From positions 744,001 to 808,000 of the forward strand of contig JACEUQ010000001.1 in assembly GCA_024998815.1 (NCBI GenBank): a DNA stretch of 64,000 bases. Reading direction: 5' to 3'. Source of the DNA: Opitutus sp. Lineage in GTDB: Bacteria > Verrucomicrobiota > Verrucomicrobiia > Opitutales > Opitutaceae. This document shows, piece by piece, positions 1 through 64,000 of the stretch. The notes under the pieces are model-generated. The model was not told the origin of the DNA and did no database searches. It saw nothing but the letters and a program-made list of their open reading frames with translations. A program made the position numbers and the translations under genes. Position 1 is the first letter of the stretch. Each line of letters begins with the position of its first letter.

Positions 1-2
1 AG

Positions 3-1181
3 GCCGCCGACATGGCCGTGGCCTACCAGATCGACCCCAAGCCGGAATACCTCGACGCCATCGTGGGCAACTTGAACTACGAAGCCGGCACCAACCCGGT
101 GAACGCATCCTGCGTGACCGGCCTCGGCCTCAAGCGTCAACACACGGTGGTTAACCAGTTTGCCCGCGGCGACGCCCGCCAACTGGCCCCCACCGGCATC
201 CCGATCGGCAACATCCAGGGCGGTTTTGATTACCTCGCCCTCTATGCCAACGAACTGGGCACGCTCACCTACCCCACGGACGGCGCCACCACCGCGCCCT
301 ACCCGTTCTATGACCGCTGGTCCGACACTTGGAACACCACCACCGAGTTCATCACCGTGAACCAGGCCCGCAGCCTGCTGACGGCCAGCGCGCTAGTCGG
401 TCAAACCAGCGCCAAGTCCACCCCATGGACCTCCGGCACGGCCGTGATCACCGTGCCCACCGGCGTAGTGGCGCTCAATGCCGTGACCACCCTGAGCGTG
501 TCCGCGCCCGGGATGGACCTGAGCAACGCCCGCATCGTCTGGGAAGGCCGCGACCAGCAGCCCGCCTTCGGCCCCACCTACGCCTTCGTTCCCAAGAACA
601 ACGGCACCCAGTGGGTCGAGGTGGAGATCTGCTGGCCGGACGGCCGCCGCGTCTTCGGTGCGGCCAGTTTCACCGCCAACAGTGCGGTGGTGAACTGGAT
701 CAATGGGGCCCTGCCCACGGGGGCGGTGGCCAGTGCCGACGGCGGCGACGCCTGGACCTGGGTGACTAGCAACCCGACGCCCTACTCCGCCCCGGCGGTG
801 CACCAGAGCAACGTGGCCGCCGGCATCCACGGCCACGGGTTTGATTCGGCGACAGCCACGTTGGTGGTCGGCACCACCGACAAGCTGTTTGCCTACGTTT
901 ACCTCGATCCGACCAATCCGCCCACGGAGGTCATGCTGATGTGGACGGACAGCACGGGAAACAGCGCACACCGCGCCTATTGGGGTGCCAACCAGATCGC
1001 CTGGGGCACCAACGGCACCGCCAGCCAATTCCCGGTTGGGGCGCTGCCCACGCTCGGCCAGTGGGTGAGATTGGAAGTGCCGGCCAGCTCCGTCGGTCTG
1101 GGCGGGGCGACGATCCAAGGTATGCGCTTCACCCTCTACGGAGGCCGCGCCAGCTGGGACATTGCCGGCAAGTCGAACTAA
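3..1181 (+). CDS. Glycoside hydrolase family 9-like, C-terminal part (5' end outside window)
   Basis: The frame is already open at the window edge, so this is the 3' part of a larger gene. Counting from the Met at base 12, residues 20-50 (NYEAGTNPVNASCVTGLG) resemble the GH9 stretch normally written as YxLGxNPxxxSFVTGxG. Glu112 in TEFITVNQ sits where the GH9 catalytic acid is expected. Residues ~135-230 look like an Ig-like beta module. Residues ~235-389 form a further beta-rich module ending in GQWVRLEVPA and MRFTLYGGRASWD, probably carbohydrate binding or a secretion-related tail. Likely an exported plant-polysaccharide hydrolase. The family assignment rests on these motifs only; a different (alpha/alpha)6 hydrolase is possible. 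Confidence 0.6.
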   Translation, partial: AADMAVAYQIDPKPEYLDAIVGNLNYEAGTNPVNASCVTGLGLKRQHTVVNQFARGDARQLAPTGIPIGNIQGGFDYLALYANELGTLTYPTDGATTAPYPFYDRWSDTWNTTTEFITVNQARSLLTASALVGQTSAKSTPWTSGTAVITVPTGVVALNAVTTLSVSAPGMDLSNARIVWEGRDQQPAFGPTYAFVPKNNGTQWVEVEICWPDGRRVFGAASFTANSAVVNWINGALPTGAVASADGGDAWTWVTSNPTPYSAPAVHQSNVAAGIHGHGFDSATATLVVGTTDKLFAYVYLDPTNPPTEVMLMWTDSTGNSAHRAYWGANQIAWGTNGTASQFPVGALPTLGQWVRLEVPASSVGLGGATIQGMRFTLYGGRASWDIAGKSN

Positions 1182-1617
1182 GCGAATGAAATAAACTATA
1201 AACCAGTAACATTTAAAGAGTCGGATCGAAAGTAGTACGGTGCTTCAGCCCGCATCGGTAATTGCAGGAGAGAATTCGCTGCAAACCTGCGGGCTAAAGC
1301 ACCGCTACCTCAGAGCTCACTCCGACAACTCAAATGTTATACCCATTACACAGCTATTCAGGCCTTTTAACGTAAAAACTCTAAGGCGCGAAGTATGAGA
1401 TAAGGTTCGTCTTCGCGGTTAAAAAACCGGCGCCTTGGTTTTGCGTAGAGAATCCACCGATTGCCTTCGGCATCAGCGCCGACACCAGCGTCCATTTAAG
1501 CGAACGGGAAAAAGTGAAACCAGAGGCCCCGGGCTGGTGTCGGGGAATGGGGTGGTTCTCCACCTTGCAATGCGCGCCCAAGGTCTCATTAGTCACGCCA
1601 CTTCGTCCTCCGCGCCC
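1182..1617. other. Intergenic region with inverted repeats
   Basis: 436 bases without a convincing gene. It holds a 17-bp inverted repeat (1238-1254 with 1288-1304, one mismatch) inside a segment bounded by CAGTAACATTTAAAG (from 1205) and a related inverted end near 1330. A second short unit near 1371-1437 contains GCGAAG and CTTCGCGGTTAAAA arms like those common after 39000. The frame of the downstream ATPase extends into this region, but its residues there do not look like protein. Confidence 0.6.
1204..1342. repeat. MITE-like inverted-repeat element, copy 1
   Basis: The left end reads CAGTAACATTTAAAG and the right end CAACTCAAATGTTATA, an imperfect inversion. The inside carries a 17-bp inverted repeat around AGCCCGCA. 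The same end sequences bound the element at 34857-35065, so this looks like a small non-autonomous mobile or structural repeat. No coding capacity is seen. Confidence 0.5.
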
Positions 1618-2325
1618 ATGCTTTCCGTCACCGATCTTTCCGTCACCTATGGTGCGATTCAGGCCGTCAACGGCATCTCCTTCGAGATTCCGCGCGGCGC
1701 CATCGTCACACTCATCGGTGGCAACGGGGCCGGTAAAACCACGACCCTGCAGGCGATCTCGGGGCTGATCCGCCCGCGCGCTGGCAGCATCCGCTTTAAC
1801 GGTGAGGATATTACGCGCCTTGCCTCACACGAGATTGTAGCCCGCGGGCTTTGCCACGTGCCCGAGGGACGCTTGGTGTTCGCCAACTTGACGGTGGCCG
1901 AAAACCTCGCGCTCGGCGCCTACCTGCAACACGACACGGAACTGATCGAACGGACCCGCGAACACGTTTTCATGCTCTTTCCCCGGCTTAAGGAACGCCT
2001 CAAACAAACCGCCGGCACCCTCTCCGGTGGCGAGCAGCAAATGCTGGCGATTGGCCGCGCACTAATGGGGCAACCGAAGTTCCTCATGCTCGACGAACCC
2101 TCGCTGGGCATCGCCCCCCGCCTCGTCTCGACGATCTTCGAAAAAATCGTGGAGATTAACCGCGTTGAAGGCCTGACCATTTTACTAGTTGAGCAAAACG
2201 CCCACCTCGCACTGGAAATCTCCTCACACGCCTACGTACTGGAAACCGGGCAAATCACCGTGTCCGGGGCCAGCAGTGAACTGCGCGACGACCCGCGCCT
2301 CAAAGCCGCCTACCTCGGCGGCTAA
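1618..2325 (+). CDS. livF: Branched-chain amino acid-type ABC transporter ATP-binding protein (LivF-like)
   Basis: A 235-residue ABC ATPase, full length for LivF. Walker A is GGNGAGKTT, the signature is LSGGEQQ and Walker B is FLMLDEPS, followed by the LivF-type stretch LGIAPRLV. It would energise uptake of amino acids or related solutes such as urea at the inner face of the membrane. The start at 1618 (MLSVTDLSVTYG) is chosen because LivF proteins begin this way; the longer open frame back to 1435 adds low-complexity residues. No LivG, permease or binding-protein gene is adjacent in the window, so partners must be elsewhere. Confidence 0.85.
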   Translation: MLSVTDLSVTYGAIQAVNGISFEIPRGAIVTLIGGNGAGKTTTLQAISGLIRPRAGSIRFNGEDITRLASHEIVARGLCHVPEGRLVFANLTVAENLALGAYLQHDTELIERTREHVFMLFPRLKERLKQTAGTLSGGEQQMLAIGRALMGQPKFLMLDEPSLGIAPRLVSTIFEKIVEINRVEGLTILLVEQNAHLALEISSHAYVLETGQITVSGASSELRDDPRLKAAYLGG

Positions 2326-2346
2326 CGACTGGAGGCGAGCGTCGGC

Positions 2347-3072
2347 TTAATGCGAGTGCTCCAAGCTGAGCATCACCACGCCCAGCACGGTAAACACCAG
2401 ACCGAGCAACGCCGCCTCCCAGTGTTCGATGCGTTTGAGCTCAACTTTTTCGAGCCCCACCAAGGTTAGCCACGTAAACAGTAGCATGCCGCCGAGGGTT
2501 CCCACCGCGAGAATACCGCTCAGCACGAAAAAGCCATGCCAACCAAATTGGACGCCCGACAGGTAAATGGGCAAAAAACCCTCGCACGGCGAGAGTGTCA
2601 GCATGACAAAAAGGCCGCTTATCGCCGCCCAATCACCCTGGCGGGTGGAGACGAGCGGACTGCCCTCCAGTTCAGCTTCGAGGTGGCTGTGGGCTTTGTC
2701 ATGGCCGCAATGCGAACTCGGTTCGTGGCGACCGCCCGGAGTGTGGTGATGCATGAGCCCCTGCCCCCGCCACTGGCGCCAAAAGTAAAAGGCCGCGACG
2801 GCGAGCAGGACAACACCGGCAACTTGGGTGAATGCATGACCGAAGTGCTCATCGAGCTGAAAACCGAACCACGCGATCGCCAGACCGAGCAAGCTGGTCA
2901 GGCCCACATGCCCCAAGCCGGCAAAAACGGCCACGCCCAAAGCCTTGGGCCGGCTCCAGCGACGGGCACGCGCCACGAGTACGAAGGGCAGCCAATGCGT
3001 GGGGATCGCCGCATGAAAAAACGCCACGGTAAAACCGGTCATTGCGATCGTGGCTAGGGCTGTTGAATTCAT
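2347..3072 (-). CDS. Polytopic membrane protein with His-rich loop, possible metal exporter
   Basis: 241 residues with about six predicted membrane segments (roughly 5-28, 42-68, 78-96, 148-168, 176-200, 215-236). A central hydrophilic loop (about 107-135) is rich in His (MHHHTPGGRH, HCGHDKAHSH). SPCEGFLP in the fourth segment resembles the conserved Pro/Cys motif of the NicO/RcnA and sulfite-exporter/DsbD-like superfamily. Histidine loops in such proteins often bind divalent metal, so nickel/cobalt or other metal transport is plausible. The substrate is not shown by the sequence. Convergent with the LivF-like gene, with only 21 bases between stops. Confidence 0.55.
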   Translation of the reverse strand: MNSTALATIAMTGFTVAFFHAAIPTHWLPFVLVARARRWSRPKALGVAVFAGLGHVGLTSLLGLAIAWFGFQLDEHFGHAFTQVAGVVLLAVAAFYFWRQWRGQGLMHHHTPGGRHEPSSHCGHDKAHSHLEAELEGSPLVSTRQGDWAAISGLFVMLTLSPCEGFLPIYLSGVQFGWHGFFVLSGILAVGTLGGMLLFTWLTLVGLEKVELKRIEHWEAALLGLVFTVLGVVMLSLEHSH

Positions 3073-3311
3073 GCGTTAAAAAAAGACGTAAGCAGACATC
3101 AAGCCACCAGGCTCGGTCCGCTGTCGAATGTGAACTGTAGCAAAGTCGTCAAGCCCACCCCCAGCTCTGGCGCGCCAGCAGCCCGCGCGCCTTCTGCGGA
3201 AGCGCCCCATCCCCTTTCGATCAAAAATAATCTTGGATCAGCCAGAACAATCTCGCCTGAGCCGAAATTTCCCTTTGCGCCTACCCCGCATTTTTGAGCC
3301 GATTGGGACAC

Positions 3312-4115
3312 ATGGATCGAATTGCCAATGCCTTCTCCCGCGCCCGCGCAGAAAATCGCGCCGCTTTCGTCGCCTACCTCTGTGCCGGCGACCCCGATTT
3401 CGACAACTCCCTGGCCGCCTGCCGCGCACTCATTGAAAGCGGTATCGACGTTCTGGAGCTGGGCGTCCCCTTCAGTGATCCCCTCGCCGACGGGCTCACC
3501 AACCAACTCGCCGCCCAACGTGCGCTCGCCGGCGGAATGACTGCCTCGCGCGTGTTCGAACTGGTGCGCCGCATCCGCGCCTTCGCGCCCCACACGCCCA
3601 TCGTTTTCTACACCTACTACAACCTGGTTTTCTCCAACGGCGTGGACGCCTATGTGAGCGACGCCAAGGCGGCCGGAGTCGACGGCATGTTAACCCTCGA
3701 CCTGCCACCCGAAGAGGCTTCCGACGTACAGATTTCCTGCGCCCAACACGGCATCAAAACCGTGTTCATCGTGGCCCCCACCACCCCCGAGGCGCGCCTC
3801 GCCAAAATCGGCGCCGCCGCCACGGGCTTTATTTACTACGTTTCCCGCGAAGGCGTGACCGGGGTGCGCGACTCCGTTGCCACCAACATACTCGAGGCGG
3901 TCGCCGCGATCAAACGTCACACCGGCCTGCCTGTGGTGGTGGGCTTCGGCATTGGCCAACGCTCGCACGTCGCCGAAGTTGCCGCCCATGCCGACGGCGT
4001 CGTGGTGGGCAGCGCACTGGTCAACGTCATCCGCGACCACCTTGCCGATCGCGCTCAAATCGCCCCCGCACTCGCACGGCGCGCCACCGACTTGGTCGCC
4101 GGTACCCAACGCTAA
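3312..4115 (+). CDS. trpA: Tryptophan synthase alpha chain
   Basis: 267 residues, full length. It cleaves indole-3-glycerol phosphate to indole and glyceraldehyde 3-phosphate in the alpha2beta2 complex. The TIM-barrel motifs are intact: YLCAGDPDF, ELGVPFSDPLADG with catalytic Glu49 and Asp60 at the family positions, the phosphate-site stretch YYVSREGVTG, and GFGIG. ATG at 3312 is preferred over an in-frame TTG 18 bases upstream because it gives the usual N-terminus (MDRIANAF). trpB is not next to it. Two regulatory or housekeeping genes follow closely on the same strand. Confidence 0.96.
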   Translation: MDRIANAFSRARAENRAAFVAYLCAGDPDFDNSLAACRALIESGIDVLELGVPFSDPLADGLTNQLAAQRALAGGMTASRVFELVRRIRAFAPHTPIVFYTYYNLVFSNGVDAYVSDAKAAGVDGMLTLDLPPEEASDVQISCAQHGIKTVFIVAPTTPEARLAKIGAAATGFIYYVSREGVTGVRDSVATNILEAVAAIKRHTGLPVVVGFGIGQRSHVAEVAAHADGVVVGSALVNVIRDHLADRAQIAPALARRATDLVAGTQR

Positions 4116-4167
4116 GCTACACCGGCTCGCCCGCCCCCACCCAACGACGCCCACGCGTTTCCATCCC

Positions 4168-5070
4168 GTGATCCCTGTCAAAAAAATCCTCATCATCGAG
4201 GACAACCTTCTGCAATATAAGGTGACAGATCGCATGCTCGCGAACGCCCAAGTCGGCCGCTTTCAATCCGACTGGGCGCAGACCTACGAGGACGGCCTGC
4301 GACTCCTGCTTACGGGCGACTACGCGGCGTGCCTACTCGATTACCAACTCGGCGAGCGCAACGGCTTGGACCTGCTTCGGGCTGCACGCGAGGAACGCTG
4401 TGAAACCCCGGTGATTTTCCTCACGGCCGATTCCTCCGAGCAGGTGGACGAGGCGGCGATGGAGGCCGGGGCTGCGGATTATCTGGTTAAAGGCGAAATC
4501 ACCCCACGCATGGTGGAGCGCTCCATTCGTTACAGTTTAAAATTGGCCGGGGCCATGCGAGAGCTGCGTCGACTGGCCACCCACGACGAGCTCACCGGCC
4601 TACTCAATCGCCGGGCATTCGACTCACTGCTCAACGAGGAGGTGCTGCGAGCACGCCGCTTCAACCACCCGCTCTCGCTGATCATCGTGGATCTGGATCA
4701 CTTCAAGTTCGTCAATGATACCTATGGCCATGCGGCGGGTGATGCTGTGCTGGTGGCGGCTGCCCGTCGTATCGAATCGGGAATACGCGGGATCGACCGC
4801 GTCGCGCGTATCGGCGGCGAGGAGTTTGCGGTGCTGCTGATGGAAACCCCCGCGCATGAAGCGATCATAGTCGCCCGCCGCTTGGTGGCAGTGATGCAAG
4901 CGGCCCCGTTTCATGCTACGGCCGCAGTGAGTTTGCCGATCACGCTGAGCGCCGGCGTGGCGTCGCTGCCCGTATCGAGTCCCCCGCATTTTTCGCTTCA
5001 GGTGGCTGCCGACAAAGCGCTCTATGCGGCCAAGCATGCAGGACGCGACCGCGCCGTGCTTGCCTCCTGA
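4168..5070 (+). CDS. Response regulator with GGDEF output (putative diguanylate cyclase)
   Basis: 300 residues starting at a GTG 52 bases after trpA. Residues ~1-120 are a receiver domain (KKILIIEDN acidic pocket, phosphoacceptor Asp in CLLDYQLG, conserved Lys in YLVKGE). A short helical linker leads to a GGDEF domain with THDELTGLLNRR, DLDHFKFVNDTYGH and the active-site variant GGEEF. An RGID sequence five residues before GGEEF matches the c-di-GMP inhibitory I-site RxxD. It should therefore make c-di-GMP when phosphorylated and be feedback-inhibited. No cognate kinase is adjacent. The longer frame back to 3877 overlaps trpA and is rejected. Confidence 0.9.
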   Translation: MIPVKKILIIEDNLLQYKVTDRMLANAQVGRFQSDWAQTYEDGLRLLLTGDYAACLLDYQLGERNGLDLLRAAREERCETPVIFLTADSSEQVDEAAMEAGAADYLVKGEITPRMVERSIRYSLKLAGAMRELRRLATHDELTGLLNRRAFDSLLNEEVLRARRFNHPLSLIIVDLDHFKFVNDTYGHAAGDAVLVAAARRIESGIRGIDRVARIGGEEFAVLLMETPAHEAIIVARRLVAVMQAAPFHATAAVSLPITLSAGVASLPVSSPPHFSLQVAADKALYAAKHAGRDRAVLAS

Positions 5071-5094
5071 ACTGCGGGCAACAAACCTGCCGCC

Positions 5095-5466
5095 ATGGCG
5101 TTCACCGACTCAGCGACAACCCTGGCCGAAATCAAATCCCGCGTGCTGGCCTTTGCAGTCCAGCGCGACTGGGAGCAGTTCCATTCACCCAAAAACCTGA
5201 GCATGGCTCTGGCCGCCGAAGCCGGTGAACTGATGGAGCACTTTTTATGGGCAACGCCCGAGGCATCCCGCAGCATTTCACTCGACGAGGCCAAGCGTAA
5301 GAAAATCGAGGAGGAGCTGGCCGACGTGGTGATCTACGCGCTGGAGTTTGCCAACATGACCGGGATCGACGTGGCCGCCGTGATCGAGACCAAGATGGCT
5401 GCCAACGCAGCCAAATACCCGGTCGAAAAAGCCAAGGGCCGCTCGGACAAGTACACCGAGTTATAG
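5095..5466 (+). CDS. MazG-like nucleotide pyrophosphohydrolase
   Basis: 123 residues, the size of the small single-domain MazG/RS21-C6 type. The metal-binding pattern is visible: EAGELMEHF supplies the first ExxE pair, and EEELADVVIYAL the second ExxD. Such enzymes hydrolyse (d)NTPs to the monophosphate and pyrophosphate and act in pool sanitation. The start follows the GGDEF stop by 24 bases, suggesting co-transcription. Confidence 0.85.
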   Translation: MAFTDSATTLAEIKSRVLAFAVQRDWEQFHSPKNLSMALAAEAGELMEHFLWATPEASRSISLDEAKRKKIEEELADVVIYALEFANMTGIDVAAVIETKMAANAAKYPVEKAKGRSDKYTEL

Positions 5467-5621
5467 GGCTAATTGGCGTTCAAGTTGAGGGTTTAGCAGG
5501 GGAAGCCCAGAAGCCCATTATGCTGATATGCCATTTTTAACGCCAAGGTTAGCCACAGTGAAATGCGGTTTTCTTGTCCTAATTCGTTAATGGCCGTTCG
5601 ACATTCGCCCAAAGGCGCAGG

Positions 5622-7073
5622 ATGTTTTTCCCCGTTATGCCTGATCTTGCTGCTACCGACCTACAGTCCGTCTTAGCCGCCACGCCACTGTTCGAGGACA
5701 AATCGTGGCAACTCTCGCCCGATGCGTGGGCGTTATCGCCGGCCCAAGCCGCCGAGCTCTCTGACATTGGCACCGCCTGCCTCGACTATCACCAGGCGCT
5801 CGAATCGCTTTATCTGCGTTCAGCCGCTGGAAAAAACCTCCTGCGTAACCGCCCCCTTTTCGCACCCTGGGTGGCCGACTACCTTGACCGGGGTAAACCC
5901 CCCGCGCTCATCGCCCATGCCCGCGATCCCCGCAACCGGGGGGCATTCCCCACCGTACTCCGCCCCGACTTGCTGCTCACCGACGAGGGTTTTGTGATGA
6001 CCGAGCTCGATTCGGTGCCCGGAGGTATCGGCCTGACTGCGTTTCTCAACCGCCTCTACTCGGGGGAAATCCCCGAGACCCAATTCCCAAAGAACAACGA
6101 AATCCTTGGATCCGGCGACACGATGATCCGCGGGTTTTATGATTCGCTGGCCGCGTTGAGAGCCGACCTGCGCAATCCCCTGATCGCCTTGGTGGTTTCC
6201 GAAGAAGCGGCGACTTACCGCCCAGAAATGCGCTGGCTCGCCGAGCAGCTGCAACTGCAAGGGAAACGGGTTTTCTGCCTCAGTCCCGACGAGGTTTTCC
6301 CACTAGGAACGACGCTGTGTTTCGACCTCGAAGGCAACCCGGAGAAAATCGACATCGTCTACCGTTTTTTCGAGTTGTTCGATCTGGCGAACATCCCGAC
6401 TGCGCCCTATTTTTTCGCGGCCTGGGCCGCCGGAGAAGTCGTCATTGTGCCACCCATGCGTCCCTACCAGGAGGAAAAACTTGGGCTGGCGCTGTTTCAC
6501 CACCACCAGTTGCAAGATTACTGGGCCGAAGCCCTCAGCTCGCGCACCCTAAAACTCCTGCGCCGCCTCATACCGCCCTCCTGGGTGTTGGACTCCACGC
6601 CCTTGCCACCGGGCGCAGTGCTCGATGGGCCCAAGGTGGGTGGGCGCGCATTAACCGACTGGCGACAACTCACCGGAGCGTCGCAAAAGGAACGCGATCT
6701 GATCATCAAAATCTCCGGTTATCACGAGACCGCCTGGGGGGCGCGCAGTGTCATCTTAGGCAGTGACTGCTCGCGCGATGAATGGCAGGCCGGTATCGAC
6801 CTCGCCCTCGCCGACTCGCCCCGTAACCCGCATATTCTCCAGCTTTATAAAAAACCCTGCCGGGTGAAACACCGCGTCTACGACCGCGAGCAGCAGGTGC
6901 GCGAGGTTGAGGGCCGTCTGCGGCTGTGCCCGTATTACTTCGTGAAGGGGGGAAAAGCGCAGTTGGGCGGAGCGTTGGCCACCTTCTGCCCTCCCGACAA
7001 AAAAATCATCCACGGCATGCAGGACGCAGCACTGCTGCCCTGCCGGATCGTTCAGCAGGAGTCGACCGGATGA
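5622..7073 (+). CDS. Conserved protein of unknown function, possible ATP-grasp-like fold
   Basis: 483 residues with no signal peptide or membrane segment. Features are DLLLTDEGFVMTELDSVPGG near 120-140, a central Rossmann-like stretch (NPLIALVVSEEAATY), and DLIIKISGYHETAWGARSV near 365-385, followed by LQLYKKP and a C-terminal segment with CPYYFVKGG. The TELDSVPGG and IIKISG segments are reminiscent of ATP-grasp enzymes such as the glutathionylspermidine synthase group, but the match is too weak for a named function. ATG at 5622 or 5637 could be used. Confidence 0.45.
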   Translation: MFFPVMPDLAATDLQSVLAATPLFEDKSWQLSPDAWALSPAQAAELSDIGTACLDYHQALESLYLRSAAGKNLLRNRPLFAPWVADYLDRGKPPALIAHARDPRNRGAFPTVLRPDLLLTDEGFVMTELDSVPGGIGLTAFLNRLYSGEIPETQFPKNNEILGSGDTMIRGFYDSLAALRADLRNPLIALVVSEEAATYRPEMRWLAEQLQLQGKRVFCLSPDEVFPLGTTLCFDLEGNPEKIDIVYRFFELFDLANIPTAPYFFAAWAAGEVVIVPPMRPYQEEKLGLALFHHHQLQDYWAEALSSRTLKLLRRLIPPSWVLDSTPLPPGAVLDGPKVGGRALTDWRQLTGASQKERDLIIKISGYHETAWGARSVILGSDCSRDEWQAGIDLALADSPRNPHILQLYKKPCRVKHRVYDREQQVREVEGRLRLCPYYFVKGGKAQLGGALATFCPPDKKIIHGMQDAALLPCRIVQQESTG

Positions 7074-7200
7074 GGTTCGGCGTCATCGTAACTCCGACGC
7101 CCGGCCGGAACGCCTGGAAACCTAGGCATTACACTCATTCGCTTTAAAGGGGTGAATTACGCCGTTTCTCGTACTCACTCCGAGGGTATCAAGGAATGTG

Positions 7201-7222
7201 GCCCTGCGCGTGCGCGCAGGGC
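7201..7222. terminator. Hairpin between convergent genes
   Basis: A perfect 10-bp stem (GCCCTGCGCG with CGCGCAGGGC) with a minimal loop lies just past the 3' end of the minus-strand methyltransferase and 128 bases past the plus-strand gene. There is no long T-run, so it is a possible bidirectional terminator or mRNA end stabiliser. Confidence 0.4.
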
Positions 7223-7231
7223 GTTTCCCGC

Positions 7232-8245
7232 TCAATGGGGCTTTTCCAGAACACAATAAATGTTGTGCGTACAATATTCCTCCAAAAACGATACGCGGCG
7301 TAACACAGAGAGCACCCGCGATAGACCGTGCTTACTGCGGTTCACCTCAAAACGCACCACCTTTAAGCCACTGCCATAAATAAAACGCCGATAATCGGCC
7401 AAGGAATACATGCTTAATCCAAGATCCCGAATGCTGGCCAGCGGCGCGTCTGAGTACGTAAAAACAGGTTCACCACGGGCGCGGAGTCGGTTCAACCGCT
7501 GCACGATTTTCGCCTCGGACTCCCAAAGGTGGGCCCAGGGAAACTGCCTCCACGGCAACCGTGTCGCCACCCGACCGTGGTGGCCGAACGGACTGTTGTA
7601 GAGAGGCCCGAACCCCGAGTAAATCCGCCCGCCGGGTTTTAAGTGGAACGCCATTGCTCGGATCATTCCTTCCAGATCCATGATGTGCTCGAAGGAGTCC
7701 TTGGAGACGATAATGTCGAACTTCCCTTGGTTGAACCGTGCCAGATCCTCGTCGTAAAACTCCAGTACGGGCTGCAAATCAGGAAAGGCCTGAGCGGTGT
7801 GCTGGCGAGCGAACGCGATCAGTTTAGATTCGGTGTCCAACCCGACCACTCGGGCCGCTCCCCCGGCCGCCATGTCCACACACAGCGAGCCCAGCCCGCA
7901 GCCCACATCGAGCACGTGTTTTCCAGAAAACTGAGGGCGGCCAACGAGCCGCCACCAAAATTCGGGGTTCTCGTCGGCACCCCGATTAAAATAGTCCACG
8001 TCGGCCGGATCCAGCCCCCGCCCCCCCCCGTCCCCGCGCGAGGACGACGAATCCGGGGGTATTTCCGGTGGACGGGCGCCCGGGAGGTGAGCGCTTTCGC
8101 CCCCCCACCCCGGTTGCACCCCCGATTGAGTCTGATTTTTACCACGGGGATCACGACTCATCGGATCGTGACGAAACCAAGCCTGACAAAAGCCCTGCCA
8201 GTAGGTGTGTGCGGTGCGCAGAAGCGCTTGCGGATTTTGGATCAT
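7232..8245 (-). CDS. Class I SAM-dependent methyltransferase
   Basis: 337 residues from the ATG at 8245; an in-frame ATG at 8308 would add 21 residues of unconvincing sequence. Motif I is HVLDVGCGLGSLCVDMA, motif II the acidic VVGLDTES, and FDIIVSKDSFEHIMDLEGM with FHLKPGGRIYSGFGP are the later motifs of the UbiE/Methyltransf_11 group. The first ~75 residues are low-complexity (Gly/Pro/Ser, encoded over a C-rich tract near 8013-8030). The C-terminal part resembles lipid or sugar methyltransferases, but the substrate cannot be read from sequence. Confidence 0.75.
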   Translation of the reverse strand: MIQNPQALLRTAHTYWQGFCQAWFRHDPMSRDPRGKNQTQSGVQPGWGGESAHLPGARPPEIPPDSSSSRGDGGGRGLDPADVDYFNRGADENPEFWWRLVGRPQFSGKHVLDVGCGLGSLCVDMAAGGAARVVGLDTESKLIAFARQHTAQAFPDLQPVLEFYDEDLARFNQGKFDIIVSKDSFEHIMDLEGMIRAMAFHLKPGGRIYSGFGPLYNSPFGHHGRVATRLPWRQFPWAHLWESEAKIVQRLNRLRARGEPVFTYSDAPLASIRDLGLSMYSLADYRRFIYGSGLKVVRFEVNRSKHGLSRVLSVLRRVSFLEEYCTHNIYCVLEKPH

Positions 8246-8524
8246 GGTCTTGAGCGATTCAGGGTGGTGTAAAGTTAACCCCGGCCTGTCGTCCTGCACC
8301 GGGACCACCAGTTTCGCACATCACCGTGAGCGGGCCTATGGGGTGGGCCGCGCAGACCCAGCTAAAATCAACCCACCTACGCCAACCCCGAATCCAGCCA
8401 AACCCGACACGGGGCACTCCGAGGGGCGATTAAGATCAGCAGTTCTTTCACACGCCACCCGGCTTGCTTTGCGCTCGGCATTGGGCGCACCCTAAAAGCT
8501 CAAACTGAACTCACCCGCTGTACG

Positions 8525-11500
8525 ATGAAACCGCTCCGCATCCTTATCCTCGCCCTAAGTTTTTTGGTGCTGCTTTTAGGCTTGATCGTAGCCCTCGCAT
8601 TTAACCCGGGGGCCCAGACTTGGGCGGCGCGCCGATTCGCGCCCGCCTCCCCTGCCCTCACCGTCACTTTTGACAGCGTCGACGCCGGGCTACAGCGCAC
8701 ACGCGTAAACAATCTTAAAGTCGTCCAACCCGGTCTTGTTTTCACCCTGCCCTCCGCCGAGGTGGACGTTAACTTGCTCGACGCGGCCCGTGAAAAAATC
8801 GCCGTCAAACGCCTGGTTGCCCATGGCTGGATTCTGGACCTAACCACACCGGGCACGGCGAAAGCCCCGCTTGCGATCGCCACCCCGCCAACCACGAACG
8901 CCTCAAATGTCCCCGCGTCCACCTTGGCACCCCGCGCCGCTTCGGCCGAGCAGCAGGCCCGGGCCGCTTTCAATGGGCTATTCGCCCGCCTGAAACTGCA
9001 CTTTGACCTCGCAATCGACGGGATTGATCTCGAAGGCGATGTGATCCTCCCCGAAGGCCGTATCCACGTCGCAATCACCGGGGGCGGGCTTAAGGCCGGA
9101 CATGAGGGCAAGTGGGCCATCATCGCCACGGTGGTCGGGACCGATGCGACTCCCATGACGGTTCAAGGGGAGCTCGTTGCCCGCTTGATGACCCCGCGTA
9201 GCTTTGACCGCATCGAACTCGCGCTTAACGTCGCAGCCACTCGCAGCCCCAGCCCCCAACCGTCCGCAGGCGCAAGCCTCTCGGTTAACCTGCGCGCGGC
9301 GAGCGAGTCCCAACGTGAAACCTACGCCGCCATTTTGACCTCCGGGCCCCGCGAGCTTCTCAACGTCAACCTCGTCATGCCCACCGGCAGCGAGCCGCTG
9401 ACCGGCTCGTGGAAACTCGACGTGACCACGGCGGATGCCGCGCCCTTCGCTCTAGGCCATGCGTTGCCGGATTTTGCAGGCAGTGGACACGGGGATTTTT
9501 CAACCGACCGCACCTTCACGCAAATGAGGACATCGGGTTCACTGGATGCGTGGGGCGATAAACTCGCCCTGCTGCGACCTGAATTCGGCTCGCTTGGCCG
9601 CCTAGATTTGCGCGCCGCCTTTGAGCTCAGCGCCATCGATCAGCTTGTGCACCTCAAGCGCTGCGACCTGCGCCTGAGCGCCGGCACCAAACCGGTGGTG
9701 AGCATAACAGCCCTGCAACCCATTGCGTTTAACCGCACCACCGGCGCGCTCGCCGCCACCCCGGACGCAACACCCGAACTGATGAGCCTGGTCATCGACG
9801 GCATAGCCCTGGCCTGGGCCCAGCCATTCCTGGGTGAGCTTGAACTCACGGGACAGGACCTGAGAGGGGCGTTTACCGTCCTCGCCAGTAATGGAGGGTT
9901 GTCCTTACGAAACTCGCAGCCGCTCACGCTCGCCAACCTCAATGTGGCACAACGGGGCCGCCTACTCGTCAATGGGGTGGACGTAGCCCTCGCCGCTCAG
10001 GCCGACTACTCACCCCAAGGATGGAACACCGAAATCACCCGATTGACCGTCTCGCGGGCCCAGGCACCGATTCTGAAACTTTCCGCTAAAGCAGGACAAC
10101 CCGCCGGCGAGCAGCAACCGCTCACCGCATCCGGAACGTACGAACTGGAGTTACCCGAGATGCTGGCACAGCCACTGGCGAGCGGATCGTTGGCCTTGTC
10201 AAAGGGCGTGGCCCGAGGGGATTTCAGCGCATCGTTCGGGGCAGCGAAGACGGCCTCGTTAACCCTGCAACTCACGAACCTCGTCGCCGCCAATGCCGGG
10301 GCCACGCGACTGCCATCCGTTGTCGTGCTGGCTAGGGCCGATGTTGATGCAGCCGGGCGCCTCAACGCCCAGATGCCGATTGTCATATCCCAAGGCGCGC
10401 GGCGCTCCGAAATCACCCTGAAAGCAGCGCGTAACTCCACTGCGGGAGCGACCCCGCTCAGCGCCCAGGTTACAGCAGGTACGGTCTACCTCGAAGACCT
10501 GTTAAGCTTCGCAGCGCTGCTCGCGCCGGCACCGGCCGATTCATTCGCCAGTGCAAAGCCAACCTCGCCGCTTTCGTCCCAGCCCCCACTCAATCCCGCA
10601 AAACAGAGTCAGTCCGCGGCCGCGATTTCGGCTTCACCGATTGCGCCAATCTGGGCGGGGGCTTACGGCGACTTCAAACTCGACATCAAGTCGCTGGTTT
10701 ATTCGCGCGAGTTAAAGATCAATGAGATCAACGCTGGCGTTCAACTCACCCCCGGCGCACTCAAGCTGGACGGGCTACGGGCCACGTTGAGCACCGGCGG
10801 TCAGTTTCAGGCTGCAGGCGCACTGCGCTTCGATGCCAAGCAGGCCGAACCCTACGAGCTAAAAGCGGACGTTTCCCTCGATGATCTCGAATCGGCACCG
10901 CTGCTGCGCGCGCTCTCACCAGGCCGTCCCTCGCCCCTTGAGGGCAAATTCAAGCTCACCACGCAACTCGCAGGCCGAGCCCCCACGCCCTCGGGCTTTG
11001 GCGGCACAGCCATCGGCGACATCGCCTTGAACAGCACGGGGGGAACCTTGCGTATCCTCAGTGTTAAGACGGGCGCCCAGGCCGACACCGTTGCCACGGT
11101 CGCTGCGGTTGCAGGACTTTTCGGTGCCTTCACCGGCAGCGATGCGACCGTCAAAAAAGCCGAGCAGGTGCGCGCCGCGGCCGTGGTTGCCAAACAACTC
11201 TCGGCGATCGCCTACACTCAGCTCAACGTGGTCGTCGGCCGTGACGACCAGCGAAATCTGGCGGTTAAAGACCTCACGTTGCTCTCGCCGCAAATCCGCT
11301 TGGCCGGTTCGGGCCAAATCACCCAAAAGGCGGGCGTGCCGCTATTCCAGCAGCCGCTTCTGTTGAGTCTTAAACTCAGCTCACGCGAGCCGCTCACCAG
11401 CAGCCTGCGCAGCCTTAAACTGGTGGCGGAAACGGCCGACGCGCAGGGCTACTCATTCCTACTCGATGAGGTGATTCTCGACGGTTCACTTCAATCGATC

Positions 11501-11548
11501 GGCACCGGCCAATTACAGCGACTGCTCGACCGGGCTCAGGCTGAGTAA
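8525..11548 (+). CDS. AsmA/YhdP-like membrane-anchored protein
   Basis: 1007 residues. Residues 5-28 (ILILALSFLVLLLGLIVALAF) form an N-terminal membrane anchor. The rest is a long periplasmic, Ala/Leu/Thr-rich beta-type repeat sequence with AsmA-like segments (FTLPSAEVDVNLLD, IDGIDLEGDVILPEG) and a C-terminal stretch (AIGDIALNSTGGTLRIL ... LKLVAETADAQGYSFLLDEV) typical of AsmA/DUF748 proteins. Such proteins are now seen as bridge-like lipid carriers between inner and outer membrane. The family call is from architecture and is moderately sure. No operon partner on the plus strand. Confidence 0.55.
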   Translation: MKPLRILILALSFLVLLLGLIVALAFNPGAQTWAARRFAPASPALTVTFDSVDAGLQRTRVNNLKVVQPGLVFTLPSAEVDVNLLDAAREKIAVKRLVAHGWILDLTTPGTAKAPLAIATPPTTNASNVPASTLAPRAASAEQQARAAFNGLFARLKLHFDLAIDGIDLEGDVILPEGRIHVAITGGGLKAGHEGKWAIIATVVGTDATPMTVQGELVARLMTPRSFDRIELALNVAATRSPSPQPSAGASLSVNLRAASESQRETYAAILTSGPRELLNVNLVMPTGSEPLTGSWKLDVTTADAAPFALGHALPDFAGSGHGDFSTDRTFTQMRTSGSLDAWGDKLALLRPEFGSLGRLDLRAAFELSAIDQLVHLKRCDLRLSAGTKPVVSITALQPIAFNRTTGALAATPDATPELMSLVIDGIALAWAQPFLGELELTGQDLRGAFTVLASNGGLSLRNSQPLTLANLNVAQRGRLLVNGVDVALAAQADYSPQGWNTEITRLTVSRAQAPILKLSAKAGQPAGEQQPLTASGTYELELPEMLAQPLASGSLALSKGVARGDFSASFGAAKTASLTLQLTNLVAANAGATRLPSVVVLARADVDAAGRLNAQMPIVISQGARRSEITLKAARNSTAGATPLSAQVTAGTVYLEDLLSFAALLAPAPADSFASAKPTSPLSSQPPLNPAKQSQSAAAISASPIAPIWAGAYGDFKLDIKSLVYSRELKINEINAGVQLTPGALKLDGLRATLSTGGQFQAAGALRFDAKQAEPYELKADVSLDDLESAPLLRALSPGRPSPLEGKFKLTTQLAGRAPTPSGFGGTAIGDIALNSTGGTLRILSVKTGAQADTVATVAAVAGLFGAFTGSDATVKKAEQVRAAAVVAKQLSAIAYTQLNVVVGRDDQRNLAVKDLTLLSPQIRLAGSGQITQKAGVPLFQQPLLLSLKLSSREPLTSSLRSLKLVAETADAQGYSFLLDEVILDGSLQSIGTGQLQRLLDRAQAE

Positions 11549-11557
11549 GGCTGCGGC

Positions 11558-11592
11558 GGAGCTCATCCGTCTCGAAGACCAGGATGAGCTCC
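11558..11592. terminator. Bidirectional hairpin between convergent genes
   Basis: An 11-bp perfect stem (GGAGCTCATCC with GGATGAGCTCC, 13-base loop) lies 10 bases past the AsmA-like stop and 12 bases past the pyrD stop on the other strand. No T-run follows, so termination is inferred from position and symmetry. Confidence 0.55.
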
Positions 11593-11603
11593 TGAGGTGA
11601 TCA

Positions 11604-12668
11604 TCAGGTGCGCTGACGATCGCTCACCGCCCACGCCAGGTCGCGGGCGAAAAACGGGCCACGGTAAATCATACCCGTGTAAACCTGCACGAGTGTCGCT
11701 CCGGCATCGAGTTTCTCGGCCGCGCTCGCCGGGTCGGAGATGCCGCCCACCCCGATGATCGGCAGTTTTCCCTCGGTGGCCCGCGAAATGTAGTTCACCA
11801 CCTCCGTGGATTTTTTGCGCAGCGGTTTGCCACTGAGCCCGCCCGTCTCGTTGACCTCACTGAAGAAGCCCGGCCGCGCCAAGGTGGTGTTGGTGGCAAT
11901 GATCCCCGCCAAGCCGAACTCGGCGATCACCCCGAGCGCCGCATCGATCTGCGGCCACGACAAATCAGGGGCGATTTTGAGCAACACAGGCAACAACGCG
12001 CAGCCGCGTTTGGCCGCACGCTCTCGGTTGGCCGCCATGATCGCGCCCAGCAACTCGCGCAGCGGTTTCTCATCCTGGAGCTGACGCAGGCCCGGGGTGT
12101 TGGGACTGGAGACATTGAGCACGAGGTAATCAGCAAAATCCGCCAGCCGGGAAAAACTGGTCAAATAATCGGCGACCGCATCCTCCAAGGCAGCCGCCTT
12201 GGATTTACCCAAATTCACCCCGAGCGGGATGCGGCGCTGGCCGGGGCCGGGTTGCTTCGCCAAACGTGCCGCGACCGCAGCCGAGCCCTCGTTATTAAAA
12301 CCCATGCGGTTGATCACCGCCTCCTCCGCTGGATAGCGAAACATACGTGGCTTCGGATTGCCCGGCTGCGCCAGCGCGGTGACTGTGCCGATCTCCACAT
12401 GGCCAAAACCGAGAGCGGCGGCCGCCTCCCAGGCGCGCGCGTTTTTATCGAAGCCGGCCGCCAGCCCCACCGCGTTGGGGAACTTCAACCCGAAGGCCTC
12501 CACCGGGCGGTAGCACGAGGCCGGCAGCTGCATGCACGACTCCAGCAAACGGCACACCGGCGTCACACGCCCAAGCAGGGCAAGCGCCTCGACGCCCAGC
12601 TCGTGAGCCGGCTCGGAATCCATCTTGAACAACGCCGGACGCAGCACCTTTTCGTATATGAAACCCAT
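11604..12668 (-). CDS. pyrD: Dihydroorotate dehydrogenase (quinone), class 2
   Basis: 354 residues from the ATG at 12668; an upstream in-frame start at 12713 adds 15 residues without homology. It oxidises dihydroorotate to orotate, passing electrons to quinone, in pyrimidine synthesis. Class 2 features: N-terminal helical membrane-associating region ([17 protein letters not shown]), [33 protein letters not shown] with the catalytic Ser of class 2 enzymes, [15 protein letters not shown] and the FMN phosphate site IIGVGGIS. pyrE lies 3.2 kb away on the other strand. Confidence 0.96.
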
Positions 12669-12912
12669 AGATGCTCGGCACAGTGGGAAGCTGCCGCCAA
12701 AAATCAAGTTCACCGCAGTTTCAACCCACCAGAATCGAGGCCGCTTTTATGCTTGTTATCCCGATCAAAACGCTCGCACGCTGACAACGAAACTACCCCC
12801 CTGAGCCGCACGGTAGCAGCGCCTGCAAAATCTTTTTAACTAAAGTCGTTTCGCAGTTTGACTCCACTACGGCGCGCGCTCTTTGCTCCGACTAACTCCC
12901 TAGAAAACTGTC

Positions 12913-13731
12913 ATGGCAAAATCATCTGCAACTCTCGATTGGTGTATCGTTCGTCTTGGTGACGACCACAACTGGTGGGTCAACGAAGTCAGCGACTCTG
13001 TACGCTGGGACGTCGATGGTCTCAGCATCATCGACCCGCGCCAAATGGCCCACCTCATTGAACTGGTTGAGCCGCTCCGCGACTACGGACTGGACCAGGA
13101 CCTGATGGAAGCCGCGTTCATCCCTTTCCGCATTGAAAAGGAAGCCGGCGAGCAGCTCGTTCGCCTCAAGCGCGTTAAAGATTCCTTCTTTGAATCCGAA
13201 GAAAAGCTATTCGCCCTAGCCGACATCCTCGACGAGGAAAACGGGCCCTACGCCGACCTGCTCGACCATCTCACCCGGTGCCGCGTAAAGATGCTCAACG
13301 ACCTGTTTAACTTTGAGTCCAAGCTCACAGTGGACGAGGTCGAGGACGAGATCCGCGAGGACCAAAACGCCAGTTTCATCGAGGGTAAGGCCATCCATAC
13401 CTTCGACGAGCTGAGTGCCATTCTTGACTACGTCCCCGCCGGTTGGGAATCCGAGGAAGGCGAAGAGCGCGCCAGCAAGAGCGATGACGACATCGACGAC
13501 GAAGACCTGCCCGAACTCGACGAAGAAGACGAAAAGACCCTCGCCGGCGACTCCACCCTCAAATGGGACGAGGAAGACGACGCCAAGGACGACGACGGCG
13601 AAAACAAAAAGCCCTCGGACGATGATGATGACGACGAGGATGAAGATGAGGACGACGAGGACGACAAGGATGATGACGACGAGGACGAGAAACCCAAAGC
13701 CAAGTCGAAGGCCAAACCCAAGAAGCGCTAA
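12913..13731 (+). CDS. Uncharacterised protein with long acidic tail and basic C-terminus
   Basis: 272 residues. Residues 1-~170 look globular (WCIVRLGDDHNWWVNEV, a helical middle, and FDELSAILDYVPAGWESEEG). From ~175 the chain is almost only Asp/Glu with a few Lys, ending in a Lys/Pro/Ala tail (KPKAKSKAKPKK). There is no signal peptide. The acidic then basic tail resembles disordered tails of nucleic-acid or histone-like partner proteins; I do not recognise the N-domain. A strong terminator follows 20 bases after the stop, so it is probably monocistronic. Confidence 0.7.
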   Translation: MAKSSATLDWCIVRLGDDHNWWVNEVSDSVRWDVDGLSIIDPRQMAHLIELVEPLRDYGLDQDLMEAAFIPFRIEKEAGEQLVRLKRVKDSFFESEEKLFALADILDEENGPYADLLDHLTRCRVKMLNDLFNFESKLTVDEVEDEIREDQNASFIEGKAIHTFDELSAILDYVPAGWESEEGEERASKSDDDIDDEDLPELDEEDEKTLAGDSTLKWDEEDDAKDDDGENKKPSDDDDDDEDEDEDDEDDKDDDDEDEKPKAKSKAKPKKR

Positions 13732-13750
13732 GCTTACGCTCAGCGGTTAG

Positions 13751-13794
13751 AAAAAAACGGCGCCTGCATGAGCAGGCGCCGTTTTTGTTTTTTT
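13751..13794 (+). terminator. Rho-independent terminator
   Basis: A 10-bp GC-rich stem (CGGCGCCTGC with GCAGGCGCCG, loop ATGA) is followed by TTTTTGTTTTTTTT and preceded by seven A residues. It ends the acidic-tail gene at 13731. Confidence 0.92.
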
Positions 13795-14037
13795 ACCCAG
13801 GCGTGTGCTAGCCAGCCCTTCGCGTCTTTACGTTAAAATTCCGCCTCAAAATCCCCCTCGCCGCACAGGCCTGCCTGCGCGGGTAACCCCATTCAACAGA
13901 TAGCAAAATCCGCTGGTGCAGTGAGGCTGCCGCAAGCGTTTGGCGGGCAAATTGGTGCGAGTATGATTTTTTTTCAAAAAAATCACTTAACCCACTAGAG
14001 TCGGAGCCGATTCGTGTCGTATTGTAACCTATCTACC

Positions 14038-14874
14038 ATGACTACCACTTCGATTTCCGACGAAAAGATCCTCACCGCAGCAAAGTCCCTCCCCGTCGCG
14101 CCCCAAATCATGGCCCGACTGCATAAGATGCTTTTGGACTCCAACTCAGGCCTTCCTGAAATCGCCACCCTGCTCAAACGCGACGTCAGCTTGACCACGC
14201 GCATCATTCGCATCGCCAACAGCCCCGCCTACAACGGCGGCGGTCTGGGTACGATCGAGGAGGCGCTGCAACGCGTCGGCTTTGGCGAGGTGTTCCGCCT
14301 GGTCGGTGTGGCCGCCAACGCGAGCCTCGCCGACGCCAACTTGGCTTTCTACGGCTACTCGGGGGATTTATTCCGCTCTAACAATCTCTGCACCGCTTTA
14401 GTCGCGGAGCGGGTTGCCAATAAAACCAAAGCCGACCCGCGCGTCGCCTACACAGCAGGCCTGCTACGCGGAATCGGCCAGCTCCTGCTGGACCGCATCG
14501 CCCGCGATGTCCTCACCCCCGCCGATAAGTTCAAGGAAATCGGTGGCGGCCGGCTCCAAGAATGGGAGAGCAAATGCTTCGGCACCACCCACCAAAAGGT
14601 CGCACGCCTGGTCCTTAACCACTGGGGCTTTCCCGAGCTGGTCGTCCAAGCGGCAAGTTATGATCCGGCCGAGGCTACCCCGGCCACCCCGCTTAACAAC
14701 ACGCTGCAGCTGGCTGCTTCTATCGTGCGTCTGGCCGGCTTCGGCCTCGAGGGCGAAGATTCATCATGGGGAATTCCTCACGAGGAGCTGGTCGCCACTG
14801 GCCTGAGTATCGACGACACCACGATCATTCGCACCGAGGCACTCGCCGCCATGCAGGCTTTGCAGGAGAGCTAA
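14038..14874 (+). CDS. HDOD domain protein
   Basis: 278 residues from ATG 14038 (a GTG at 14014 is possible). The HDOD hallmarks are present: LPVAPQIMARLHKMLLD, IATLLKRDVSLTTRIIRIANSPAYN, and IEEALQRVGFGEVFRLVG, followed by AYTAGLLRGIGQLLLDR. HDOD proteins are metal-independent relatives of HD phosphohydrolases that act as signalling or stress-regulatory modules. No EAL/GGDEF or receiver domain is fused. Convergent with the MBL gene downstream. Confidence 0.88.
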   Translation: MTTTSISDEKILTAAKSLPVAPQIMARLHKMLLDSNSGLPEIATLLKRDVSLTTRIIRIANSPAYNGGGLGTIEEALQRVGFGEVFRLVGVAANASLADANLAFYGYSGDLFRSNNLCTALVAERVANKTKADPRVAYTAGLLRGIGQLLLDRIARDVLTPADKFKEIGGGRLQEWESKCFGTTHQKVARLVLNHWGFPELVVQAASYDPAEATPATPLNNTLQLAASIVRLAGFGLEGEDSSWGIPHEELVATGLSIDDTTIIRTEALAAMQALQES

Positions 14875-14900
14875 GGCACGCGGACTCTTTAAGCGGTAAA

Positions 14901-14943
14901 GGTAGCACGGTGGGCGGTGGCCAAGTCCGCCCCCCACGCTACC
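14901..14943. terminator. Bidirectional hairpin between convergent genes
   Basis: Two 17-base arms (14901-14917 and 14927-14943, starting GGTAGC and ending GCTACC) pair with two mismatches and one G-T pair around a 9-base loop. It sits between the HDOD stop and the stop of the minus-strand gene. Confidence 0.5.
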
Positions 14944-14948
14944 GAAGC

Positions 14949-15794
14949 TCAGACGACGAACGGATTAAAAGTCCGTTCGTTTTTTATTGTCGTTAAAGGT
15001 CCATGCCCGGGAGCGACCACGGTGTCGTCCGGCAAAGTCAGCAGGCGCTTAACGTGCAGATTGAGTTTCTCACTGCAAAAAAACGCACAGCCCACCGAGC
15101 CGGCAAAAAGAATGTCCCCTGAAATGAGCAGCGCACGGCTCGACCACAGACCGGCCGCCCGCACGAGGTAACAATTATGCGCCTCGGCGTGTCCGGGGGT
15201 CGCCAGCGTTTCCACCTCCAAAACGCCCAGCTTCATGCGGGCCCCCTCAGCCAGCGCCAGCGCCCCCGGGATCACCGCCCCGACCGGCCCGAAAACCGGC
15301 ACCGGCCCGAACCGGCGCTGCACCTCAGCCAAACCACCCACATGCTCGGTTTCGAGGTGGGTAATGAAAATCGCATCCAAATGCCGTATACTGGACGGCC
15401 ACGCCTGAAGCACCGCGCAGGGATCCGCGCCCGTATCAAAGAGGATGCCGCGCGAAGACCCGCTGTCGGCCAAAATGTAGGCGTTGGCCACCCCGATCCC
15501 ATGACGGGTGTGCAGGGCATGCAGGCAAAACGGCAGGCCCCCGATTTCGGGCAACGGATAATGGCCGGAGGCCAGCGCGGCCAGGCCCACCTCGTTGAGC
15601 CTCAAAACACCCGCCAGCCGCGAAATCTCTTCCAGGCTGAAATCGTAACGATAATCGATGGCATCGCGTATCTTCTCCGTAGCAACACCGGCACGCTCCC
15701 CGAGCGATTCTTCGCTGAGCTCGGCGCAACGCATGGCCTTTTCCAGGACGTCGCCCAATTCGTCCTCCAGGGGTGCTGCGGTTTCAATGGCCAT
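14949..15794 (-). CDS. HTH-like domain fused to an MBL-fold hydrolase with altered metal motif
   Basis: 281 residues from ATG 15794. Residues ~8-75 resemble an XRE-type helix-turn-helix (SEESLGERAGVATEKIRDAI, SLEEISRLAGVLRLNE). Residues ~85-281 are a metallo-beta-lactamase fold: ILFDTGADP, ITHLETEHVGGL, ATPGHAEAHNCYLV, SGDILF and VVAPGHGPLTT. The usual HxHxDH signature reads HxExEH here, so the second His and the Asp are both replaced by Glu, while the later His and Asp ligands remain. Metal content and activity may differ from glyoxalase-II-type relatives. Divergent from pyrE, 88 bases away. Confidence 0.75.
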   Translation of the reverse strand: MAIETAAPLEDELGDVLEKAMRCAELSEESLGERAGVATEKIRDAIDYRYDFSLEEISRLAGVLRLNEVGLAALASGHYPLPEIGGLPFCLHALHTRHGIGVANAYILADSGSSRGILFDTGADPCAVLQAWPSSIRHLDAIFITHLETEHVGGLAEVQRRFGPVPVFGPVGAVIPGALALAEGARMKLGVLEVETLATPGHAEAHNCYLVRAAGLWSSRALLISGDILFAGSVGCAFFCSEKLNLHVKRLLTLPDDTVVAPGHGPLTTIKNERTFNPFVV

Positions 15795-15882
15795 GGACAC
15801 AGAGTTAGCCCCATCGCGCGGACAGGGCAAAAATGTTTTTGTTTTTTTCACGAAGCCCCACAGCGTCGGCGGTTTTAACACC

Positions 15883-16452
15883 ATGGATTCCCAGCAACAG
15901 GAAGTGCTCGATATTTTCACCCGTACGAAGGCCCTACTCACCGGCCACTTCGTCCTGCGTTCCGGCCTGCACAGCGGCCATTATTTCCAATGCGCCCAAG
16001 TCTGCCAGCGCATGGACGCGGTCACCCGCCTGACCGAGCTGCTCCTGCCCCGGCTGGCTGGGTTTAAGTTCACCACCGTGCTCGCCCCGGCGATGGGCGG
16101 CCTGGTGATCGGCCAGGAAGTCGCCCGCCAGACTGGGGCACGCTACATTTTTGCAGAAAAGGAAAACGACCGCCTGGTGCTGCGCCGCGGCTTCAAATTC
16201 GCTCCCGGCGAAGGCGTCCTGATTGTCGAGGACGTGGTCACACGCGGCGGACGCGTGCTGGAGTGCATCGAGATCATCAAACAAGGCGGCGGCGTGCCGG
16301 TGGCCGTGGCCATGCTGGTGGACCGCAGCGCCGGCACCCTGCGCTTCGAAATCCCCGCCCTGTCACTGCTGGAGTTGAGTTTCCCCACCTACCCCGCCGA
16401 CCAAGTTCCCGCAGCCCTGGCCGCGATTCCCGTCGAAAAACCGGGCAGCTAA
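15883..16452 (+). CDS. pyrE: Orotate phosphoribosyltransferase
   Basis: 189 residues. It converts orotate and PRPP to OMP. The PRPP-binding motif VEDVVTRGG is at residues 115-123, with FVLRSGLHSGHYF, LAPAMGGLVIGQEVA and AEKENDRLVLRRGF as further family blocks. The start at 15883 (MDSQQQEVLDIF) is chosen because the open frame upstream (to 15658) overlaps the divergent MBL gene antisense. REP-like hairpins follow the stop by 85 bases. Confidence 0.95.
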   Translation: MDSQQQEVLDIFTRTKALLTGHFVLRSGLHSGHYFQCAQVCQRMDAVTRLTELLLPRLAGFKFTTVLAPAMGGLVIGQEVARQTGARYIFAEKENDRLVLRRGFKFAPGEGVLIVEDVVTRGGRVLECIEIIKQGGGVPVAVAMLVDRSAGTLRFEIPALSLLELSFPTYPADQVPAALAAIPVEKPGS

Positions 16453-16537
16453 ACCGCAGTCGCGGTCAACGTGAGCTGAATTGGCCGAGGACGGCCAACG
16501 CTGGTACATCGCACACTCAGTGCCACACTCCCCGTGG

Positions 16538-16671
16538 CCTTGAGCGTGAGCTCAAGGTCTGGAGTTTGGCCCCTGACTAGTCGAACGCAGATCAGCCGAA
16601 TCCTTGAGCTCACGCTCAAGGCCACACGCTTCGCGAACACATTCCCCGTGGCCTTGAGCGTGAGCTCAAGG
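16538..16671. repeat. Cluster of three REP-like hairpins
   Basis: Copies at 16538-16557, 16602-16621 (inverted) and 16652-16671 of CCTTGAGCGTGAGCTCAAGG: an 8-bp stem closing a GTGA (GNRA-type) loop, each with a GTGG foot on the 5' side of the GTGA-loop strand. The second and third copies face each other as an inverted doublet. They lie downstream of pyrE. Confidence 0.85.
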
Positions 16672-16772
16672 TGTTTAGCCCCGCCCCCGTTCCGCCGTCG
16701 TGGGCCCAACACCCGCCACGACCGCTTCGGCACCCGCTTTTACCGCTCGCGAAGCGCGCAATTTGCGCATGA

Positions 16773-16887
16773 GTTTTTTTCGTCACCGTCGTATTCACCG
16801 TGGGCCGACGGTTGCTGCAGCGTATCGCCGCCTACGCCGAACGCGGGCCCGACGCCGACCAAGCCATGTTTGGCGTTGTGCTCATGC
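16773..16887 (+). pseudogene. Cation/proton antiporter remnant, left piece
   Basis: Reading from 16773 gives a hydrophobic segment (FVTVVFTVGRRLLQRIAAYA ... MFGVVLML) that continues exactly in frame into the right piece at 20270 once the IS and one target copy are removed. A TGA at 16770-16772 and loss of about the first 200 residues show that the gene was already 5'-truncated. A seven-T run at 16774-16780 could hide a frameshift. Confidence 0.75.
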
Positions 16888-16988
16888 TGTGAGCGGCGGC
16901 GCGAACACCGTCTATTTCTGGCGGTTACAAAATCACCTGTCGTAAAAGCCGATGACCGGCCCCGCCAGGGGCCGATCATCAGGCCCGG

Positions 16989-17756
16989 TCAGCTTGCAGG
17001 TTCGTCGGCCAGGCGGTCTTTCATGCGGTAGGATTTGCCCTCGATGACGACGGTCTGGGCCCGGTGCAGTAGGCGGTCCAGGATCGCCGCGGTGATGCCA
17101 GCGTCGTTGTTAAAGATCCCTGCCCAGTGTTTGTAGGCCTTGTTGGTGGTGACGATCAGCGAGCCGCGTTCGTAGCGTTGGCTGACGATCTGGAAGAGCA
17201 GGTCGGCCCCCGACTTGTCGAGCGGCAGGTAGCCGACCTCATCGAGCACGAGCACCGCAGGGGTCATGTAACGCTTCAACTCGGCTTGCAACCGGTGCAG
17301 GGACTGGGCGGTGACCAGGGCGTTGATCGCGTCCACCGCCGTCGTAAACAGCACCGTGTAACCCGCCTGGCAGGCCGCGTAGCCCAACGCGCTCGCGAGA
17401 TGTGTCTTCCCAAGCCCCACACCACCGCAAAACACCGCGTTGGTGCGCTCCTTGACAAAGCCCAGTTCGAAGAGGTGCCGCACCTGCGCTTCGTTCAACT
17501 CCTTGGGCCAGTCCCACTGGAACTGGTCGACGGTTTTCTTGACCGGGAAGCGCGCCGCCTGGATACGCCGCTCCAGCGCCCGGATCTGGCGGTCCTGGGT
17601 CTCGGCCTGCACCAGTCGGCGTAAAAATTCGGCGTGCGAACAGCGCGCCTTGGCCGCCTCGGCCGTCAGTTCGCCGTGGTGACGCAACAGGTAACCGAGT
17701 TTCAGATACTTGAGCTGGTCTTTTAATAAATCGGGTTTTTCGGGTTCTGTTTTCAT
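16989..17756 (-). CDS. istB: IS21 helper ATPase IstB
   Basis: 255 residues. DnaC/IstB-type AAA+ ATPase with Walker A GGVGLGKTH, Walker B LVLDEVGYLPLD and the sensor stretch SLIVTTNKAYKHW. IstB oligomerises on target DNA and activates the IstA transposase. Its ATG overlaps the istA TGA (ATGA at 17753-17756), so the two are translationally coupled as in other IS21 elements. Confidence 0.95.
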   Translation of the reverse strand: MKTEPEKPDLLKDQLKYLKLGYLLRHHGELTAEAAKARCSHAEFLRRLVQAETQDRQIRALERRIQAARFPVKKTVDQFQWDWPKELNEAQVRHLFELGFVKERTNAVFCGGVGLGKTHLASALGYAACQAGYTVLFTTAVDAINALVTAQSLHRLQAELKRYMTPAVLVLDEVGYLPLDKSGADLLFQIVSQRYERGSLIVTTNKAYKHWAGIFNNDAGITAAILDRLLHRAQTVVIEGKSYRMKDRLADEPAS

Positions 17757-19219
17757 TGGGTATAGGGGCTTAAATCCGGGGGACGCAGTTCGAGTTCCAG
17801 TGCGGCCAACGCGTCGGCGCGGGTGAGGTGGATCGGCCCGGCTTGCGGCAAGGCCCGCGCGCGTTGTTCGAGCAAGTTGAGGATGTAATCGCTGGAGTAG
17901 GCGCCGAGTTCATGGGCGCTTTCGATCGCCCGGCCGACTGCCTCCGTTCCATACAGGGCCACCAAACCCACGATAGTCGCCAGGTGGTGTCCCGCGTTGA
18001 GCCGGCGCTCCTCCAGCCCCCGTTGGTAGGCGGGTGCCGCCGGGCTCAGTTCCAAAAACCGTAGCCGCAGGCGCTGCCGCGCCCCCTGCCGTTTGCGCTC
18101 CTCGAGTTCGCGCACATGCTCGGGGTTTTCCACATCGGCGCGGCGGGCAAAACTGCGGGCATGCTCGGCCACCAGGGTGCGGTCCGCATAAAACCTCACC
18201 TGCGCCCCCTCGATCTGCGCGGTGAGTAGCGCCCCGGCAAACTTCGTGGGCACCGAGTAGCGGTTCGTTTCGATACTCACCCGGCACCGCCGCGACGCCC
18301 GCACGCTTAAGGTGCGCACCGCCGGACTGGCCACCGGGTTAAGCGGCAGGAGCGCAGCGCGCTCCTCGGGCAGCCGGTCCACCGGCCGGCCCTGGGTTTC
18401 AGCGTGCACGCGCACGTTGGCCACCGTTTCCAGCCACAAGCTGGCGGCCGGCCCCAGCTCGGTAAACCCATTCATCTGCCTCCCGCCAAGGAAGCTTTTT
18501 TTCACGTAACCCACCGCGTTTTCCACCATGCCCTTGGACTGCGGATGCCCCGGCCCGCACGCTTTTATCGTAAACCCGTAGTGCCGGGCAAAGTCCAGGT
18601 ACTGGGCGTTGTACACCGGGTCGGTCCCGGGCACATGCGAGAGGACGGCCGTCTTGCAGTTATCGACCATCACCTCGCGCGGCACCCCGCCGAGTTTTTC
18701 AAAGGCGCGCCGGTGACAGCCCAGCCACCACTCCTGGCCCTGCCCGAGGGTAAATTCCACATGCAGGAACCGGCTGTAGCCCAAAACCATGACGAAAAAA
18801 CTTAAAGCCCGCCGGGTGCCGTCCACCTCCACCGAGCCAAAGCTGCCCCAGTCCACCTGCGCGGTCTGGCCGGGGGCAAACTTGAGGGTAAGAAACGCCT
18901 CCAGGTTCCTCGGCCGCACCCGCCGCACGTAGTCTTTCAAAATTGAATACCCGCCCGTGTACCCCCGCTCGCGCACCTTTTGCCAGAGCTGCATGGCGGT
19001 GAACGGATGGGCCTCCAGCCACCGCGCGATCGCCGGCTTGTGCACGTCGAGCTTGCTTGGCCTAGGCACCTGCGCGGCCTGGCTGCGCGCGTACTTTTCC
19101 TGCGCCTGCCAGCGCCTCACCGTCTGCACGTGCAACTGGAGCGAGCGGGTGATTTGCGGCGCACTGTGACCGGCAGCCTCCGCCTGTTTTATCCGGCAAT
19201 ACAGTTCGTAATTGATCAC
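17753..19219 (-). CDS. istA: IS21 transposase IstA
   Basis: 488 residues. N-terminal HTH (APQITRSLQLHVQTVRRW), then an RNase H-like DDE core: Asp in TAQVDWGSFG, Asp in EVMVDNCKTAVL and Glu in HPQSKGMVENAVGYVK. The C-terminal part is the beta-barrel and helical region of IstA (RCRVSIETNRYSVP). It starts inside the 3' end of the upstream accessory gene (4-base overlap) and overlaps istB. No inactivating lesion is seen. Confidence 0.95.
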   Translation of the reverse strand: MINYELYCRIKQAEAAGHSAPQITRSLQLHVQTVRRWQAQEKYARSQAAQVPRPSKLDVHKPAIARWLEAHPFTAMQLWQKVRERGYTGGYSILKDYVRRVRPRNLEAFLTLKFAPGQTAQVDWGSFGSVEVDGTRRALSFFVMVLGYSRFLHVEFTLGQGQEWWLGCHRRAFEKLGGVPREVMVDNCKTAVLSHVPGTDPVYNAQYLDFARHYGFTIKACGPGHPQSKGMVENAVGYVKKSFLGGRQMNGFTELGPAASLWLETVANVRVHAETQGRPVDRLPEERAALLPLNPVASPAVRTLSVRASRRCRVSIETNRYSVPTKFAGALLTAQIEGAQVRFYADRTLVAEHARSFARRADVENPEHVRELEERKRQGARQRLRLRFLELSPAAPAYQRGLEERRLNAGHHLATIVGLVALYGTEAVGRAIESAHELGAYSSDYILNLLEQRARALPQAGPIHLTRADALAALELELRPPDLSPYTQ

Positions 19220-19575
19220 GCCCCCACCTCCCGGCTCGGCGACGGCGTTACCGCCAGCGTGTGCGATGGCCTGCCCCGGTCCAAGGAAAGCACCTGGTAA
19301 AGTGGCGCGGCGTAGGCGATCACCCCGGCCTCGATTAACTGCCGACGCGCCTCGACCAGGCCGTCCTCGCTGAGCGTGAGCAGCCGGGCCAGGGTGCGCG
19401 TGGCGTAGTAACTCAGCCCGTCGGCGTCACCCACGGTTACCAGGACCAGATAAAGTCCCCAGGCGGGGGCACTGGCCCGCCCCAGGTAATTGCCCCGCAC
19501 CAGCCGGTGGTCCAGCCAGCTAAACTGGGCCGGCGTGCGCCGGAGTTGTTCGCGATCGATCGGTTGTTTTTGCAT
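19216..19575 (-). CDS. IS21-associated accessory protein, winged-HTH-like
   Basis: 119 residues. SWLDHRLVRGNYLGR is followed by GLYLVLVTVGDADGLSYYATRTLARLLTLSEDGLVEARRQL (cited by position ~39-80), which looks like a small winged-helix DNA-binding unit, then APLYQVLSLD. Proteins of this pattern are known beside istA in some IS21-like elements; a role in DNA recognition or regulation is inferred. It overlaps the upstream gene by 56 bases and istA by 4. Confidence 0.6.
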   Translation of the reverse strand: MQKQPIDREQLRRTPAQFSWLDHRLVRGNYLGRASAPAWGLYLVLVTVGDADGLSYYATRTLARLLTLSEDGLVEARRQLIEAGVIAYAAPLYQVLSLDRGRPSHTLAVTPSPSREVGA

Positions 19576-20077
19576 AATCGGGCGGCTGGACGTCGATGCC
19601 CAGGATCACCCGCCCCCGGGATTGCAGGTGTCGCAGCATGGGTTCGAGGTCCTCTTGTAACGTCACTCCGGCGAACTGCGCGATAAGCCCCACGAGCACA
19701 GGGTTTTGCGACTCCCAGCTGTCTTGTAACGCCGCGCAGGGATTCGGTAACGCCACCTCGGCGACCGGCTCGGCTTTAGGCTGGTGCACAACGGATTGCG
19801 TAGTTGGGATGTCTTGTAACGCCACCCGCCGTCGCGGCCCCCTCCGCCTTGAGTACCCCGGATTGGCCTTCCGCCACTCCTGCACCCGTTGGACATTTTC
19901 TGGGCCTTTCCAGTGGTCGAGGTTCTCCGGCTTCGCCAACCATTTGGCCTGACTGGCCGCCCGGCTCGCCCGTCGGCATCCCGGCTTCCCGCAGTAGCGC
20001 TGACGCTCGCGGTTATGCGCGTCGGGCAGAAAGAAATCGGCACAGTGCAAACACTTGCGTGAACCGGTTGGATGCAT
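19520..20077 (-). CDS. IS21-associated zinc-ribbon protein
   Basis: 185 residues. The N-terminus holds CLHCADFF, then RQRYCGKPGCRRASRAASQ, giving a CxxC...CxxxxC zinc-binding arrangement, followed by WLAKPENLDHWKGPENVQRV, a pattern seen in accessory genes of IS21-like elements. The rest is Ala/Gln/Pro-rich with LILGIDVQPP-like ending. First gene of the element; its promoter must lie in 20078-20229. Function is not established; DNA binding is inferred from the zinc ribbon. Confidence 0.6.
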   Translation of the reverse strand: MHPTGSRKCLHCADFFLPDAHNRERQRYCGKPGCRRASRAASQAKWLAKPENLDHWKGPENVQRVQEWRKANPGYSRRRGPRRRVALQDIPTTQSVVHQPKAEPVAEVALPNPCAALQDSWESQNPVLVGLIAQFAGVTLQEDLEPMLRHLQSRGRVILGIDVQPPDYAKTTDRSRTTPAHAGPV

Positions 20078-20269
20078 CGCTGTGCATCCGCCAAGCGTCC
20101 CGCCGGTTCAATCTCCACCCATTCGCACCCCTCATATCCCCAGCCGGACAGGGAAGAAAACCCACCCACGGAAGAAGAGTATTACTCTTTTTAAGGGGAA
20201 GAAGATCCACCGAAGAAGAAGTGCATTCCTAACCGCCAGAAATAGACGCTTTCCCGCTCGCCGCTCACA

Positions 20270-20764
20270 CTCATGCTGCTGCTCCTGGCGGCCTGGTACA
20301 CCGACAGCATCGGCATCTACGCGGTGTTCGGCGCCTTTGTGCTGGGGGCCGCCGTTCCGCGCGGGCCCTTCGCCGACCGGATGAGCGCTAAAATCGAGCC
20401 GCTCACCGTGCAACTTCTGCTGCCGTTGTTCTTCATTTATTCGGGACTCAACACCCGCTTCGACCTTTTGACCGATCCCAGCCAATGGCTAATCGCGGCT
20501 GTCATCCTTATTGCCGCCGTGCTCGGTAAAGCCGGGGCCTGTTACCTGGCCGCGCGCCTGTGCGGCGAAAACCACCAGGAGGCCCTCGGCGTGGGTTCAC
20601 TCATGAACGCTCGCGGACTCATGGAGTTAATCATCCTCAACATCGGGTTGGAACGCGGCCTGATCACCCCGGCGCTTTTTTCGATCATGGTCTTCATGGC
20701 GGTGGCCACCACGCTCATGGCCACCCCGATGTTTAACCGGTTCTACCAAAAGGCGGCCGCCTAA
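20270..20764 (+). pseudogene. Cation/proton antiporter remnant, C-terminal piece
   Basis: 164 codons from the target duplication: LLLAAWYTDSIGIYAVFGAF, VLGAAVPRGPFADRM, LLLPLFFIYSGLNTRFDLL, MNARGLMELIILNIGLERG and FMAVATTLMATP are the C-terminal transmembrane motifs of CPA2 (Kef/NapA-type) antiporters. It carries a Met at 20273 and could in principle be translated, but lacks the N-terminal half of the transporter and so should not transport. Confidence 0.85.
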
Positions 20765-21062
20765 GCTGGGTCCAACCTCCGCCCCGCCCCCACTCATTCT
20801 CGTTCCTCTTTATCTTAATCTTTCTCCCTCCGATTCCGATCCCCAGACCCCTGACGAACGAGTAAGAGAACGAGAACGAGCCGAATTTCGCAAACCACTG
20901 TCCCGCCGTTCCGCATCTTTCTCGTTCTCCTACTCCTACTCCTACTCGTTCCGTTACCGCTGCCGCTTCTTCCAGCAGCCCTCCGATCTTCACGGCCACC
21001 ACTCACAAAAAAACCGCCCCGTTGCGGGAGCGGCTTTTTAAAAAGCGGGACGCGGCGACGCG
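20765..21062. other. Pyrimidine-rich intergenic region with short repeats
   Basis: No gene. CTCGTT-type short repeats occur on both strands (for example a CTCCTACTCCTACTCCTACT run near 20927), with inverted copies of GAACGAG around 20858-20880. The rpmG terminator lies at the right end. Confidence 0.5.
21008..21042 (-). terminator. Rho-independent terminator of rpmG
   Basis: On the minus strand AAGCCGCTCCCGCAACGGGG continues into CGG and a run of T residues, forming a GC-rich hairpin with a U-tract 20-50 bases after the rpmG stop. Confidence 0.75.
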
Positions 21063-21230
21063 TTACTTGATTTCCTTGTGGAGGGTGTGGCGCTTGAGGA
21101 AGGGGTTGTACTTCTTCTTCTCGATGCGCTCGGTGACGGTCTTCTTGTTACGCTTGGTCAGGTAACGGGAGACGGGTTTACCCTCTTTACGGGCTTCGGT
21201 GCATTCCAGGGTGACGGTTTCTTGGGCCAT
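21063..21230 (-). CDS. rpmG: 50S ribosomal protein L33
   Basis: 55 residues: [20 protein letters not shown], then [35 protein letters not shown]. This is the full length and typical sequence of bacterial L33, a basic protein of the large subunit near the E site. Only one Cys is present, so it is the zinc-free form. It is too short to be picked up by a 60-residue ORF cutoff. A terminator follows. Confidence 0.95.
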
Positions 21231-21354
21231 GATGTTTAAAAGTTAAAGGGTCAGAGCAAAGGCCCGTGCCCAGTCCGTGCAACCTCAAAATCACCCTTAT
21301 TCGCCTTCGCCTGAAAATAACCGCAGAATCCGGCCGTGCGACCTCCGCAAAACG

Positions 21355-22995
21355 TCATCGCCCGCCGCGCGCCGCCTCCGCCAATTCCACCGTGCGCTGG
21401 TACTGGTTGCGGAATTTTTGGGCCAACTCCTTAGCCAAAAGTAGTTCGTCCACCTTGTTCGATGCTCTCAACGCGCCGCGGATCCGCCCCTGCGTCGCCG
21501 CGTAATCCACCGCCGTCAGCTCCTGAAAAACCGCCAGCGCCTCCACCGGCATCCCCGCGGCGATCAGCGCCTGCCACGCCTGTTTTAGCTCCGGCTGGGT
21601 GTCCAAACACATCACGCGGATAACAAAAGCCATTTCCCGAAACAGCCGTCCGGTGCGTTCCGCGTGGTAAATCAGCCGGTCCTGGGGCCCATAGGGATTC
21701 TCGTCTGGGTCGCTGCGCAGCGCCGCGATTCCGGGCTGAGTATAAAAATCGCGCCGCACCGGCAGGCGTCGGAGCGCGAAATACGCCGGCCCGTCCGCCT
21801 CGCCCGGCTTCAGGTTCCAGAGTTTCTGCCCCTCCAGCGAAAGCGAAAACTCGATGAACGCCTCCGCTACCACGCGGTGCGGAGCCCCGCGCAGCAGACC
21901 CACCGGATCGACCGAGGCCACCGCCCCGCCCTCCGGCGACACATAACTCACACGGTCATCAGCCCCGCGCCGCCACACCGCCTCCTGTTGCTGGCGCCCA
22001 AAAAAATCGATGCCCATGCCCACCGCACAATCCCCCGCCGCCACGTCGATCGGCACCTTCTGCGCGGAGTCGGTAAAGTAACGCGCGTTGGCGCCGATCT
22101 GCTGAATCAATTTCAAGCCCTCGTTCCACCCGGCCGCCACCGCCTCTTGCTCGGCCGAGCGCCGCGTCGCTTCGTCCACCGCGCCCAGCGCCGCCAAGCG
22201 CTTCGCGACCACCCGCTGCATCTGCTGCTGAATGACATTTTCAAACGCCTTGGCCATCGAACCGCTCTTGGTTGGATCGGCCAGCGCCACTTCGCCAAAA
22301 AACCGTGGATCCCCCAAGTCGGCCCAAACGCGCGGCGGCGCGGTTACGCCCAGACGGCGCAGCGCGTCGCGGTTGGCGATGATACCAAAGGAGCTCAGCA
22401 CCGTGCCCACCCAGCGCCCCTCGCGGTCCCAAAACGCCTCACCGGCAAAGGACGGCGGAATGACCGCCTCGGTGAACCACTCGGGGTGTTTTTTAAAAAC
22501 CTCGCTGGCCACCAAGCGCCCCGCCTGCGCCTGGCGGATAAAATCGTAACTTCCTCCGCCAAAAAACAAGTCGATGCCGCAGCCGACGTTGGACGCGAGA
22601 AACGCCGCCCGCGCTTCTTTTGCGAGGGCGGGCGCATCGTTCGCCAGCGCGCCGTTGGCGAAGGCGTTAAGCACCGCGTTGCTCCACGGGCGGCCCAGCG
22701 TGTTGACCCAGTGGTTTTGAAACGCCGCAGTGTATTCACCTTCCAAATAGCGGGCGATCTCACTGGTGCCGCCAATCAAGCGCCAATCGATCGCGACCGC
22801 ACGACCGGTGCGCGCCTGATACCAGCGGGCAAAGGCCAGGCCGAATTCTTGGCGGATCGCCTCGTTATGCGGCGTGATGATGACGAGAGTTTCCTCGACG
22901 TGGCCGGTAGTCTGGCCGCTGGGGCGCAGCGCAAACGGCAGCACCAGGGTGGCCAGCAGGGTTAAAACGATGATCGCCTGCTTGAACATGCTCAC
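21355..22995 (-). CDS. ABC transporter substrate-binding protein (iron/type 1 family), N-terminally anchored
   Basis: 546 residues. Residues 5-23 form a signal peptide or anchor (AIIVLTLLATLVLPFAL). The mature part resembles family 1 extracellular solute-binding proteins of the Fe3+/phosphonate group: LVIITPHNEAIRQEFGLAF, DLFFGGGSYDFIRQ, FGIIANRDALRRLG, WADLGDPRFFGEVALADPTK and CAVGMGIDFFGRQQ. A C-terminal extension of ~150 residues is helical and unusual for the family. The ATPase gene lies upstream in the same direction, but a tandem repeat and no permease lie between them. Confidence 0.8.
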   Translation of the reverse strand: MSMFKQAIIVLTLLATLVLPFALRPSGQTTGHVEETLVIITPHNEAIRQEFGLAFARWYQARTGRAVAIDWRLIGGTSEIARYLEGEYTAAFQNHWVNTLGRPWSNAVLNAFANGALANDAPALAKEARAAFLASNVGCGIDLFFGGGSYDFIRQAQAGRLVASEVFKKHPEWFTEAVIPPSFAGEAFWDREGRWVGTVLSSFGIIANRDALRRLGVTAPPRVWADLGDPRFFGEVALADPTKSGSMAKAFENVIQQQMQRVVAKRLAALGAVDEATRRSAEQEAVAAGWNEGLKLIQQIGANARYFTDSAQKVPIDVAAGDCAVGMGIDFFGRQQQEAVWRRGADDRVSYVSPEGGAVASVDPVGLLRGAPHRVVAEAFIEFSLSLEGQKLWNLKPGEADGPAYFALRRLPVRRDFYTQPGIAALRSDPDENPYGPQDRLIYHAERTGRLFREMAFVIRVMCLDTQPELKQAWQALIAAGMPVEALAVFQELTAVDYAATQGRIRGALRASNKVDELLLAKELAQKFRNQYQRTVELAEAARGGR

Positions 22996-23380
22996 ACTTC
23001 TGCGCGTTCAGGCTGCAGACTCCAGCATCCCTGAGCTCACGCTCAGAGCCGCACTCGGAGTGTTAACGCGTTTCAGGGCAACAGGGCGGGGAGGGCCCTT
23101 CCCCGTGGCCTTGAGCGTGAGCTCAAGGTGTTTCCTCCAGAGATATCCGCCCCGTCCTCGAACTGATTTCGTTATACTCATCGTGAAAGACTTCTGCGCG
23201 TTCAGGCTGCAGACTCCAGCATCCCTGAGCTCACGCTCAGAGCCACACTCGGAGTGTTAACACGTTTCAGGGCAACAGGGCGGGGAGGGCCCTTCCCCAT
23301 GGCCTTGAGCGTGAGCTCAAGGTGTTTCCTCCAGAGATATCCGCCCCGCCCTCGAACTGATTTCGTTATACTCATCGTGA
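22996..23380. repeat. 194-bp tandem duplication carrying REP-like hairpins
   Basis: Two copies (22996-23189 and 23190-23380) with very few differences. Each holds a CTGAGCTCACGCTCAG hairpin and, 78 bases on, a CCTTGAGCGTGAGCTCAAGG hairpin (23109-23128 and 23303-23322). The duplication fills the gap between the ABC ATPase gene and the binding-protein gene. Near-identity suggests a recent event. Confidence 0.92.
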
Positions 23381-23393
23381 ACGCAAATTGGAC

Positions 23394-24464
23394 TCACTCG
23401 GCCAACACCACCACGTCGTCCGGCTCGACACTCGCCCACAGCTCCGAGGCGCCGGCCGCGTCGACAAAGCGGGGGTTCAACTCGTAGACCTTCAACAATG
23501 CGCCGGCGGCGATAAATTCGTACTGCGCCACCTCGCCGAGGTACACCGCAGCGCCAATACGGCCCCGCACCGAATTGACCGGGCGTGCCTCGCGGCCCAG
23601 CGACCAACACTCGGGGCGGATCGACAGCGTCACCGCCGTGCCTGCGGGCGGATTAAACCCAGGCGCGCCGACCACACCCAGGAAACGGCCCAGTGCGGTT
23701 TCCACCGCGAGGTAAGCGCCTTCCGGCCCCAGCACCCGCCCGGCAATAAAATCGGTCTCACCAATAAAATGCGCCACCGCTTTACAGACCGGGCGGCGGT
23801 AAACTTCACGCGGAGCCCCCACCTGGAGGATTTTGCCGCCGTCGAGGATGGCCATGCGATCGGCGATGGAGAGCGCCTCCTTCTGGTCGTGGGTCACGTA
23901 CACGGTGGTCAGTTTAAACTCCTTACACACGCGGCGGATTTCCGCACGCATCTCCAAGCGCAGTTTGGCGTCGAGATTGGACAGCGGCTCATCAAGCAGC
24001 AGGCAGCGTGGGCGCACGACCAAGGCGCGGGCAAGGGCCACGCGTTGTTGTTGCCCACCGGAAAGCTGGTTGGGTTTGCGCTCGGCGTAGGCCTCCATGC
24101 GCACCGACGCCAGAGCCTCGGCGACCCGGCGCTTGATCTCGGGTTTGGGCACCTTGCGCTCCTCCAGCCCGAAGGCGACGTTCTCGGCCAGGGTCATGTG
24201 CGGCCAGAGCGCGTAGCTCTGAAACATCATGCCGGTGTTGCGCTTGTGGGGGGCCAGACGAGTCACGTCCTCCGCGCCGAACTGAATGGAGCCCTCCTCG
24301 GGAAAATAAAACCCGGCCAAGCTGCGCAACAACGTGGTTTTGCCGCACCCGCTCGGGCCGAGCAGGAAAAACAGCTCCCCCGGTTCGATCACCAGATCGA
24401 GGTTGCGCAGGGCCACGGTGGAGCCGAAGCGCTTGGTGAGGTTTTGGATGCGAATCGAAATCAT
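23394..24464 (-). CDS. ABC transporter ATP-binding protein, FbpC/PotA type with TOBE domain
   Basis: 356 residues. Walker A GPSGCGKTT, Q-loop MMFQSYALWPHMT, signature LSGGQQQR, Walker B CLLLDEPLSNLD and H-loop VYVTHDQKEA are intact. Residues ~245-356 form a TOBE-like regulatory domain. It should drive import of iron, polyamine or a similar ligand with the binding protein downstream. No membrane permease gene is found between or beside them. Confidence 0.9.
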   Translation of the reverse strand: MISIRIQNLTKRFGSTVALRNLDLVIEPGELFFLLGPSGCGKTTLLRSLAGFYFPEEGSIQFGAEDVTRLAPHKRNTGMMFQSYALWPHMTLAENVAFGLEERKVPKPEIKRRVAEALASVRMEAYAERKPNQLSGGQQQRVALARALVVRPRCLLLDEPLSNLDAKLRLEMRAEIRRVCKEFKLTTVYVTHDQKEALSIADRMAILDGGKILQVGAPREVYRRPVCKAVAHFIGETDFIAGRVLGPEGAYLAVETALGRFLGVVGAPGFNPPAGTAVTLSIRPECWSLGREARPVNSVRGRIGAAVYLGEVAQYEFIAAGALLKVYELNPRFVDAAGASELWASVEPDDVVVLAE

Positions 24465-24620
24465 TCGGGAAAACCGAGGAGGGCGGCCGCCCAGAAAGCT
24501 TTCGGCGGTGGCTTAAGTCAAAAGAATAGGCCCCCGGCTGAATTGTTACAGTTACGAGAGACGACCAAGAAGCTGTTGCGCTCGACCGAAGCGAAGGGCA
24601 AGTTCGCCGACTCTTTCCCC

Positions 24621-25196
24621 ATGACCAAGGCCAAAAAATCACCGCTGCACGCTGATCTGGAAACCGTTTTGGTATCCGCTACGGACATCAAAAAGCGGGT
24701 CAAAACCTTGGGCGCGGAGATCGCCGCTGCCTACGGCGACGAGGAGATCACGGTGGTCTCCATCATCAACGGCGCCATTTTCTTCACGGCCGATCTGCTG
24801 CGCGAAATCCCCAATCCCGTCCGCCTGGACTGCATCCGCATCTCCAGCTACCGCAACGACACCAAATCCGTCGGCCAGCCCAAGCTCCTGCAAAGCCTCA
24901 CCCTCGACATCAGCAACCGCCACGTGCTGCTCATCGACGATATTCTGGACACCGGCAAGACCTTCTCGGCCGTGGCCAACATGTTAAAAAAGCTCAACCC
25001 GGCCAGCCTCCACACCTGCGCTTTGTTGAACAAACGCGGCCGCCGCGAGGTCGCGTTTGAGGCCGACTTCGTGGGATTCCAAATCCCCGACAAATTCGTG
25101 GTCGGCTACGGCCTGGATTTCGCCGAGCGCTACCGCAACCTGCCGTGCATCGGCGTGCTCCGTCCCAACCTGCAAAACCCGCCCGAGTGGGCTTGA
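24621..25196 (+). CDS. hpt: Hypoxanthine phosphoribosyltransferase
   Basis: 191 residues. It salvages hypoxanthine/guanine with PRPP. VVSIINGAIFFTADLLREI is the N-terminal block, RISSYRND the flexible-loop region, and VLLIDDILDTGKT (residues 102-114) the PRPP site; DFVGFQIPDKFVVGYGLDFAERYRNLP (~148-174) is the family C-terminal signature. The frame is open far upstream (to 23388), but that part is antisense to the ABC ATPase, so ATG 24621 is used. Confidence 0.95.
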   Translation: MTKAKKSPLHADLETVLVSATDIKKRVKTLGAEIAAAYGDEEITVVSIINGAIFFTADLLREIPNPVRLDCIRISSYRNDTKSVGQPKLLQSLTLDISNRHVLLIDDILDTGKTFSAVANMLKKLNPASLHTCALLNKRGRREVAFEADFVGFQIPDKFVVGYGLDFAERYRNLPCIGVLRPNLQNPPEWA

Positions 25197-25347
25197 GGCA
25201 GGGCTTCACGGCCAATGTCGGCGGCACCGCGCGCGGTCGGCAAAACCTGCGCAGTCTAGGGCAAGCCCTGCGCAGTCGGAATCGGCGCAGGCAGGTTAAG
25301 GTAGGCTTACCGCATCAATTCGATGCGCTCATCGTAACCCTGACCAC

Positions 25348-25983
25348 ATGCAAAACCTCCGCTTCGCCACCATCGCCGCACTTCTGTCCGTCGGCGCTTC
25401 ACTGACTGGATTCAGCCAAAGCGCCCCGGCCGTCGCTCCGGTCTCCTGCTGCCCCGCCACCAGTCCCTGGTCGGTCCGTTTGGCCGCCACCTACATGAAA
25501 ACCGTCGATAAGTCCGACCTGGACATCGACGTGGAAGACATCGTTCTGCCCGAATTCGACATCACCTACGCCTTCAATGCGCACTGGTCGGCCGAACTCG
25601 TCCTGACGGTCCCGCAAGAGCACACCGTCAAACTCAGCGGCAACAAGATCGGCACCTTCCGCCATTTGCCCCCCACCCTGCTCGCCAAGTACACCTTTAA
25701 CCCCGCCGACAAACTCAGCTTCTACGTCGCCGCCGGTGTTAACTTCACCCTGATCTTCGACGACAGCCTCTCGACCTCCGGCACCGCCATCAAACTCGAA
25801 GATTACAGCTTCGGCCCGGCCGGCCAGATCGGCGCCGACTACAAGGTCAACGAACGCTGGACGCTCAACGCCGACGTCAAACGCGTCATGATCCGCACCG
25901 ATGTGATGACCAGCAGCGCCACCCTGACCGAGCTCCAGCTCGATCCGTGGCTGTTCTCGCTGGGTGCCCGCTACAGCTTCTAA
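25348..25983 (+). CDS. OmpW-family outer membrane protein
   Basis: 211 residues with a signal peptide (about 1-24, ending near SQSAPA). The mature part is a small beta-barrel pattern: PWSVRLAATYMKT, DITYAFNAHWSAELVLTVPQ, PPTLLAKYTFNP, FYVAAGVNFTLIFDD, GQIGADYKVNERWTLNADVK, and terminal LGARYSF with the C-terminal Phe expected for BAM substrates. OmpW proteins form 8-stranded barrels that pass small hydrophobic molecules. Two REP-like hairpins and a terminator follow. Confidence 0.85.
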   Translation: MQNLRFATIAALLSVGASLTGFSQSAPAVAPVSCCPATSPWSVRLAATYMKTVDKSDLDIDVEDIVLPEFDITYAFNAHWSAELVLTVPQEHTVKLSGNKIGTFRHLPPTLLAKYTFNPADKLSFYVAAGVNFTLIFDDSLSTSGTAIKLEDYSFGPAGQIGADYKVNERWTLNADVKRVMIRTDVMTSSATLTELQLDPWLFSLGARYSF

Positions 25984-26013
25984 TACGCCAACGCGCTTCA
26001 TATGAACGCTGCA

Positions 26014-26151
26014 CCTTGAGCTCACGCTCAAGGCCACATCCACGCTCAAGGCCACGTCCATCCCAATGCCACGTCCATCCCAAGGCCACGTCCCAACACA
26101 CGGCCCCACCCGACCGCCACACTCCCCGTGGCCTTGAGCGTGAGCTCAAGG
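26014..26151. repeat. REP-like inverted doublet with degenerate middle copies
   Basis: Outer hairpins at 26014-26033 (TCAC loop) and 26132-26151 (GTGA loop) face each other. Between them are a half copy (ACGCTCAAGGCCAC) and a ~17-bp tandem unit (CCACGTCCATCCCAA twice, then a shortened copy). The doublet starts 30 bases after the OmpW stop. Confidence 0.8.
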
Positions 26152-26174
26152 TCTTCACCATCGCCCCGCAGTCC

Positions 26175-26196
26175 GCCCCGGACGCGGGGCTTTTTT
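26175..26196 (+). terminator. Rho-independent terminator
   Basis: GCCCCG/CGGGGC 6-bp stem with loop GACG followed by six T residues. It would end transcription from the OmpW-like gene after the REP doublet. Confidence 0.75.
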
Positions 26197-26275
26197 GTGG
26201 GTAAAACTTCAGTTGTACTTACGACCCACGCGCTCGTTGCGCCCCCCCCCCCCCGCCACAGCGCACCTCCCACAC

Positions 26276-28306
<2,031 letters not shown>

Positions 28307-28369
28307 GGCTCGATCCGGCAAAAATCCACCATGGCCCGAGTCGGGCCCGCGATGCAATCGCAACCCCGC

Positions 28370-29782
28370 CTACAACCCAAAGAGTTTAAGCAGCTTCACC
28401 GCCGGCCCTTCGTTACCGCGCATCCGCTGGCGCGCCTGACCGCCGGACTCACTGGCTAAAAACACCCCCGTGCCACTGATCTCCACTTCATAGAGCGGGC
28501 GACGCTCGGTGTAATAACGCCAAAAGCTCACGCAGCGCACCGGCTTGAGCGCGAGCTGCGGGCTGAAGCCCACCACACCCGCCTGCGCCACCCAGCGCGA
28601 AGGCTGTTCTCCGGTCTCATCGGCCGCCCGCATCACCTCGACGCTCACTGCGCTCACGCACGAAACAATCAAGCGGCACGGGCCAAAGAACTCCCAATAA
28701 CCAAAGCGGCCCGACACCCACGACTGCCAATGAAACAGGCGCAAGTGGCGGCGGATCGCCACGGATTTACCGCCCGAGGTGATCACTCCAACGAGGAAAC
28801 CCGCGCGCAAAATAAACGAGCCGCCCTCCGGCACCGAGACGATCGAGAGATCGGCAAAGGGATCCGCGCTGCTAGCAAAGGTCACCCGCCGCTCGCCTGC
28901 GTTGCGTTCATTGCGCAGCTCCACCAAGCCGGTCAATCCAGAGGCCAGACACGAGAACGCGCGGCGCCAGTTTAACACCAGACACCGCCGGCGAGTGAGC
29001 CCCTCTTCGCTGGACTGCAGGAAGTGCGGCCGCACCCGCAGCACCTCGCCCGGCCACAGCTCATCGGCGACCGACAAGGCGCTCTCCTGCACCGCCGGCA
29101 GCACCACGTCGCCCTGCACCAGTTGAACGGCCCTACCGCGCGCAATCCACGGTGCCACCCCGTAAAACAGCGCCAAATCCACGAAAAAACGCCCGATCAA
29201 ATAAGCGCCGACCACCGCCGCAACCAGCCAGCGCGCCTCCGCCCATGCCATACGCAGGTAATGAAAAACCGCCTGCTGCTCGGCCACTAGCGCCTGCTGA
29301 TTTTGCTCCACAAGCGGGAGTCGCTCGCTCACCACCGCCAGCCGCGCCTCGGTTAACGCCAACTGCTTTTGCAACTCCACGACGCGTTTGGCCGCTTCGA
29401 TCCTGATCGTAGCCAGTCGGGTGATTCGCTCCGCGTGGGCTTTCTGCTCGTCCGCATCACCCAAGACCCGATCAAGCAAACCGGGATCGAGCTGGTGCAG
29501 GGTTTTAACCGTCTTTTCGGCCTGCTGCTGGCGCGATTGTTGAGCCGTGAGCGCTGCACTGGTTTCGGTTTTGGCGTTGGTCAACTGGGCTAATTCCCCC
29601 TGCAAACGGGTTAATTCCAGTTCATTGGCGGCGACGAGCGTTTCACGTCTAACAGTGAAGCTGGCAGGCTCCTGCACGTACAGCCACAGGCTGTAGGCGG
29701 CCAGGGTTAACAGCCCGACCACCAGGGCCATAACCCACTTACGCAGCAGTTTCCCTAAAAAATTTTTAACCAAATTTGCCAT
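28370..29782 (-). CDS. Membrane protein with coiled coil and C-terminal beta domain, unknown function
   Basis: 470 residues. Helical membrane segment at ~16-36, a coiled coil rich in Gln/Leu/Ala from ~50 to 170, a second membrane segment at ~184-204, then a cytoplasmic or periplasmic beta-rich domain (~220-410) with LWPGEVLRVRPHFLQSS and GGSFILRAGFLVGVITSG. The last domain is faintly like AIM24/TRAP-like beta barrels, not enough to name. Seven bases from the uvrB frame region and upstream of uvrB on the same strand, so they may share a transcript. Confidence 0.55.
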   Translation of the reverse strand: MANLVKNFLGKLLRKWVMALVVGLLTLAAYSLWLYVQEPASFTVRRETLVAANELELTRLQGELAQLTNAKTETSAALTAQQSRQQQAEKTVKTLHQLDPGLLDRVLGDADEQKAHAERITRLATIRIEAAKRVVELQKQLALTEARLAVVSERLPLVEQNQQALVAEQQAVFHYLRMAWAEARWLVAAVVGAYLIGRFFVDLALFYGVAPWIARGRAVQLVQGDVVLPAVQESALSVADELWPGEVLRVRPHFLQSSEEGLTRRRCLVLNWRRAFSCLASGLTGLVELRNERNAGERRVTFASSADPFADLSIVSVPEGGSFILRAGFLVGVITSGGKSVAIRRHLRLFHWQSWVSGRFGYWEFFGPCRLIVSCVSAVSVEVMRAADETGEQPSRWVAQAGVVGFSPQLALKPVRCVSFWRYYTERRPLYEVEISGTGVFLASESGGQARQRMRGNEGPAVKLLKLFGL

Positions 29783-29930
29783 GACGATGACTCGTTCAAA
29801 CGGGTATTGCGGCGGATTTCAACGCCCATGCGTGCGCGCACTCAAATTCGCCCGCCCGCTTTAGCCTGCGTAGGTTTGTGCCGATTACCCCTAGAACCTC
29901 CGCCCCGCTCGCCAGCCCCCCTTCCCCGCC

Positions 29931-31205
29931 ATGTCCAAAGCCATCGTTTCATCCCTCTACGACTCCGACGTATTTAAGATGGCCTGCCGCCAGTTCGACC
30001 TCGCCGCCGACGCCATCAATCTGCCCGAAATCATCCGCGATCGCACCAAGTATCCCCGGCGCTGCCTGGCCGTCGCCCTGCCGATCAAACGCGACAACGG
30101 CAGCGTCACCGTCTTCGAGGGCTACCGCGTCCAACACAACCTCACGACCGGCCCGGCCAAGGGCGGCATCCGTTTTCACCCCGACGTCACCCTAGGCGAG
30201 GTTGCCGCGCTCTCCATGTGGATGAGCTGGAAATGCTCGCTGGTGGGCCTGCCCTACGGCGGCGCCAAGGGCGGCGTGATCGTTGATCCCGCGCAGCTCT
30301 CAGAGCTCGAACTTGAGCGGCTTTCGCGCCGCTACATGCAGGAGATCGCCCCGTTCATCGGCCCGCATGTCGACGTGCCTGCACCCGATGTCGGCACCAA
30401 CGAAAAAATCATAGGCTGGATGATGGACACCTACTCCAGCCACGTGGGCCACAACGAGCCCGCCGTCGTCACCGGCAAACCGATCGCCCTCGGTGGCTCG
30501 CACGGCCGCCGCGAAGCCACCGGCGTGGGCGTCGCCTACCTGATCAAACGCTACCTTGAGGACCTGCAAATCCCCCTCGTCGGCGCGACCGTCGCCATCC
30601 AGGGTTTTGGCAACGTCGGCAGCGAGACCGCACTCGCGCTGGCCAACTACGGGGCCAAAATCATCGCCATCTCCGACTACACCACCGGCATCTACAACGC
30701 CGCCGGTATCGACATCAAAAAAGCGCTCACCTTCCTGCAATGCCAGAAAGTCCTGCGCGACTTCGATGGCGGCGAACCCATCACCAACGAGCAGTTGCTC
30801 ACCCTCGATTGCACGGTTCTGGTGCCGGCCGCTCTCGAACGCGTCATCACCCCTGAGATCGCGCAAAAACTGCGCTGCCGCGTGCTCGCCGAGGCGGCCA
30901 ACGGGCCCACCACCTTCAGCGCCGACAAGATTTTAGAGCAGCGCGCCGACATCGAGGTGATTCCTGACGTGTTGTGCAACTCGGGCGGGGTGATCGTCTC
31001 CTATTTCGAGTGGCTGCAAAACCTCCAAAACTTTTATTGGGACCGCGAAGAAGTTTTCCAAAAACTCTTCGTCATCCTCGACCGGGCCAAAAGCTCGGTG
31101 GACTACCAAAAGCGCAAATTCAAATTCAGCCGCCGCCTCGCCGCGCTCACCCTCGGCATCCAACGCGTCGCCGATGCCAAACAAAGCCGCGGCCTGTTCC
31201 CCTGA
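29931..31205 (+). CDS. gdhA: Glutamate dehydrogenase (Glu/Leu/Phe/Val dehydrogenase family)
   Basis: 424 residues, typical of the hexameric NAD(P)-GDH family. It interconverts glutamate and 2-oxoglutarate plus ammonia. LTTGPAKGGIRFHPDV and PYGGAKGGVIVDP hold the substrate and catalytic lysines (Lys113 in GGAKGG); the dinucleotide fold motif IQGFGNVGSE is at 223-232; EAANGPTT and LCNSGGVIVSYFEWLQN are the later family blocks. Cofactor preference cannot be decided. Divergent from the membrane protein, 148 bases between starts. Confidence 0.95.
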   Translation: MSKAIVSSLYDSDVFKMACRQFDLAADAINLPEIIRDRTKYPRRCLAVALPIKRDNGSVTVFEGYRVQHNLTTGPAKGGIRFHPDVTLGEVAALSMWMSWKCSLVGLPYGGAKGGVIVDPAQLSELELERLSRRYMQEIAPFIGPHVDVPAPDVGTNEKIIGWMMDTYSSHVGHNEPAVVTGKPIALGGSHGRREATGVGVAYLIKRYLEDLQIPLVGATVAIQGFGNVGSETALALANYGAKIIAISDYTTGIYNAAGIDIKKALTFLQCQKVLRDFDGGEPITNEQLLTLDCTVLVPAALERVITPEIAQKLRCRVLAEAANGPTTFSADKILEQRADIEVIPDVLCNSGGVIVSYFEWLQNLQNFYWDREEVFQKLFVILDRAKSSVDYQKRKFKFSRRLAALTLGIQRVADAKQSRGLFP

Positions 31206-31574
31206 GCTCAAACCACGCCCGTCAACGGCGTATCACCCTGCGCTCACGCGCAAGGCCACGATGATTTTAGTCAATCGGAGCGTGGCCTTGAGCGTGAGCT
31301 CAAGGTCTGGATGGAAACCTAACCGTGAATGCGAATGGGCATGCGACCAGACTTTGCCCAACGCCAAAGTTAACCCGACTGTCGCCCCCGCATATAACCA
31401 AAAAACATCACACATTCTGCGACTTGCAAAAGCAGCCCGCCGTGATTCGATCCGCGCGACTATTCAGCCCATGATTTTCAACCCAAGGGATATAACCGGA
31501 CTCAAGCCCGTTTCACTCACAGTGGACGGGCTCACTCCGGCATTACCCCCCTCTGCCGCCCCGCGTCGCGGCCT
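31206..31574. other. Intergenic region with a REP-like doublet
   Basis: No gene seen in 369 bases. A degenerate hairpin at 31237-31255 and a full one at 31286-31305 form an inverted doublet. A GCCCGT...ACGGGC hairpin lies near 31507-31531, ahead of the kinase gene. Confidence 0.6.
31237..31305. repeat. REP-like inverted doublet
   Basis: Left arm CCTGCGCTCACGCGCAAGG is a variant with compensating stem changes; right arm is CCTTGAGCGTGAGCTCAAGG with GTGG foot. It starts 31 bases after the gdhA stop. Confidence 0.75.
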
Positions 31575-33356
31575 GTGAAATTTCCAGCCATAAAAAAGTC
31601 CAAACAGCGCCCCGAAACCGCCGCTGCGCTCCGCCGCAGGGCTCAGCAGCAGTTGCCCACGCAGGGAAAGGACGTGGCAACCGCAGATCCTGCCACGCTC
31701 AACACGCAGCGACTGATCCACGAACTCCGGGTTCACCAAGTAGAACTGGAGCTGCAAAACGAGGAGCTCAAACGCAGTAAAGCCGAGGCCGAAACCTATC
31801 TCGAAAAACACACCTCGCTCTACGATTCCGCCCCGTTGGGTTATTTCACCCTGTCGGCCGAGGGTTTGATCAAACAGGCCAACATCACCGGTGCCGGACT
31901 CGTGGGTATCGAGCGCAGCAAACTGATCGGGCAACCCTTCCTGCGGCTGGTGAGCCCGGTGTTGCAACCGAGCTTTCAGGACTTTCTCCAGCAGGTGTTC
32001 GCTGGCCCGTCCCAGCGCTCGGCCGATTTTGAAATGATGACCGGCTCCATCGAGCAGCCGCCGCGTCAGGTCAACATCAAGGCCAAGCGCTTGCCTAATG
32101 GCCAAGACTGCCAAGTGGTGGTTGCGGACATCACCGAGCGCAAACGCGCGGAGACGGCCCTCGTCCACAGCAAGGCAGTGCTTTCCACCCTCATTGCGCA
32201 GGCGCCTTTGGGTATATTTGTGGTCGGTGCCACCTTTTGCCTCCAACAGATCAACCCGGCTGCGTTGCCCGTTTTCCGCGCGGCCCATCCGCTCATTGGC
32301 CGCGACTTCGCGGAAGTCTTGCACCTGGTCTGGTCGCGGGCCGAAGCGCACCCGATCATCGAAGCGGTGCTGGAACGCTTCCGCCACACGCTAAAAACCG
32401 GCGCCCCCTATCACTCGCCTGATTTGGCCCACCACCGCTGCTATGACCACCGCAAGCAGGTCTACGAGTGGCAAATCCAGCGTGTTACCCTACCCAGCGG
32501 CGACATGGGCGTGGTTTGTTTTTTCAACAATGTCACCGAACGCCTCCGCGCCCAACAGGCCATGCAGCGACTCGATTTGGTCACCGCCGCCAACAAGCAA
32601 CTCAAGCAGGAGATCGTGCGGCGCAAAGCGGTCGAAAAGGCCCTGACCAGAAGCGAGCGCAAGACCCAAAAACACCTGGAGGATGCGCGCCTGCTTCAGG
32701 AAAAACTCCGCCAACTCTCCCACAAGATCATCCGCATGCAGGAGCTGCAGCGGAAGGAAATCAGCACCGAATTGCACGACGGCATCAGCCAGTTGCTCGT
32801 CGGCATCAACGTGCAACTGGCCACCTTCGCCAAAAAGGCCGCGATCGAACCCAAGAGTATTCCCGAGGGCCTCGCGCCGGTTTACAAATTGGTCACCAAG
32901 TCCGTGCACGTCCTGCACCACTTCGCCCGTGAACTGCGCCCGGCCATGCTCGACGAGCTCGGCCTGATCCCGGCCCTGCGCTCCTACCTCGAGGACTTCC
33001 CCAAGGAGAACGGACTGCGAATCGCATTCACGGCCGACTGCGATTTGACCGAATTGGACAGCGATCGGCGCACGGTACTCTACCGCGTTGCCCAAGAATC
33101 GCTGACCAACATCTCCCGCCATGCGCAGTCCAGCCAGGTGCGCATCGCCGTGGCCAAGGCGCGCGGCCAGGTCACGCTGGTGGTTGCCGATGACGGCATC
33201 TCCTTTGACGTCCAGAAAATCGCCTCCAAGGACTGGATTAACCGCCTCGGTTTGAGCAGCATGAGAGAACGCGTGGAGATGGTCGGCGGACGCTTCACGG
33301 TGACCTCCACCGCCGGAATCGGCACCACCATCCGCGCCGTGGTTCCGCTGCGCTAA
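31575..33356 (+). CDS. PAS-containing sensor histidine kinase (NarL-type HisKA_3)
   Basis: 593 residues from a GTG start. No membrane segment, so probably cytoplasmic. A coiled segment (~45-80) precedes PAS 1 (~80-195, YDSAPLGYFTLSAEGLI) and PAS 2 (~200-325, APLGIFVVGATFCLQQINPA). Dimerisation and phosphoacceptor region at ~385-410 has ELHDGISQLL with His401. The ATPase part has RVAQESLTNISRHAQ (N box), VADDGISFD and LGLSSMRERVEMVGG (G box). Such kinases normally phosphorylate LuxR-type regulators, but none is adjacent. Confidence 0.9.
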   Translation: MKFPAIKKSKQRPETAAALRRRAQQQLPTQGKDVATADPATLNTQRLIHELRVHQVELELQNEELKRSKAEAETYLEKHTSLYDSAPLGYFTLSAEGLIKQANITGAGLVGIERSKLIGQPFLRLVSPVLQPSFQDFLQQVFAGPSQRSADFEMMTGSIEQPPRQVNIKAKRLPNGQDCQVVVADITERKRAETALVHSKAVLSTLIAQAPLGIFVVGATFCLQQINPAALPVFRAAHPLIGRDFAEVLHLVWSRAEAHPIIEAVLERFRHTLKTGAPYHSPDLAHHRCYDHRKQVYEWQIQRVTLPSGDMGVVCFFNNVTERLRAQQAMQRLDLVTAANKQLKQEIVRRKAVEKALTRSERKTQKHLEDARLLQEKLRQLSHKIIRMQELQRKEISTELHDGISQLLVGINVQLATFAKKAAIEPKSIPEGLAPVYKLVTKSVHVLHHFARELRPAMLDELGLIPALRSYLEDFPKENGLRIAFTADCDLTELDSDRRTVLYRVAQESLTNISRHAQSSQVRIAVAKARGQVTLVVADDGISFDVQKIASKDWINRLGLSSMRERVEMVGGRFTVTSTAGIGTTIRAVVPLR

Positions 33357-33711
33357 GCGCGTTAAAAAAACACTAGCCGGCAGATCACGGCAGCTAACAA
33401 CATGGAATGCAGCTTTTTAACGTAACGATCGCCATATCCTCGCAAAGATCGAGACACCAAGCCCGGGGCTGCAATCCTCAACCCCCAAAGACGAGAGGTG
33501 GCCGCAAAGAGGCGCAAACGGCGCAAAAAACGGAGGGTCTTCAGATGAATTCCCCTTTGCGAATCCTGCGCTTTTTTGCGGCTAAATCATCCGTTATTAT
33601 CCCTGAAGGTACGGCAATGGAGGGGGGCTTTTTTTGTGTCATTTGGTGTTTTTTGTGGCCAATGGATTAGGGTGCTAGCCCCCCTATAACTCTCAGGCCC
33701 ACTGCCGCTCC
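33357..33711. other. Intergenic region with inverted GCAAAG-type repeat
   Basis: 355 bases without a supported gene. An imperfect inverted repeat (33500-33585) has arms GCCGCAAAGAGGCGCAAA and TGCGCTTTTTTGCGGC. The rest is T/G-rich and shows nothing further. Confidence 0.5.
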
Positions 33712-34197
33712 ATGCCCAAGCCCATCCACCTCATCGTCGCCTGCGCCGAGAACCGCGTCATCGGGCGCAACGGCGGCCTGCCCTGGGCGATTCCCGAGGA
33801 CACCCGCTTTTTTCAGGAAAAAACCCGCGGCCAGACCGTCATCATGGGTGCGCGCTGTTTTGCCGAGTGGCCCAGTTGTGTGCACACGCGTGATGTCGTT
33901 GTACTCAGCCATGAACCCCAGTCGCTGCCGCCCTTGGTTCACGGTGCCACCAGCCTCGCCGAGGCCATCGCGCGGGCCCAATCCCTTCGCGGCGAAATTT
34001 TCCTGTGCGGCGGCCAACGCGTTTACGAGGAAGGCATGGCGCTTGGCGATTTCCTCCACCTCACGCTCGTCCATGCCCACATCGAAGGCGGCGACACGTT
34101 TTTTCCCGAGTGGCGCAGTCAATTCCCCCGTGAGCTCTCGCGCCGTGAAAGCCACGACGCGAACTGGCGCTACACCTTTCTGTGCCTCGGCAAGTAG
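33712..34197 (+). CDS. folA: Dihydrofolate reductase
   Basis: 161 residues, usual DHFR length. It reduces dihydrofolate with NADPH. LIVACAENRVIGRNGGLPWAIPEDTRFF gives the N-terminal strand and the catalytic acid (Asp30), written here in two parts: LIVACAENRVIGRNGGLPW and AIPEDTRFF; FLCGGQRVYEEGM is the second NADPH-site block, and LTLVHAHIEGGDTFFPE the C-terminal one. The usual MGRxTxES stretch reads MGARCFAEW, so this is a divergent member. Stand-alone; a REP-like hairpin follows 23 bases after the stop. Confidence 0.85.
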   Translation: MPKPIHLIVACAENRVIGRNGGLPWAIPEDTRFFQEKTRGQTVIMGARCFAEWPSCVHTRDVVVLSHEPQSLPPLVHGATSLAEAIARAQSLRGEIFLCGGQRVYEEGMALGDFLHLTLVHAHIEGGDTFFPEWRSQFPRELSRRESHDANWRYTFLCLGK

Positions 34198-34220
34198 ACG
34201 CCGCCCGGTAAAGCCTGTGG

Positions 34221-34240
34221 CCTTGAGCGTGAGCTCAAGG
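34221..34240 (+). repeat. Single REP-like hairpin
   Basis: One copy of CCTTGAGCGTGAGCTCAAGG with the GTGG foot, between the convergent DHFR and carbonic anhydrase-like genes. It may also act as a 3' end stabiliser. Confidence 0.8.
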
Positions 34241-34273
34241 ATGCCGTAAACCTCAACTTGAACGCCTTCGCGC

Positions 34274-34798
34274 TTACCGGCGTGCGGCGTGGGCCTTGGC
34301 CACCTCGACGTATTTGGCGGAGAGCCGCCGGCCCGACTCGCGCTGCTCGGGAGCGAGCGCGCGCACCACCTTGGCCGGCGCGCCAAACACCAGCGATCCG
34401 GGTGGGCACGTGAACCCCTGCGGCACCAAGGAATTTGCCCCCACCAGACTGTCCGCACCAATGTGCGCCTTGTCCAAAATCGTCGCCCCCATGCCGATCA
34501 GGCAGCCGTCATCGATCGTGCAGCCGTGGATAATCGCCGCATGCCCCACGGTCACATGTTTGCCGATACGCACCCCGGCGTCGTCGGACAGGTGAACCAC
34601 CACGTTATCCTGGATATTACTGCCCTCGCCCACCTCGATGGTGTTGATGTCACCGCGCAGTACCGCCCCGTAGAACACGCTGCTGTTTTTGCCCAGCCGC
34701 ACATCGCCCACCACCGTGGCGGTCTTGGCGATAAATAGGGCTCCGCTCACGTCAGGAGCGGCACCAAGAAACTGGGCGAGTTGATCGTGGATAGTCAT
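34274..34798 (-). CDS. Gamma-carbonic anhydrase-like hexapeptide-repeat protein
   Basis: 174 residues from ATG 34798. Left-handed beta-helix repeats (ATVVGDVRLGKNSSVF, VLRGDINTIEVGEGSNIQDN) trimerise. The zinc ligands of gamma-CA are matched by His69, His86 and His91 (VVVHL, VGHAAIIHGC). The YrdA/PaaY/CaiE group has this layout; carbonic anhydrase or acyltransferase-like roles are both possible. An upstream in-frame ATG at 34852 gives 18 unlikely residues. Confidence 0.9.
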   Translation of the reverse strand: MTIHDQLAQFLGAAPDVSGALFIAKTATVVGDVRLGKNSSVFYGAVLRGDINTIEVGEGSNIQDNVVVHLSDDAGVRIGKHVTVGHAAIIHGCTIDDGCLIGMGATILDKAHIGADSLVGANSLVPQGFTCPPGSLVFGAPAKVVRALAPEQRESGRRLSAKYVEVAKAHAARR

Positions 34799-34856
34799 GT
34801 TGAAACCGATCGAGGTAGCCGAGTCTAAGCGCTCCGGCAAGCCATCCGGCACGCCG

Positions 34857-35065
34857 CACTAGTAGGCAGTAACATTTAAAGTGTAGGATTCCGAATCGGA
34901 GTTTTAACGCTAAGGCGCAAAGGGACGCAAAGTTCGCCAAGCAATTCAGGGCCTTACTTGGCGTACTTCGGGCCGATCTTAGCGTCTTTGCGTTAAAACT
35001 CTGCCGTATGCCCTCTGTGAACTTTTTTAACCCTGCGACAACTCGAAGGTTACTGCCGCACTAGG
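34857..35065. repeat. MITE-like element, copy 2, with long GCAAAG hairpin
   Basis: Ends ACTAGTAGGCAGTAACATT (left) and AAGGTTACTGCCGCACTAG (right) are inverted. Inside, GAGTTTTAACGC...GCGCAAAG and CTTTGCGTTAAAACTC form a second long inverted repeat with CGCCAAG/CTTGGCG nearer the centre. No coding capacity. Confidence 0.65.
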
Positions 35066-35092
35066 CGCCGCTTTCATGGGCGCCGCCCCGGC

Positions 35093-35374
35093 TCACTGAT
35101 CGAAGCGGAAGATAAACTCCTCGGGTCGGGCGTAGCCCAGGCGCTGGCGAATCTTCATCTCCACATAAGCCGGGTCGGTGCGCAACCGATGTAACATGCG
35201 CTCCTGCTCACGCAAACGCTCCTCGGCCTCCAACAACCGCCGTTGGGTCGCCAGTTCGACTTGCCGCAACTGGTTGTACTCCTGCCGCGTCTGCCAAAAA
35301 AACATCGACGAGGCCGCCCCAAAACTCAGGAAGAGCACCAAGTAAAAAACGACGATGATCTGACGAATGGGCAT
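35093..35374 (-). CDS. FtsB/DivIC-like septum protein
   Basis: 93 residues: N-terminal membrane segment (~6-26, IVVFYLVLFLSFGAASSMFF), then a coiled coil (~30-68, heptad Leu/Gln/Glu) and a conserved end DPAYVEMKIRQRLGYARPEE typical of FtsB/DivIC. These proteins join FtsL and FtsQ/DivIB at the division site. Divergent from the ExeA-like ATPase. Confidence 0.85.
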   Translation of the reverse strand: MPIRQIIVVFYLVLFLSFGAASSMFFWQTRQEYNQLRQVELATQRRLLEAEERLREQERMLHRLRTDPAYVEMKIRQRLGYARPEEFIFRFDQ

Positions 35375-35539
35375 GGCGAAAACGCAGCCATCACACAGAG
35401 CAGATGCCGGCCTTAGCGAAAGCTTTTTCCAAGCTATTTTCGCGATACTCGCGCCCGCCCCGCCGGCCGAAAAATTATTTCACGCCCACTCCGCTCTTTC
35501 AGCGTGCGTTCCACGACGGCCTCGGCTACTTCCATCCCC

Positions 35540-36355
35540 ATGTATCAGAGTTACTACGGGCTGAACGAAATGCCGTTCAACATCACCCCCGACCCCAAGT
35601 TTCTCTACCTCAGCCCCACGCACCAGGAAGCCCTCCAGCACCTCAAGTACGGGGTGCACGAGCGTAAAGGCTTCATCGTGCTGATCGGCGAGGTCGGCTG
35701 CGGCAAAACCACCCTCTGCCGCCGCTTCCTCAACGAGCTCGATCCGGCCCGCTACGACACCGCTCTCATCCTCAACCCCCGCGTCACCGAGACGCAGATG
35801 CTCAAGGCGATCCTCACCGAGCTGGGAGAAACCAAACTCGGGCGCAGTCAAAACGACTTGGTTGCCCAAATGAATCGTGTGCTGCTGGAGCGCATCGCCC
35901 GCGGCCGCGACATCGTGCTCATCATCGACGAGGCCCAAAACCTCTCCTTCGAGGTGCTCGAGCAGATCCGCCTGCTCTCCAACCTGGAAACCGACCAGCA
36001 AAAGCTGCTCCAAATCGTGCTCATGGGCCAAACCGAGCTCAAAGCCGTCCTCGCCCGCGAAGAGCTCCGCCAGCTCCGCCAACGCATCCTCATTCACTAC
36101 GAACTGAACCCGCTGACCCTCGGCGACGTGGAGCACTATGTGCAGCACCGCATCACCCTCGCCGGCGGCATGGGCCGGCCCGCCTTCACCCGCCGCGCGC
36201 TCAAATCCGTCCACCACCACAGTCGCGGCATTCCGCGCATCATCAACAACCTCTGCGACAAGGCCATCCTCGCCGCCTTCATCCGCGACTCCGACGAGGT
36301 CAACTGGTGGGACGTTCGCCGCGCCCAGAAAGACGTCCGCCGCCTCACGCAATGA
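35540..36355 (+). CDS. ExeA/GspA-like AAA ATPase
   Basis: 271 residues from ATG 35540 (MYQSYYGLNEMPFNITPDPKF). Walker A GEVGCGKTT at 50-58, Walker B VLIIDEAQN at 126-134; sensor-like residues GQTEL; C-terminal SRGIPRIINNLCDKAIL is typical. The family includes ExeA of type II secretion and the ATPase found in PEP-CTERM/exopolysaccharide loci. It precedes a GspB-like gene and an O-antigen polymerase/ligase on the same strand, so a role in envelope assembly or polysaccharide export is inferred. Confidence 0.85.
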   Translation: MYQSYYGLNEMPFNITPDPKFLYLSPTHQEALQHLKYGVHERKGFIVLIGEVGCGKTTLCRRFLNELDPARYDTALILNPRVTETQMLKAILTELGETKLGRSQNDLVAQMNRVLLERIARGRDIVLIIDEAQNLSFEVLEQIRLLSNLETDQQKLLQIVLMGQTELKAVLAREELRQLRQRILIHYELNPLTLGDVEHYVQHRITLAGGMGRPAFTRRALKSVHHHSRGIPRIINNLCDKAILAAFIRDSDEVNWWDVRRAQKDVRRLTQ

Positions 36356-36661
36356 GCCCCCATTGCGCAAGCCTGCTAGTGGGCGGTAAAACCCCAAGTT
36401 TCGCATCCCGAGCCCCCTTAAAATCAACGTCTAACATCGATCTTTTTAGCCGCGAAAGAACGCAAAGAGCGCATAGAAATACAGGGCTTGTTCTTTGCGT
36501 TCTCTGCGTTCTTTCGCGGCTAAACTGCATTGGTTTTATCCGACACTTTAAATATTAATGCCCATCCCGGCTCGTCACCGCGCACAAGTTAAGTTGCCTG
36601 CCCGCCCCGCCCCCGCCCAATCTGCCCCGCCACGCCACCTACCCCGCGCCCATCCCCAGCC
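36356..36661. other. Spacer with long inverted repeat
   Basis: 306 bases without a gene. It carries the inverted repeat at 36443-36525 and a C-rich leader before the GspB-like gene. Confidence 0.6.
36443..36525. repeat. Long inverted repeat (GCCGCGAAAGAACGC type)
   Basis: Arms TTTTAGCCGCGAAAGAACGC and GCGTTCTTTCGCGGCTAAA pair almost perfectly, with GCAAAGAGCGCA and TGCGTTCTCTGCG nearer the centre. Same design as the elements after 39000, with quasi-repeated GAACGC/GCAAAG blocks within each arm. Confidence 0.75.
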
Positions 36662-37399
36662 ATGAGCCTAATCAATGAAGCCCTAAAAAAGGCGCAAAAC
36701 CAGCGCACGGTGGAATTGACTGCGGCCCCCTCGCCCGCGTCGCCCTCCGCCACCACCGGCGCCCAACCGCAGGTGCGCATCGCCAAGCGCCCGCCCCCCC
36801 TTTCCGCGCGCACCCTCATCGGCCTGATCGGCGGCGGCCTGTTCGGCCTTTTGGCCGTCGGAGTGGTGAGCTTTTTTTATTTTTCCGCCCCTGCAAATCC
36901 CCCCGCAACGCCGCCCGCAGCAGTCGTCGCCAAGCCCTCCGCTTCCGCGCCTGGGCCCGCGCCCGCGCCGGGAGTCAACTCCCCCCCTGCCGCACTCGCC
37001 ACCGCCGCCCCGGGCGCAGGGCCGTCCCAAGCCGCACCGATCACACCGGTCGTACCCGCCGTAACGCCCCAGCCAATGGTTACCGTTACGCTGCCGCCCA
37101 TCCCCGGCGCCGCCCCCACCGGCGTGGCCCCCGCGGCAAGCTTCACCCCTCCCCGCCCCACCCCACCACCGGCGCCCGCCGTCCCCACAACAAACCCCAC
37201 AATCAGCGATTTCGTTGACGCCCTGCGCATCTCCGTGGTCCGCCTGACGCCCACCGATCCCAAGGTGGTGCTCAACGGCCAAGTTTTCCGCATCAACGAC
37301 GTGGTGGATCGCGGCCTCAAGGTGCGCCTCCTCAAGATCGAGGCAGCCCGCCTCGTTTTCGGCGACGCCAACGGCTTCGAATACGTCAAAACCTACTAA
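36662..37399 (+). CDS. GspB-like general secretion pathway protein
   Basis: 245 residues. MSLINEALKKAQNQR is the characteristic GspB/ExeB N-terminus, a membrane segment lies at ~50-72, a long Pro/Ala-rich spacer at ~75-180, and the C-terminal domain (~185-245, ISVVRLTPTDPKVVLNGQVF ... RLLKIEAARLVF) is the GspB/PilP-like fold that meets the secretin or peptidoglycan. With the ExeA-like ATPase upstream it forms an ExeAB-type pair. No other type II secretion genes are near. Confidence 0.8.
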   Translation: MSLINEALKKAQNQRTVELTAAPSPASPSATTGAQPQVRIAKRPPPLSARTLIGLIGGGLFGLLAVGVVSFFYFSAPANPPATPPAAVVAKPSASAPGPAPAPGVNSPPAALATAAPGAGPSQAAPITPVVPAVTPQPMVTVTLPPIPGAAPTGVAPAASFTPPRPTPPPAPAVPTTNPTISDFVDALRISVVRLTPTDPKVVLNGQVFRINDVVDRGLKVRLLKIEAARLVFGDANGFEYVKTY

Positions 37400-37419
37400 T
37401 CCTAAAAACGCCCGCCACC

Positions 37420-38946
37420 GTGTCGCTCCCCCGCTCCTTCCACCCGACCCACACACGACATCAAGCCGCCGCCCTGCGCTCGTTCCGCGGCGACATGCGC
37501 GCCAGCGCCGCCCTACACCCGCTGGAAAACGCCCTGATTATCATCGCGGGCAGCCTGCTCTGTTTTATGCCGTGGGCGCTCGGCACGATGCACGTCTGGA
37601 GCCAGTTCATCAGCCTGGGGCTGGCCGCCCTGGCCTTCGTCGTGGCGATGCCCAACCGCCATTACCGCGACGAACTCGCGCCCCAAGGCGACTTCAAGCT
37701 GATCATGTGGCCCAAGCTGGTGCGCTTCCCCCTCTTTTGGCTCGGGCTGATGCTGCTCGGCTACATCCTCATTCAGGCGCTCAACCCGGCGTGGACCTAC
37801 ATGCGCGACGGCACGTCCTGGTGGCTGCAACGCGTCGAACACATCGCTTGGCTGCCCGCCGGCATGGAGACCCCCTTCGAAGACATGAACCCGTGGCGCG
37901 TACTCCTCTTCTACGGCGCGGCGTGGTTGCTGACCTGTGCGCTATGGGTGGGCGTCACACGCCGGGCCGCCGTGCAGCGCCTCTTTACCATCATCATCGC
38001 CAACGGCGTTTTGCTGGCGATCATCGGCATCCTGCAACGGGTCACCCACGCCAAGTACGTCCTGTGGGGACTTAAAGACGTCAACACCGCGGGGAATTTC
38101 TTCGCCACCATCATCTACAAAAACCACGCCGGCGCCTATTTTAACCTGGTGCTGATGCTCGCCGTGGGCCTGTTGTATTGGCACTTTGCCCGCGCCGAAC
38201 GCCGCCTTGAACGCGCCAGTCCCGCCCCGGTGTTTGCCTTTGGCTCCGTGGTGCTAGGCCTCGGGGTGCTGCTCAGCTTCTCGCGCGCCGGAACCCTGTT
38301 GATGCTCGCCTTCATGCTGATAGCCTTCATCGGCTTTGTCATTCGGTGCACGCTGACCGAAGGCGAAGGCCGCAGCCCCTGGGTAACCGCCCTACTCTGC
38401 CTCGGCTTTTCCCTATTTATCGGCCTCGGAGCGTATTTCCTCAACACCGACCAATCCTTCAACCGCCTGGGCAAACTCATCCAAGACGGTAAGACAGACA
38501 GCTCCGTGGCCACGCGAGTATTAGCGCGCACGGCGACCCTCGAAATGGCCAAGGATAATATAGTGACCGGCTGGGGCGCGGGCAGTTTCCGCCACTATTT
38601 CCCCGTTTATCAACGCCACTACCCGGACATCTATAATGTGTCTTGGAACTCCAAGCTAAAGATGCGCTGGGAATTTGCGCACAATGACTACGTACAAGTC
38701 CTGGCCGAACTCGGCCTGATTGGTGTTGCCCTACTCCTGGCGATGGTGGGAGCTGCGATACGACACCTACGCAAACAAAAAGCCCACCTACGCCCGCACC
38801 TCATGTTTATGATATTGGCGCTGGTGATTACCGCAGCGCACGCGTGGGTGGATTTCCAATTCCACAACCCGGCTATATTAGTACTCTGGTGCGCGTCCGC
38901 CGCCCTAATCGGCCGCTGGGCCGAGTTCGAAAACCAGCGAAACTAA
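37420..38946 (+). CDS. O-antigen ligase/polymerase (Wzy-like) membrane protein
   Basis: 508 residues from GTG 37420; ATG 37495 would give 483 and is equally acceptable. About ten membrane segments. The large periplasmic loop after ~340 carries TRVLARTATLEMAKDNIVTGWGAGSF and HNDYVQVLAELGLIG, typical of Wzy_C/WaaL proteins that join or polymerise undecaprenyl-linked sugars. It follows the GspB-like gene by 20 bases and is the last gene before the island. It may work with the sugar operon beyond 47341. Confidence 0.85.
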   Translation: MSLPRSFHPTHTRHQAAALRSFRGDMRASAALHPLENALIIIAGSLLCFMPWALGTMHVWSQFISLGLAALAFVVAMPNRHYRDELAPQGDFKLIMWPKLVRFPLFWLGLMLLGYILIQALNPAWTYMRDGTSWWLQRVEHIAWLPAGMETPFEDMNPWRVLLFYGAAWLLTCALWVGVTRRAAVQRLFTIIIANGVLLAIIGILQRVTHAKYVLWGLKDVNTAGNFFATIIYKNHAGAYFNLVLMLAVGLLYWHFARAERRLERASPAPVFAFGSVVLGLGVLLSFSRAGTLLMLAFMLIAFIGFVIRCTLTEGEGRSPWVTALLCLGFSLFIGLGAYFLNTDQSFNRLGKLIQDGKTDSSVATRVLARTATLEMAKDNIVTGWGAGSFRHYFPVYQRHYPDIYNVSWNSKLKMRWEFAHNDYVQVLAELGLIGVALLLAMVGAAIRHLRKQKAHLRPHLMFMILALVITAAHAWVDFQFHNPAILVLWCASAALIGRWAEFENQRN

Positions 38947-39010
38947 AACGCGTGCCGTTAAGGCTTGTTAACCAAGAAACCCAGCCAACAAGCTCAAATA
39001 AACCAAACCA

Positions 39011-39105
39011 GTTAACCGCAAAAGTCGCGAAATCACGCAAAAACGAACCACCTCAATTCTGATGCTCCCACTTTCGCGACATTTTGCGTTTTTTGTGGTT
39101 CAAAA
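39011..39105. repeat. Long inverted repeat (AACCGCAAAAGTCGCGAAA type)
   Basis: Left arm GTTAACCGCAAAAGTCGCGA and right arm TCGCGACATTTTGCGTTTTT with GTGGTTC pair imperfectly. Each arm has a quasi-repeat of CGCAAAA/CGCGAAA. Confidence 0.6.
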
Positions 39106-39119
39106 TGCTGGATCAGGAA

Positions 39120-39197
39120 TTAACATCGTTACGCGAAGTTATAATCCCCAATCCGATTCTCCGCTTCGCGAGTCTATGGATCGACTTCGCGGTTAAC
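39120..39197. repeat. Inverted repeat with CTTCGCGAG/CTTCGCGGTTAA module
   Basis: Left ACGCGAAGTTATAATC..., right GATCGACTTCGCGGTTAA. The block CTATGGATCGACTTCGCGG recurs near 40317, 42141, 42219 and 47098. Confidence 0.55.
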
Positions 39198-39478
39198 CAA
39201 TCAGTAAAGAGTAGCGGGTAGTTCAGAGCTAGGAGCTCATAGCTATTAGCTTATAGCTCAATCTCGTGTAATTTCGTGTTTGTCGTGGGCAAAAATCCAT
39301 CTGCCGTTTCTTCCGTGTATTCAGTGTTTTCCGTGGGCAAAACACCGCTACTTCGCACCCTTCGCTGCTAAACAATCCATAGCAAACCGTGGGCATGAGC
39401 ATGCCTGAACCCTTAGCACGCCTTCATTCAATTGAGTAACCCTATTGACGGCACTCCACCGCAAGGTAATTTGTGCGC

Positions 39479-39859
39479 ATGGGGCCATCCTATGCTAAGT
39501 TAACACTGCGGAATCCGAAGAACTCCGAACTTGCGGGCGTTACCGTCGAAGCTCTAGCAGACACCGGTTCAGTTTATTTGATTATACCTGAACATGTTAG
39601 ACTACAACTAGGCCTTCAGGAGCAGTCAAAAAAAGAAGTTGAACTGGCGGATGCATCTAAGCGGATGGTGCCCTATGTCGGGCCGATTGAGGTATCATTT
39701 AAGAACCGAGTGGCCTTTGTTGGTGCAATTGTCATGGGTGACGAAGTTTTGCTCGGTGCCATTCCGATGGAGGATATGGATTTGGTCATTATGCCCCAGC
39801 AACGCCGCGTGGATATAAATCCACAGAACCCCAATTACGCGGCCGCCAAAGCCAAGTAA
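39479..39859 (+). CDS. Clan AA (retropepsin-like) aspartic protease
   Basis: 126 residues. ALADTGSVYLIIPEHVRLQL contains the single DTG active-site loop of retroviral-type proteases, which work as dimers. LGAIPMEDMDLVIMPQ and NPQNPNY are the conserved C-terminal block of the small prokaryotic clan AA family. A GTG two codons upstream (39473) is spaced better from AAGG, but family members start at MG(L/P)xYA, so ATG 39479 is used. No partner gene; the substrate is unknown. Confidence 0.85.
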   Translation: MGPSYAKLTLRNPKNSELAGVTVEALADTGSVYLIIPEHVRLQLGLQEQSKKEVELADASKRMVPYVGPIEVSFKNRVAFVGAIVMGDEVLLGAIPMEDMDLVIMPQQRRVDINPQNPNYAAAKAK

Positions 39860-40067
39860 TTTCCGGAATTCGCGTCCATCGTTCAGATCGAGCTTCGTGA
39901 CCCTTCGCGTACTTCGCGGTTAAAAAACTCCATTTTCCTACTTCCGCCTTTCGTGTCATTTCGTGTGTTTCGTGGGCCAAAATCCATCTGCCGATTCTTC
40001 CGTGTATTCAGTGTATTCCGTGTATTCCGTGGGTAACTCTCTGAAATCCTAATTCAACCTAAATCCG

Positions 40068-40220
40068 GCATTAGAATTTAACCACGGATTACACAGATTG
40101 CACGAATTTAATAACTTACATGCTATTACGCATTAAAATGTAATTCGACCCGTGGTGTGCATTAGGATTCTTTTATTCGTTAGTAATCTGTGGATTCCGT
40201 GCAATCTGTGGTTCTAATGC
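40068..40220. repeat. Long inverted repeat (ACCACGGATTACACAGATT type)
   Basis: Left arm GCATTAGAATTTAACCACGG continuing ATTACACAGATTGCACGAAT; right arm ATTCGTTAGTAATCTGTGG, then ATTCCGTGCAATCTGTGG and TTCTAATGC. The right arm has two copies of the AATCTGTGG block where the left has one, so it is quasi-repeated. Confidence 0.7.
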
Positions 40221-40248
40221 TTTTTCTCGGTTAAAACGACCAAGCCGC

Positions 40249-40340
40249 TTTAACCGCGAAGACGAACCAGAGACTCGCAAAGTATAATCCCCAATCAGAT
40301 TCTCTGCTTCGCGAGCCTATGGATCGAGTTCGCGGTTAAA
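40249..40340. repeat. Long inverted repeat (TTTAACCGCGAAGACG type)
   Basis: TTTAACCGCGAAGACGAACC and GGATCGAGTTCGCGGTTAAA are the outer arms; GACTCGCAAAG and CTGCTTCGCGAG are the inner ones. Confidence 0.65.
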
Positions 40341-40554
40341 AACTCCGGTTGGTTCGCTGGGGTGGCGCCAAGCTCCATATCGTGTTCCCGTGTTGGAACA
40401 AATCCGGTCACTTACCATGAAAATTCGATGTGTCACATCGAGAATTCAATGATGCTACCACCGTCCGCTGCCTTAAGGTGGTCACAAAATAGGCGAATGC
40501 TGCTCAAAGCTAATAGCTCATGGATTTTAACTTGAAAATCCGCAACATGGTTGC

Positions 40555-41700
40555 ATGATTTCAACCATGATCGACCGCCCCAGCTACCACCACGCCGTAG
40601 AACGGGCCTTAGCGAGGAGTCCAATTGTCGCGCTTTTAGGGCCACGCCAATGCGGAAAAACCAGTTTAGCCCGGCGGTTTCTCCCCGTCGAGCATCCCCA
40701 GTATTTCGACCTTGAGGACCCAGTGGTCGCTTCCTTGATGGAGAATCCCCTCACCGCCCTGCGGCACCTCAAGGGACTGGTGGTGATCGATGAAGCCCAG
40801 CGCCAACCGGGGCTGTTTCCGGTCCTGCGGGTGCTGGCCGATCGCTCAGAACAACCGGCCACGTTTTTGATTTTAGGCAGCGCTTCGCCGGAATTAGCCC
40901 GTCAATCCTCCGAGTCGCTGGCTGGGCGGGTTGAAATCATCGAAATGCGCGGCTTTGACCTCAGCGAGGTCGGCCCCACAGCACAAGAAAACCTTTGGCT
41001 ACGCGGAGGCTTCCCCCGCTCCTTTTTAGCGGCGACCGACGAAGACAGTACTGTTTGGCGCAAGCAGTTTATCGGCACCTTCCTAGAGCGGGACTTGGCG
41101 GCCCTGGGCTTTGGTTTGTCACCCGCCCTGATGCGCCGTTTCTGGCTGATGTTGGCCCACTACCACGGCCAAATTTGGAATGGGACCGAAATCGCCGCCT
41201 CGTTGGGGGTGGCCCCGAATACCGCCCGCGCTTATTTGGATGCCCTGGAGCAAACTTTTATGGTGCGCCGGCTCCTGCCATGGCACAATAACTTGGGCAA
41301 ACGCCTGGTTAAAACCCCCAAGTTGTATTTCCGCGACACCGGACTGCTGCACACCCTATTGGGGGTTGGCACAGGCATGGAATTATTAACACACCCCAAG
41401 TCCGGCGCATCCTGGGAAGGTTTTGCGCTGGAAGAGCTCATCCGCGCGGAGGCTCCGGACGAGGTCTATTTTTATGCCGTTCATAGCGGCAGTGAGCTCG
41501 ACCTATTAATGATCAAAAAAGGTCGACGGATAGGGGTGGAGTTTAAGCGCGCCGATGCACCGAAGTTGACCCGATCGATGGAAATATCTTTAACCGACCT
41601 AGTATTGGACGAACTCTGGGTAATCTATCCAGGAACCCGCAGCTACGGTCTCGCCGATAAAGTCACAGCGCGTCCTTTAATAATTAAGGGGGAGAGCTAG
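40555..41700 (+). CDS. AAA ATPase with C-terminal DUF4143
   Basis: 381 residues. Walker A LLGPRQCGKTSLAR (~28-41), Walker B LVVIDEAQRQPGLF, then LILGSASPEL. The second half is DUF4143: RDTGLLHTLLGV, WEGFALEELIRAE and the nuclease-like end YFYAVHSGSELDLLMIKKGRRIGVEFKR (~308-335), where E..D..K residues resemble a PD-(D/E)XK core. Common in bacterial genomic islands; the biological role is not established. Its TAG stop is supplied by the first unit of the GAGCTAG array that follows. Confidence 0.85.
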   Translation: MISTMIDRPSYHHAVERALARSPIVALLGPRQCGKTSLARRFLPVEHPQYFDLEDPVVASLMENPLTALRHLKGLVVIDEAQRQPGLFPVLRVLADRSEQPATFLILGSASPELARQSSESLAGRVEIIEMRGFDLSEVGPTAQENLWLRGGFPRSFLAATDEDSTVWRKQFIGTFLERDLAALGFGLSPALMRRFWLMLAHYHGQIWNGTEIAASLGVAPNTARAYLDALEQTFMVRRLLPWHNNLGKRLVKTPKLYFRDTGLLHTLLGVGTGMELLTHPKSGASWEGFALEELIRAEAPDEVYFYAVHSGSELDLLMIKKGRRIGVEFKRADAPKLTRSMEISLTDLVLDELWVIYPGTRSYGLADKVTARPLIIKGES

Positions 41701-41876
41701 GAGCTGGGAGCTAAGAGCTAGGAGCTAGGAGCTAGGAGCTGGGAGCTAAGAGCTAGGAGCTAGGAGCTGGGAGCTAAGAGCTAGGAGCTAGGAGCTAAGA
41801 GCTAGGAGCTAGGAGCTAAGAGCTAGGAGCTAGGAGCTAAGAGCTAGGAGCTAGGAGCTAGGAGCTCCAATTATTC
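41694..41876. repeat. GAGCTNN heptad array
   Basis: About 25 tandem copies of a 7-bp unit GAGCT(A/G)(A/G): GAGCTAG, GAGCTGG, GAGCTAA. The units form a 21-bp higher-order period (two AG/GG-type units then GAGCTAA). The first unit contains the stop codon of the upstream ATPase. Confidence 0.92.
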
Positions 41877-41945
41877 CGTGGGGCACCAATCCGACTTTTG
41901 TGTACTTGGTGTGTTTCGTGGTTAAAAATTTAAACCCACAGAGTT

Positions 41946-42035
41946 GTTAACCGCAAAAGATGCAAAAGGACGCAAATATACGCTCCTAGATATATAACTT
42001 CACTACTCGCGAGTTTGTGCGCAATTTGCGGTTAA
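41946..42035. repeat. Long inverted repeat (TTAACCGCAAAAGATGC type)
   Basis: GTTAACCGCAAAAGATGCAA and TGTGCGCAATTTGCGGTTAA pair imperfectly around an AT-rich centre. Confidence 0.6.
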
Positions 42036-42070
42036 TAAATTCGGGATCCGCGAGCACCGCAACCAATCCG

Positions 42071-42161
42071 TTTTAACCGGGAAGATGAGCCAAAGACTCG
42101 CTAAGTGAGGAATGGGATTATCGAGATCTACTTCGCGAGCCTATGGATCGACTTCGCGGTT
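42071..42161. repeat. Long inverted repeat (TTTTAACCGGGAAGATGAGCC type)
   Basis: TTTTAACCGGGAAGATGAGC faces CTATGGATCGACTTCGCGGT, with GACTCGCTAAG and CTTCGCGAG nearer the centre. Confidence 0.5.
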
Positions 42162-42262
42162 GCCAAAACAGTAGTGAGTAGTGGGTAGCGAGTAGTGAGT
42201 AGATCAATCCCCTTCGCGAGCCTATGGATCGACTTCGCGGTTAAAAAAATCAGTAGCGGGTA

Positions 42263-43377
42263 TTAGTCGTTGCGTAAGTTTCGGCAGTTGACTCAAATTG
42301 CAGCATACTTCGTGTTTTTCATTTGGAAAAACGATTTTATCAACATGGAGGTGCTCTTTATGTCCTTCATTATTTGAACGATCGAGCGCTTAAATTCTTT
42401 TTTAGTAATGATAAATAGTTTTGAGAGTCGAGCCTTGGCGTGATTCCAGACCTGTTCATCGGGGTTTACCTCTGGTGAGTATCGTGGTAGGTTAGCGATG
42501 GTGATTTCACCATTTTGTGTTGCAACAAAGCTGTTTACCTCAGCTGAATTGTGGTAGCTTGCATTATCAGCAATCACGATAATCGGACACTCGGCGTCTT
42601 GAAGTAGTTTTTTAAGGAACTCGATAAATCGGGCTGAATTCATAAAGCCCTCAAAGCATGTGAAATGCATGTCGCCTCGGGGGCTGACGGCACTGATCAG
42701 CTTTAGGCTGAATCTATCGCCGCTGTCCTCTACTTCTGGAGTCTCCCCTATTTTACCCCAAGTTGTTCCCCTGTGCGAATCGGAGCGAATGGCACTCTCA
42801 TCAACAAAAAAGATCTGTGCGCCGGTTTTTAGAGCCAATTCCCTTAATCCAGGGAAGGTCGTATTCAGGTAGCACTTCATTTCATCCGGATTTCTCTTAT
42901 AGCTTTTATAGATAGGGCGTTGCGGGCTTAATCCGAGGTGTCCGAGTAAGCGGCTGACGCCGCTTTTGCTCAGCTCAACTTTATGCTCCTTCTTCAATAC
43001 GGCCCGAATTATATTTAGCGTCCACAAGCAAAACGGTAGTTGAAATTGGCGAGGATCGCCTAGCGTTATTGCTTTATAAAGCCACTCCATCACTTCCCCA
43101 TTCACCTTTCTTGGCCGACCGCTTCGGTCAGACTCCAGTAGCGCGTGGTGCCCGCCGTGCCGATAAGCCGATAGCCAGCTAAACAGTGTCCGGTGTGGTA
43201 TACTCAGCATGCGGGCAACATCGGAGATGGCCTCCCCCGACTGGATTGCATCTACGGCCATTTTCCTCTTTGCGTTACGCACCTGTATCTTTACGCCTGA
43301 TTTTGTGGTCTTAATTTCGGTCATTACGAAATTTATACAATTAAGCTATACTATGCAATGACTTTCGCAACGATTAA
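42263..43377. mobile_element. IS630-family insertion sequence, 1115 bp
   Basis: Ends TTAGTCGTTGCGTAAGT and (inverted) TTAATCGTTGCGAAAGT, flanked by TA on both sides, as IS630/Tc1-mariner elements require. One complete transposase gene. The flanks GTAGCGGG-TA and TA-GTGAGTAGG suggest that it landed inside a GAGTAGT heptad stretch. Confidence 0.9.
42293..43324 (-). CDS. IS630-family transposase
   Basis: 343 residues. N-terminal HTH (AISDVARMLSIPHRTLFSWL) and ESDRSGRPRKV, then a DDE core: FFVDESAIRSD, VIADNASYHNS and LPRYSPEVNPDEQVWNHAK with the catalytic acids. No frameshift, unlike many IS630 copies, so it may be active. Confidence 0.95.
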   Translation of the reverse strand: MTEIKTTKSGVKIQVRNAKRKMAVDAIQSGEAISDVARMLSIPHRTLFSWLSAYRHGGHHALLESDRSGRPRKVNGEVMEWLYKAITLGDPRQFQLPFCLWTLNIIRAVLKKEHKVELSKSGVSRLLGHLGLSPQRPIYKSYKRNPDEMKCYLNTTFPGLRELALKTGAQIFFVDESAIRSDSHRGTTWGKIGETPEVEDSGDRFSLKLISAVSPRGDMHFTCFEGFMNSARFIEFLKKLLQDAECPIIVIADNASYHNSAEVNSFVATQNGEITIANLPRYSPEVNPDEQVWNHAKARLSKLFIITKKEFKRSIVQIMKDIKSTSMLIKSFFQMKNTKYAAI

Positions 43378-43441
43378 TAGTGAGTAGGTTCGAGCCTTTC
43401 GCGCCGCTTCACGTAACTTCGCGCCCTTCGCGGTACAAAAA

Positions 43442-43512
43442 TCAGAAGCTCCCAGCTCATAGCTCATAGCTCCCAGCTCTCAGCTCCCTGCTCGCCGCTC
43501 CCAGCTCCCATC
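43442..43512. repeat. AGCTCNN heptad array
   Basis: Units AGCTCCC, AGCTCAT, AGCTCAT, AGCTCCC, AGCTCTC, AGCTCCC and variants run up to the stop of higA1; the same array as at 41694 in the opposite orientation. Confidence 0.8.
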
Positions 43513-43513
43513 C

Positions 43514-43810
43514 CTAAGCGGCAACCGCGAGAGGCTCCACCTCCGCTTCGATTTTATCCATCTCCAAGGTTTCTAGGTCATAAAGGGACTGCAGTCCTAG
43601 CCAGAACTGGGCGCTATTCCCAAAAAAACGCCCCAGCCTTGCCGCAGTGTCGGCGGTGATGCTGCGACGGCCATTAATAATCGATGAAAGCCGACTCTGC
43701 GGAATATGCAAAGCCTTAGCTAAGGCATACTGAGTGAGTCCATAGTCAGCCAAAAAATCCTCTTTGATAATTTCCCCCGGATGCCAAGGGCGTAGAGTTT
43801 TTACGTTCAT
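43514..43810 (-). CDS. higA: HigA-family antitoxin (locus 1)
   Basis: 98 residues from ATG 43810 (MNVKTLRPWHPGEIIKEDF). HTH of the XRE/VapI-HigA type: LTQYALAKALHIPQSRLSSI and INGRRSITADTAARLGRFFG, ending in a short C-terminal tail. HigA represses its operon and neutralises HigB. The partner higB upstream is interrupted by an IS, so this antitoxin now stands without a working toxin. Its own promoter is not evident; the operon promoter lies beyond the IS. Confidence 0.92.
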   Translation of the reverse strand: MNVKTLRPWHPGEIIKEDFLADYGLTQYALAKALHIPQSRLSSIINGRRSITADTAARLGRFFGNSAQFWLGLQSLYDLETLEMDKIEAEVEPLAVAA

Positions 43811-43915
43811 AAAATAAGTGTGTCGATTAAAATGAAAGTTAATGATAATCCTCAAAAAGCACATCGCTGGGACCGGCGGTTGACCAAATAAAAGTGATGC
43901 GCCACTGCATATTTA

Positions 43916-45722
43916 GAGCCTGTCCCGAAAGCATAAAAACCTAGCAGTGAACTATTAGCATAAGTTTAATGATGCCTAAAGAGGGGTAATTCCCTGGTTT
44001 TGGTCAAAAAAAAGCCGCTATAATCGGCCATGAAGTCAAAACCCGTATCCGCCACCTCGGCCATTGCCCTGCAACGCTGGTTGCGTCCGGCGCTAACGCC
44101 AGTCGGTGCCAATAAAGATTACGCCGAGTTTCGCCAGCAATTGGAAGGACTCGACGCGTTGTTGCGTGGCAGCCACTTGGAGACGATGGCGATGGACTTT
44201 GCCAAGGCGGGGGCAGGCCAAGCCAGTGTCGCACAACTACGCCAGCGTATGGAGTTTGCGCTCAAAGCGTTACGCTTTGAAGTGTTGCGGGTGCATTTGG
44301 GCAACATATCCTTTCGCGAGCTTTCCCGTAGCATTGCCTCAAGTGATTTACTGGCGGATTTTTGCGGTGTTCGCACGCTTGAGGGAATCAAGGGGGCGTC
44401 CAAAAGTGTGCTGGAGCGGGCCTCGAAGTTTTTCACCGCCGAACAGGTGCGCTGGATGGGGCAAGTGTTGGTGGAGATGTGCGGCGAGAAGGATCGCGCC
44501 ACTGAACTCGGGTTGAGCGCGCCGCTGGACATGGATGTTTGCCTCATCGACGGCACGTGCTTGGAGACCAACATCCACTTCCCGGTGGACTGGGTGCTGT
44601 TGCGTGATGTGTCCAAGACTTTGCTCAAGGCCATGATTTTAATCCGCCGCGCTGGACTGCTCCACCGTATGCCTGAAGAGCCGGAGTGCTTTGCCAAGCA
44701 GATGAACAAGTTGTGCATGTCAATGACCCACGCAGGCCGCCGCAACGACGCCAAGCGCGCGCGTAAACAGATCCTGCGCAAGATGAAGACGCTGTTACGC
44801 ACGATCGGAGAACATGCCCGCCGCCACCGCGACCTGTTGGCGCAGAAGTATAGCCAAACCCATTACAGCCAACGCCAAACCAAGCGGATAACCACCCGCA
44901 TCGACGCTATGCTCGGCCAACTGCCCGCCGTCATCAAGCAGGCCCACGAGCGCATCATCGGCGGACGCCCGGTGCCCAACGACCAAAAGATCCTCAGCGT
45001 GCATGAACTTGATGTGAACGTACTGGTTCGCGGCAAAGCAGGGAGCCAAGTCGAGTTTGGCAACTCGTTGCTGTTGAGCGAGGCGCTCTCCGGTTTAATC
45101 ACCGACTGGCAACTCTACCAGGGCGCGGCTCCGGCAGAATGGTGCCAACTCGAGGAAAGCCTGGCGCGGCAGAACCGCTTTGACCTGAGTGCGCCGATTA
45201 GCGCGGTCGGCACCGACCGCGGCTTCGCCACCAAAAAAACTTCCGCAATGCTCAAGCAACAAGACGTTTACGATGCGGTATGCCCGCGTGATCCGCACGC
45301 GCTCAAGGAGCGTTTGAGCGAAAAACGCTTCGCCCAATTGCAGCGGCGCCGTTCGGCGACCGAAGCGCGCATTGCGATCCTCAAACAACGCCTCGGCGGA
45401 CGCTTGCGCTGTAAAGGGTTTGCCAACCGCTACCGTTCGGTGGGTTGGAGTGTACTCGGTCACAACCTCTGGCTGGTGTCACGAATCCTTGCCGAGGAAA
45501 TAACACTTCCGCTGGCCGCTTAATTCAATTTTCCGGCAAAAATGTGAATAACCCTGGGGCTCGCCCCGGCTTTGCCGTACCTTACTACCGCGCTTGGGGG
45601 CGGGAAAAATCGATTCGGGCCGCCGTTTAACGTCGCTGGGGTGATTCGTGCCACCTCGTTCGCCCGCAATCCCAATGGACCTCTGCGCACTTTTTAAAAA
45701 TCCGGAAATTTGGGACAGGCTC
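43916..45722. mobile_element. Insertion sequence, 1807 bp, in higB
   Basis: Inverted ends GAGCCTGTCCC at 43916-43926 and its complement at 45712-45722. Target duplication TATTTA at 43910-43915 and 45723-45728. One transposase gene on the plus strand, in the opposite direction to higB. The element appears intact. Confidence 0.92.
44030..45523 (+). CDS. DDE transposase (ISNCY/IS1182-like)
   Basis: 497 residues. DVCLIDGTCLETNIHFPVDWV is the first catalytic block (DxT..ETNIHxPxD pattern), VGTDRGFATKKTS the second, and the C-terminal GGRLRCKGFANRYRSVGWSVLGHNLW the third with a late acid in SATEARIAILKQR. Exact IS family is not certain from motifs. Lower similarity in base use to the host genes is not marked. 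Confidence 0.85.
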   Translation: MKSKPVSATSAIALQRWLRPALTPVGANKDYAEFRQQLEGLDALLRGSHLETMAMDFAKAGAGQASVAQLRQRMEFALKALRFEVLRVHLGNISFRELSRSIASSDLLADFCGVRTLEGIKGASKSVLERASKFFTAEQVRWMGQVLVEMCGEKDRATELGLSAPLDMDVCLIDGTCLETNIHFPVDWVLLRDVSKTLLKAMILIRRAGLLHRMPEEPECFAKQMNKLCMSMTHAGRRNDAKRARKQILRKMKTLLRTIGEHARRHRDLLAQKYSQTHYSQRQTKRITTRIDAMLGQLPAVIKQAHERIIGGRPVPNDQKILSVHELDVNVLVRGKAGSQVEFGNSLLLSEALSGLITDWQLYQGAAPAEWCQLEESLARQNRFDLSAPISAVGTDRGFATKKTSAMLKQQDVYDAVCPRDPHALKERLSEKRFAQLQRRRSATEARIAILKQRLGGRLRCKGFANRYRSVGWSVLGHNLWLVSRILAEEITLPLAA

Positions 45723-45927
45723 TATTTACCCGTATTGCGTAGCGACCTTTGCCGCTGAGCGCATGAAAATGATTGGAGGGTGGAATATAGAGATCGTCGA
45801 GTCGCTGAGCGAGTTTGAGGAAATTTAGTCGTTTAAGCGCTTGGCGCTGGATTTCAACGGGGAGTTTGCGGACGAAACACCCATTAGCCAACTGCTCGGT
45901 GATTTCGTCAGCGAAACTCTGGATCAT

Positions 45928-46395
45928 TCCGGACAATGTGAACCCCAAAATACTTACGTCAAGCGGAAACCCAAGTATTGAATCAGCCCGTCCCTAGTCT
46001 AGTTCGTCATTCACACTTCGTGCCCCCTCGCGTACTTCGCGGTAAAAAAACTCCGGTTTCCTACTGCCGCATTTCGTGTTTTTCGTGGGCCAAAATCCAA
46101 CTGCCGATTCTTCCGTGTATTCAGTGTATTCCGTGGGCAACCTGCTCCACTTCGCGAGCCTTCGGATCGACTTCGCGGTAAAAAACCCGAATTAATACAT
46201 GTGTTAACCGCGAAGAACGCCAAGTCACGCTAAGTTAAAAAAAACGAATCTTCGTGCCCCTTCGCGTACTTCGCGGTTAAAAAAACTCCGGTTTCCTACT
46301 GCCGATTTTCGTGTCATTTCGTGTGTTTCGTGGGCACCAATCAGAGCTCCCAGCTCCTAGCTCCTAGCTCCAAGCTCCACTAGCTCAAACCCCGC
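45928..46395. other. Repeat-rich spacer between the two higBA loci
   Basis: No gene in 468 bases. It carries CGTG-rich modules (TTTCGTG repeated; TTCCGTGTATTCAGTGTATT), CTTCGCGGTTAAAA modules, a GTTAACCGCGAAGAACGCCA arm, and AGCTCCT/AGCTCCA heptads at 46345-46380. Its last ~110 bases match 47105-47215 almost exactly. Confidence 0.6.
46268..46380. repeat. Composite repeat module, copy 1
   Basis: ACTCCGGTTTCCTACTGCCG, then TTTTCGTGTCATTTCGTGTG, TTTCGTGGGCACCAATCAG and AGCTCC heptads. The same order recurs at 47105-47225. Confidence 0.85.
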
Positions 46396-46695
46396 CTAAG
46401 CTGCAATCGCTTCGTGGGGGGTGATGTGATCAAGCTCTCGGGCAATTCTCCTTTTAGCAGCTCGAATGTCGCAAGCAAGCTGGACTCGAAGCCAATACCC
46501 TTCAGATAATCCAAAATAGCGATCAAGCCGCAACCCGGTATCTGCGGTGATGCCCCTCTTCCCATTTATAATTGATGAAATTCTTGAGAGTGGAACGCCT
46601 ATGTCCTTGGCTAGGCGGTAAGAAGAAATTCCCACAGGCTTGAGGAAGTCCTCAAGAAGAACTTCTCCAGAAAAAAGTAGCGGGAGGTTTTTCAT
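46396..46695 (-). CDS. higA: HigA-family antitoxin (locus 2)
   Basis: 99 residues. SGEVLLEDFLKPVGISSYRL, then AKDIGVPLSRISSIINGKRG and ITADTGLRLDRYFGLSEGYW give the HigA HTH. One base separates its ATG from the stop of the upstream higB remnant, so it was translationally coupled. The toxin partner has a nonsense codon; the antitoxin frame is open. Confidence 0.92.
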   Translation of the reverse strand: MKNLPLLFSGEVLLEDFLKPVGISSYRLAKDIGVPLSRISSIINGKRGITADTGLRLDRYFGLSEGYWLRVQLACDIRAAKRRIARELDHITPHEAIAA

Positions 46696-46696
46696 A

Positions 46697-46978
46697 TTAA
46701 TGGTAGTCTACGATTTCGACTTGGGTTGAGTCACCCCCGACCCAATTAAAGCAGATGCGCCATTGGTCATTTATTCTAATTGAATATTGCCCCTTACGGT
46801 CACCTTTCAGTACTTCCAGTTTATTTCCTGGAGGAATGCGAAGGTCCGACAACTACTGGGATGCATTTAATTGAATGAGTTTACGGCGTGCTGTTTTTAG
46901 AATAGTGGGAGGAAGTCCGGGATAACTGAAGTCATTAAAAATGGCTTCAGCGCGTTCGTCGCTGAACGAGAGGATCAT
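46697..46978 (-). pseudogene. higB: HigB-type toxin with internal TAG (locus 2)
   Basis: Reading the minus strand from 46978 gives MILSFSDERAEAIFNDFSY ... RRKLIQLNASQ, then TAG at 46855-46853, then [20 protein letters not shown] and [17 protein letters not shown], ending VEIVDYH. Everything after the stop matches a normal HigB C-terminus in the same frame, so a single base change (for example TCG to TAG) explains the loss. The first 41 residues would not make a toxin. Confidence 0.9.
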
Positions 46979-47340
46979 GAGATAAGAAACCTAAAACGTG
47001 GTTTTGGTAACGTCAAGCGTAACCATTTCACTACCGGATGCCGATTCGTCCGCGTATTCAGTGTATTCCGTGGGCAACACCGCTCTACTTCGCTAGCCTA
47101 TGGATCGACTTCGCGGTTAAAAATTCCGGTTTCCTACTGCCGATTTTCGTGTCATTTCGTGTGTTTCGTGGGCACCAATCAGAGCTCCCAGCTCCTAGCT
47201 CCAAGCTCCTAGCTCCCAGCTCCATCCGCCGCTTCGCCGCCCAAGCCGAGTCCCCATTGCGTAACACCACAATTCACATCAAACATCAAAGTTTTATATA
47301 AATTCAATTTTAGCGGGCTAATTTCAAAGCGTATTAAAAA
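46979..47340. other. Repeat-rich spacer before the GT gene
   Basis: No gene in 362 bases. It has CGTG-rich modules, CTATGGATCGACTTCGCGG with GTTAAAAA, the composite module shared with 46268-46380, and AGCTCCN heptads at 47186-47225. Confidence 0.6.
47105..47225. repeat. Composite repeat module, copy 2
   Basis: Same order of blocks as 46268-46380, including CTACTGCCGATTTTCGTGTC and GGGCACCAATCAGAGCTCCC, extended by more AGCTCCN heptads. Confidence 0.85.
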
Positions 47341-48789
47341 CTACAAACGACCTGCTATTGCTTCATACCTCCGTTTGATCGCCGACGCGACTGCTGTTGG
47401 CGAATACAATGCCTCAATCGTCGCCTTAGCCGCCCCACCTATTTCAGACCGCAGTTTGGGATTGGCCGCCAAAGCCACTATATACTCAGCAGCATGTTCA
47501 ACTCTCGGCTCCGCCCACACCTGTCCTTTTTCGTAAGGTCCGATTGTCTCCACCAACTCCACCAACGTGTAATTCACAGGGCAGGAGTTCTCAGAATTCA
47601 TATAGTCCACATTGGCCGACCAATTCGTAGCTATGATCGGCTTCCCCAGCGCCATACACTCCGCCAAGTTAAGCCCAAAGCCCTCCGAACGATGCAATGA
47701 AATAAAAACATCACAAGTGGCCTGCAGCCTCGTTAGGGTGGCACGAGGTAGTACATCTGTAATTAATGTGACGGCCTCTAACCCTACTAAATGTTCTTGA
47801 AGGATTTTATGTGCCTGCGGGTTCCGAACAGCATTGTTAACTTTTAACACCAAATGCAGATCTTTATTTTTCTTATGCGCGAGTTTGAACGCCGCGATTG
47901 CGGCCTCAGGGTTTTTCCGCTGTCGATATGAATTCAGATCAAAAACAGACAAAACACATAATTTATCAACGGGCAGACCAAACTCACTTTGAGTGACTAC
48001 GCCGGGAGCGACTACGGAAACAACGGGCGGAATGATATAAACGGGGATTGGTGAAACCGCATGAACCGCATCATAAACAAACCGACTAGCAACCCAAACC
48101 TCTTTAAGGCCATTAAACCCTTCACACCAAGAAACCGGCAACCGAGGCAACTCATAGTACCAATATCCAATATTGTACTGACCATTACTAAAAACTCGCG
48201 ACCACCGCTTGCGGACAAGCGACATATCTGGCGCGTTCAGATTAAATAAATTAATTTTATATTCCAGTGCTCGGCCGATTCGTGTGTAGTCGAAATCGTT
48301 GCACTTGACTGAATTCCTAACCATTGGCGCTAAAATGGCGGCATTAGGTATACCAGTACGTTGCACTGCCTGGACCATCCCGCGCGCAGCCTCGCCCAAC
48401 CCGAACTCATAGTTGAGCGAACCAATGACATTGATTCCATTCGGAAGGTTTTTCGCGTTCCGCGGTATGCTGACCCGCGGGCCAATATCCTCATTCCGGA
48501 CGATTATATAGCGAATGCCGATCACCGTCTCAATACCGGTATCGTCAAAGGCTACAAACACGAATCGCTTAAGTCCAAAACCAAGTCGATATTGAGCCGT
48601 TGCTTTAAAACCATGGGCACTGGTGCAATGCCCATCAGGGGCCACCTCAAGGGGAATGATGCGGTCACCCACACGGGCGTAGAGCGCCTTGGGAGGCAAT
48701 TCAGTGAGGGGAATCACGAATTGAACACAAAGTTCAACAAACTCACTAGCCCGATAGACCCCAAAATTTTTCGGGCTGAGGATTTTCAT
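47341..48789 (-). CDS. GT4-family glycosyltransferase
   Basis: 482 residues. The C-terminal half is a GT-B fold: SLHRSEGFGLNLAECMALGK carries the EX7E motif of retaining glycosyltransferases. The N-terminal ~110 residues are a separate beta-type segment (LYARVGDRIIPLEVAPDGH) not usual for GT4. A middle block, GSLNYEFGLGEAARGMVQAV, resembles mannosyl/rhamnosyl-type enzymes in O-antigen loci. Last gene of the minus-strand polysaccharide operon. Acceptor and donor are unknown. Confidence 0.8.
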   Translation of the reverse strand: MKILSPKNFGVYRASEFVELCVQFVIPLTELPPKALYARVGDRIIPLEVAPDGHCTSAHGFKATAQYRLGFGLKRFVFVAFDDTGIETVIGIRYIIVRNEDIGPRVSIPRNAKNLPNGINVIGSLNYEFGLGEAARGMVQAVQRTGIPNAAILAPMVRNSVKCNDFDYTRIGRALEYKINLFNLNAPDMSLVRKRWSRVFSNGQYNIGYWYYELPRLPVSWCEGFNGLKEVWVASRFVYDAVHAVSPIPVYIIPPVVSVVAPGVVTQSEFGLPVDKLCVLSVFDLNSYRQRKNPEAAIAAFKLAHKKNKDLHLVLKVNNAVRNPQAHKILQEHLVGLEAVTLITDVLPRATLTRLQATCDVFISLHRSEGFGLNLAECMALGKPIIATNWSANVDYMNSENSCPVNYTLVELVETIGPYEKGQVWAEPRVEHAAEYIVALAANPKLRSEIGGAAKATIEALYSPTAVASAIKRRYEAIAGRL

Positions 48790-48924
48790 GAAAAAGCGAT
48801 AGGAGTTAGGAACTTAGAGCGAATACTAAATAGCTTTAGGGATTAATTGGCCAGGAAGGCCAACCCTAGAGCGGAAAGCATGTGTCGTGTTGGCAGTCCA
48901 CGGCCAAAGGGTTCTCAGATTGTA

Positions 48925-48992
48925 GCTTCCAAGCTCCCTGATTTAAGTGCTAAGCTCAACGCTCACAGCGCCTAGCTCACAGCTCCAAGCTC
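48925..48992. repeat. AGCTC heptad remnants
   Basis: Irregular AGCTTCC, AAGCTCC, AAGCTCA, AGCTCAC and AGCTCCA units fill part of the gap between the GT4 gene and the downstream end of the dehydratase gene. Confidence 0.6.
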
Positions 48993-48994
48993 AT

Positions 48995-49978
48995 TCAAAC
49001 CAACTTATCCGCTTCGGATTTCACCAAGCGCTCAACCATCTCTTCGAACTTCACGGTGTTTTGCCAGCCGAGCAGCCGTTGAGCTTTGCTAGGATTTCCA
49101 CAGGGAGAGATTGGCTCCACCGTTGTAACCAAGTTCGGGTCAAACTTAACATGGTCGCGCCAATTAAGCCCCAAACTGGCAAAGGCCTGCTGAACCAATT
49201 CTTCAACGCTATGCAGTTTTCCCGTGGCCAGAATAAAATCATCGACCGTGTCGGCTTGGAGCATAAGCCACATACCCCGGACATAATCCGGCGCCCATCC
49301 CCAATCACGCAAGCCACTCAGACTGCCTAACTCCAAGTCCTTTTGCAGGCCTTTTTTGATCCGTGCCGCAGCCCGGGCAACCTTCATGGTCACAAAGTGT
49401 CCACCCCGCCGAGGTGATTCGTGATTATATAAAATAACCGAACATGTGGGCAGTTTATAGGCGATGCGATAAATGCGGGCCATCTGCTGCGAAAACGCCT
49501 TAGCCGCACCGTAGGGCGTCGTCGGATTAAGGGGAGTGAGTTCGTCCTGGGGAGAGTATGATGGGGAACCGAACACCTCACTGCTGGAGGCATAGAGAAA
49601 TTTAGTTGGACTATCAAGATCGCGAAGGATTTCCAATAAACGGAGCGTTGCCATACCCACGCTTTCAACCGTGGCTTCTGGAAGCTCTAGGCTGATGCGG
49701 GGACTGGATTGGCCGGCAAGATGGTAAAACTCCGTTGGTTTGGCGCGACTAATTACACGGCGGAGATGAGTGGCGTCCTCAAATGAACCGTTGTGCAAAA
49801 AAAGACGTTTGCCCATGATCACCGGATCAGAAACGAGGTGGCGAATATTGCTGCTGCCGACCGAATCAGGTCGATGAACGAGACCGTGGACGATGTAATC
49901 TTTAGATAAAAGAAGGTCGGCGAGGTATGAGCCGTCTTGGCCGGTGATTCCTGTGATAAAAGCGATTGGAGTGGGCAT
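48995..49978 (-). CDS. SDR dehydratase/epimerase, GDP-mannose 4,6-dehydratase-like
   Basis: 327 residues. Rossmann motif GITGQDGSYLADLL, catalytic SSSEVFG, and TPYGAAKAFSQQM with the YxxxK pair. NHESPRRGGHFVTMK and DWGWAPDYVRGMWLMLQ are Gmd-type. It is shorter than the paralogue at 50131 and lies downstream; it may be a second Gmd or a reductase for the 4-keto product. The substrate is not certain. Confidence 0.8.
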   Translation of the reverse strand: MPTPIAFITGITGQDGSYLADLLLSKDYIVHGLVHRPDSVGSSNIRHLVSDPVIMGKRLFLHNGSFEDATHLRRVISRAKPTEFYHLAGQSSPRISLELPEATVESVGMATLRLLEILRDLDSPTKFLYASSSEVFGSPSYSPQDELTPLNPTTPYGAAKAFSQQMARIYRIAYKLPTCSVILYNHESPRRGGHFVTMKVARAAARIKKGLQKDLELGSLSGLRDWGWAPDYVRGMWLMLQADTVDDFILATGKLHSVEELVQQAFASLGLNWRDHVKFDPNLVTTVEPISPCGNPSKAQRLLGWQNTVKFEEMVERLVKSEADKLV

Positions 49979-49982
49979 GGGA

Positions 49983-50118
49983 ATGAGCGATGAGCTAGTA
50001 GCTAAGAGCTGGGAGCTTCAGAGGTTGTGTCGAGGCAGGTGTTTGAGGCTGAATTAGCTGTGAGCGATTAGCTGAAAGCTTCTGACCGAAGGCTCCAAGC
50101 TCATAGCTCCTAGCTGAA
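49983..50118. repeat. GAGCT heptad remnants between two Gmd-like genes
   Basis: Units GAGCTAG, TAGCTAA, GAGCTGG, GAGCTTC and then AGCTCCA, AGCTCAT, AGCTCCT, AGCTGAA, in two orientations, fill the gap. Confidence 0.6.
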
Positions 50119-50130
50119 GGTTTTTGTTTC

Positions 50131-51171
50131 CTAGAACGAAAAACCTAGCTCATTCCGACGTAAGTCGGAAGCCACCATCATTTGACAAAGTTCTTCAAGG
50201 GTAGTCTTAGGCTCCCAGCCGAGGACTTTTTTGGCTTTGGCTGGATTGCCAATTAACAACTCGACTTCGGCCGGGCGGTAGAACTTGGGGTTGATTCGCA
50301 ACACGAGCTTACCCGTGGCTGCATCTTCAGCAATTTCTTGCTCGGCGTGCCCCTTCCATACTAGTTCGAGACCAACGGCCTTAAACGCCATGATCACGAA
50401 GTCGCGTACCGTCTCGGTACGATTGGTGGCGAGGACAAAGGTATCGGGTGCATCTGCCTGTAACATGCGCCACATGCCTTCGACATACTCTTCAGCAAAG
50501 CCCCAATCCCGCTTGGCGTCGATGTTGCCTAGCTCAAGTACATCAAGCTTACCCAATTTTATTTTGGCAACTGAGTCGGTAATTTTACGAGTTACAAACT
50601 CGCGACCTCGTAAAGGGGATTCATGATTAAACAAAATCCCGCTACAGCCAAAAATATCGTAGGATTCGCGATAGTTAATCGTGATCCAGTGGGCGTAAAG
50701 CTTGGCCACACCGTAGGGACTTCTTGGCCAAAAGGGAGTCTCCTCAACCTGAGGAATTGCCTGTACCTTACCGAACATTTCGGAAGTGGATGCCTGATAA
50801 AAACGGATCTGAGTATTTACGGTGCGGATGGATTCAAGTAGATTGAGTGCTCCAACGGCAGTAATCTGAGCGGTGGTTTGAGGTTGATCAAACGAAACGC
50901 CGACAAAGCTCTGTGCGGCTAAATTATAGATTTCGGTTGCCCCGGTATTCTGAAGTAGGCGGATGCAAGTCCCCAGATCAGTGAGATCAAACTCCACTAG
51001 GTGTAAATCGGGGTGTTGGGCGATCCCGAGTTCCTCAATCCGCCAAAAATTAACGGAGCTTGTTCGTCTATATGTGCCGTAAATTTTGTAGTTTTTATTT
51101 AAGAGGAGCCTAGCGAGATATGCACCGTCTTGTCCTGAAATACCAGTAATGATGGCCGTTTTTTTATACAT
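50131..51171 (-). CDS. gmd: GDP-mannose 4,6-dehydratase
   Basis: 346 residues. [19 protein letters not shown] is the NADP-binding loop, STSEMFG the catalytic Ser/Thr-Glu, and [19 protein letters not shown] the Tyr-Lys pair; [15 protein letters not shown] and [14 protein letters not shown] are specific for Gmd. It converts GDP-mannose to GDP-4-keto-6-deoxymannose, the precursor of fucose, rhamnose, colitose or perosamine. Confidence 0.9.
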
Positions 51172-51329
51172 GAATTTGTGGACGATCTTAAGTTCGGCTG
51201 CGAAAATTAATGGGCTTCAGGCGTGCTCCCTAGTGTGTATTTTAGAATCTGTAAGCCATTTCGACTGGGTCAAATTGGGTGGGGGCATGCTGTGGTTCCG
51301 GCCCTTCTTGCTTCCCGCCCAATTTAAGT

Positions 51330-53465
51330 TTATTGATGTGTTATATTAAGGTTATATACCCCAAAGACAATTTTTCGTGGATCTCCGTTTGGTATCGGCA
51401 AGCTATCTGATTTGAACAGGATTTCAGTTATTCCGGGTTGAAGTCGGATATTTTTAATAGTTTTTTGGAGCGCACTATTAAGTTTTAATTCTTCGGTTTC
51501 ACCATTAACGTTGATTACGAGGTGGGGTGCGTTAGCTCCTGGTGTGGCTAACTCCATGGAAATTGATGCGGACTTAGGTTGATCCGATAAATTATAGAGC
51601 TTCAGGGTGAAATTCCCTGAAGACCAGCGGACGTTGCTTTGCGCATTACCTTCTTTCTGGAAAATCCCCCCAGACCATACGACTTCCACTTCCCCGGCTT
51701 TATAGAAATCGTCGTCGAGTGGTTTTATTTTTGATATATCGAGTGTTTGAATCGACAAGATCTTCATGAAGTCAATGGGGCGTTCATTAAATTCATACAA
51801 TTTAATTGTGTCGGACCTAAGGTCATACATTTTCACTTCACTGACGATAACTTGAAGTGGTTTTTGCGGGCCCGTGCTTTGGATAATGCGATTTATTCTA
51901 CTTAGGAAGACACGCCCATTGTCTCCGGTTTTAATTGAAATGTTGTACGATGATATCCATGCACTTTGGTTGCCTAGTTCTATGACTTCTATACCCAGGG
52001 ACGAGCGCTTACTTTTAGCTGAAATTTCAATTTTGGATATACCGGCGGCATAAGCCGCTGGATCGGTGATCTCGCACACGTCATATACCTTGCCGGTATG
52101 GGGTGTGTAGAAGGTCGTGTAATCAGAGGGGACTTGCATGGCACGTATTAAGAGTGCCCTGTCAGGGATTTCACTTAACAAGCCTTTGTGTAGGGCTGCT
52201 TTTAGTAGCTCGGAGGGATACTTGAACGTTGCATTTGTGTTAAGTGCAACGGCGCGGTTGAGTCCGAGATTTAGTCCCGCCATAACTGTAAGTGCGCCAC
52301 TTAGTGTAATTGCCAACAAAGTTAGGTGGCGTGGCTTGATTTTAATGACAATCAAGTATAGTGTTCCGACTGCTATAGCGGCTAAGCCGAAATATTGCAT
52401 GTAGACTGTTATGTACCCAAAACCAGGCCCAGCTTGGATGATTTCAGCTTGGTGGCCTGAAACACTGCTCAGTGCTGCTGGAATAATTAGCATGATGGAT
52501 CCACATATCATCCAGCTTTTGTATTTTAGGTCTGTTTTACCGCGGCCGATTTGGTGTATCAAGTATGCAGTGCCAGCCCAGAATAGTGCTAACGCTATTA
52601 GGTCTATTGGCTGGTATAGCGATTTGAGGTGAGCAGTGTTGAAGAAAAAGAAACTCAGGGGGAATGTGGAATAAACCTGAATGATAAGCGCATGTATAAA
52701 TTTACCGACATGTAGGTTGAGTTCGGTTCCTGAATAAAGTGCTTGCGGTGTGGTTCCTTCTTTTGCGGAGTGCCTTATAATGAGGGAAGCGCCTATTAGT
52801 GATAGGCTTGCGAGGGTGAATGGCAAGCTCACGACAATTGCATTTATTAATTTGCGTCCACGTGCAATGGCGATGGCTATAAATAGAATAAATAAGAAGA
52901 GGGTGATCTCGTAAATTTGCAGGGCCAGTAAGTGGATAACTGATGCTGCAACAAGGTATCGAGTTCTTCCGTTATCAAGGTATTTTTGGAAGAGAACTAG
53001 GGCTCCAATGATAAGCGCAAAGCAAGTGGGAATTAAGAATGTGAAGAAGAGTATCGGGTCATGCCACTGGCGGAATTGAAACAATATGGGGAGGGTGAAG
53101 CAGGCCAGCAGTGCTAAAAGCTGAGATCCGGTTTCTCGTTTAGAGAAAAAGTAAAAGAGTGTGACTCCGCTTAGAATTAATAGTATGTTTACGGATTTTA
53201 CGATTATCGGGTTTTGGGTTACGCAGTATGTTCCGTATGACATGTACCATCCTAATGCAGTAAAACGGCCTTGTTCTTTCGTCCATGCTTGGACTTCAGT
53301 CATGATCGCTTGATTTACAGAGACTCCCTTTTGGATAGATGATCCTACAATTTGTGAATTGTAGGCGTCATCGCCGATAAATCCGGTTTTTAGTAGGACG
53401 ATGATGTTGTAGAGCACCCAAATTAGCAGAATCGTCAGTGCTATTTTTTCGTGTTTTTTTTTCAT
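51330..53465 (-). CDS. Large polytopic membrane protein, putative glycosyltransferase/flippase-associated
   Basis: 711 residues. About eleven membrane segments occupy ~8-430, with GFIGDDAYNSQIVGSS in the first loop, similar in placing to the acidic first loop of GT-C transferases. The C-terminal ~230 residues are a beta-type extracytoplasmic domain ending LPIPNGDPRKIVFGVYNLNI. That ending is shared with the upstream protein (NPGNGDPRKLSIKLIGFKI). A GT-C-type transferase acting on lipid-linked sugar is inferred, not shown. Confidence 0.6.
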   Translation of the reverse strand: MKKKHEKIALTILLIWVLYNIIVLLKTGFIGDDAYNSQIVGSSIQKGVSVNQAIMTEVQAWTKEQGRFTALGWYMSYGTYCVTQNPIIVKSVNILLILSGVTLFYFFSKRETGSQLLALLACFTLPILFQFRQWHDPILFFTFLIPTCFALIIGALVLFQKYLDNGRTRYLVAASVIHLLALQIYEITLFLFILFIAIAIARGRKLINAIVVSLPFTLASLSLIGASLIIRHSAKEGTTPQALYSGTELNLHVGKFIHALIIQVYSTFPLSFFFFNTAHLKSLYQPIDLIALALFWAGTAYLIHQIGRGKTDLKYKSWMICGSIMLIIPAALSSVSGHQAEIIQAGPGFGYITVYMQYFGLAAIAVGTLYLIVIKIKPRHLTLLAITLSGALTVMAGLNLGLNRAVALNTNATFKYPSELLKAALHKGLLSEIPDRALLIRAMQVPSDYTTFYTPHTGKVYDVCEITDPAAYAAGISKIEISAKSKRSSLGIEVIELGNQSAWISSYNISIKTGDNGRVFLSRINRIIQSTGPQKPLQVIVSEVKMYDLRSDTIKLYEFNERPIDFMKILSIQTLDISKIKPLDDDFYKAGEVEVVWSGGIFQKEGNAQSNVRWSSGNFTLKLYNLSDQPKSASISMELATPGANAPHLVINVNGETEELKLNSALQKTIKNIRLQPGITEILFKSDSLPIPNGDPRKIVFGVYNLNITHQ

Positions 53466-53533
53466 GACTCCGGTTGGGTGTGAGGTGCTTGCGTACCGAT
53501 AATATTCGGCGTACTTATGCTTTTAAGCTGAGC

Positions 53534-55642
53534 TTATTTCGATTCTGCTGTAATCTTAAACCCAATTAATTTAATGGATAGTTTACGCGGATCTCCGTTT
53601 CCTGGGTTGATAGCCTTGGCGTCGGTTTCAAGTATTAGTTTTGTTTTTCCTGATTTAAGTGTGATTGGAGTCTCGTAGGCAATGACTTCTCCGGGAGATT
53701 TAATGGTTATGGTAGTCATTAGCTCTCCGTTGAGCATCACCCTGATAACTCGAGGCGTTAATGCTGAAAGTGAAAAATTAATTTTATAGGACGTGGGTTT
53801 TATGTCGAATGTTGATAGACTGATCGGCACGCGGCATGCCTCAGACCACCTGTGAGTACCTTCATCGGGTGACCATCCTGAGCCAAAGGCAATCATGGGG
53901 AGGCGAATCAAGGAATTGGGACTTAATTTAATGGCAATCAGGTCCCTGCTGTCTGCAATTATTGAGTGGCCGCTTTCGGTTAAATTTTTTATTATAGTTT
54001 CCCCTGAGTCTAAAAACCCCTTTTTATTTATCATGATCACACTAAATCCCATGGACTCCAGTTGTTCAGCCATCTGACTTGGGGGGAGTTTTGCTGTTTC
54101 TGCCTGCCAGTCATTGTCGCCTCGACCTCTTTCACCGCCATAAGAATAGTGAAGCGTTTTAGTGTAAAGAAATGGCCTAAAGTGTTCATAATCACACATT
54201 TTATTGATGGGCCCAACTTCAGGGAACCCAGCTACAGGAAGTTGGAAGACACGACTATTTGGCAACTGGCGCTCGATTGATTGTGCAAATTCACGGTCCG
54301 AATTAACCTCCACTTCGATAGTGTTCACCCCTGTTTTCGGCCCTCTATAGGGAGCGTATTGCTCTCCTAGTGCAACAGCCACAATCAAAACCGCAAAAAA
54401 GGCAGTCCATAATCTATTGCATTGTTTCGTCAAAAACCTTATGAGAAACAATAAAACTACAACTAATATAAATATGCTGTAACGATTGGTGGCGCGAAAT
54501 AGGGAAAAGCCCAGCACTCCGATTACTAGATTGACACCCCCTATAAGTGAATACAGCAATATCCACAGGACGTGCCAAAAGTGAACAGAGATAAGTTTTA
54601 TTTTCCCGCTAAAAAAATGGCGTAATGAAACCGAAACCATTAAGGCTGCGGCTGCTATTCCAACTAAGCCAAGAAACGGACTCCAAAGTTCTCCTTTAAC
54701 GTAGGAAGGAATATAGTAATTTCCCTGTGCAAAACGCATGAACCAGTGCCAGGGGTGATAGCCGGCTGGAAGCAATAATTCTGGAATTTTTAAACCATAA
54801 ACTTCAAGTGCCGCAAGATTTCGTCCTGCGAATTGTACATTTGCCCCATTTAACCGTGAAAAAATCATTGTATTGGCATTCATTGATAGGAATGCCAATA
54901 TGGATATTGCTATTATGATAGCTGGTGTTATCGCATTTTTATAATTCCTTCTGCTTGCATGGAAAATGATGGAGAAAATCAATAACTGAATGAACATCCC
55001 CGTGTAATACGGATTTAGCACGCCGCAGGCAGCGGCACTAATCGCTGACAGCCAGAATTTTCTTGAGTATATTACGGTGCAGTCCTTCGAGTATGACCAA
55101 CCTGAAACCATGACGAGTAGCGGTATATGCCAGGCATATGTAAGGGTAATGTGTCCCAGTCCACGCGCGAAAATATATGGACAAAATGCAAAAGCCAAAC
55201 CACCCGCCAATGAAAGAATGGGGCTATATTTCAATTCACGGCAAACAAACCAAAAGGAGAGTCCCGCCAAAACATGGGCCAATGCGAGCACCAAATTTGC
55301 CGCAGCAAAAATACCTATAATTCTACCCAGCCAACCGATTGCTGCAAAAATAAAATCTTCGGTAATTGGATAGTCGTTCCAACTTGCTGTAAATGGAGCA
55401 TTTAGTGTCGGAATAAACTTAAATAAAAAGGGATCTATGATTCCATCCATGTAGGCTTTTGCTATGCCGAAACTAAACCAAGCATCACCTTGGTAACCCA
55501 GGGGCACAGCCCATGCGTGGATTTTCAGCAAATTAAAGATCCAAGCCCATATAAATAGTATGCTTATTCCCAATAAAATGCCTGAGATTTTTTTCTCATT
55601 TTGCTTAATTCGGCTGATTGTCTTGTTTCTCATTAAATTCAA
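53534..55642 (-). CDS. Large polytopic membrane protein, GT-C-like
   Basis: 702 residues with about ten to twelve membrane segments (~20-435). The first loop carries YQGDAWFSFGIAKAYMDGI, where acidic residues could be catalytic as in GT-C enzymes. The extracytoplasmic C-terminal part (~440-702) ends in a beta module (INFSLSALTPRVIRVMLNG, ..NPGNGDPRKLSIKLIGF) related to the next gene's end. Met1 or Met4 may be the start. Confidence 0.6.
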   Translation of the reverse strand: MNLMRNKTISRIKQNEKKISGILLGISILFIWAWIFNLLKIHAWAVPLGYQGDAWFSFGIAKAYMDGIIDPFLFKFIPTLNAPFTASWNDYPITEDFIFAAIGWLGRIIGIFAAANLVLALAHVLAGLSFWFVCRELKYSPILSLAGGLAFAFCPYIFARGLGHITLTYAWHIPLLVMVSGWSYSKDCTVIYSRKFWLSAISAAACGVLNPYYTGMFIQLLIFSIIFHASRRNYKNAITPAIIIAISILAFLSMNANTMIFSRLNGANVQFAGRNLAALEVYGLKIPELLLPAGYHPWHWFMRFAQGNYYIPSYVKGELWSPFLGLVGIAAAALMVSVSLRHFFSGKIKLISVHFWHVLWILLYSLIGGVNLVIGVLGFSLFRATNRYSIFILVVVLLFLIRFLTKQCNRLWTAFFAVLIVAVALGEQYAPYRGPKTGVNTIEVEVNSDREFAQSIERQLPNSRVFQLPVAGFPEVGPINKMCDYEHFRPFLYTKTLHYSYGGERGRGDNDWQAETAKLPPSQMAEQLESMGFSVIMINKKGFLDSGETIIKNLTESGHSIIADSRDLIAIKLSPNSLIRLPMIAFGSGWSPDEGTHRWSEACRVPISLSTFDIKPTSYKINFSLSALTPRVIRVMLNGELMTTITIKSPGEVIAYETPITLKSGKTKLILETDAKAINPGNGDPRKLSIKLIGFKITAESK

Positions 55643-55913
55643 TTTATTGTTTTGCGGGGCCAGGCATTCTCTAAGTTTGAAACGGTTGACCTCAAATCAG
55701 CATTTTCGCGCTTGAATTATTTAAGCCGTAAAGCGAAAAACATTATTTAGAACTGTCTAATCAAGTCCCCAATAGCAATCGATAGAGGCTGAAATGTTTT
55801 GCCATTTGGAGGGGACGATTTCGCTGTTTTCACTACAGCGCAAAGCCATTGCATGTGGACCGCCCGTTTAAGTCTTTATCAGATTATTTTAATCGAATAA
55901 AACTTCTTGAGAA

Positions 55914-56873
55914 TCATGATAAGTTCATGGTTTCTGCAATGATATAAAGGGGGCGATTTTTGCCTTGTCGATAAATTCGCCCCACGTACTCCCCAATTAT
56001 ACCAAGGAACAAGGAATTTAATCCCACCAGAAAAAGCGCTAGAATAATCAGGGTTGTAATACCAGGCGGGGGCGCATTCAAGAAACTGGGTCTTATAAAA
56101 TAGAGGGCCGCATATACAATAGAGCCCAAAATCGAAAAGCTGGTTAAACCCAATCCAAAGAACATGCTCAAATGCATGGGTTTGGAGGAGAAGCAAGTGA
56201 TAGCATGGAGTGCAAATTTAATACAATATAAAATACCCGCGTTTGATTTGCCTGCCACTCTCTTATGCCGATCATACACAAATGAATCCTGTTTGAACCC
56301 AACCCAATGAACCAGCCCACGAAAATACCGATCGGGCTCCCGCAAAGTTTTCAGGGCATCCACCACTTTCCTGTCCAATAATCTAAAATCTGTAGCGTTA
56401 GGCGGAATTTTTGATTCAGTTAGTCTATGTATAAGAAAGTACGCAATTTTAGCCCCGATTGTTTTCAAGGGATTTGAATCATTTCTTTCGTTAATTACAC
56501 CGTAGACAACCTCAGCACCTGCATGCCACTTTTCCAGCATGATAGGAATGTTTTCAGGCGGGTCTTGCAGGTCGGAGAATATGATTATGGCCGCATCACC
56601 CTTAACGTGGTCAAAACCTGCAAGTACTGAGGCTTCCGCACCAAAATTACGGGAATAGCGCAGAAATTTCCATCGCGGATCGATTTTACACTGAGCTAAA
56701 ACAAGTTCTCGTGTCCGATCAGTGCTGCAATTGTCCATCACCAGGAACTCAAAGTCATACAAGTGCCCAAGATTGAGCGCCTGCTTAGTCAGTCGCTCGA
56801 TTACACTTGGAATGTTTCCCTCCTCATTATACGCAGGCACTAACAAGCTTACTAATTTCTTTTGATCGTTCAT
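55914..56873 (-). CDS. GT2 glycosyltransferase, GtrB/DPM1-like
   Basis: 319 residues. LVPAYNEEGNIPSVIERL, MDNCSTDRTRE and IIFSDLQDPPENIPIMLEKW (DxD-like site) are the GT-A motifs; RHKRVAGKSNAG follows. Two C-terminal membrane segments (~230-255, 262-295) match the polyprenyl-phosphate glycosyltransferase (GtrB/CsbB) group. It probably loads a sugar onto undecaprenyl phosphate for transfer by a GT-C enzyme such as the next two proteins. Confidence 0.9.
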   Translation of the reverse strand: MNDQKKLVSLLVPAYNEEGNIPSVIERLTKQALNLGHLYDFEFLVMDNCSTDRTRELVLAQCKIDPRWKFLRYSRNFGAEASVLAGFDHVKGDAAIIIFSDLQDPPENIPIMLEKWHAGAEVVYGVINERNDSNPLKTIGAKIAYFLIHRLTESKIPPNATDFRLLDRKVVDALKTLREPDRYFRGLVHWVGFKQDSFVYDRHKRVAGKSNAGILYCIKFALHAITCFSSKPMHLSMFFGLGLTSFSILGSIVYAALYFIRPSFLNAPPPGITTLIILALFLVGLNSLFLGIIGEYVGRIYRQGKNRPLYIIAETMNLS

Positions 56874-56940
56874 GTAATAAACTCCGATTCTCTTTCAGTA
56901 ATTCTTTGTGAATCTAATGCGGCTGATAATGGACGGTCCG

Positions 56941-58782
56941 TTAAAGCTTAATCATTTCTGATTTCTGCAGAATCGGCACCTGTATATTTTCTGCTAATAC
57001 CGAGCGCGGCAAAAACGGGGACAAGTCCTCGAGTGGAGGCGAAATGAGCGTACCATCAGGTTGCACCGCAACTCCAAGCTTGGGGTGAAAAAATTGTTCG
57101 GGGTGCATGAATACCTCACAGATGACCGGCCCCTCATGCGCTTGCACCTTGGGGATTTCGCGATCAAAGTCCGCCCATGTGCGAATTTGATAAGCAGGAA
57201 TATCAAAGGCTTTGGCCACTTTACTATAATCGGGGCAGGATACCCCTGTTTTTTTATCGGTTCCTGCGTAGCGACCCTTTAGCACTGCCTTCTGGGTGTG
57301 TTTGATCATAAGATACCCATCATTATTAAATATGATCAGCTTAATCGGCAATCGATAGTGAACTACGGTCTGCAGTTCTTGAAGGTTCATCATTAGACCT
57401 CCGTCACAATTTAAGCAAAGCACCTCGCCACGATTTCGGGCAATGGAGGCACCAATCGCGCCTGGTAGGCCAAAACCCATTTCGCCTAAACCTTGGGAAG
57501 TAAGTAGCCGTTGCGGGGGGGTAATAGGAAGGGCTTGGTGACCACTCAGCAGCGCGGTGCCCATGTCGGTAACTACTATCTGGTCTGGCTTCATCAAACC
57601 CGCCAACTTGTCCAAGAACCGGTATGAATTTATAAATCCCGCCTTATCATCGTGTTCTGGGCCAATCCACGGGAAGCGTTTCTTGACTTGGCTGCACCAG
57701 CCAACCCATTCCGCTTTATCTGGTAGCGGCATGCAGGCGACCTGCTTGAGCATTTCTGCAATAAAGTCCCCTGCATCTGCGCATATAGGGTGATTAAAGC
57801 GCTGCGGATATTTTTTAAGCTCAGTTGGATCAATATCCACTACGGTTATATCCTTTGCCGCACGTGCTAGTTCCGAGATATCATACCCGACTTGGGGGAT
57901 GGCCATTCGGGTTCCAATCGTGACGAGGCAGTCGCAACTTTGCAGAATGAAATTAGCGGCGCGCTGTCCGTAAACACCCGCGCTTCCCATAACCAGTGGG
58001 TGGCCCGAAGGCAAAAGATCAATTGCCGACCAAGTCACCAAAACGGGGAGACCGAGTGACTCAACAAGACGAGCGACCTGCGTGGCGGCACCGGACATAC
58101 GAATACCTACGCCGAGCCATAGAAGCGGCCTGCGGCCTGCACGAAGATGTTCTAGCGTTGTGTTTACCGCAATGGAGAGCGCGTCCCCTTGCAGTTTATT
58201 GCCTCCAAGTGCAGGTAGGGCTGTTTCGGGTTCGTAGTGGGGCAAGGTGTCCTCCTCGACCATTGCTGCCTGCAAGCTCATGGGAAGATCCAGCCAACAG
58301 GGACCAGGTCTACCGCTCGTTGCGTAATGCCAGGCCTTCTCCAACTCGTAGAGTATTTGCTCGGGTTGCAGCAGCGTTGCGCCGTATTTGGTCATCTTGC
58401 TGACAGCAAATGGGCTGTCATAACCCTGAATCCCATACATACGTAGATCGTGGTCAGGCGGAATGTAACGAGCGTTTTCTTGCCCAGAAATCACAATGCA
58501 AGGAATTGAATCGGCCCAAGCCGACAAAACCCCTGTTATTGCGTTGCTTGAACCGGCACCGGCAGTTACGAGTGCAAATGTAGGAACACCAGTAATTTTC
58601 CAATACGTCTGCACTGCCATCGTACAGGCCTGCTCGTGATGATTGCAGACCATTTCAATGGAGGAATTATAAAAAATTGAATCAAAGATATGGGCATTCG
58701 CTGAGCCTATGATGCCGAAGGCATGCTTAACGCCTTTCTGCTCAAAAAAACGTACGATAAGGTCGCTGACTTTGGTTTTCAT
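56941..58782 (-). CDS. Thiamine diphosphate-dependent acetolactate synthase-like enzyme
   Basis: 613 residues from ATG 58782, whose ATGA overlaps the TGA of the upstream epimerase. PYR domain with catalytic Glu50 (CNHHEQACTMA), the central domain (LLWLGVGIRMSGAATQ), and the PP domain with NCDGGLMMNLQEL followed ~25 residues later by IIFNNDGYLMI (GDG...NN motif). ThDP enzymes of this family transfer a pyruvate-derived acyl unit. In deoxysugar loci, YerE-type members add acetyl to a keto-sugar, which is a plausible role here. Confidence 0.88.
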   Translation of the reverse strand: MKTKVSDLIVRFFEQKGVKHAFGIIGSANAHIFDSIFYNSSIEMVCNHHEQACTMAVQTYWKITGVPTFALVTAGAGSSNAITGVLSAWADSIPCIVISGQENARYIPPDHDLRMYGIQGYDSPFAVSKMTKYGATLLQPEQILYELEKAWHYATSGRPGPCWLDLPMSLQAAMVEEDTLPHYEPETALPALGGNKLQGDALSIAVNTTLEHLRAGRRPLLWLGVGIRMSGAATQVARLVESLGLPVLVTWSAIDLLPSGHPLVMGSAGVYGQRAANFILQSCDCLVTIGTRMAIPQVGYDISELARAAKDITVVDIDPTELKKYPQRFNHPICADAGDFIAEMLKQVACMPLPDKAEWVGWCSQVKKRFPWIGPEHDDKAGFINSYRFLDKLAGLMKPDQIVVTDMGTALLSGHQALPITPPQRLLTSQGLGEMGFGLPGAIGASIARNRGEVLCLNCDGGLMMNLQELQTVVHYRLPIKLIIFNNDGYLMIKHTQKAVLKGRYAGTDKKTGVSCPDYSKVAKAFDIPAYQIRTWADFDREIPKVQAHEGPVICEVFMHPEQFFHPKLGVAVQPDGTLISPPLEDLSPFLPRSVLAENIQVPILQKSEMIKL

Positions 58783-59834
58783 GAAGATTGAGTGTAACGA
58801 TTCCAATTGATGGTGCGTTGTATTGCCTCAGCGAGTGGCACGGTGACCTCAAGATTGAGGTCTCGTTTTGCCTTACCGATATCCGGAATGAGACGATTTC
58901 GCTCGTGTCCCTTTTGACCCAAACCGGTGCGTATTTCTGGGCTGGGATTAAATGACTGAGTTATCATTTTAGCCAATGAAGCCAAGTCCACGGGTTCAGC
59001 GCTACCAATGTTATAGGTTTCACGTGGGCGCCCTTTGGCCAAGGCGGCCAATACCCAAAATGCGTAATCACTGGCGTACATAAGACTGCGTACGGTGGTG
59101 CCATCACCCATAATACGAATCGGGCCACCAGTAAAACTGTCTCGGATGAAATCCGTTACCGCCCAGGGTAATTGCAGGGATTGATACGGCCCAACAAATG
59201 CGAATGGTCGTAACGTAACTATAGGCAGCTTCGTTTCGCTTATGGAACTTTGCGCCACGACTTCCGAAAATCGCTTAGACTCGGCGTAGACTGCATTGAC
59301 ATCGTCGCAACGCATGGGGCCAGCAAAACTTTCATTGATACTAGGGAGGTCCCACGGTTGAGCACCGTAAACTAGTCCGGAACTGAGCAGGACAAATTTA
59401 TGGAGGTCTTCCAGTAAGTTGGCGGCTTTCAGCAACCGCTGGATCCCAATGCTGTTAACCTCCGCTACCGCGCTGGGTTGGGAGGCAAGTAGCCGGCGAT
59501 CTGTTAGTGCGGCGGCATGAATTATGTAGCGTACATCTCTAGGTAGTTCGGTGAAATAACGGATGTCGCCTTCCTCAAAGCGTACTCCGTCCATTTGTCC
59601 TAGGTGAGGTAATTTGGCTGCGAACGAACGGGCATGACGACTGTAAACTGTAACTCGCAGACCAAAGGAATGGCGCTCATTGAGCACTTTGATTAATTCC
59701 AGCAACCATGTGCCGAGAAAGCCCGTGCCACCTGAAATAAAAAGGTGTTGGCCTCGCAGGGAATCAAGAATTTGGGTGCGGCCGCCGACTACGGCTTCTG
59801 CATCGGATCGAACTAGGGCTAGGGCGCGATTCAT
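58779..59834 (-). CDS. NAD-dependent epimerase/dehydratase (SDR)
   Basis: 351 residues from ATG 59834; the longer frame to 59912 overlaps the aldolase gene more. FISGGTGFLGTWLLELI (NAD loop), LLSSGLVYG, and NAVYAESKRFSEVVAQ with YxxxK are the SDR motifs. Substrate probably a CDP- or dTDP-keto-sugar. Related to the protein at 61845 (shared GGTGF(F/L)G, PxRIMGDGTxxRS, SAYGEGK-type blocks), suggesting duplication. Its start overlaps the aldolase stop region. Confidence 0.85.
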   Translation of the reverse strand: MNRALALVRSDAEAVVGGRTQILDSLRGQHLFISGGTGFLGTWLLELIKVLNERHSFGLRVTVYSRHARSFAAKLPHLGQMDGVRFEEGDIRYFTELPRDVRYIIHAAALTDRRLLASQPSAVAEVNSIGIQRLLKAANLLEDLHKFVLLSSGLVYGAQPWDLPSINESFAGPMRCDDVNAVYAESKRFSEVVAQSSISETKLPIVTLRPFAFVGPYQSLQLPWAVTDFIRDSFTGGPIRIMGDGTTVRSLMYASDYAFWVLAALAKGRPRETYNIGSAEPVDLASLAKMITQSFNPSPEIRTGLGQKGHERNRLIPDIGKAKRDLNLEVTVPLAEAIQRTINWNRYTQSS

Positions 59835-59838
59835 GGCG

Positions 59839-60870
59839 TTATAACTGGGGTTGGGTTGATTTGCGACGAGCCAACTCGGCCGCAACCTCGATAATAAGGT
59901 CCTCCTGGCCACCGACTACCTTACGTTTACCGAGCTCGAAAAATACGTCACGGGGATCAACCGCCATTTGTTTGGCGGCACGCTGCACGGGTTTGGCGAA
60001 GCCAGAAAAGACCCCTGCTAATCCACTCACAATGGTGATGCCGGTTGAATCGGGCAATGAGCCGGCAAATAATTCCCCGGCCAACTCGGCTGCATCAAGG
60101 GCTTTATAGAGATCCACCGAGGTCGTGTAACCTTGTTGCGTTAAAACAGCAGCCAGCATTTCTAGCGGAGCGTTGCCCGCACCTGCGCCGAATCCTTTGG
60201 CTGTGCCGTCGATGATGCGGGCTCCAGCCTCAAGGGCGGCAAGTGAATTAGCTATGCTTAAACCGAGATTGTTATGGGCGTGAAAGCCTATTGGGACTTC
60301 TAGTTTGGATGCGAGTAAACCAATCTTTTCTGATACCTCTTTGGGTAGATAGGCACCAGCGGAGTCCATGAGCACTATGCCCTGAGCTCCGTAGGACTGC
60401 ATTTTTTTCGATTCTTCAAGGAGTACATCGGCCGAAGCCATATGGCTCATCATGAGCACTCCCCACACTTCGCGGCCTGCTGCCCGTACGTAACCGATGT
60501 GGCGTTGTGAAATATCGGCCTCAGTGCAGTGGCAGCCAATACGAAACAGGTCCACGCCGGATTCCAATGCATTGACGATCTCGCGTTTGATGGTGGCAAA
60601 GCCCGGGATCACGTGGACGCTTAACTTGGTTCTGTTAAGGCACTTTTTGGCAGCACGCAGCATTTCGTCTTCAGGCACGAGACTCTCGCCGACCTGGAGT
60701 GAAGACGCGCCTAAGCCATTGCCATGGCCAACTTCCAGAAATGAGAAACCGGCTGCCTCGGCGGCGGTGGCATATGCCGTTACTTGCTCAATTGTAATTT
60801 GGTGACTGTAGGCGTGTGATCCGTCGCGTAAGGTTGCATCACAAACGGTGATGAAGGGTTTAGTTTCCAT
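59839..60870 (-). CDS. 4-hydroxy-2-oxovalerate aldolase-like enzyme
   Basis: 343 residues from ATG 60870 (METKPFITVCDATLRDGSHA), the length and start of MhpE/DmpG. Catalytic Arg15 and metal ligand Asp16 are in LRDG; His197 and His199 in FHAHNNLGL are the other metal ligands; GAGAGNAPLEML is the conserved end of the barrel; the C-terminal helical domain binds the dehydrogenase. It normally splits 4-hydroxy-2-oxoacids to pyruvate and an aldehyde. Paired with the dehydrogenase upstream, 10 bases away. Confidence 0.9.
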   Translation of the reverse strand: METKPFITVCDATLRDGSHAYSHQITIEQVTAYATAAEAAGFSFLEVGHGNGLGASSLQVGESLVPEDEMLRAAKKCLNRTKLSVHVIPGFATIKREIVNALESGVDLFRIGCHCTEADISQRHIGYVRAAGREVWGVLMMSHMASADVLLEESKKMQSYGAQGIVLMDSAGAYLPKEVSEKIGLLASKLEVPIGFHAHNNLGLSIANSLAALEAGARIIDGTAKGFGAGAGNAPLEMLAAVLTQQGYTTSVDLYKALDAAELAGELFAGSLPDSTGITIVSGLAGVFSGFAKPVQRAAKQMAVDPRDVFFELGKRKVVGGQEDLIIEVAAELARRKSTQPQL

Positions 60871-60880
60871 AGTTGCGGGA

Positions 60881-61756
60881 TTAAGCGTTACGGCGGCGGG
60901 CATAGGCTTCGGCAAAAGCCACGGCTGCACAATTAATAATATCAAGATTACCCGCATATTTGGGCAAATAATCACCCAGTCCGTCAACCCGCACCATGGT
61001 AATCAAGCGACCGTTTTCTATGATGGGCTCGAGGATCAATTGATACCCCGGCACATATTGTTTAATTAATGTGACCACCTCGGCTATTTTTTCGCGGGTT
61101 TTCGCCAAATCAGGGTTGGTGATTTTGGCCATCACCGTGGTCTGCATGTGAACACAGGGCTGGGCCGGGTTAAGATTTATAATCGCTTTGGTGTGCTTAC
61201 AACTCGAAAACAGGGCCAAGCCGGTTTCTGTAGTATATAGATATTCGTCGAGGTTGATGCGTGTTGCCGGCCCAGCGCTGCGCGAGGCTATACTGGAAAC
61301 GGTTTCTATGTACTCCACCTGTTTATTGGCTTGGGCTATGGCGTAGGCCAAGGGTATCGAGGCCTGGCCACCGCAAGTGATCATGTTCACATTTGGCAGA
61401 TTCAGACATGCATCTAAATTAACAGCTGGCACGCACATTTGTCCCACCTTAGCGGGGGTCAAATCTACCGCGACAATACCCGCTTTTTCAAAGAGAGGGG
61501 CGTGCTTAAAATGATCCTCTGCGCTTGTGGCATCAAAGACTAAAGCGATTTCATTTTTTAATTCGAGAATACTTTCAACTCCTTTGGCAGTGACGGCGAC
61601 ACCCAGAAGACTCGCTTTGGTCATACCGGGTGAAGCTAGGTTTCGACCGGCAAATATGCGGCATTCAAGAACGGGCGACCGGTGGATCTTCATGAGAAGA
61701 TCCGTGCCGATATTGCCGGTGCCTAGTATCGCCACTTTTAGCTTATTGGATGTCAT
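60881..61756 (-). CDS. Acetaldehyde dehydrogenase (acylating), MhpF/DmpF-like
   Basis: 291 residues. VAILGTGNIGTDLL is the NAD fold, and Cys128 in MITCGGQASIP is the catalytic thiol. SAGPATRINLDEY and MQTTVMAKITNPD are family blocks. It turns an aldehyde, CoA and NAD+ into acyl-CoA, channelled from the aldolase. This pair is usually in aromatic degradation (meta-cleavage) operons; here it lies among sugar genes. Slightly shorter than MhpF but all motifs are present. Confidence 0.9.
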   Translation of the reverse strand: MTSNKLKVAILGTGNIGTDLLMKIHRSPVLECRIFAGRNLASPGMTKASLLGVAVTAKGVESILELKNEIALVFDATSAEDHFKHAPLFEKAGIVAVDLTPAKVGQMCVPAVNLDACLNLPNVNMITCGGQASIPLAYAIAQANKQVEYIETVSSIASRSAGPATRINLDEYLYTTETGLALFSSCKHTKAIINLNPAQPCVHMQTTVMAKITNPDLAKTREKIAEVVTLIKQYVPGYQLILEPIIENGRLITMVRVDGLGDYLPKYAGNLDIINCAAVAFAEAYARRRNA

Positions 61757-61844
61757 GGTCGTATGAGTGAAGGCTTTTTTGAAATCAATTTAGCCTGAGC
61801 ACGGTATTTCAATCAACTCTCGAGATCGGTGTTAAAATTAAGAA

Positions 61845-62897
61845 TCAGGCAGGTAAAGGATCTTGAAGCCAAGCAGCAGTACGTTGCAGAGCTGCAGGTA
61901 GGCTAACCCTTGCAACTAACCCGAGTTCCTCTTGGGCGCGGTTAGCAGCGGGCACATACCTGGAAACGGGCGCATTAGGTGTCGCCTGTCGTGCAATGGT
62001 AACTGCCCCCCCACCACTCAAAGTCGTCGCTACCAATGAAGCGAGTTGTTTGATACTCAGGTCGTCTGCTGAGCCTACATTATAAGCGCGAGCCGAGGGG
62101 GCGCGGAACAAGAGTGTCCACAACCATATCGCTAGGTCCGAGGCATAGAGATAACTGCGCATGGGAGTGCCATCCCCAGCGATCTGAATTGGGTGGTCTC
62201 GCAGCGCATCGCGGATGAAGTTGCCGATCGCGAAATGACTGTCGAGCGGTAGATGGGGGCCGACGAAGGCAAAGCAGCGGGCGATTTTCACCGCATAACC
62301 GTGTTGGCGGGCATGGACTGCGCAAAGGTGTTCGGATACCCGCTTGCCTTCGCCGTAAGCTGAACTGGGTAAGAGTGGGTCTGGGGCGCCTTGATAATCT
62401 TCAGAGACGTGTGTAATTTCTGAGGGCTGTTTACCGTAAACGGCTCCTGAACTCGTGAGCAGGAATTTTTTTACGCGACATTGCGCAGCCAAGTCCAACA
62501 CTTGGCGGGTGCCGCCTATGATCGCGTCGAACATCTCCTGCGGGTCCTCTTGGTTCAGTTTGACGCTAGCTTCCGTGGCAGCGTGCACAATGTAGTCGAA
62601 GTGCCCCGTCGGAAGCGTAAAGGAGCGCACATCGCCTTGGATAAATCGCAGATCTGAACGACTCGTCAGGTGCGGAGCTTTGCGAGCGAATGCCGCTGGG
62701 TCGCGGCTGAGCACCACGGCGAGCATATTTAAGCCGAGTGAGTCGTTTATATAGGCAAAGCTCTCCAGCAGCCACATGCCAAAAAAGCCGGTACCACCTG
62801 TTACGAAAAAAGAGCGATCGCGTGCTTCCGCCCATAGCTCGCGGGTGTGCTCAAGCACGTGGGCGAGGTCTTCGGGCGGAAGTGGTTTTACTGACAT
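61845..62897 (-). CDS. NAD-dependent epimerase/dehydratase (SDR)
   Basis: 350 residues. FFVTGGTGFFGMWLLESF, IVHAATEASVKLN, LLTSSGAVYG and SSAYGEGKRVSEH (Tyr-Lys) are the catalytic blocks; IQIAGDGTPMRSYLYASDLA is typical for dTDP/CDP-sugar epimerases and reductases. Between the RfbH-like dehydrase and the aldehyde dehydrogenase. Probably acts on a keto-deoxy sugar. Confidence 0.85.
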   Translation of the reverse strand: MSVKPLPPEDLAHVLEHTRELWAEARDRSFFVTGGTGFFGMWLLESFAYINDSLGLNMLAVVLSRDPAAFARKAPHLTSRSDLRFIQGDVRSFTLPTGHFDYIVHAATEASVKLNQEDPQEMFDAIIGGTRQVLDLAAQCRVKKFLLTSSGAVYGKQPSEITHVSEDYQGAPDPLLPSSAYGEGKRVSEHLCAVHARQHGYAVKIARCFAFVGPHLPLDSHFAIGNFIRDALRDHPIQIAGDGTPMRSYLYASDLAIWLWTLLFRAPSARAYNVGSADDLSIKQLASLVATTLSGGGAVTIARQATPNAPVSRYVPAANRAQEELGLVARVSLPAALQRTAAWLQDPLPA

Positions 62898-62929
62898 GAC
62901 TGGAGGTACACCTGATCTGCGGTCCCTAA

Positions 62930-64000
62930 TCAGGCGCGTTTAGACTTCACGAAATCGAGAATGACTTCGATCTCGTAGGCAAGCATCGCAGGGGTGAGAC
63001 CGGGATAAGTGCCGAGGAAAATCGCCTCGTTCATGATGGCGTCGGCGCCGGGGAAAGCCGCTCCAATTGTTTCGCTGGTGACCGGGGTAATCGTCGCACC
63101 ATTGGCACCAACCAAACGGATGGCCGCAGGGCGGTCCTTGCGAAGTTGCACGAACACAGGCTGACGAAGCAGATTGCCGCCGAAGAACATACGGTTGCCA
63201 ATATTTTTTTCGTTAAGGTGGCGGGCAAAGTCTGAGTGGCTGAAGGGCGCGGTGGGTTTGACCCGGAGCATGAAGCCAAACCAAGATGTGTCCACCCGGC
63301 ACCCAGTCGCGTCCCACTCGAAACCTTTGGGCGTCCAGCGCGTAGCATGGGTGGGTAAAGTAAAGTCGAAGCTGTCTTCTAGGTCGGCCAAACCGGCACG
63401 TAGGGTTTCCCAATTTTGCTTACGCGCTTCGATGAATGAGGGTAACTTTTTGAGTTGTTGACGACCGATGGCAGCCTGGGGGTCGAGGGGTTTTAAATTA
63501 TAACCCAGATGGCTATAGATATACTTGTGGTCATAGCCTTTGGGCAGTTCACCAAGTTGCCAGCCAAAGCGCTTGCAGCAGGTATCGTCCTTCCCGGAGG
63601 GACACCAGCAATCGCGGCCCCAATCGCGGAAGCTTTCCGCGTAGGTTTTTAAGGGGGGCTTACTGATGATGTTAACCGCCCCACCCTCGCCCATGGTTAA
63701 GTGGTGCGGGGGGTAGAAGGATTGGGTGGAGATATCGCCGAAGCTGCCGGTGTAAGCGGTCAAAATGCCATTCTCAACGAATGGAATTTTAAGCTGGGAG
63801 CTGTGAGCTGTGAGCGTTGAGCTGGGAGCTTGGAGCTGGGAGCTGCTAGATCCTATCTCAGAGCTCTTAGCTCCTAGCTCTAGGCTACTAGCTCGTAGCT
63901 CTAGGCTACTAGCTCGTAGCTCTAGGCTACTAGCTCGTAGCTCTAGGCTACTAGCTCGTAGCTCTAGGCTACTAGCTCGTAGCTCACCGTTCGCTTCCGC
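62930..64000 (-). CDS. rfbH: RfbH/DdhC-like CDP-4-keto-6-deoxyglucose 3-dehydrase, 5' end outside window, with in-frame repeat array
   Basis: The frame is open from the window edge to the stop at 62930 (356 codons visible). Residues after the array match the PMP-dependent E1 dehydrase: TQSFYPPHHLTMGEGGAV, where His replaces the PLP lysine, and CWCPSGKDDTCCKRF, the iron-sulphur cluster cysteines, then GYDHKYIYSHLGYNLKPLDPQAAIG. From 63985 to 63788 a 198-bp heptad array encodes five ELRASSL units plus a degenerate tail. Flanks read AEANG on one side and IPFVENGILTAYTGSFGD on the other; the usual EDNCDALG block of the family, which binds the cofactor, is not seen. The protein may be inactive. 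Confidence 0.8.
   Translation of the reverse strand, partial: AEANGELRASSLELRASSLELRASSLELRASSLELRASSLELGAKSSEIGSSSSQLQAPSSTLTAHSSQLKIPFVENGILTAYTGSFGDISTQSFYPPHHLTMGEGGAVNIISKPPLKTYAESFRDWGRDCWCPSGKDDTCCKRFGWQLGELPKGYDHKYIYSHLGYNLKPLDPQAAIGRQQLKKLPSFIEARKQNWETLRAGLADLEDSFDFTLPTHATRWTPKGFEWDATGCRVDTSWFGFMLRVKPTAPFSHSDFARHLNEKNIGNRMFFGGNLLRQPVFVQLRKDRPAAIRLVGANGATITPVTSETIGAAFPGADAIMNEAIFLGTYPGLTPAMLAYEIEVILDFVKSKRA
63788..63985. repeat. AGCT heptad array, with five perfect 21-bp units, inside the rfbH frame
   Basis: 63876-63980 holds five identical 21-bp units (heptads AGCTCTA, GGCTACT, AGCTCGT). 63788-63875 holds degenerate heptads such as AGCTGGG, AGCTGTG, AGCTTGG. On the minus strand only the rfbH frame lacks stops; each other frame has a TAG in every unit. 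Confidence 0.95.

Follow-up and report, generated by a model that had tools for sequence, protein, structure and literature searches.

An in-frame AGCT heptad array in an rfbH gene of Opitutus sp. as a likely member of a dispersed heptanucleotide repeat family

Results

The rfbH gene of the window and its heptad array

We analysed a stretch of 64,000 nucleotides from Opitutus sp. (the window), which spans G000:C1:744001-808000 and whose edge cuts a gene of the RfbH family that carries an array of AGCT heptads. The respective features are as follows.

62930..64000, minus strand: C-terminal two thirds of an RfbH gene (CDP-4-keto-6-deoxyglucose 3-dehydrase family), based on ORF, NCBIfam and PDB
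63788..63991, minus strand: heptad AGCT array, 68 residues between LAEA and IPFV, sole open frame of six
63881..63985, minus strand: five exact 21-bp units of three heptads apiece, each encoding ELRASSL (exact occurrence)
63792..63845, plus strand: purine-type arm of AGCTGGG-like heptads, unit string RRRRRYYYYYYY
63862..63985, plus strand: pyrimidine-type arm of AGCTCNN heptads and derivatives, expanded by 21-bp units
43916..45722, plus strand: 1,807-bp insertion sequence, 99.94% identical to the copy that interrupts the 5' part of rfbH

The open frame of the window rfbH comprises 541 aa and extends past the window end to about position 64555. With 567.7 bits against NCBIfam NF011936 (cut-off 423), its product belongs to the RfbH family. 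The closest solved relative is PDB 3bcx (E 7.1e-107) and the first-listed named relative, from Verrucomicrobia bacterium IMCC26134, shows 68% identity on the best segment. A first-pass annotation of the window had described the EDNCDALG block as apparently missing. This was wrong: the block (LWLIEDNCDALGCTYSLPIARAKALGLDHLLKLAEA) is located in the same frame about 65-90 bp beyond the window end, i.e., its apparent absence results from the window edge cutting the gene. Furthermore, reading past the window end revealed no stop codon or frameshift just upstream of position 64000.

About 180 codons above the window end, rfbH meets the 1,807-bp insertion sequence with TAAATA at both flanks. The element cuts off about the first 50 RfbH residues and displaced N-terminal RfbH sequence is found beyond it, that is, the N-terminal segment of the window copy is split rather than continuous. 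Since both copies of the element are 99.94% identical, the insertion into rfbH is recent. The recent truncation of the window rfbH is thus due to the insertion sequence close to its 5' end, and the array is not responsible. For the element itself, the label IS1182 was dropped: NCBIfam ranks ISNCY first, but its score of 198.9 bits is below the cut-off of 325, so that no family is claimed.

On the minus strand, 63788-63991 reads NGELRASSLELRASSLELRASSLELRASSLELRASSLELGAKSSEIGSSSSQLQAPSSTLTAHSSQLK, i.e., 68 residues without a stop in the frame of rfbH, which agrees with the array and open frame described in the first-pass annotation. Its five 21-bp units encoding ELRASSL were likewise recovered exactly, as was the TAG that it had reported per unit in both other minus-strand frames; these frames contain 7 and 15 stops across the array, while the plus frames contain 12, 1 and 9. 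Openness across one frame was observed for 1/5000 dinucleotide shuffles of the array. TRF applied to the window reports a period of 42 over 63868-63985, with periods 7, 14 and 21 found among the arrays. The rfbH array is of the two-armed kind, i.e., a purine arm is followed by a pyrimidine arm, and the RNA of 63788-63990 is predicted to fold with -102.1 kcal/mol compared to -75.3 for shuffles (z -5.7).

The second rfbH copy

The genome (G000) encodes a second rfbH at G000:C2:964432-966537, whose reading frame is uninterrupted (701 aa, counting a fused N-terminal segment). At the site of the window array, this paralog shows 13 residues (KSLELGAESSQLK) compared to 68 in the window copy. It carries an extra array near the C-terminal domain, which is absent from the window copy. 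No clear target duplication was seen at the site for this one array-present/absent pair, nor did we find an empty site that shows a clean footprint of insertion. In the congeners G008 and G011, the first array site holds an unrelated, shorter loop, and relative to PDB 3bcx the array sits in an alignment gap between chain residues 201 and 205. The array occupies a variable, probably surface-exposed RfbH loop; the AlphaFold2 model of the 356-aa window fragment (mean pLDDT 62.2; array pLDDT about 26-54) does not resolve this loop.

In both rfbH copies (L053:10536-12638; L001:5325-5789), the native RfbH start known from congeners is replaced by a PemK/MazF-like segment, which precedes the gene or is fused to it in frame. 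The PemK score is just above the cut-off in the C2 copy only, and the toxin-like parts of the two copies are, by eye, much more diverged than the RfbH parts. In G008, the rfbH gene (L209) has a loop near the C-terminus (SSSDGSQLLSSDQQPNNPTNQQPND) that resembles translated heptads of yet another kind.

Given its truncation by the insertion sequence, and given a second open rfbH that may render it dispensable, the window gene could be a degenerate relic in which the array stays open by chance alone. We consider this highly improbable. The insertion is recent, as judged from the near-identity of the element's copies, and the frame is otherwise open over its 541 aa, with a score above the RfbH cut-off. 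Moreover, chance openness is rare in long arrays: for arrays of at least 80 bp, 1/72 frames is open in the 12 non-genic ones, compared to 8 genic arrays open in the coding frame, which had been chosen by openness. The same in-frame pattern is also found in uvrA, mfd and glnS. The earlier suspicion of a broken gene kept open by chance thus holds only in that the window copy is broken. The breaker is the recent 5' insertion sequence. Concerning the array the suspicion is wrong, and the C2 paralog is open over the same region.

A dispersed heptad family

Searching the own genome with (AGCTNNN)4AGCT gives 443 overlapping matches, compared to 0 with the reversed control. We identified 89 arrays in 597 kb, which comprise the window and stretches chosen around listed pattern matches. 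Their unit is AGCTNNN repeated head to tail with an AGCT spacing of 7, i.e., a 7-nt tandem repeat. Non-genic arrays are often within a few bases of gene ends. Besides the rfbH array, the window contains

39227..39258, plus strand: short AGCT heptad array
41695..41866, plus strand: intergenic array of 25 AGCT heptads; the upstream 381-aa ORF ends in its first bases
43447..43506, plus strand: intergenic AGCT heptad array
46345..46376, plus strand: intergenic AGCT heptad array
47183..47221, plus strand: intergenic AGCT heptad array
49993..50115, plus strand: two short neighbouring AGCT arrays, purine arm then pyrimidine arm

where both genes flanking the last pair resemble GDP-mannose 4,6-dehydratases when read by eye. 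Close to arrays, at 39998-40031 and 46020-47180, we also noted 9-nt TTCCGTGTA repeats and, by eye, GCGAAG/TTCGTG-like stretches.

Using our own typing rule, 37 of the 89 arrays are purine-type only (AGCTGGG, AGCTAGG), 35 are pyrimidine-type only (AGCTCCC, AGCTCCT), 15 are mixed and 2 remain untyped. Nearly all mixed arrays (14/15) show the order purine to pyrimidine, i.e., form inverted repeats, and the same order is found for all neighbouring single-arm arrays with starts within 120 bp (7/7).

Further elements accompany the arrays. Copies of an element encoding a 355-aa transposase lie inside AGCT arrays or at array edges (G000 C1:363341, 828331, 835254, i.e., L034:11342-12406, L038:13332-14396, L039:455-1519). 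The L034 copy exceeds the NCBIfam IS630 cut-off, and all three copies examined have CTAG at both ends. AGCT arrays are rich in CTAG and may serve as landing pads for this element. A gene for a 23S rRNA intervening-sequence protein (PF05635; L039:3708-4055, i.e., G000 C1:838507-838854) has AGCT arrays on both flanks. Within L052, L053 and L054 (G000 C2:945000-985000), several short arrays have a common flank like TGGGCAATNAT, either directly before the first AGCT or as complement after the last, some of them in tandem duplicates. This flank resembles another dispersed repeat or a defined array boundary.

By rule, 33/89 arrays are genic, i.e., the frame is open for at least 40 codons on both sides. 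For the statistics we used 31 genic arrays: C1:892891, C2:758661 and C2:952751 were dropped (short ORFs), while C1:494200, located towards the end of a ribonucleotide reductase gene, was added. Based on Pfam, the carriers encode UvrA (five arrays), GlnRS, SMC, BatD, DUF58, an ABC (Wzt) protein, DUF2126, a flavin oxidoreductase, a helicase, DegT (RfbH), a sugar-nucleotide dehydratase, Mfd, an E1 fusion, HsdM, a flavodoxin/FAD reductase, a ferredoxin-DmsC protein, a molybdopterin oxidoreductase, a methyltransferase, a monomeric IDH and MetH. The carrier at L052:6258-8576 had no match in the Pfam search. Among ten same-strand ORF pairs around arrays, none resembles two halves of one gene: in 7 pairs the members match different Pfam families (one weakly), and in 3 one member is without a match.

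Such many in-frame copies in unrelated genes, together with the inverted-repeat order and the additional array in only one rfbH paralog, would fit a selfish coding element that is mobile as a whole and prefers frame-neutral insertion, comparable to Rickettsia palindromic elements. For the 41 runs of at least 5 units (shorter arrays, including the tandem duplicates at C2:951206-952210, are outside this set), common unit order does not exceed the shuffled null: words of 4 units are found in 5 pairs (shuffled mean 2.8) and words of 5 units in 0 (0.65). Whole-array copying between loci was thus rejected, and the missing common order favours local growth of the arrays. A moving unit is also at odds with 72/89 arrays being one-armed (some of them form the neighbouring pairs within 120 bp), and with the one insertion for which an empty paralog exists, where no clear target duplication was seen. 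Finally, the Y1 transposase family PF01797 is found in 11/13 congeners with or without arrays, e.g., with one match in the array-rich G007 and six in the array-free G001. In view of this missing association, a Y1/RAYT transposase was set aside as spreading agent; that is, array presence does not track the Y1 transposase as it does for REP/BIME elements with RAYT. Overall, we regard a selfish element as unlikely and local growth as the better description.

Frame keeping within and between genes

Next, we compared array lengths between the own genome and the congener G007. There, 32 arrays were examined, 16 of which have both flanks in sampled G000 DNA; merging two adjacent arrays results in 15 comparisons. 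The intragenic length differences are -63, +63, +42, +21, -6, +6, +9, -63 and +27 bp, i.e., a multiple of 3 in 9/9 and a multiple of 21 in 5/9 cases. Intergenic differences show remainders modulo 3 of 1, 1, 0, 1, 1 and 2; thus, 1/6 is a multiple of 3, where two of the six comparisons concern adjacent arms at a single site and one anchor is weak. The two groups differ significantly (Fisher p 0.002).

These differences bear on whether the arrays are contingency (phase-variation) loci, with on/off switching by heptad number. One heptad gained or lost shifts the frame, and rfbH belongs, as we infer from its family, to surface-polysaccharide synthesis. Such switching predicts frame-shifting unit changes, in contrast to the intragenic ortholog differences between species, which are all multiples of 3. 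The RfbH expansion proceeds in 21-bp units, and on-off switching is implausible for carriers like UvrA, Mfd, GlnRS, SMC and MetH. Contingency loci are thus a very remote explanation of the arrays.

Genic arrays make up 35% of the sampled arrays compared to 87% of the DNA being in ORFs of at least 90 aa, where the latter overestimates the coding fraction. Arrays are therefore depleted in genes. In a rough calculation, the density of the 58 non-genic arrays in the 13% outside ORFs, extrapolated to the ORFs, gives about 400 expected insertions; a 7% chance to be in frame and open leaves about 29 of these, near the 31 seen. This is a consistency check only, given the overestimated coding fraction and the choice of stretches around arrays.

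The first-pass annotation had considered a repeat able to enter genes while leaving the frame intact. As an outcome this is supported by about 31/89 genic arrays and the frame-preserving length differences. Compared with frame-respecting insertion, survival after selection fits the data better: intergenic arrays are mostly closed, their lengths differ irrespective of 3, and the share of genic arrays is below that of the ORFs in the DNA.

Single-arm genic arrays show a strong orientation bias, with the pyrimidine arm in sense in 21 and the purine arm in 3 cases (p 0.0003). Within non-genic arrays, both arm readings are equally open (37/144 frames each). The pyrimidine-sense excess is left unexplained by the selection model. 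The same lean is present for arrays between same-direction genes (10 to 6, not significant).

Not every genic array is an insert. The IDH array (L056:648-698, i.e., G000 C2:1013647-1013697) aligns without gap to a solved IDH and thus represents no length insertion; some of the 31 genic arrays were compared in this respect. The heptad-spaced AGCTs of IDH may be overwritten sequence or coincidence.

Distribution among relatives

Among 56 genomes (own included), the pattern is present in six, namely with 443 matches in the own genome, 226 in G007 and 1 to 4 in four other congeners. Correspondingly, (AGCTNNN)4AGCT is found 0-4 times in the other 11 congeners and 0 times in the 43 genomes outside the genus. 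Within a sample of the phylum, 21/387 genomes show AGCT heptads, with 208 matches in one genome of an unrelated family (G205) and 19 and 10 in two genomes of the same family. The reversed TCGA control is found in 19/387 genomes (counted from the table). AGCT as a special core was thus rejected; only the high counts (443, 208) are unusual. Given the counts across genomes, the distribution suggests a recent bloom in the genus and blooming of the same core elsewhere, with the array set of G205 apparently representing an independent bloom. The 208 overlapping matches of G205 have different spacers (GAT, GGT and CGT among those listed). Many copies per genome in a lineage-specific distribution are in accordance with dispersed heptanucleotide repeats.

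Probably permissive loops in RfbH and other proteins

The Mfd array is located in the N-terminal region, which is variable among the ten genomes read. When testing this loop in eight congeners, 6 show a 7-base periodicity (P below 0.01) and 2 do not; the periodic loops consist of AGCT-like heptads in two congeners and of CAGGTTT-like heptads in four. We found no bloom of CAGGTTT heptads as a second dispersed family, i.e., CAGGTYTCAGGTYTCAGG has one match each in 3/13 genomes. The GlnRS array lies within a segment that is absent from the best-matching solved GlnRS, and the array of the E1 fusion is in the linker joining the alpha and beta parts.

Six long RfbH loops, picked from 34 translated homologs, were tested for a 7-base period. 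Half of these loops from other bacteria (L067, L068 and L069; 3/6) are 7-periodic with other heptads, while the best period is 8 for L063 and the signal is absent from L075 and L090. For 15 homolog loops, chosen by eye for a repetitive or long look, 10 have a best period of 7 with P below 0.01. No 7-base period was found in L075, L090, L148 and L151 (P 0.21-0.67), and L063 again shows best period 8.

Discussion

Taken together, we consider it likely that the rfbH array is a member of a dispersed, recently expanded AGCTNNN heptanucleotide family, located in a variable RfbH loop, and that heptads arise or land broadly while, within genes, survival is limited to stop-free arrays that keep the frame and lie in permissive loops. 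Under such a process, short AGCT heptad seeds would arise at numerous sites and be extended locally through slippage or recombination. Gene-breaking arrays would be lost, such that those left in genes would have a length that is a multiple of 3 and no stop in their coding-frame heptads. Three heptads are 21 bp, and growth or loss in that step therefore keeps the frame. Later gain or loss of 21 bp would add or remove seven residues (S-S-x-L-x-A-x), tolerated by the variable loop. The window rfbH would have been truncated only afterwards, by an insertion sequence with no relation to the array.

Dispersed heptads are known from other bacteria. The G-rich heptamers of Xanthomonas and Nostoc are described as dispersed 7-nt tandem repeats of 2 to 26 units with core GGGAATC or GGGGAYT, for which a G-quadruplex role was proposed; in Xanthomonas, they are reported to form inverted repeats by convergent pairs (70 in Xcc, 75 in Xac) and to be intragenic in 11% and 7% of the cases, while 68% are intergenic in Nostoc (Rehm et al. 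2015, PMC4692102). The AGCT arrays resemble them as dispersed 7-nt tandem repeats with convergent pairs (14/15 mixed arrays) and arrays near gene ends, but differ in the core. Furthermore, frame-preserving length change in housekeeping genes is not among the features reported in the sections of that publication used here. The TAACTGA heptamers of Beggiatoaceae are, according to the excerpts considered, also dispersed direct repeats with a scattered phylogenetic spread (MacGregor 2015, PMC4679880), which likewise applies to the AGCT heptads. Since AGCTNNN matches none of GGGAATC, GGGGAYT and TAACTGA, the repeats are of the same kind but do not belong to those named families. STRR heptanucleotides of heterocystous cyanobacteria, e.g., Calothrix, are dispersed short tandem repeats as well, with cores that differ from AGCT.

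Concerning repeats within proteins, Rickettsia palindromic elements of about 150 bp and ten families are described as inserting in frame in unrelated protein-coding genes (review PMC10969869, describing Ogata 2000, 2002). As far as this summary goes, the AGCT arrays are similar in being in frame within protein-coding genes but differ by heptads of variable length without a common unit order; they lack a whole-element consensus, as we read the definition of the families. PARCELs are, in the portions of the article consulted, translated tandem repeats with dyad symmetry and a 25-residue motif, located in ORFs without assigned function, many of which have membrane-targeting sequences, with a link to mobile elements in some taxa (Roske et al. 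2010, PMC2996958). The AGCT arrays are also tandem repeats with dyad symmetry in an open frame, but their unit is 7 and not 25 residues. Thus, other systems already provide examples of dispersed heptads, of convergent pairs and of in-frame palindromes, and the AGCT arrays combine the three in a new way. Our full-text searches, with most subscription journals outside their coverage, found no publication that describes AGCT heptads for Verrucomicrobiota or reports heptad arrays of housekeeping genes changing in length while keeping the frame.

A wider reading, which we consider rather doubtful, is that heptad arrays generally and repeatedly give rise to new protein segments. That is, any expanding heptanucleotide would colonise the same permissive loops (RfbH, Mfd, GlnRS), open arrays would encode heptapeptide repeats growing in frame-neutral steps, and loop length and sequence would be diversified genome-wide, possibly with a dedicated AGCT-seeding machinery.

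For annotation, the finding implies that S-S-x-L-x-A-x peptides are repeat-derived and should not be taken for domains. While bacterial heptanucleotide repeats are treated mainly as intergenic in the publications considered, they are found here within uvrA, mfd, smc, glnS and metH, among others, and the congener comparison shows intragenic array lengths to change in frame-keeping steps. The arrays thus provide a natural experiment on the amount of foreign sequence tolerated by conserved proteins and on how short repeats become protein.
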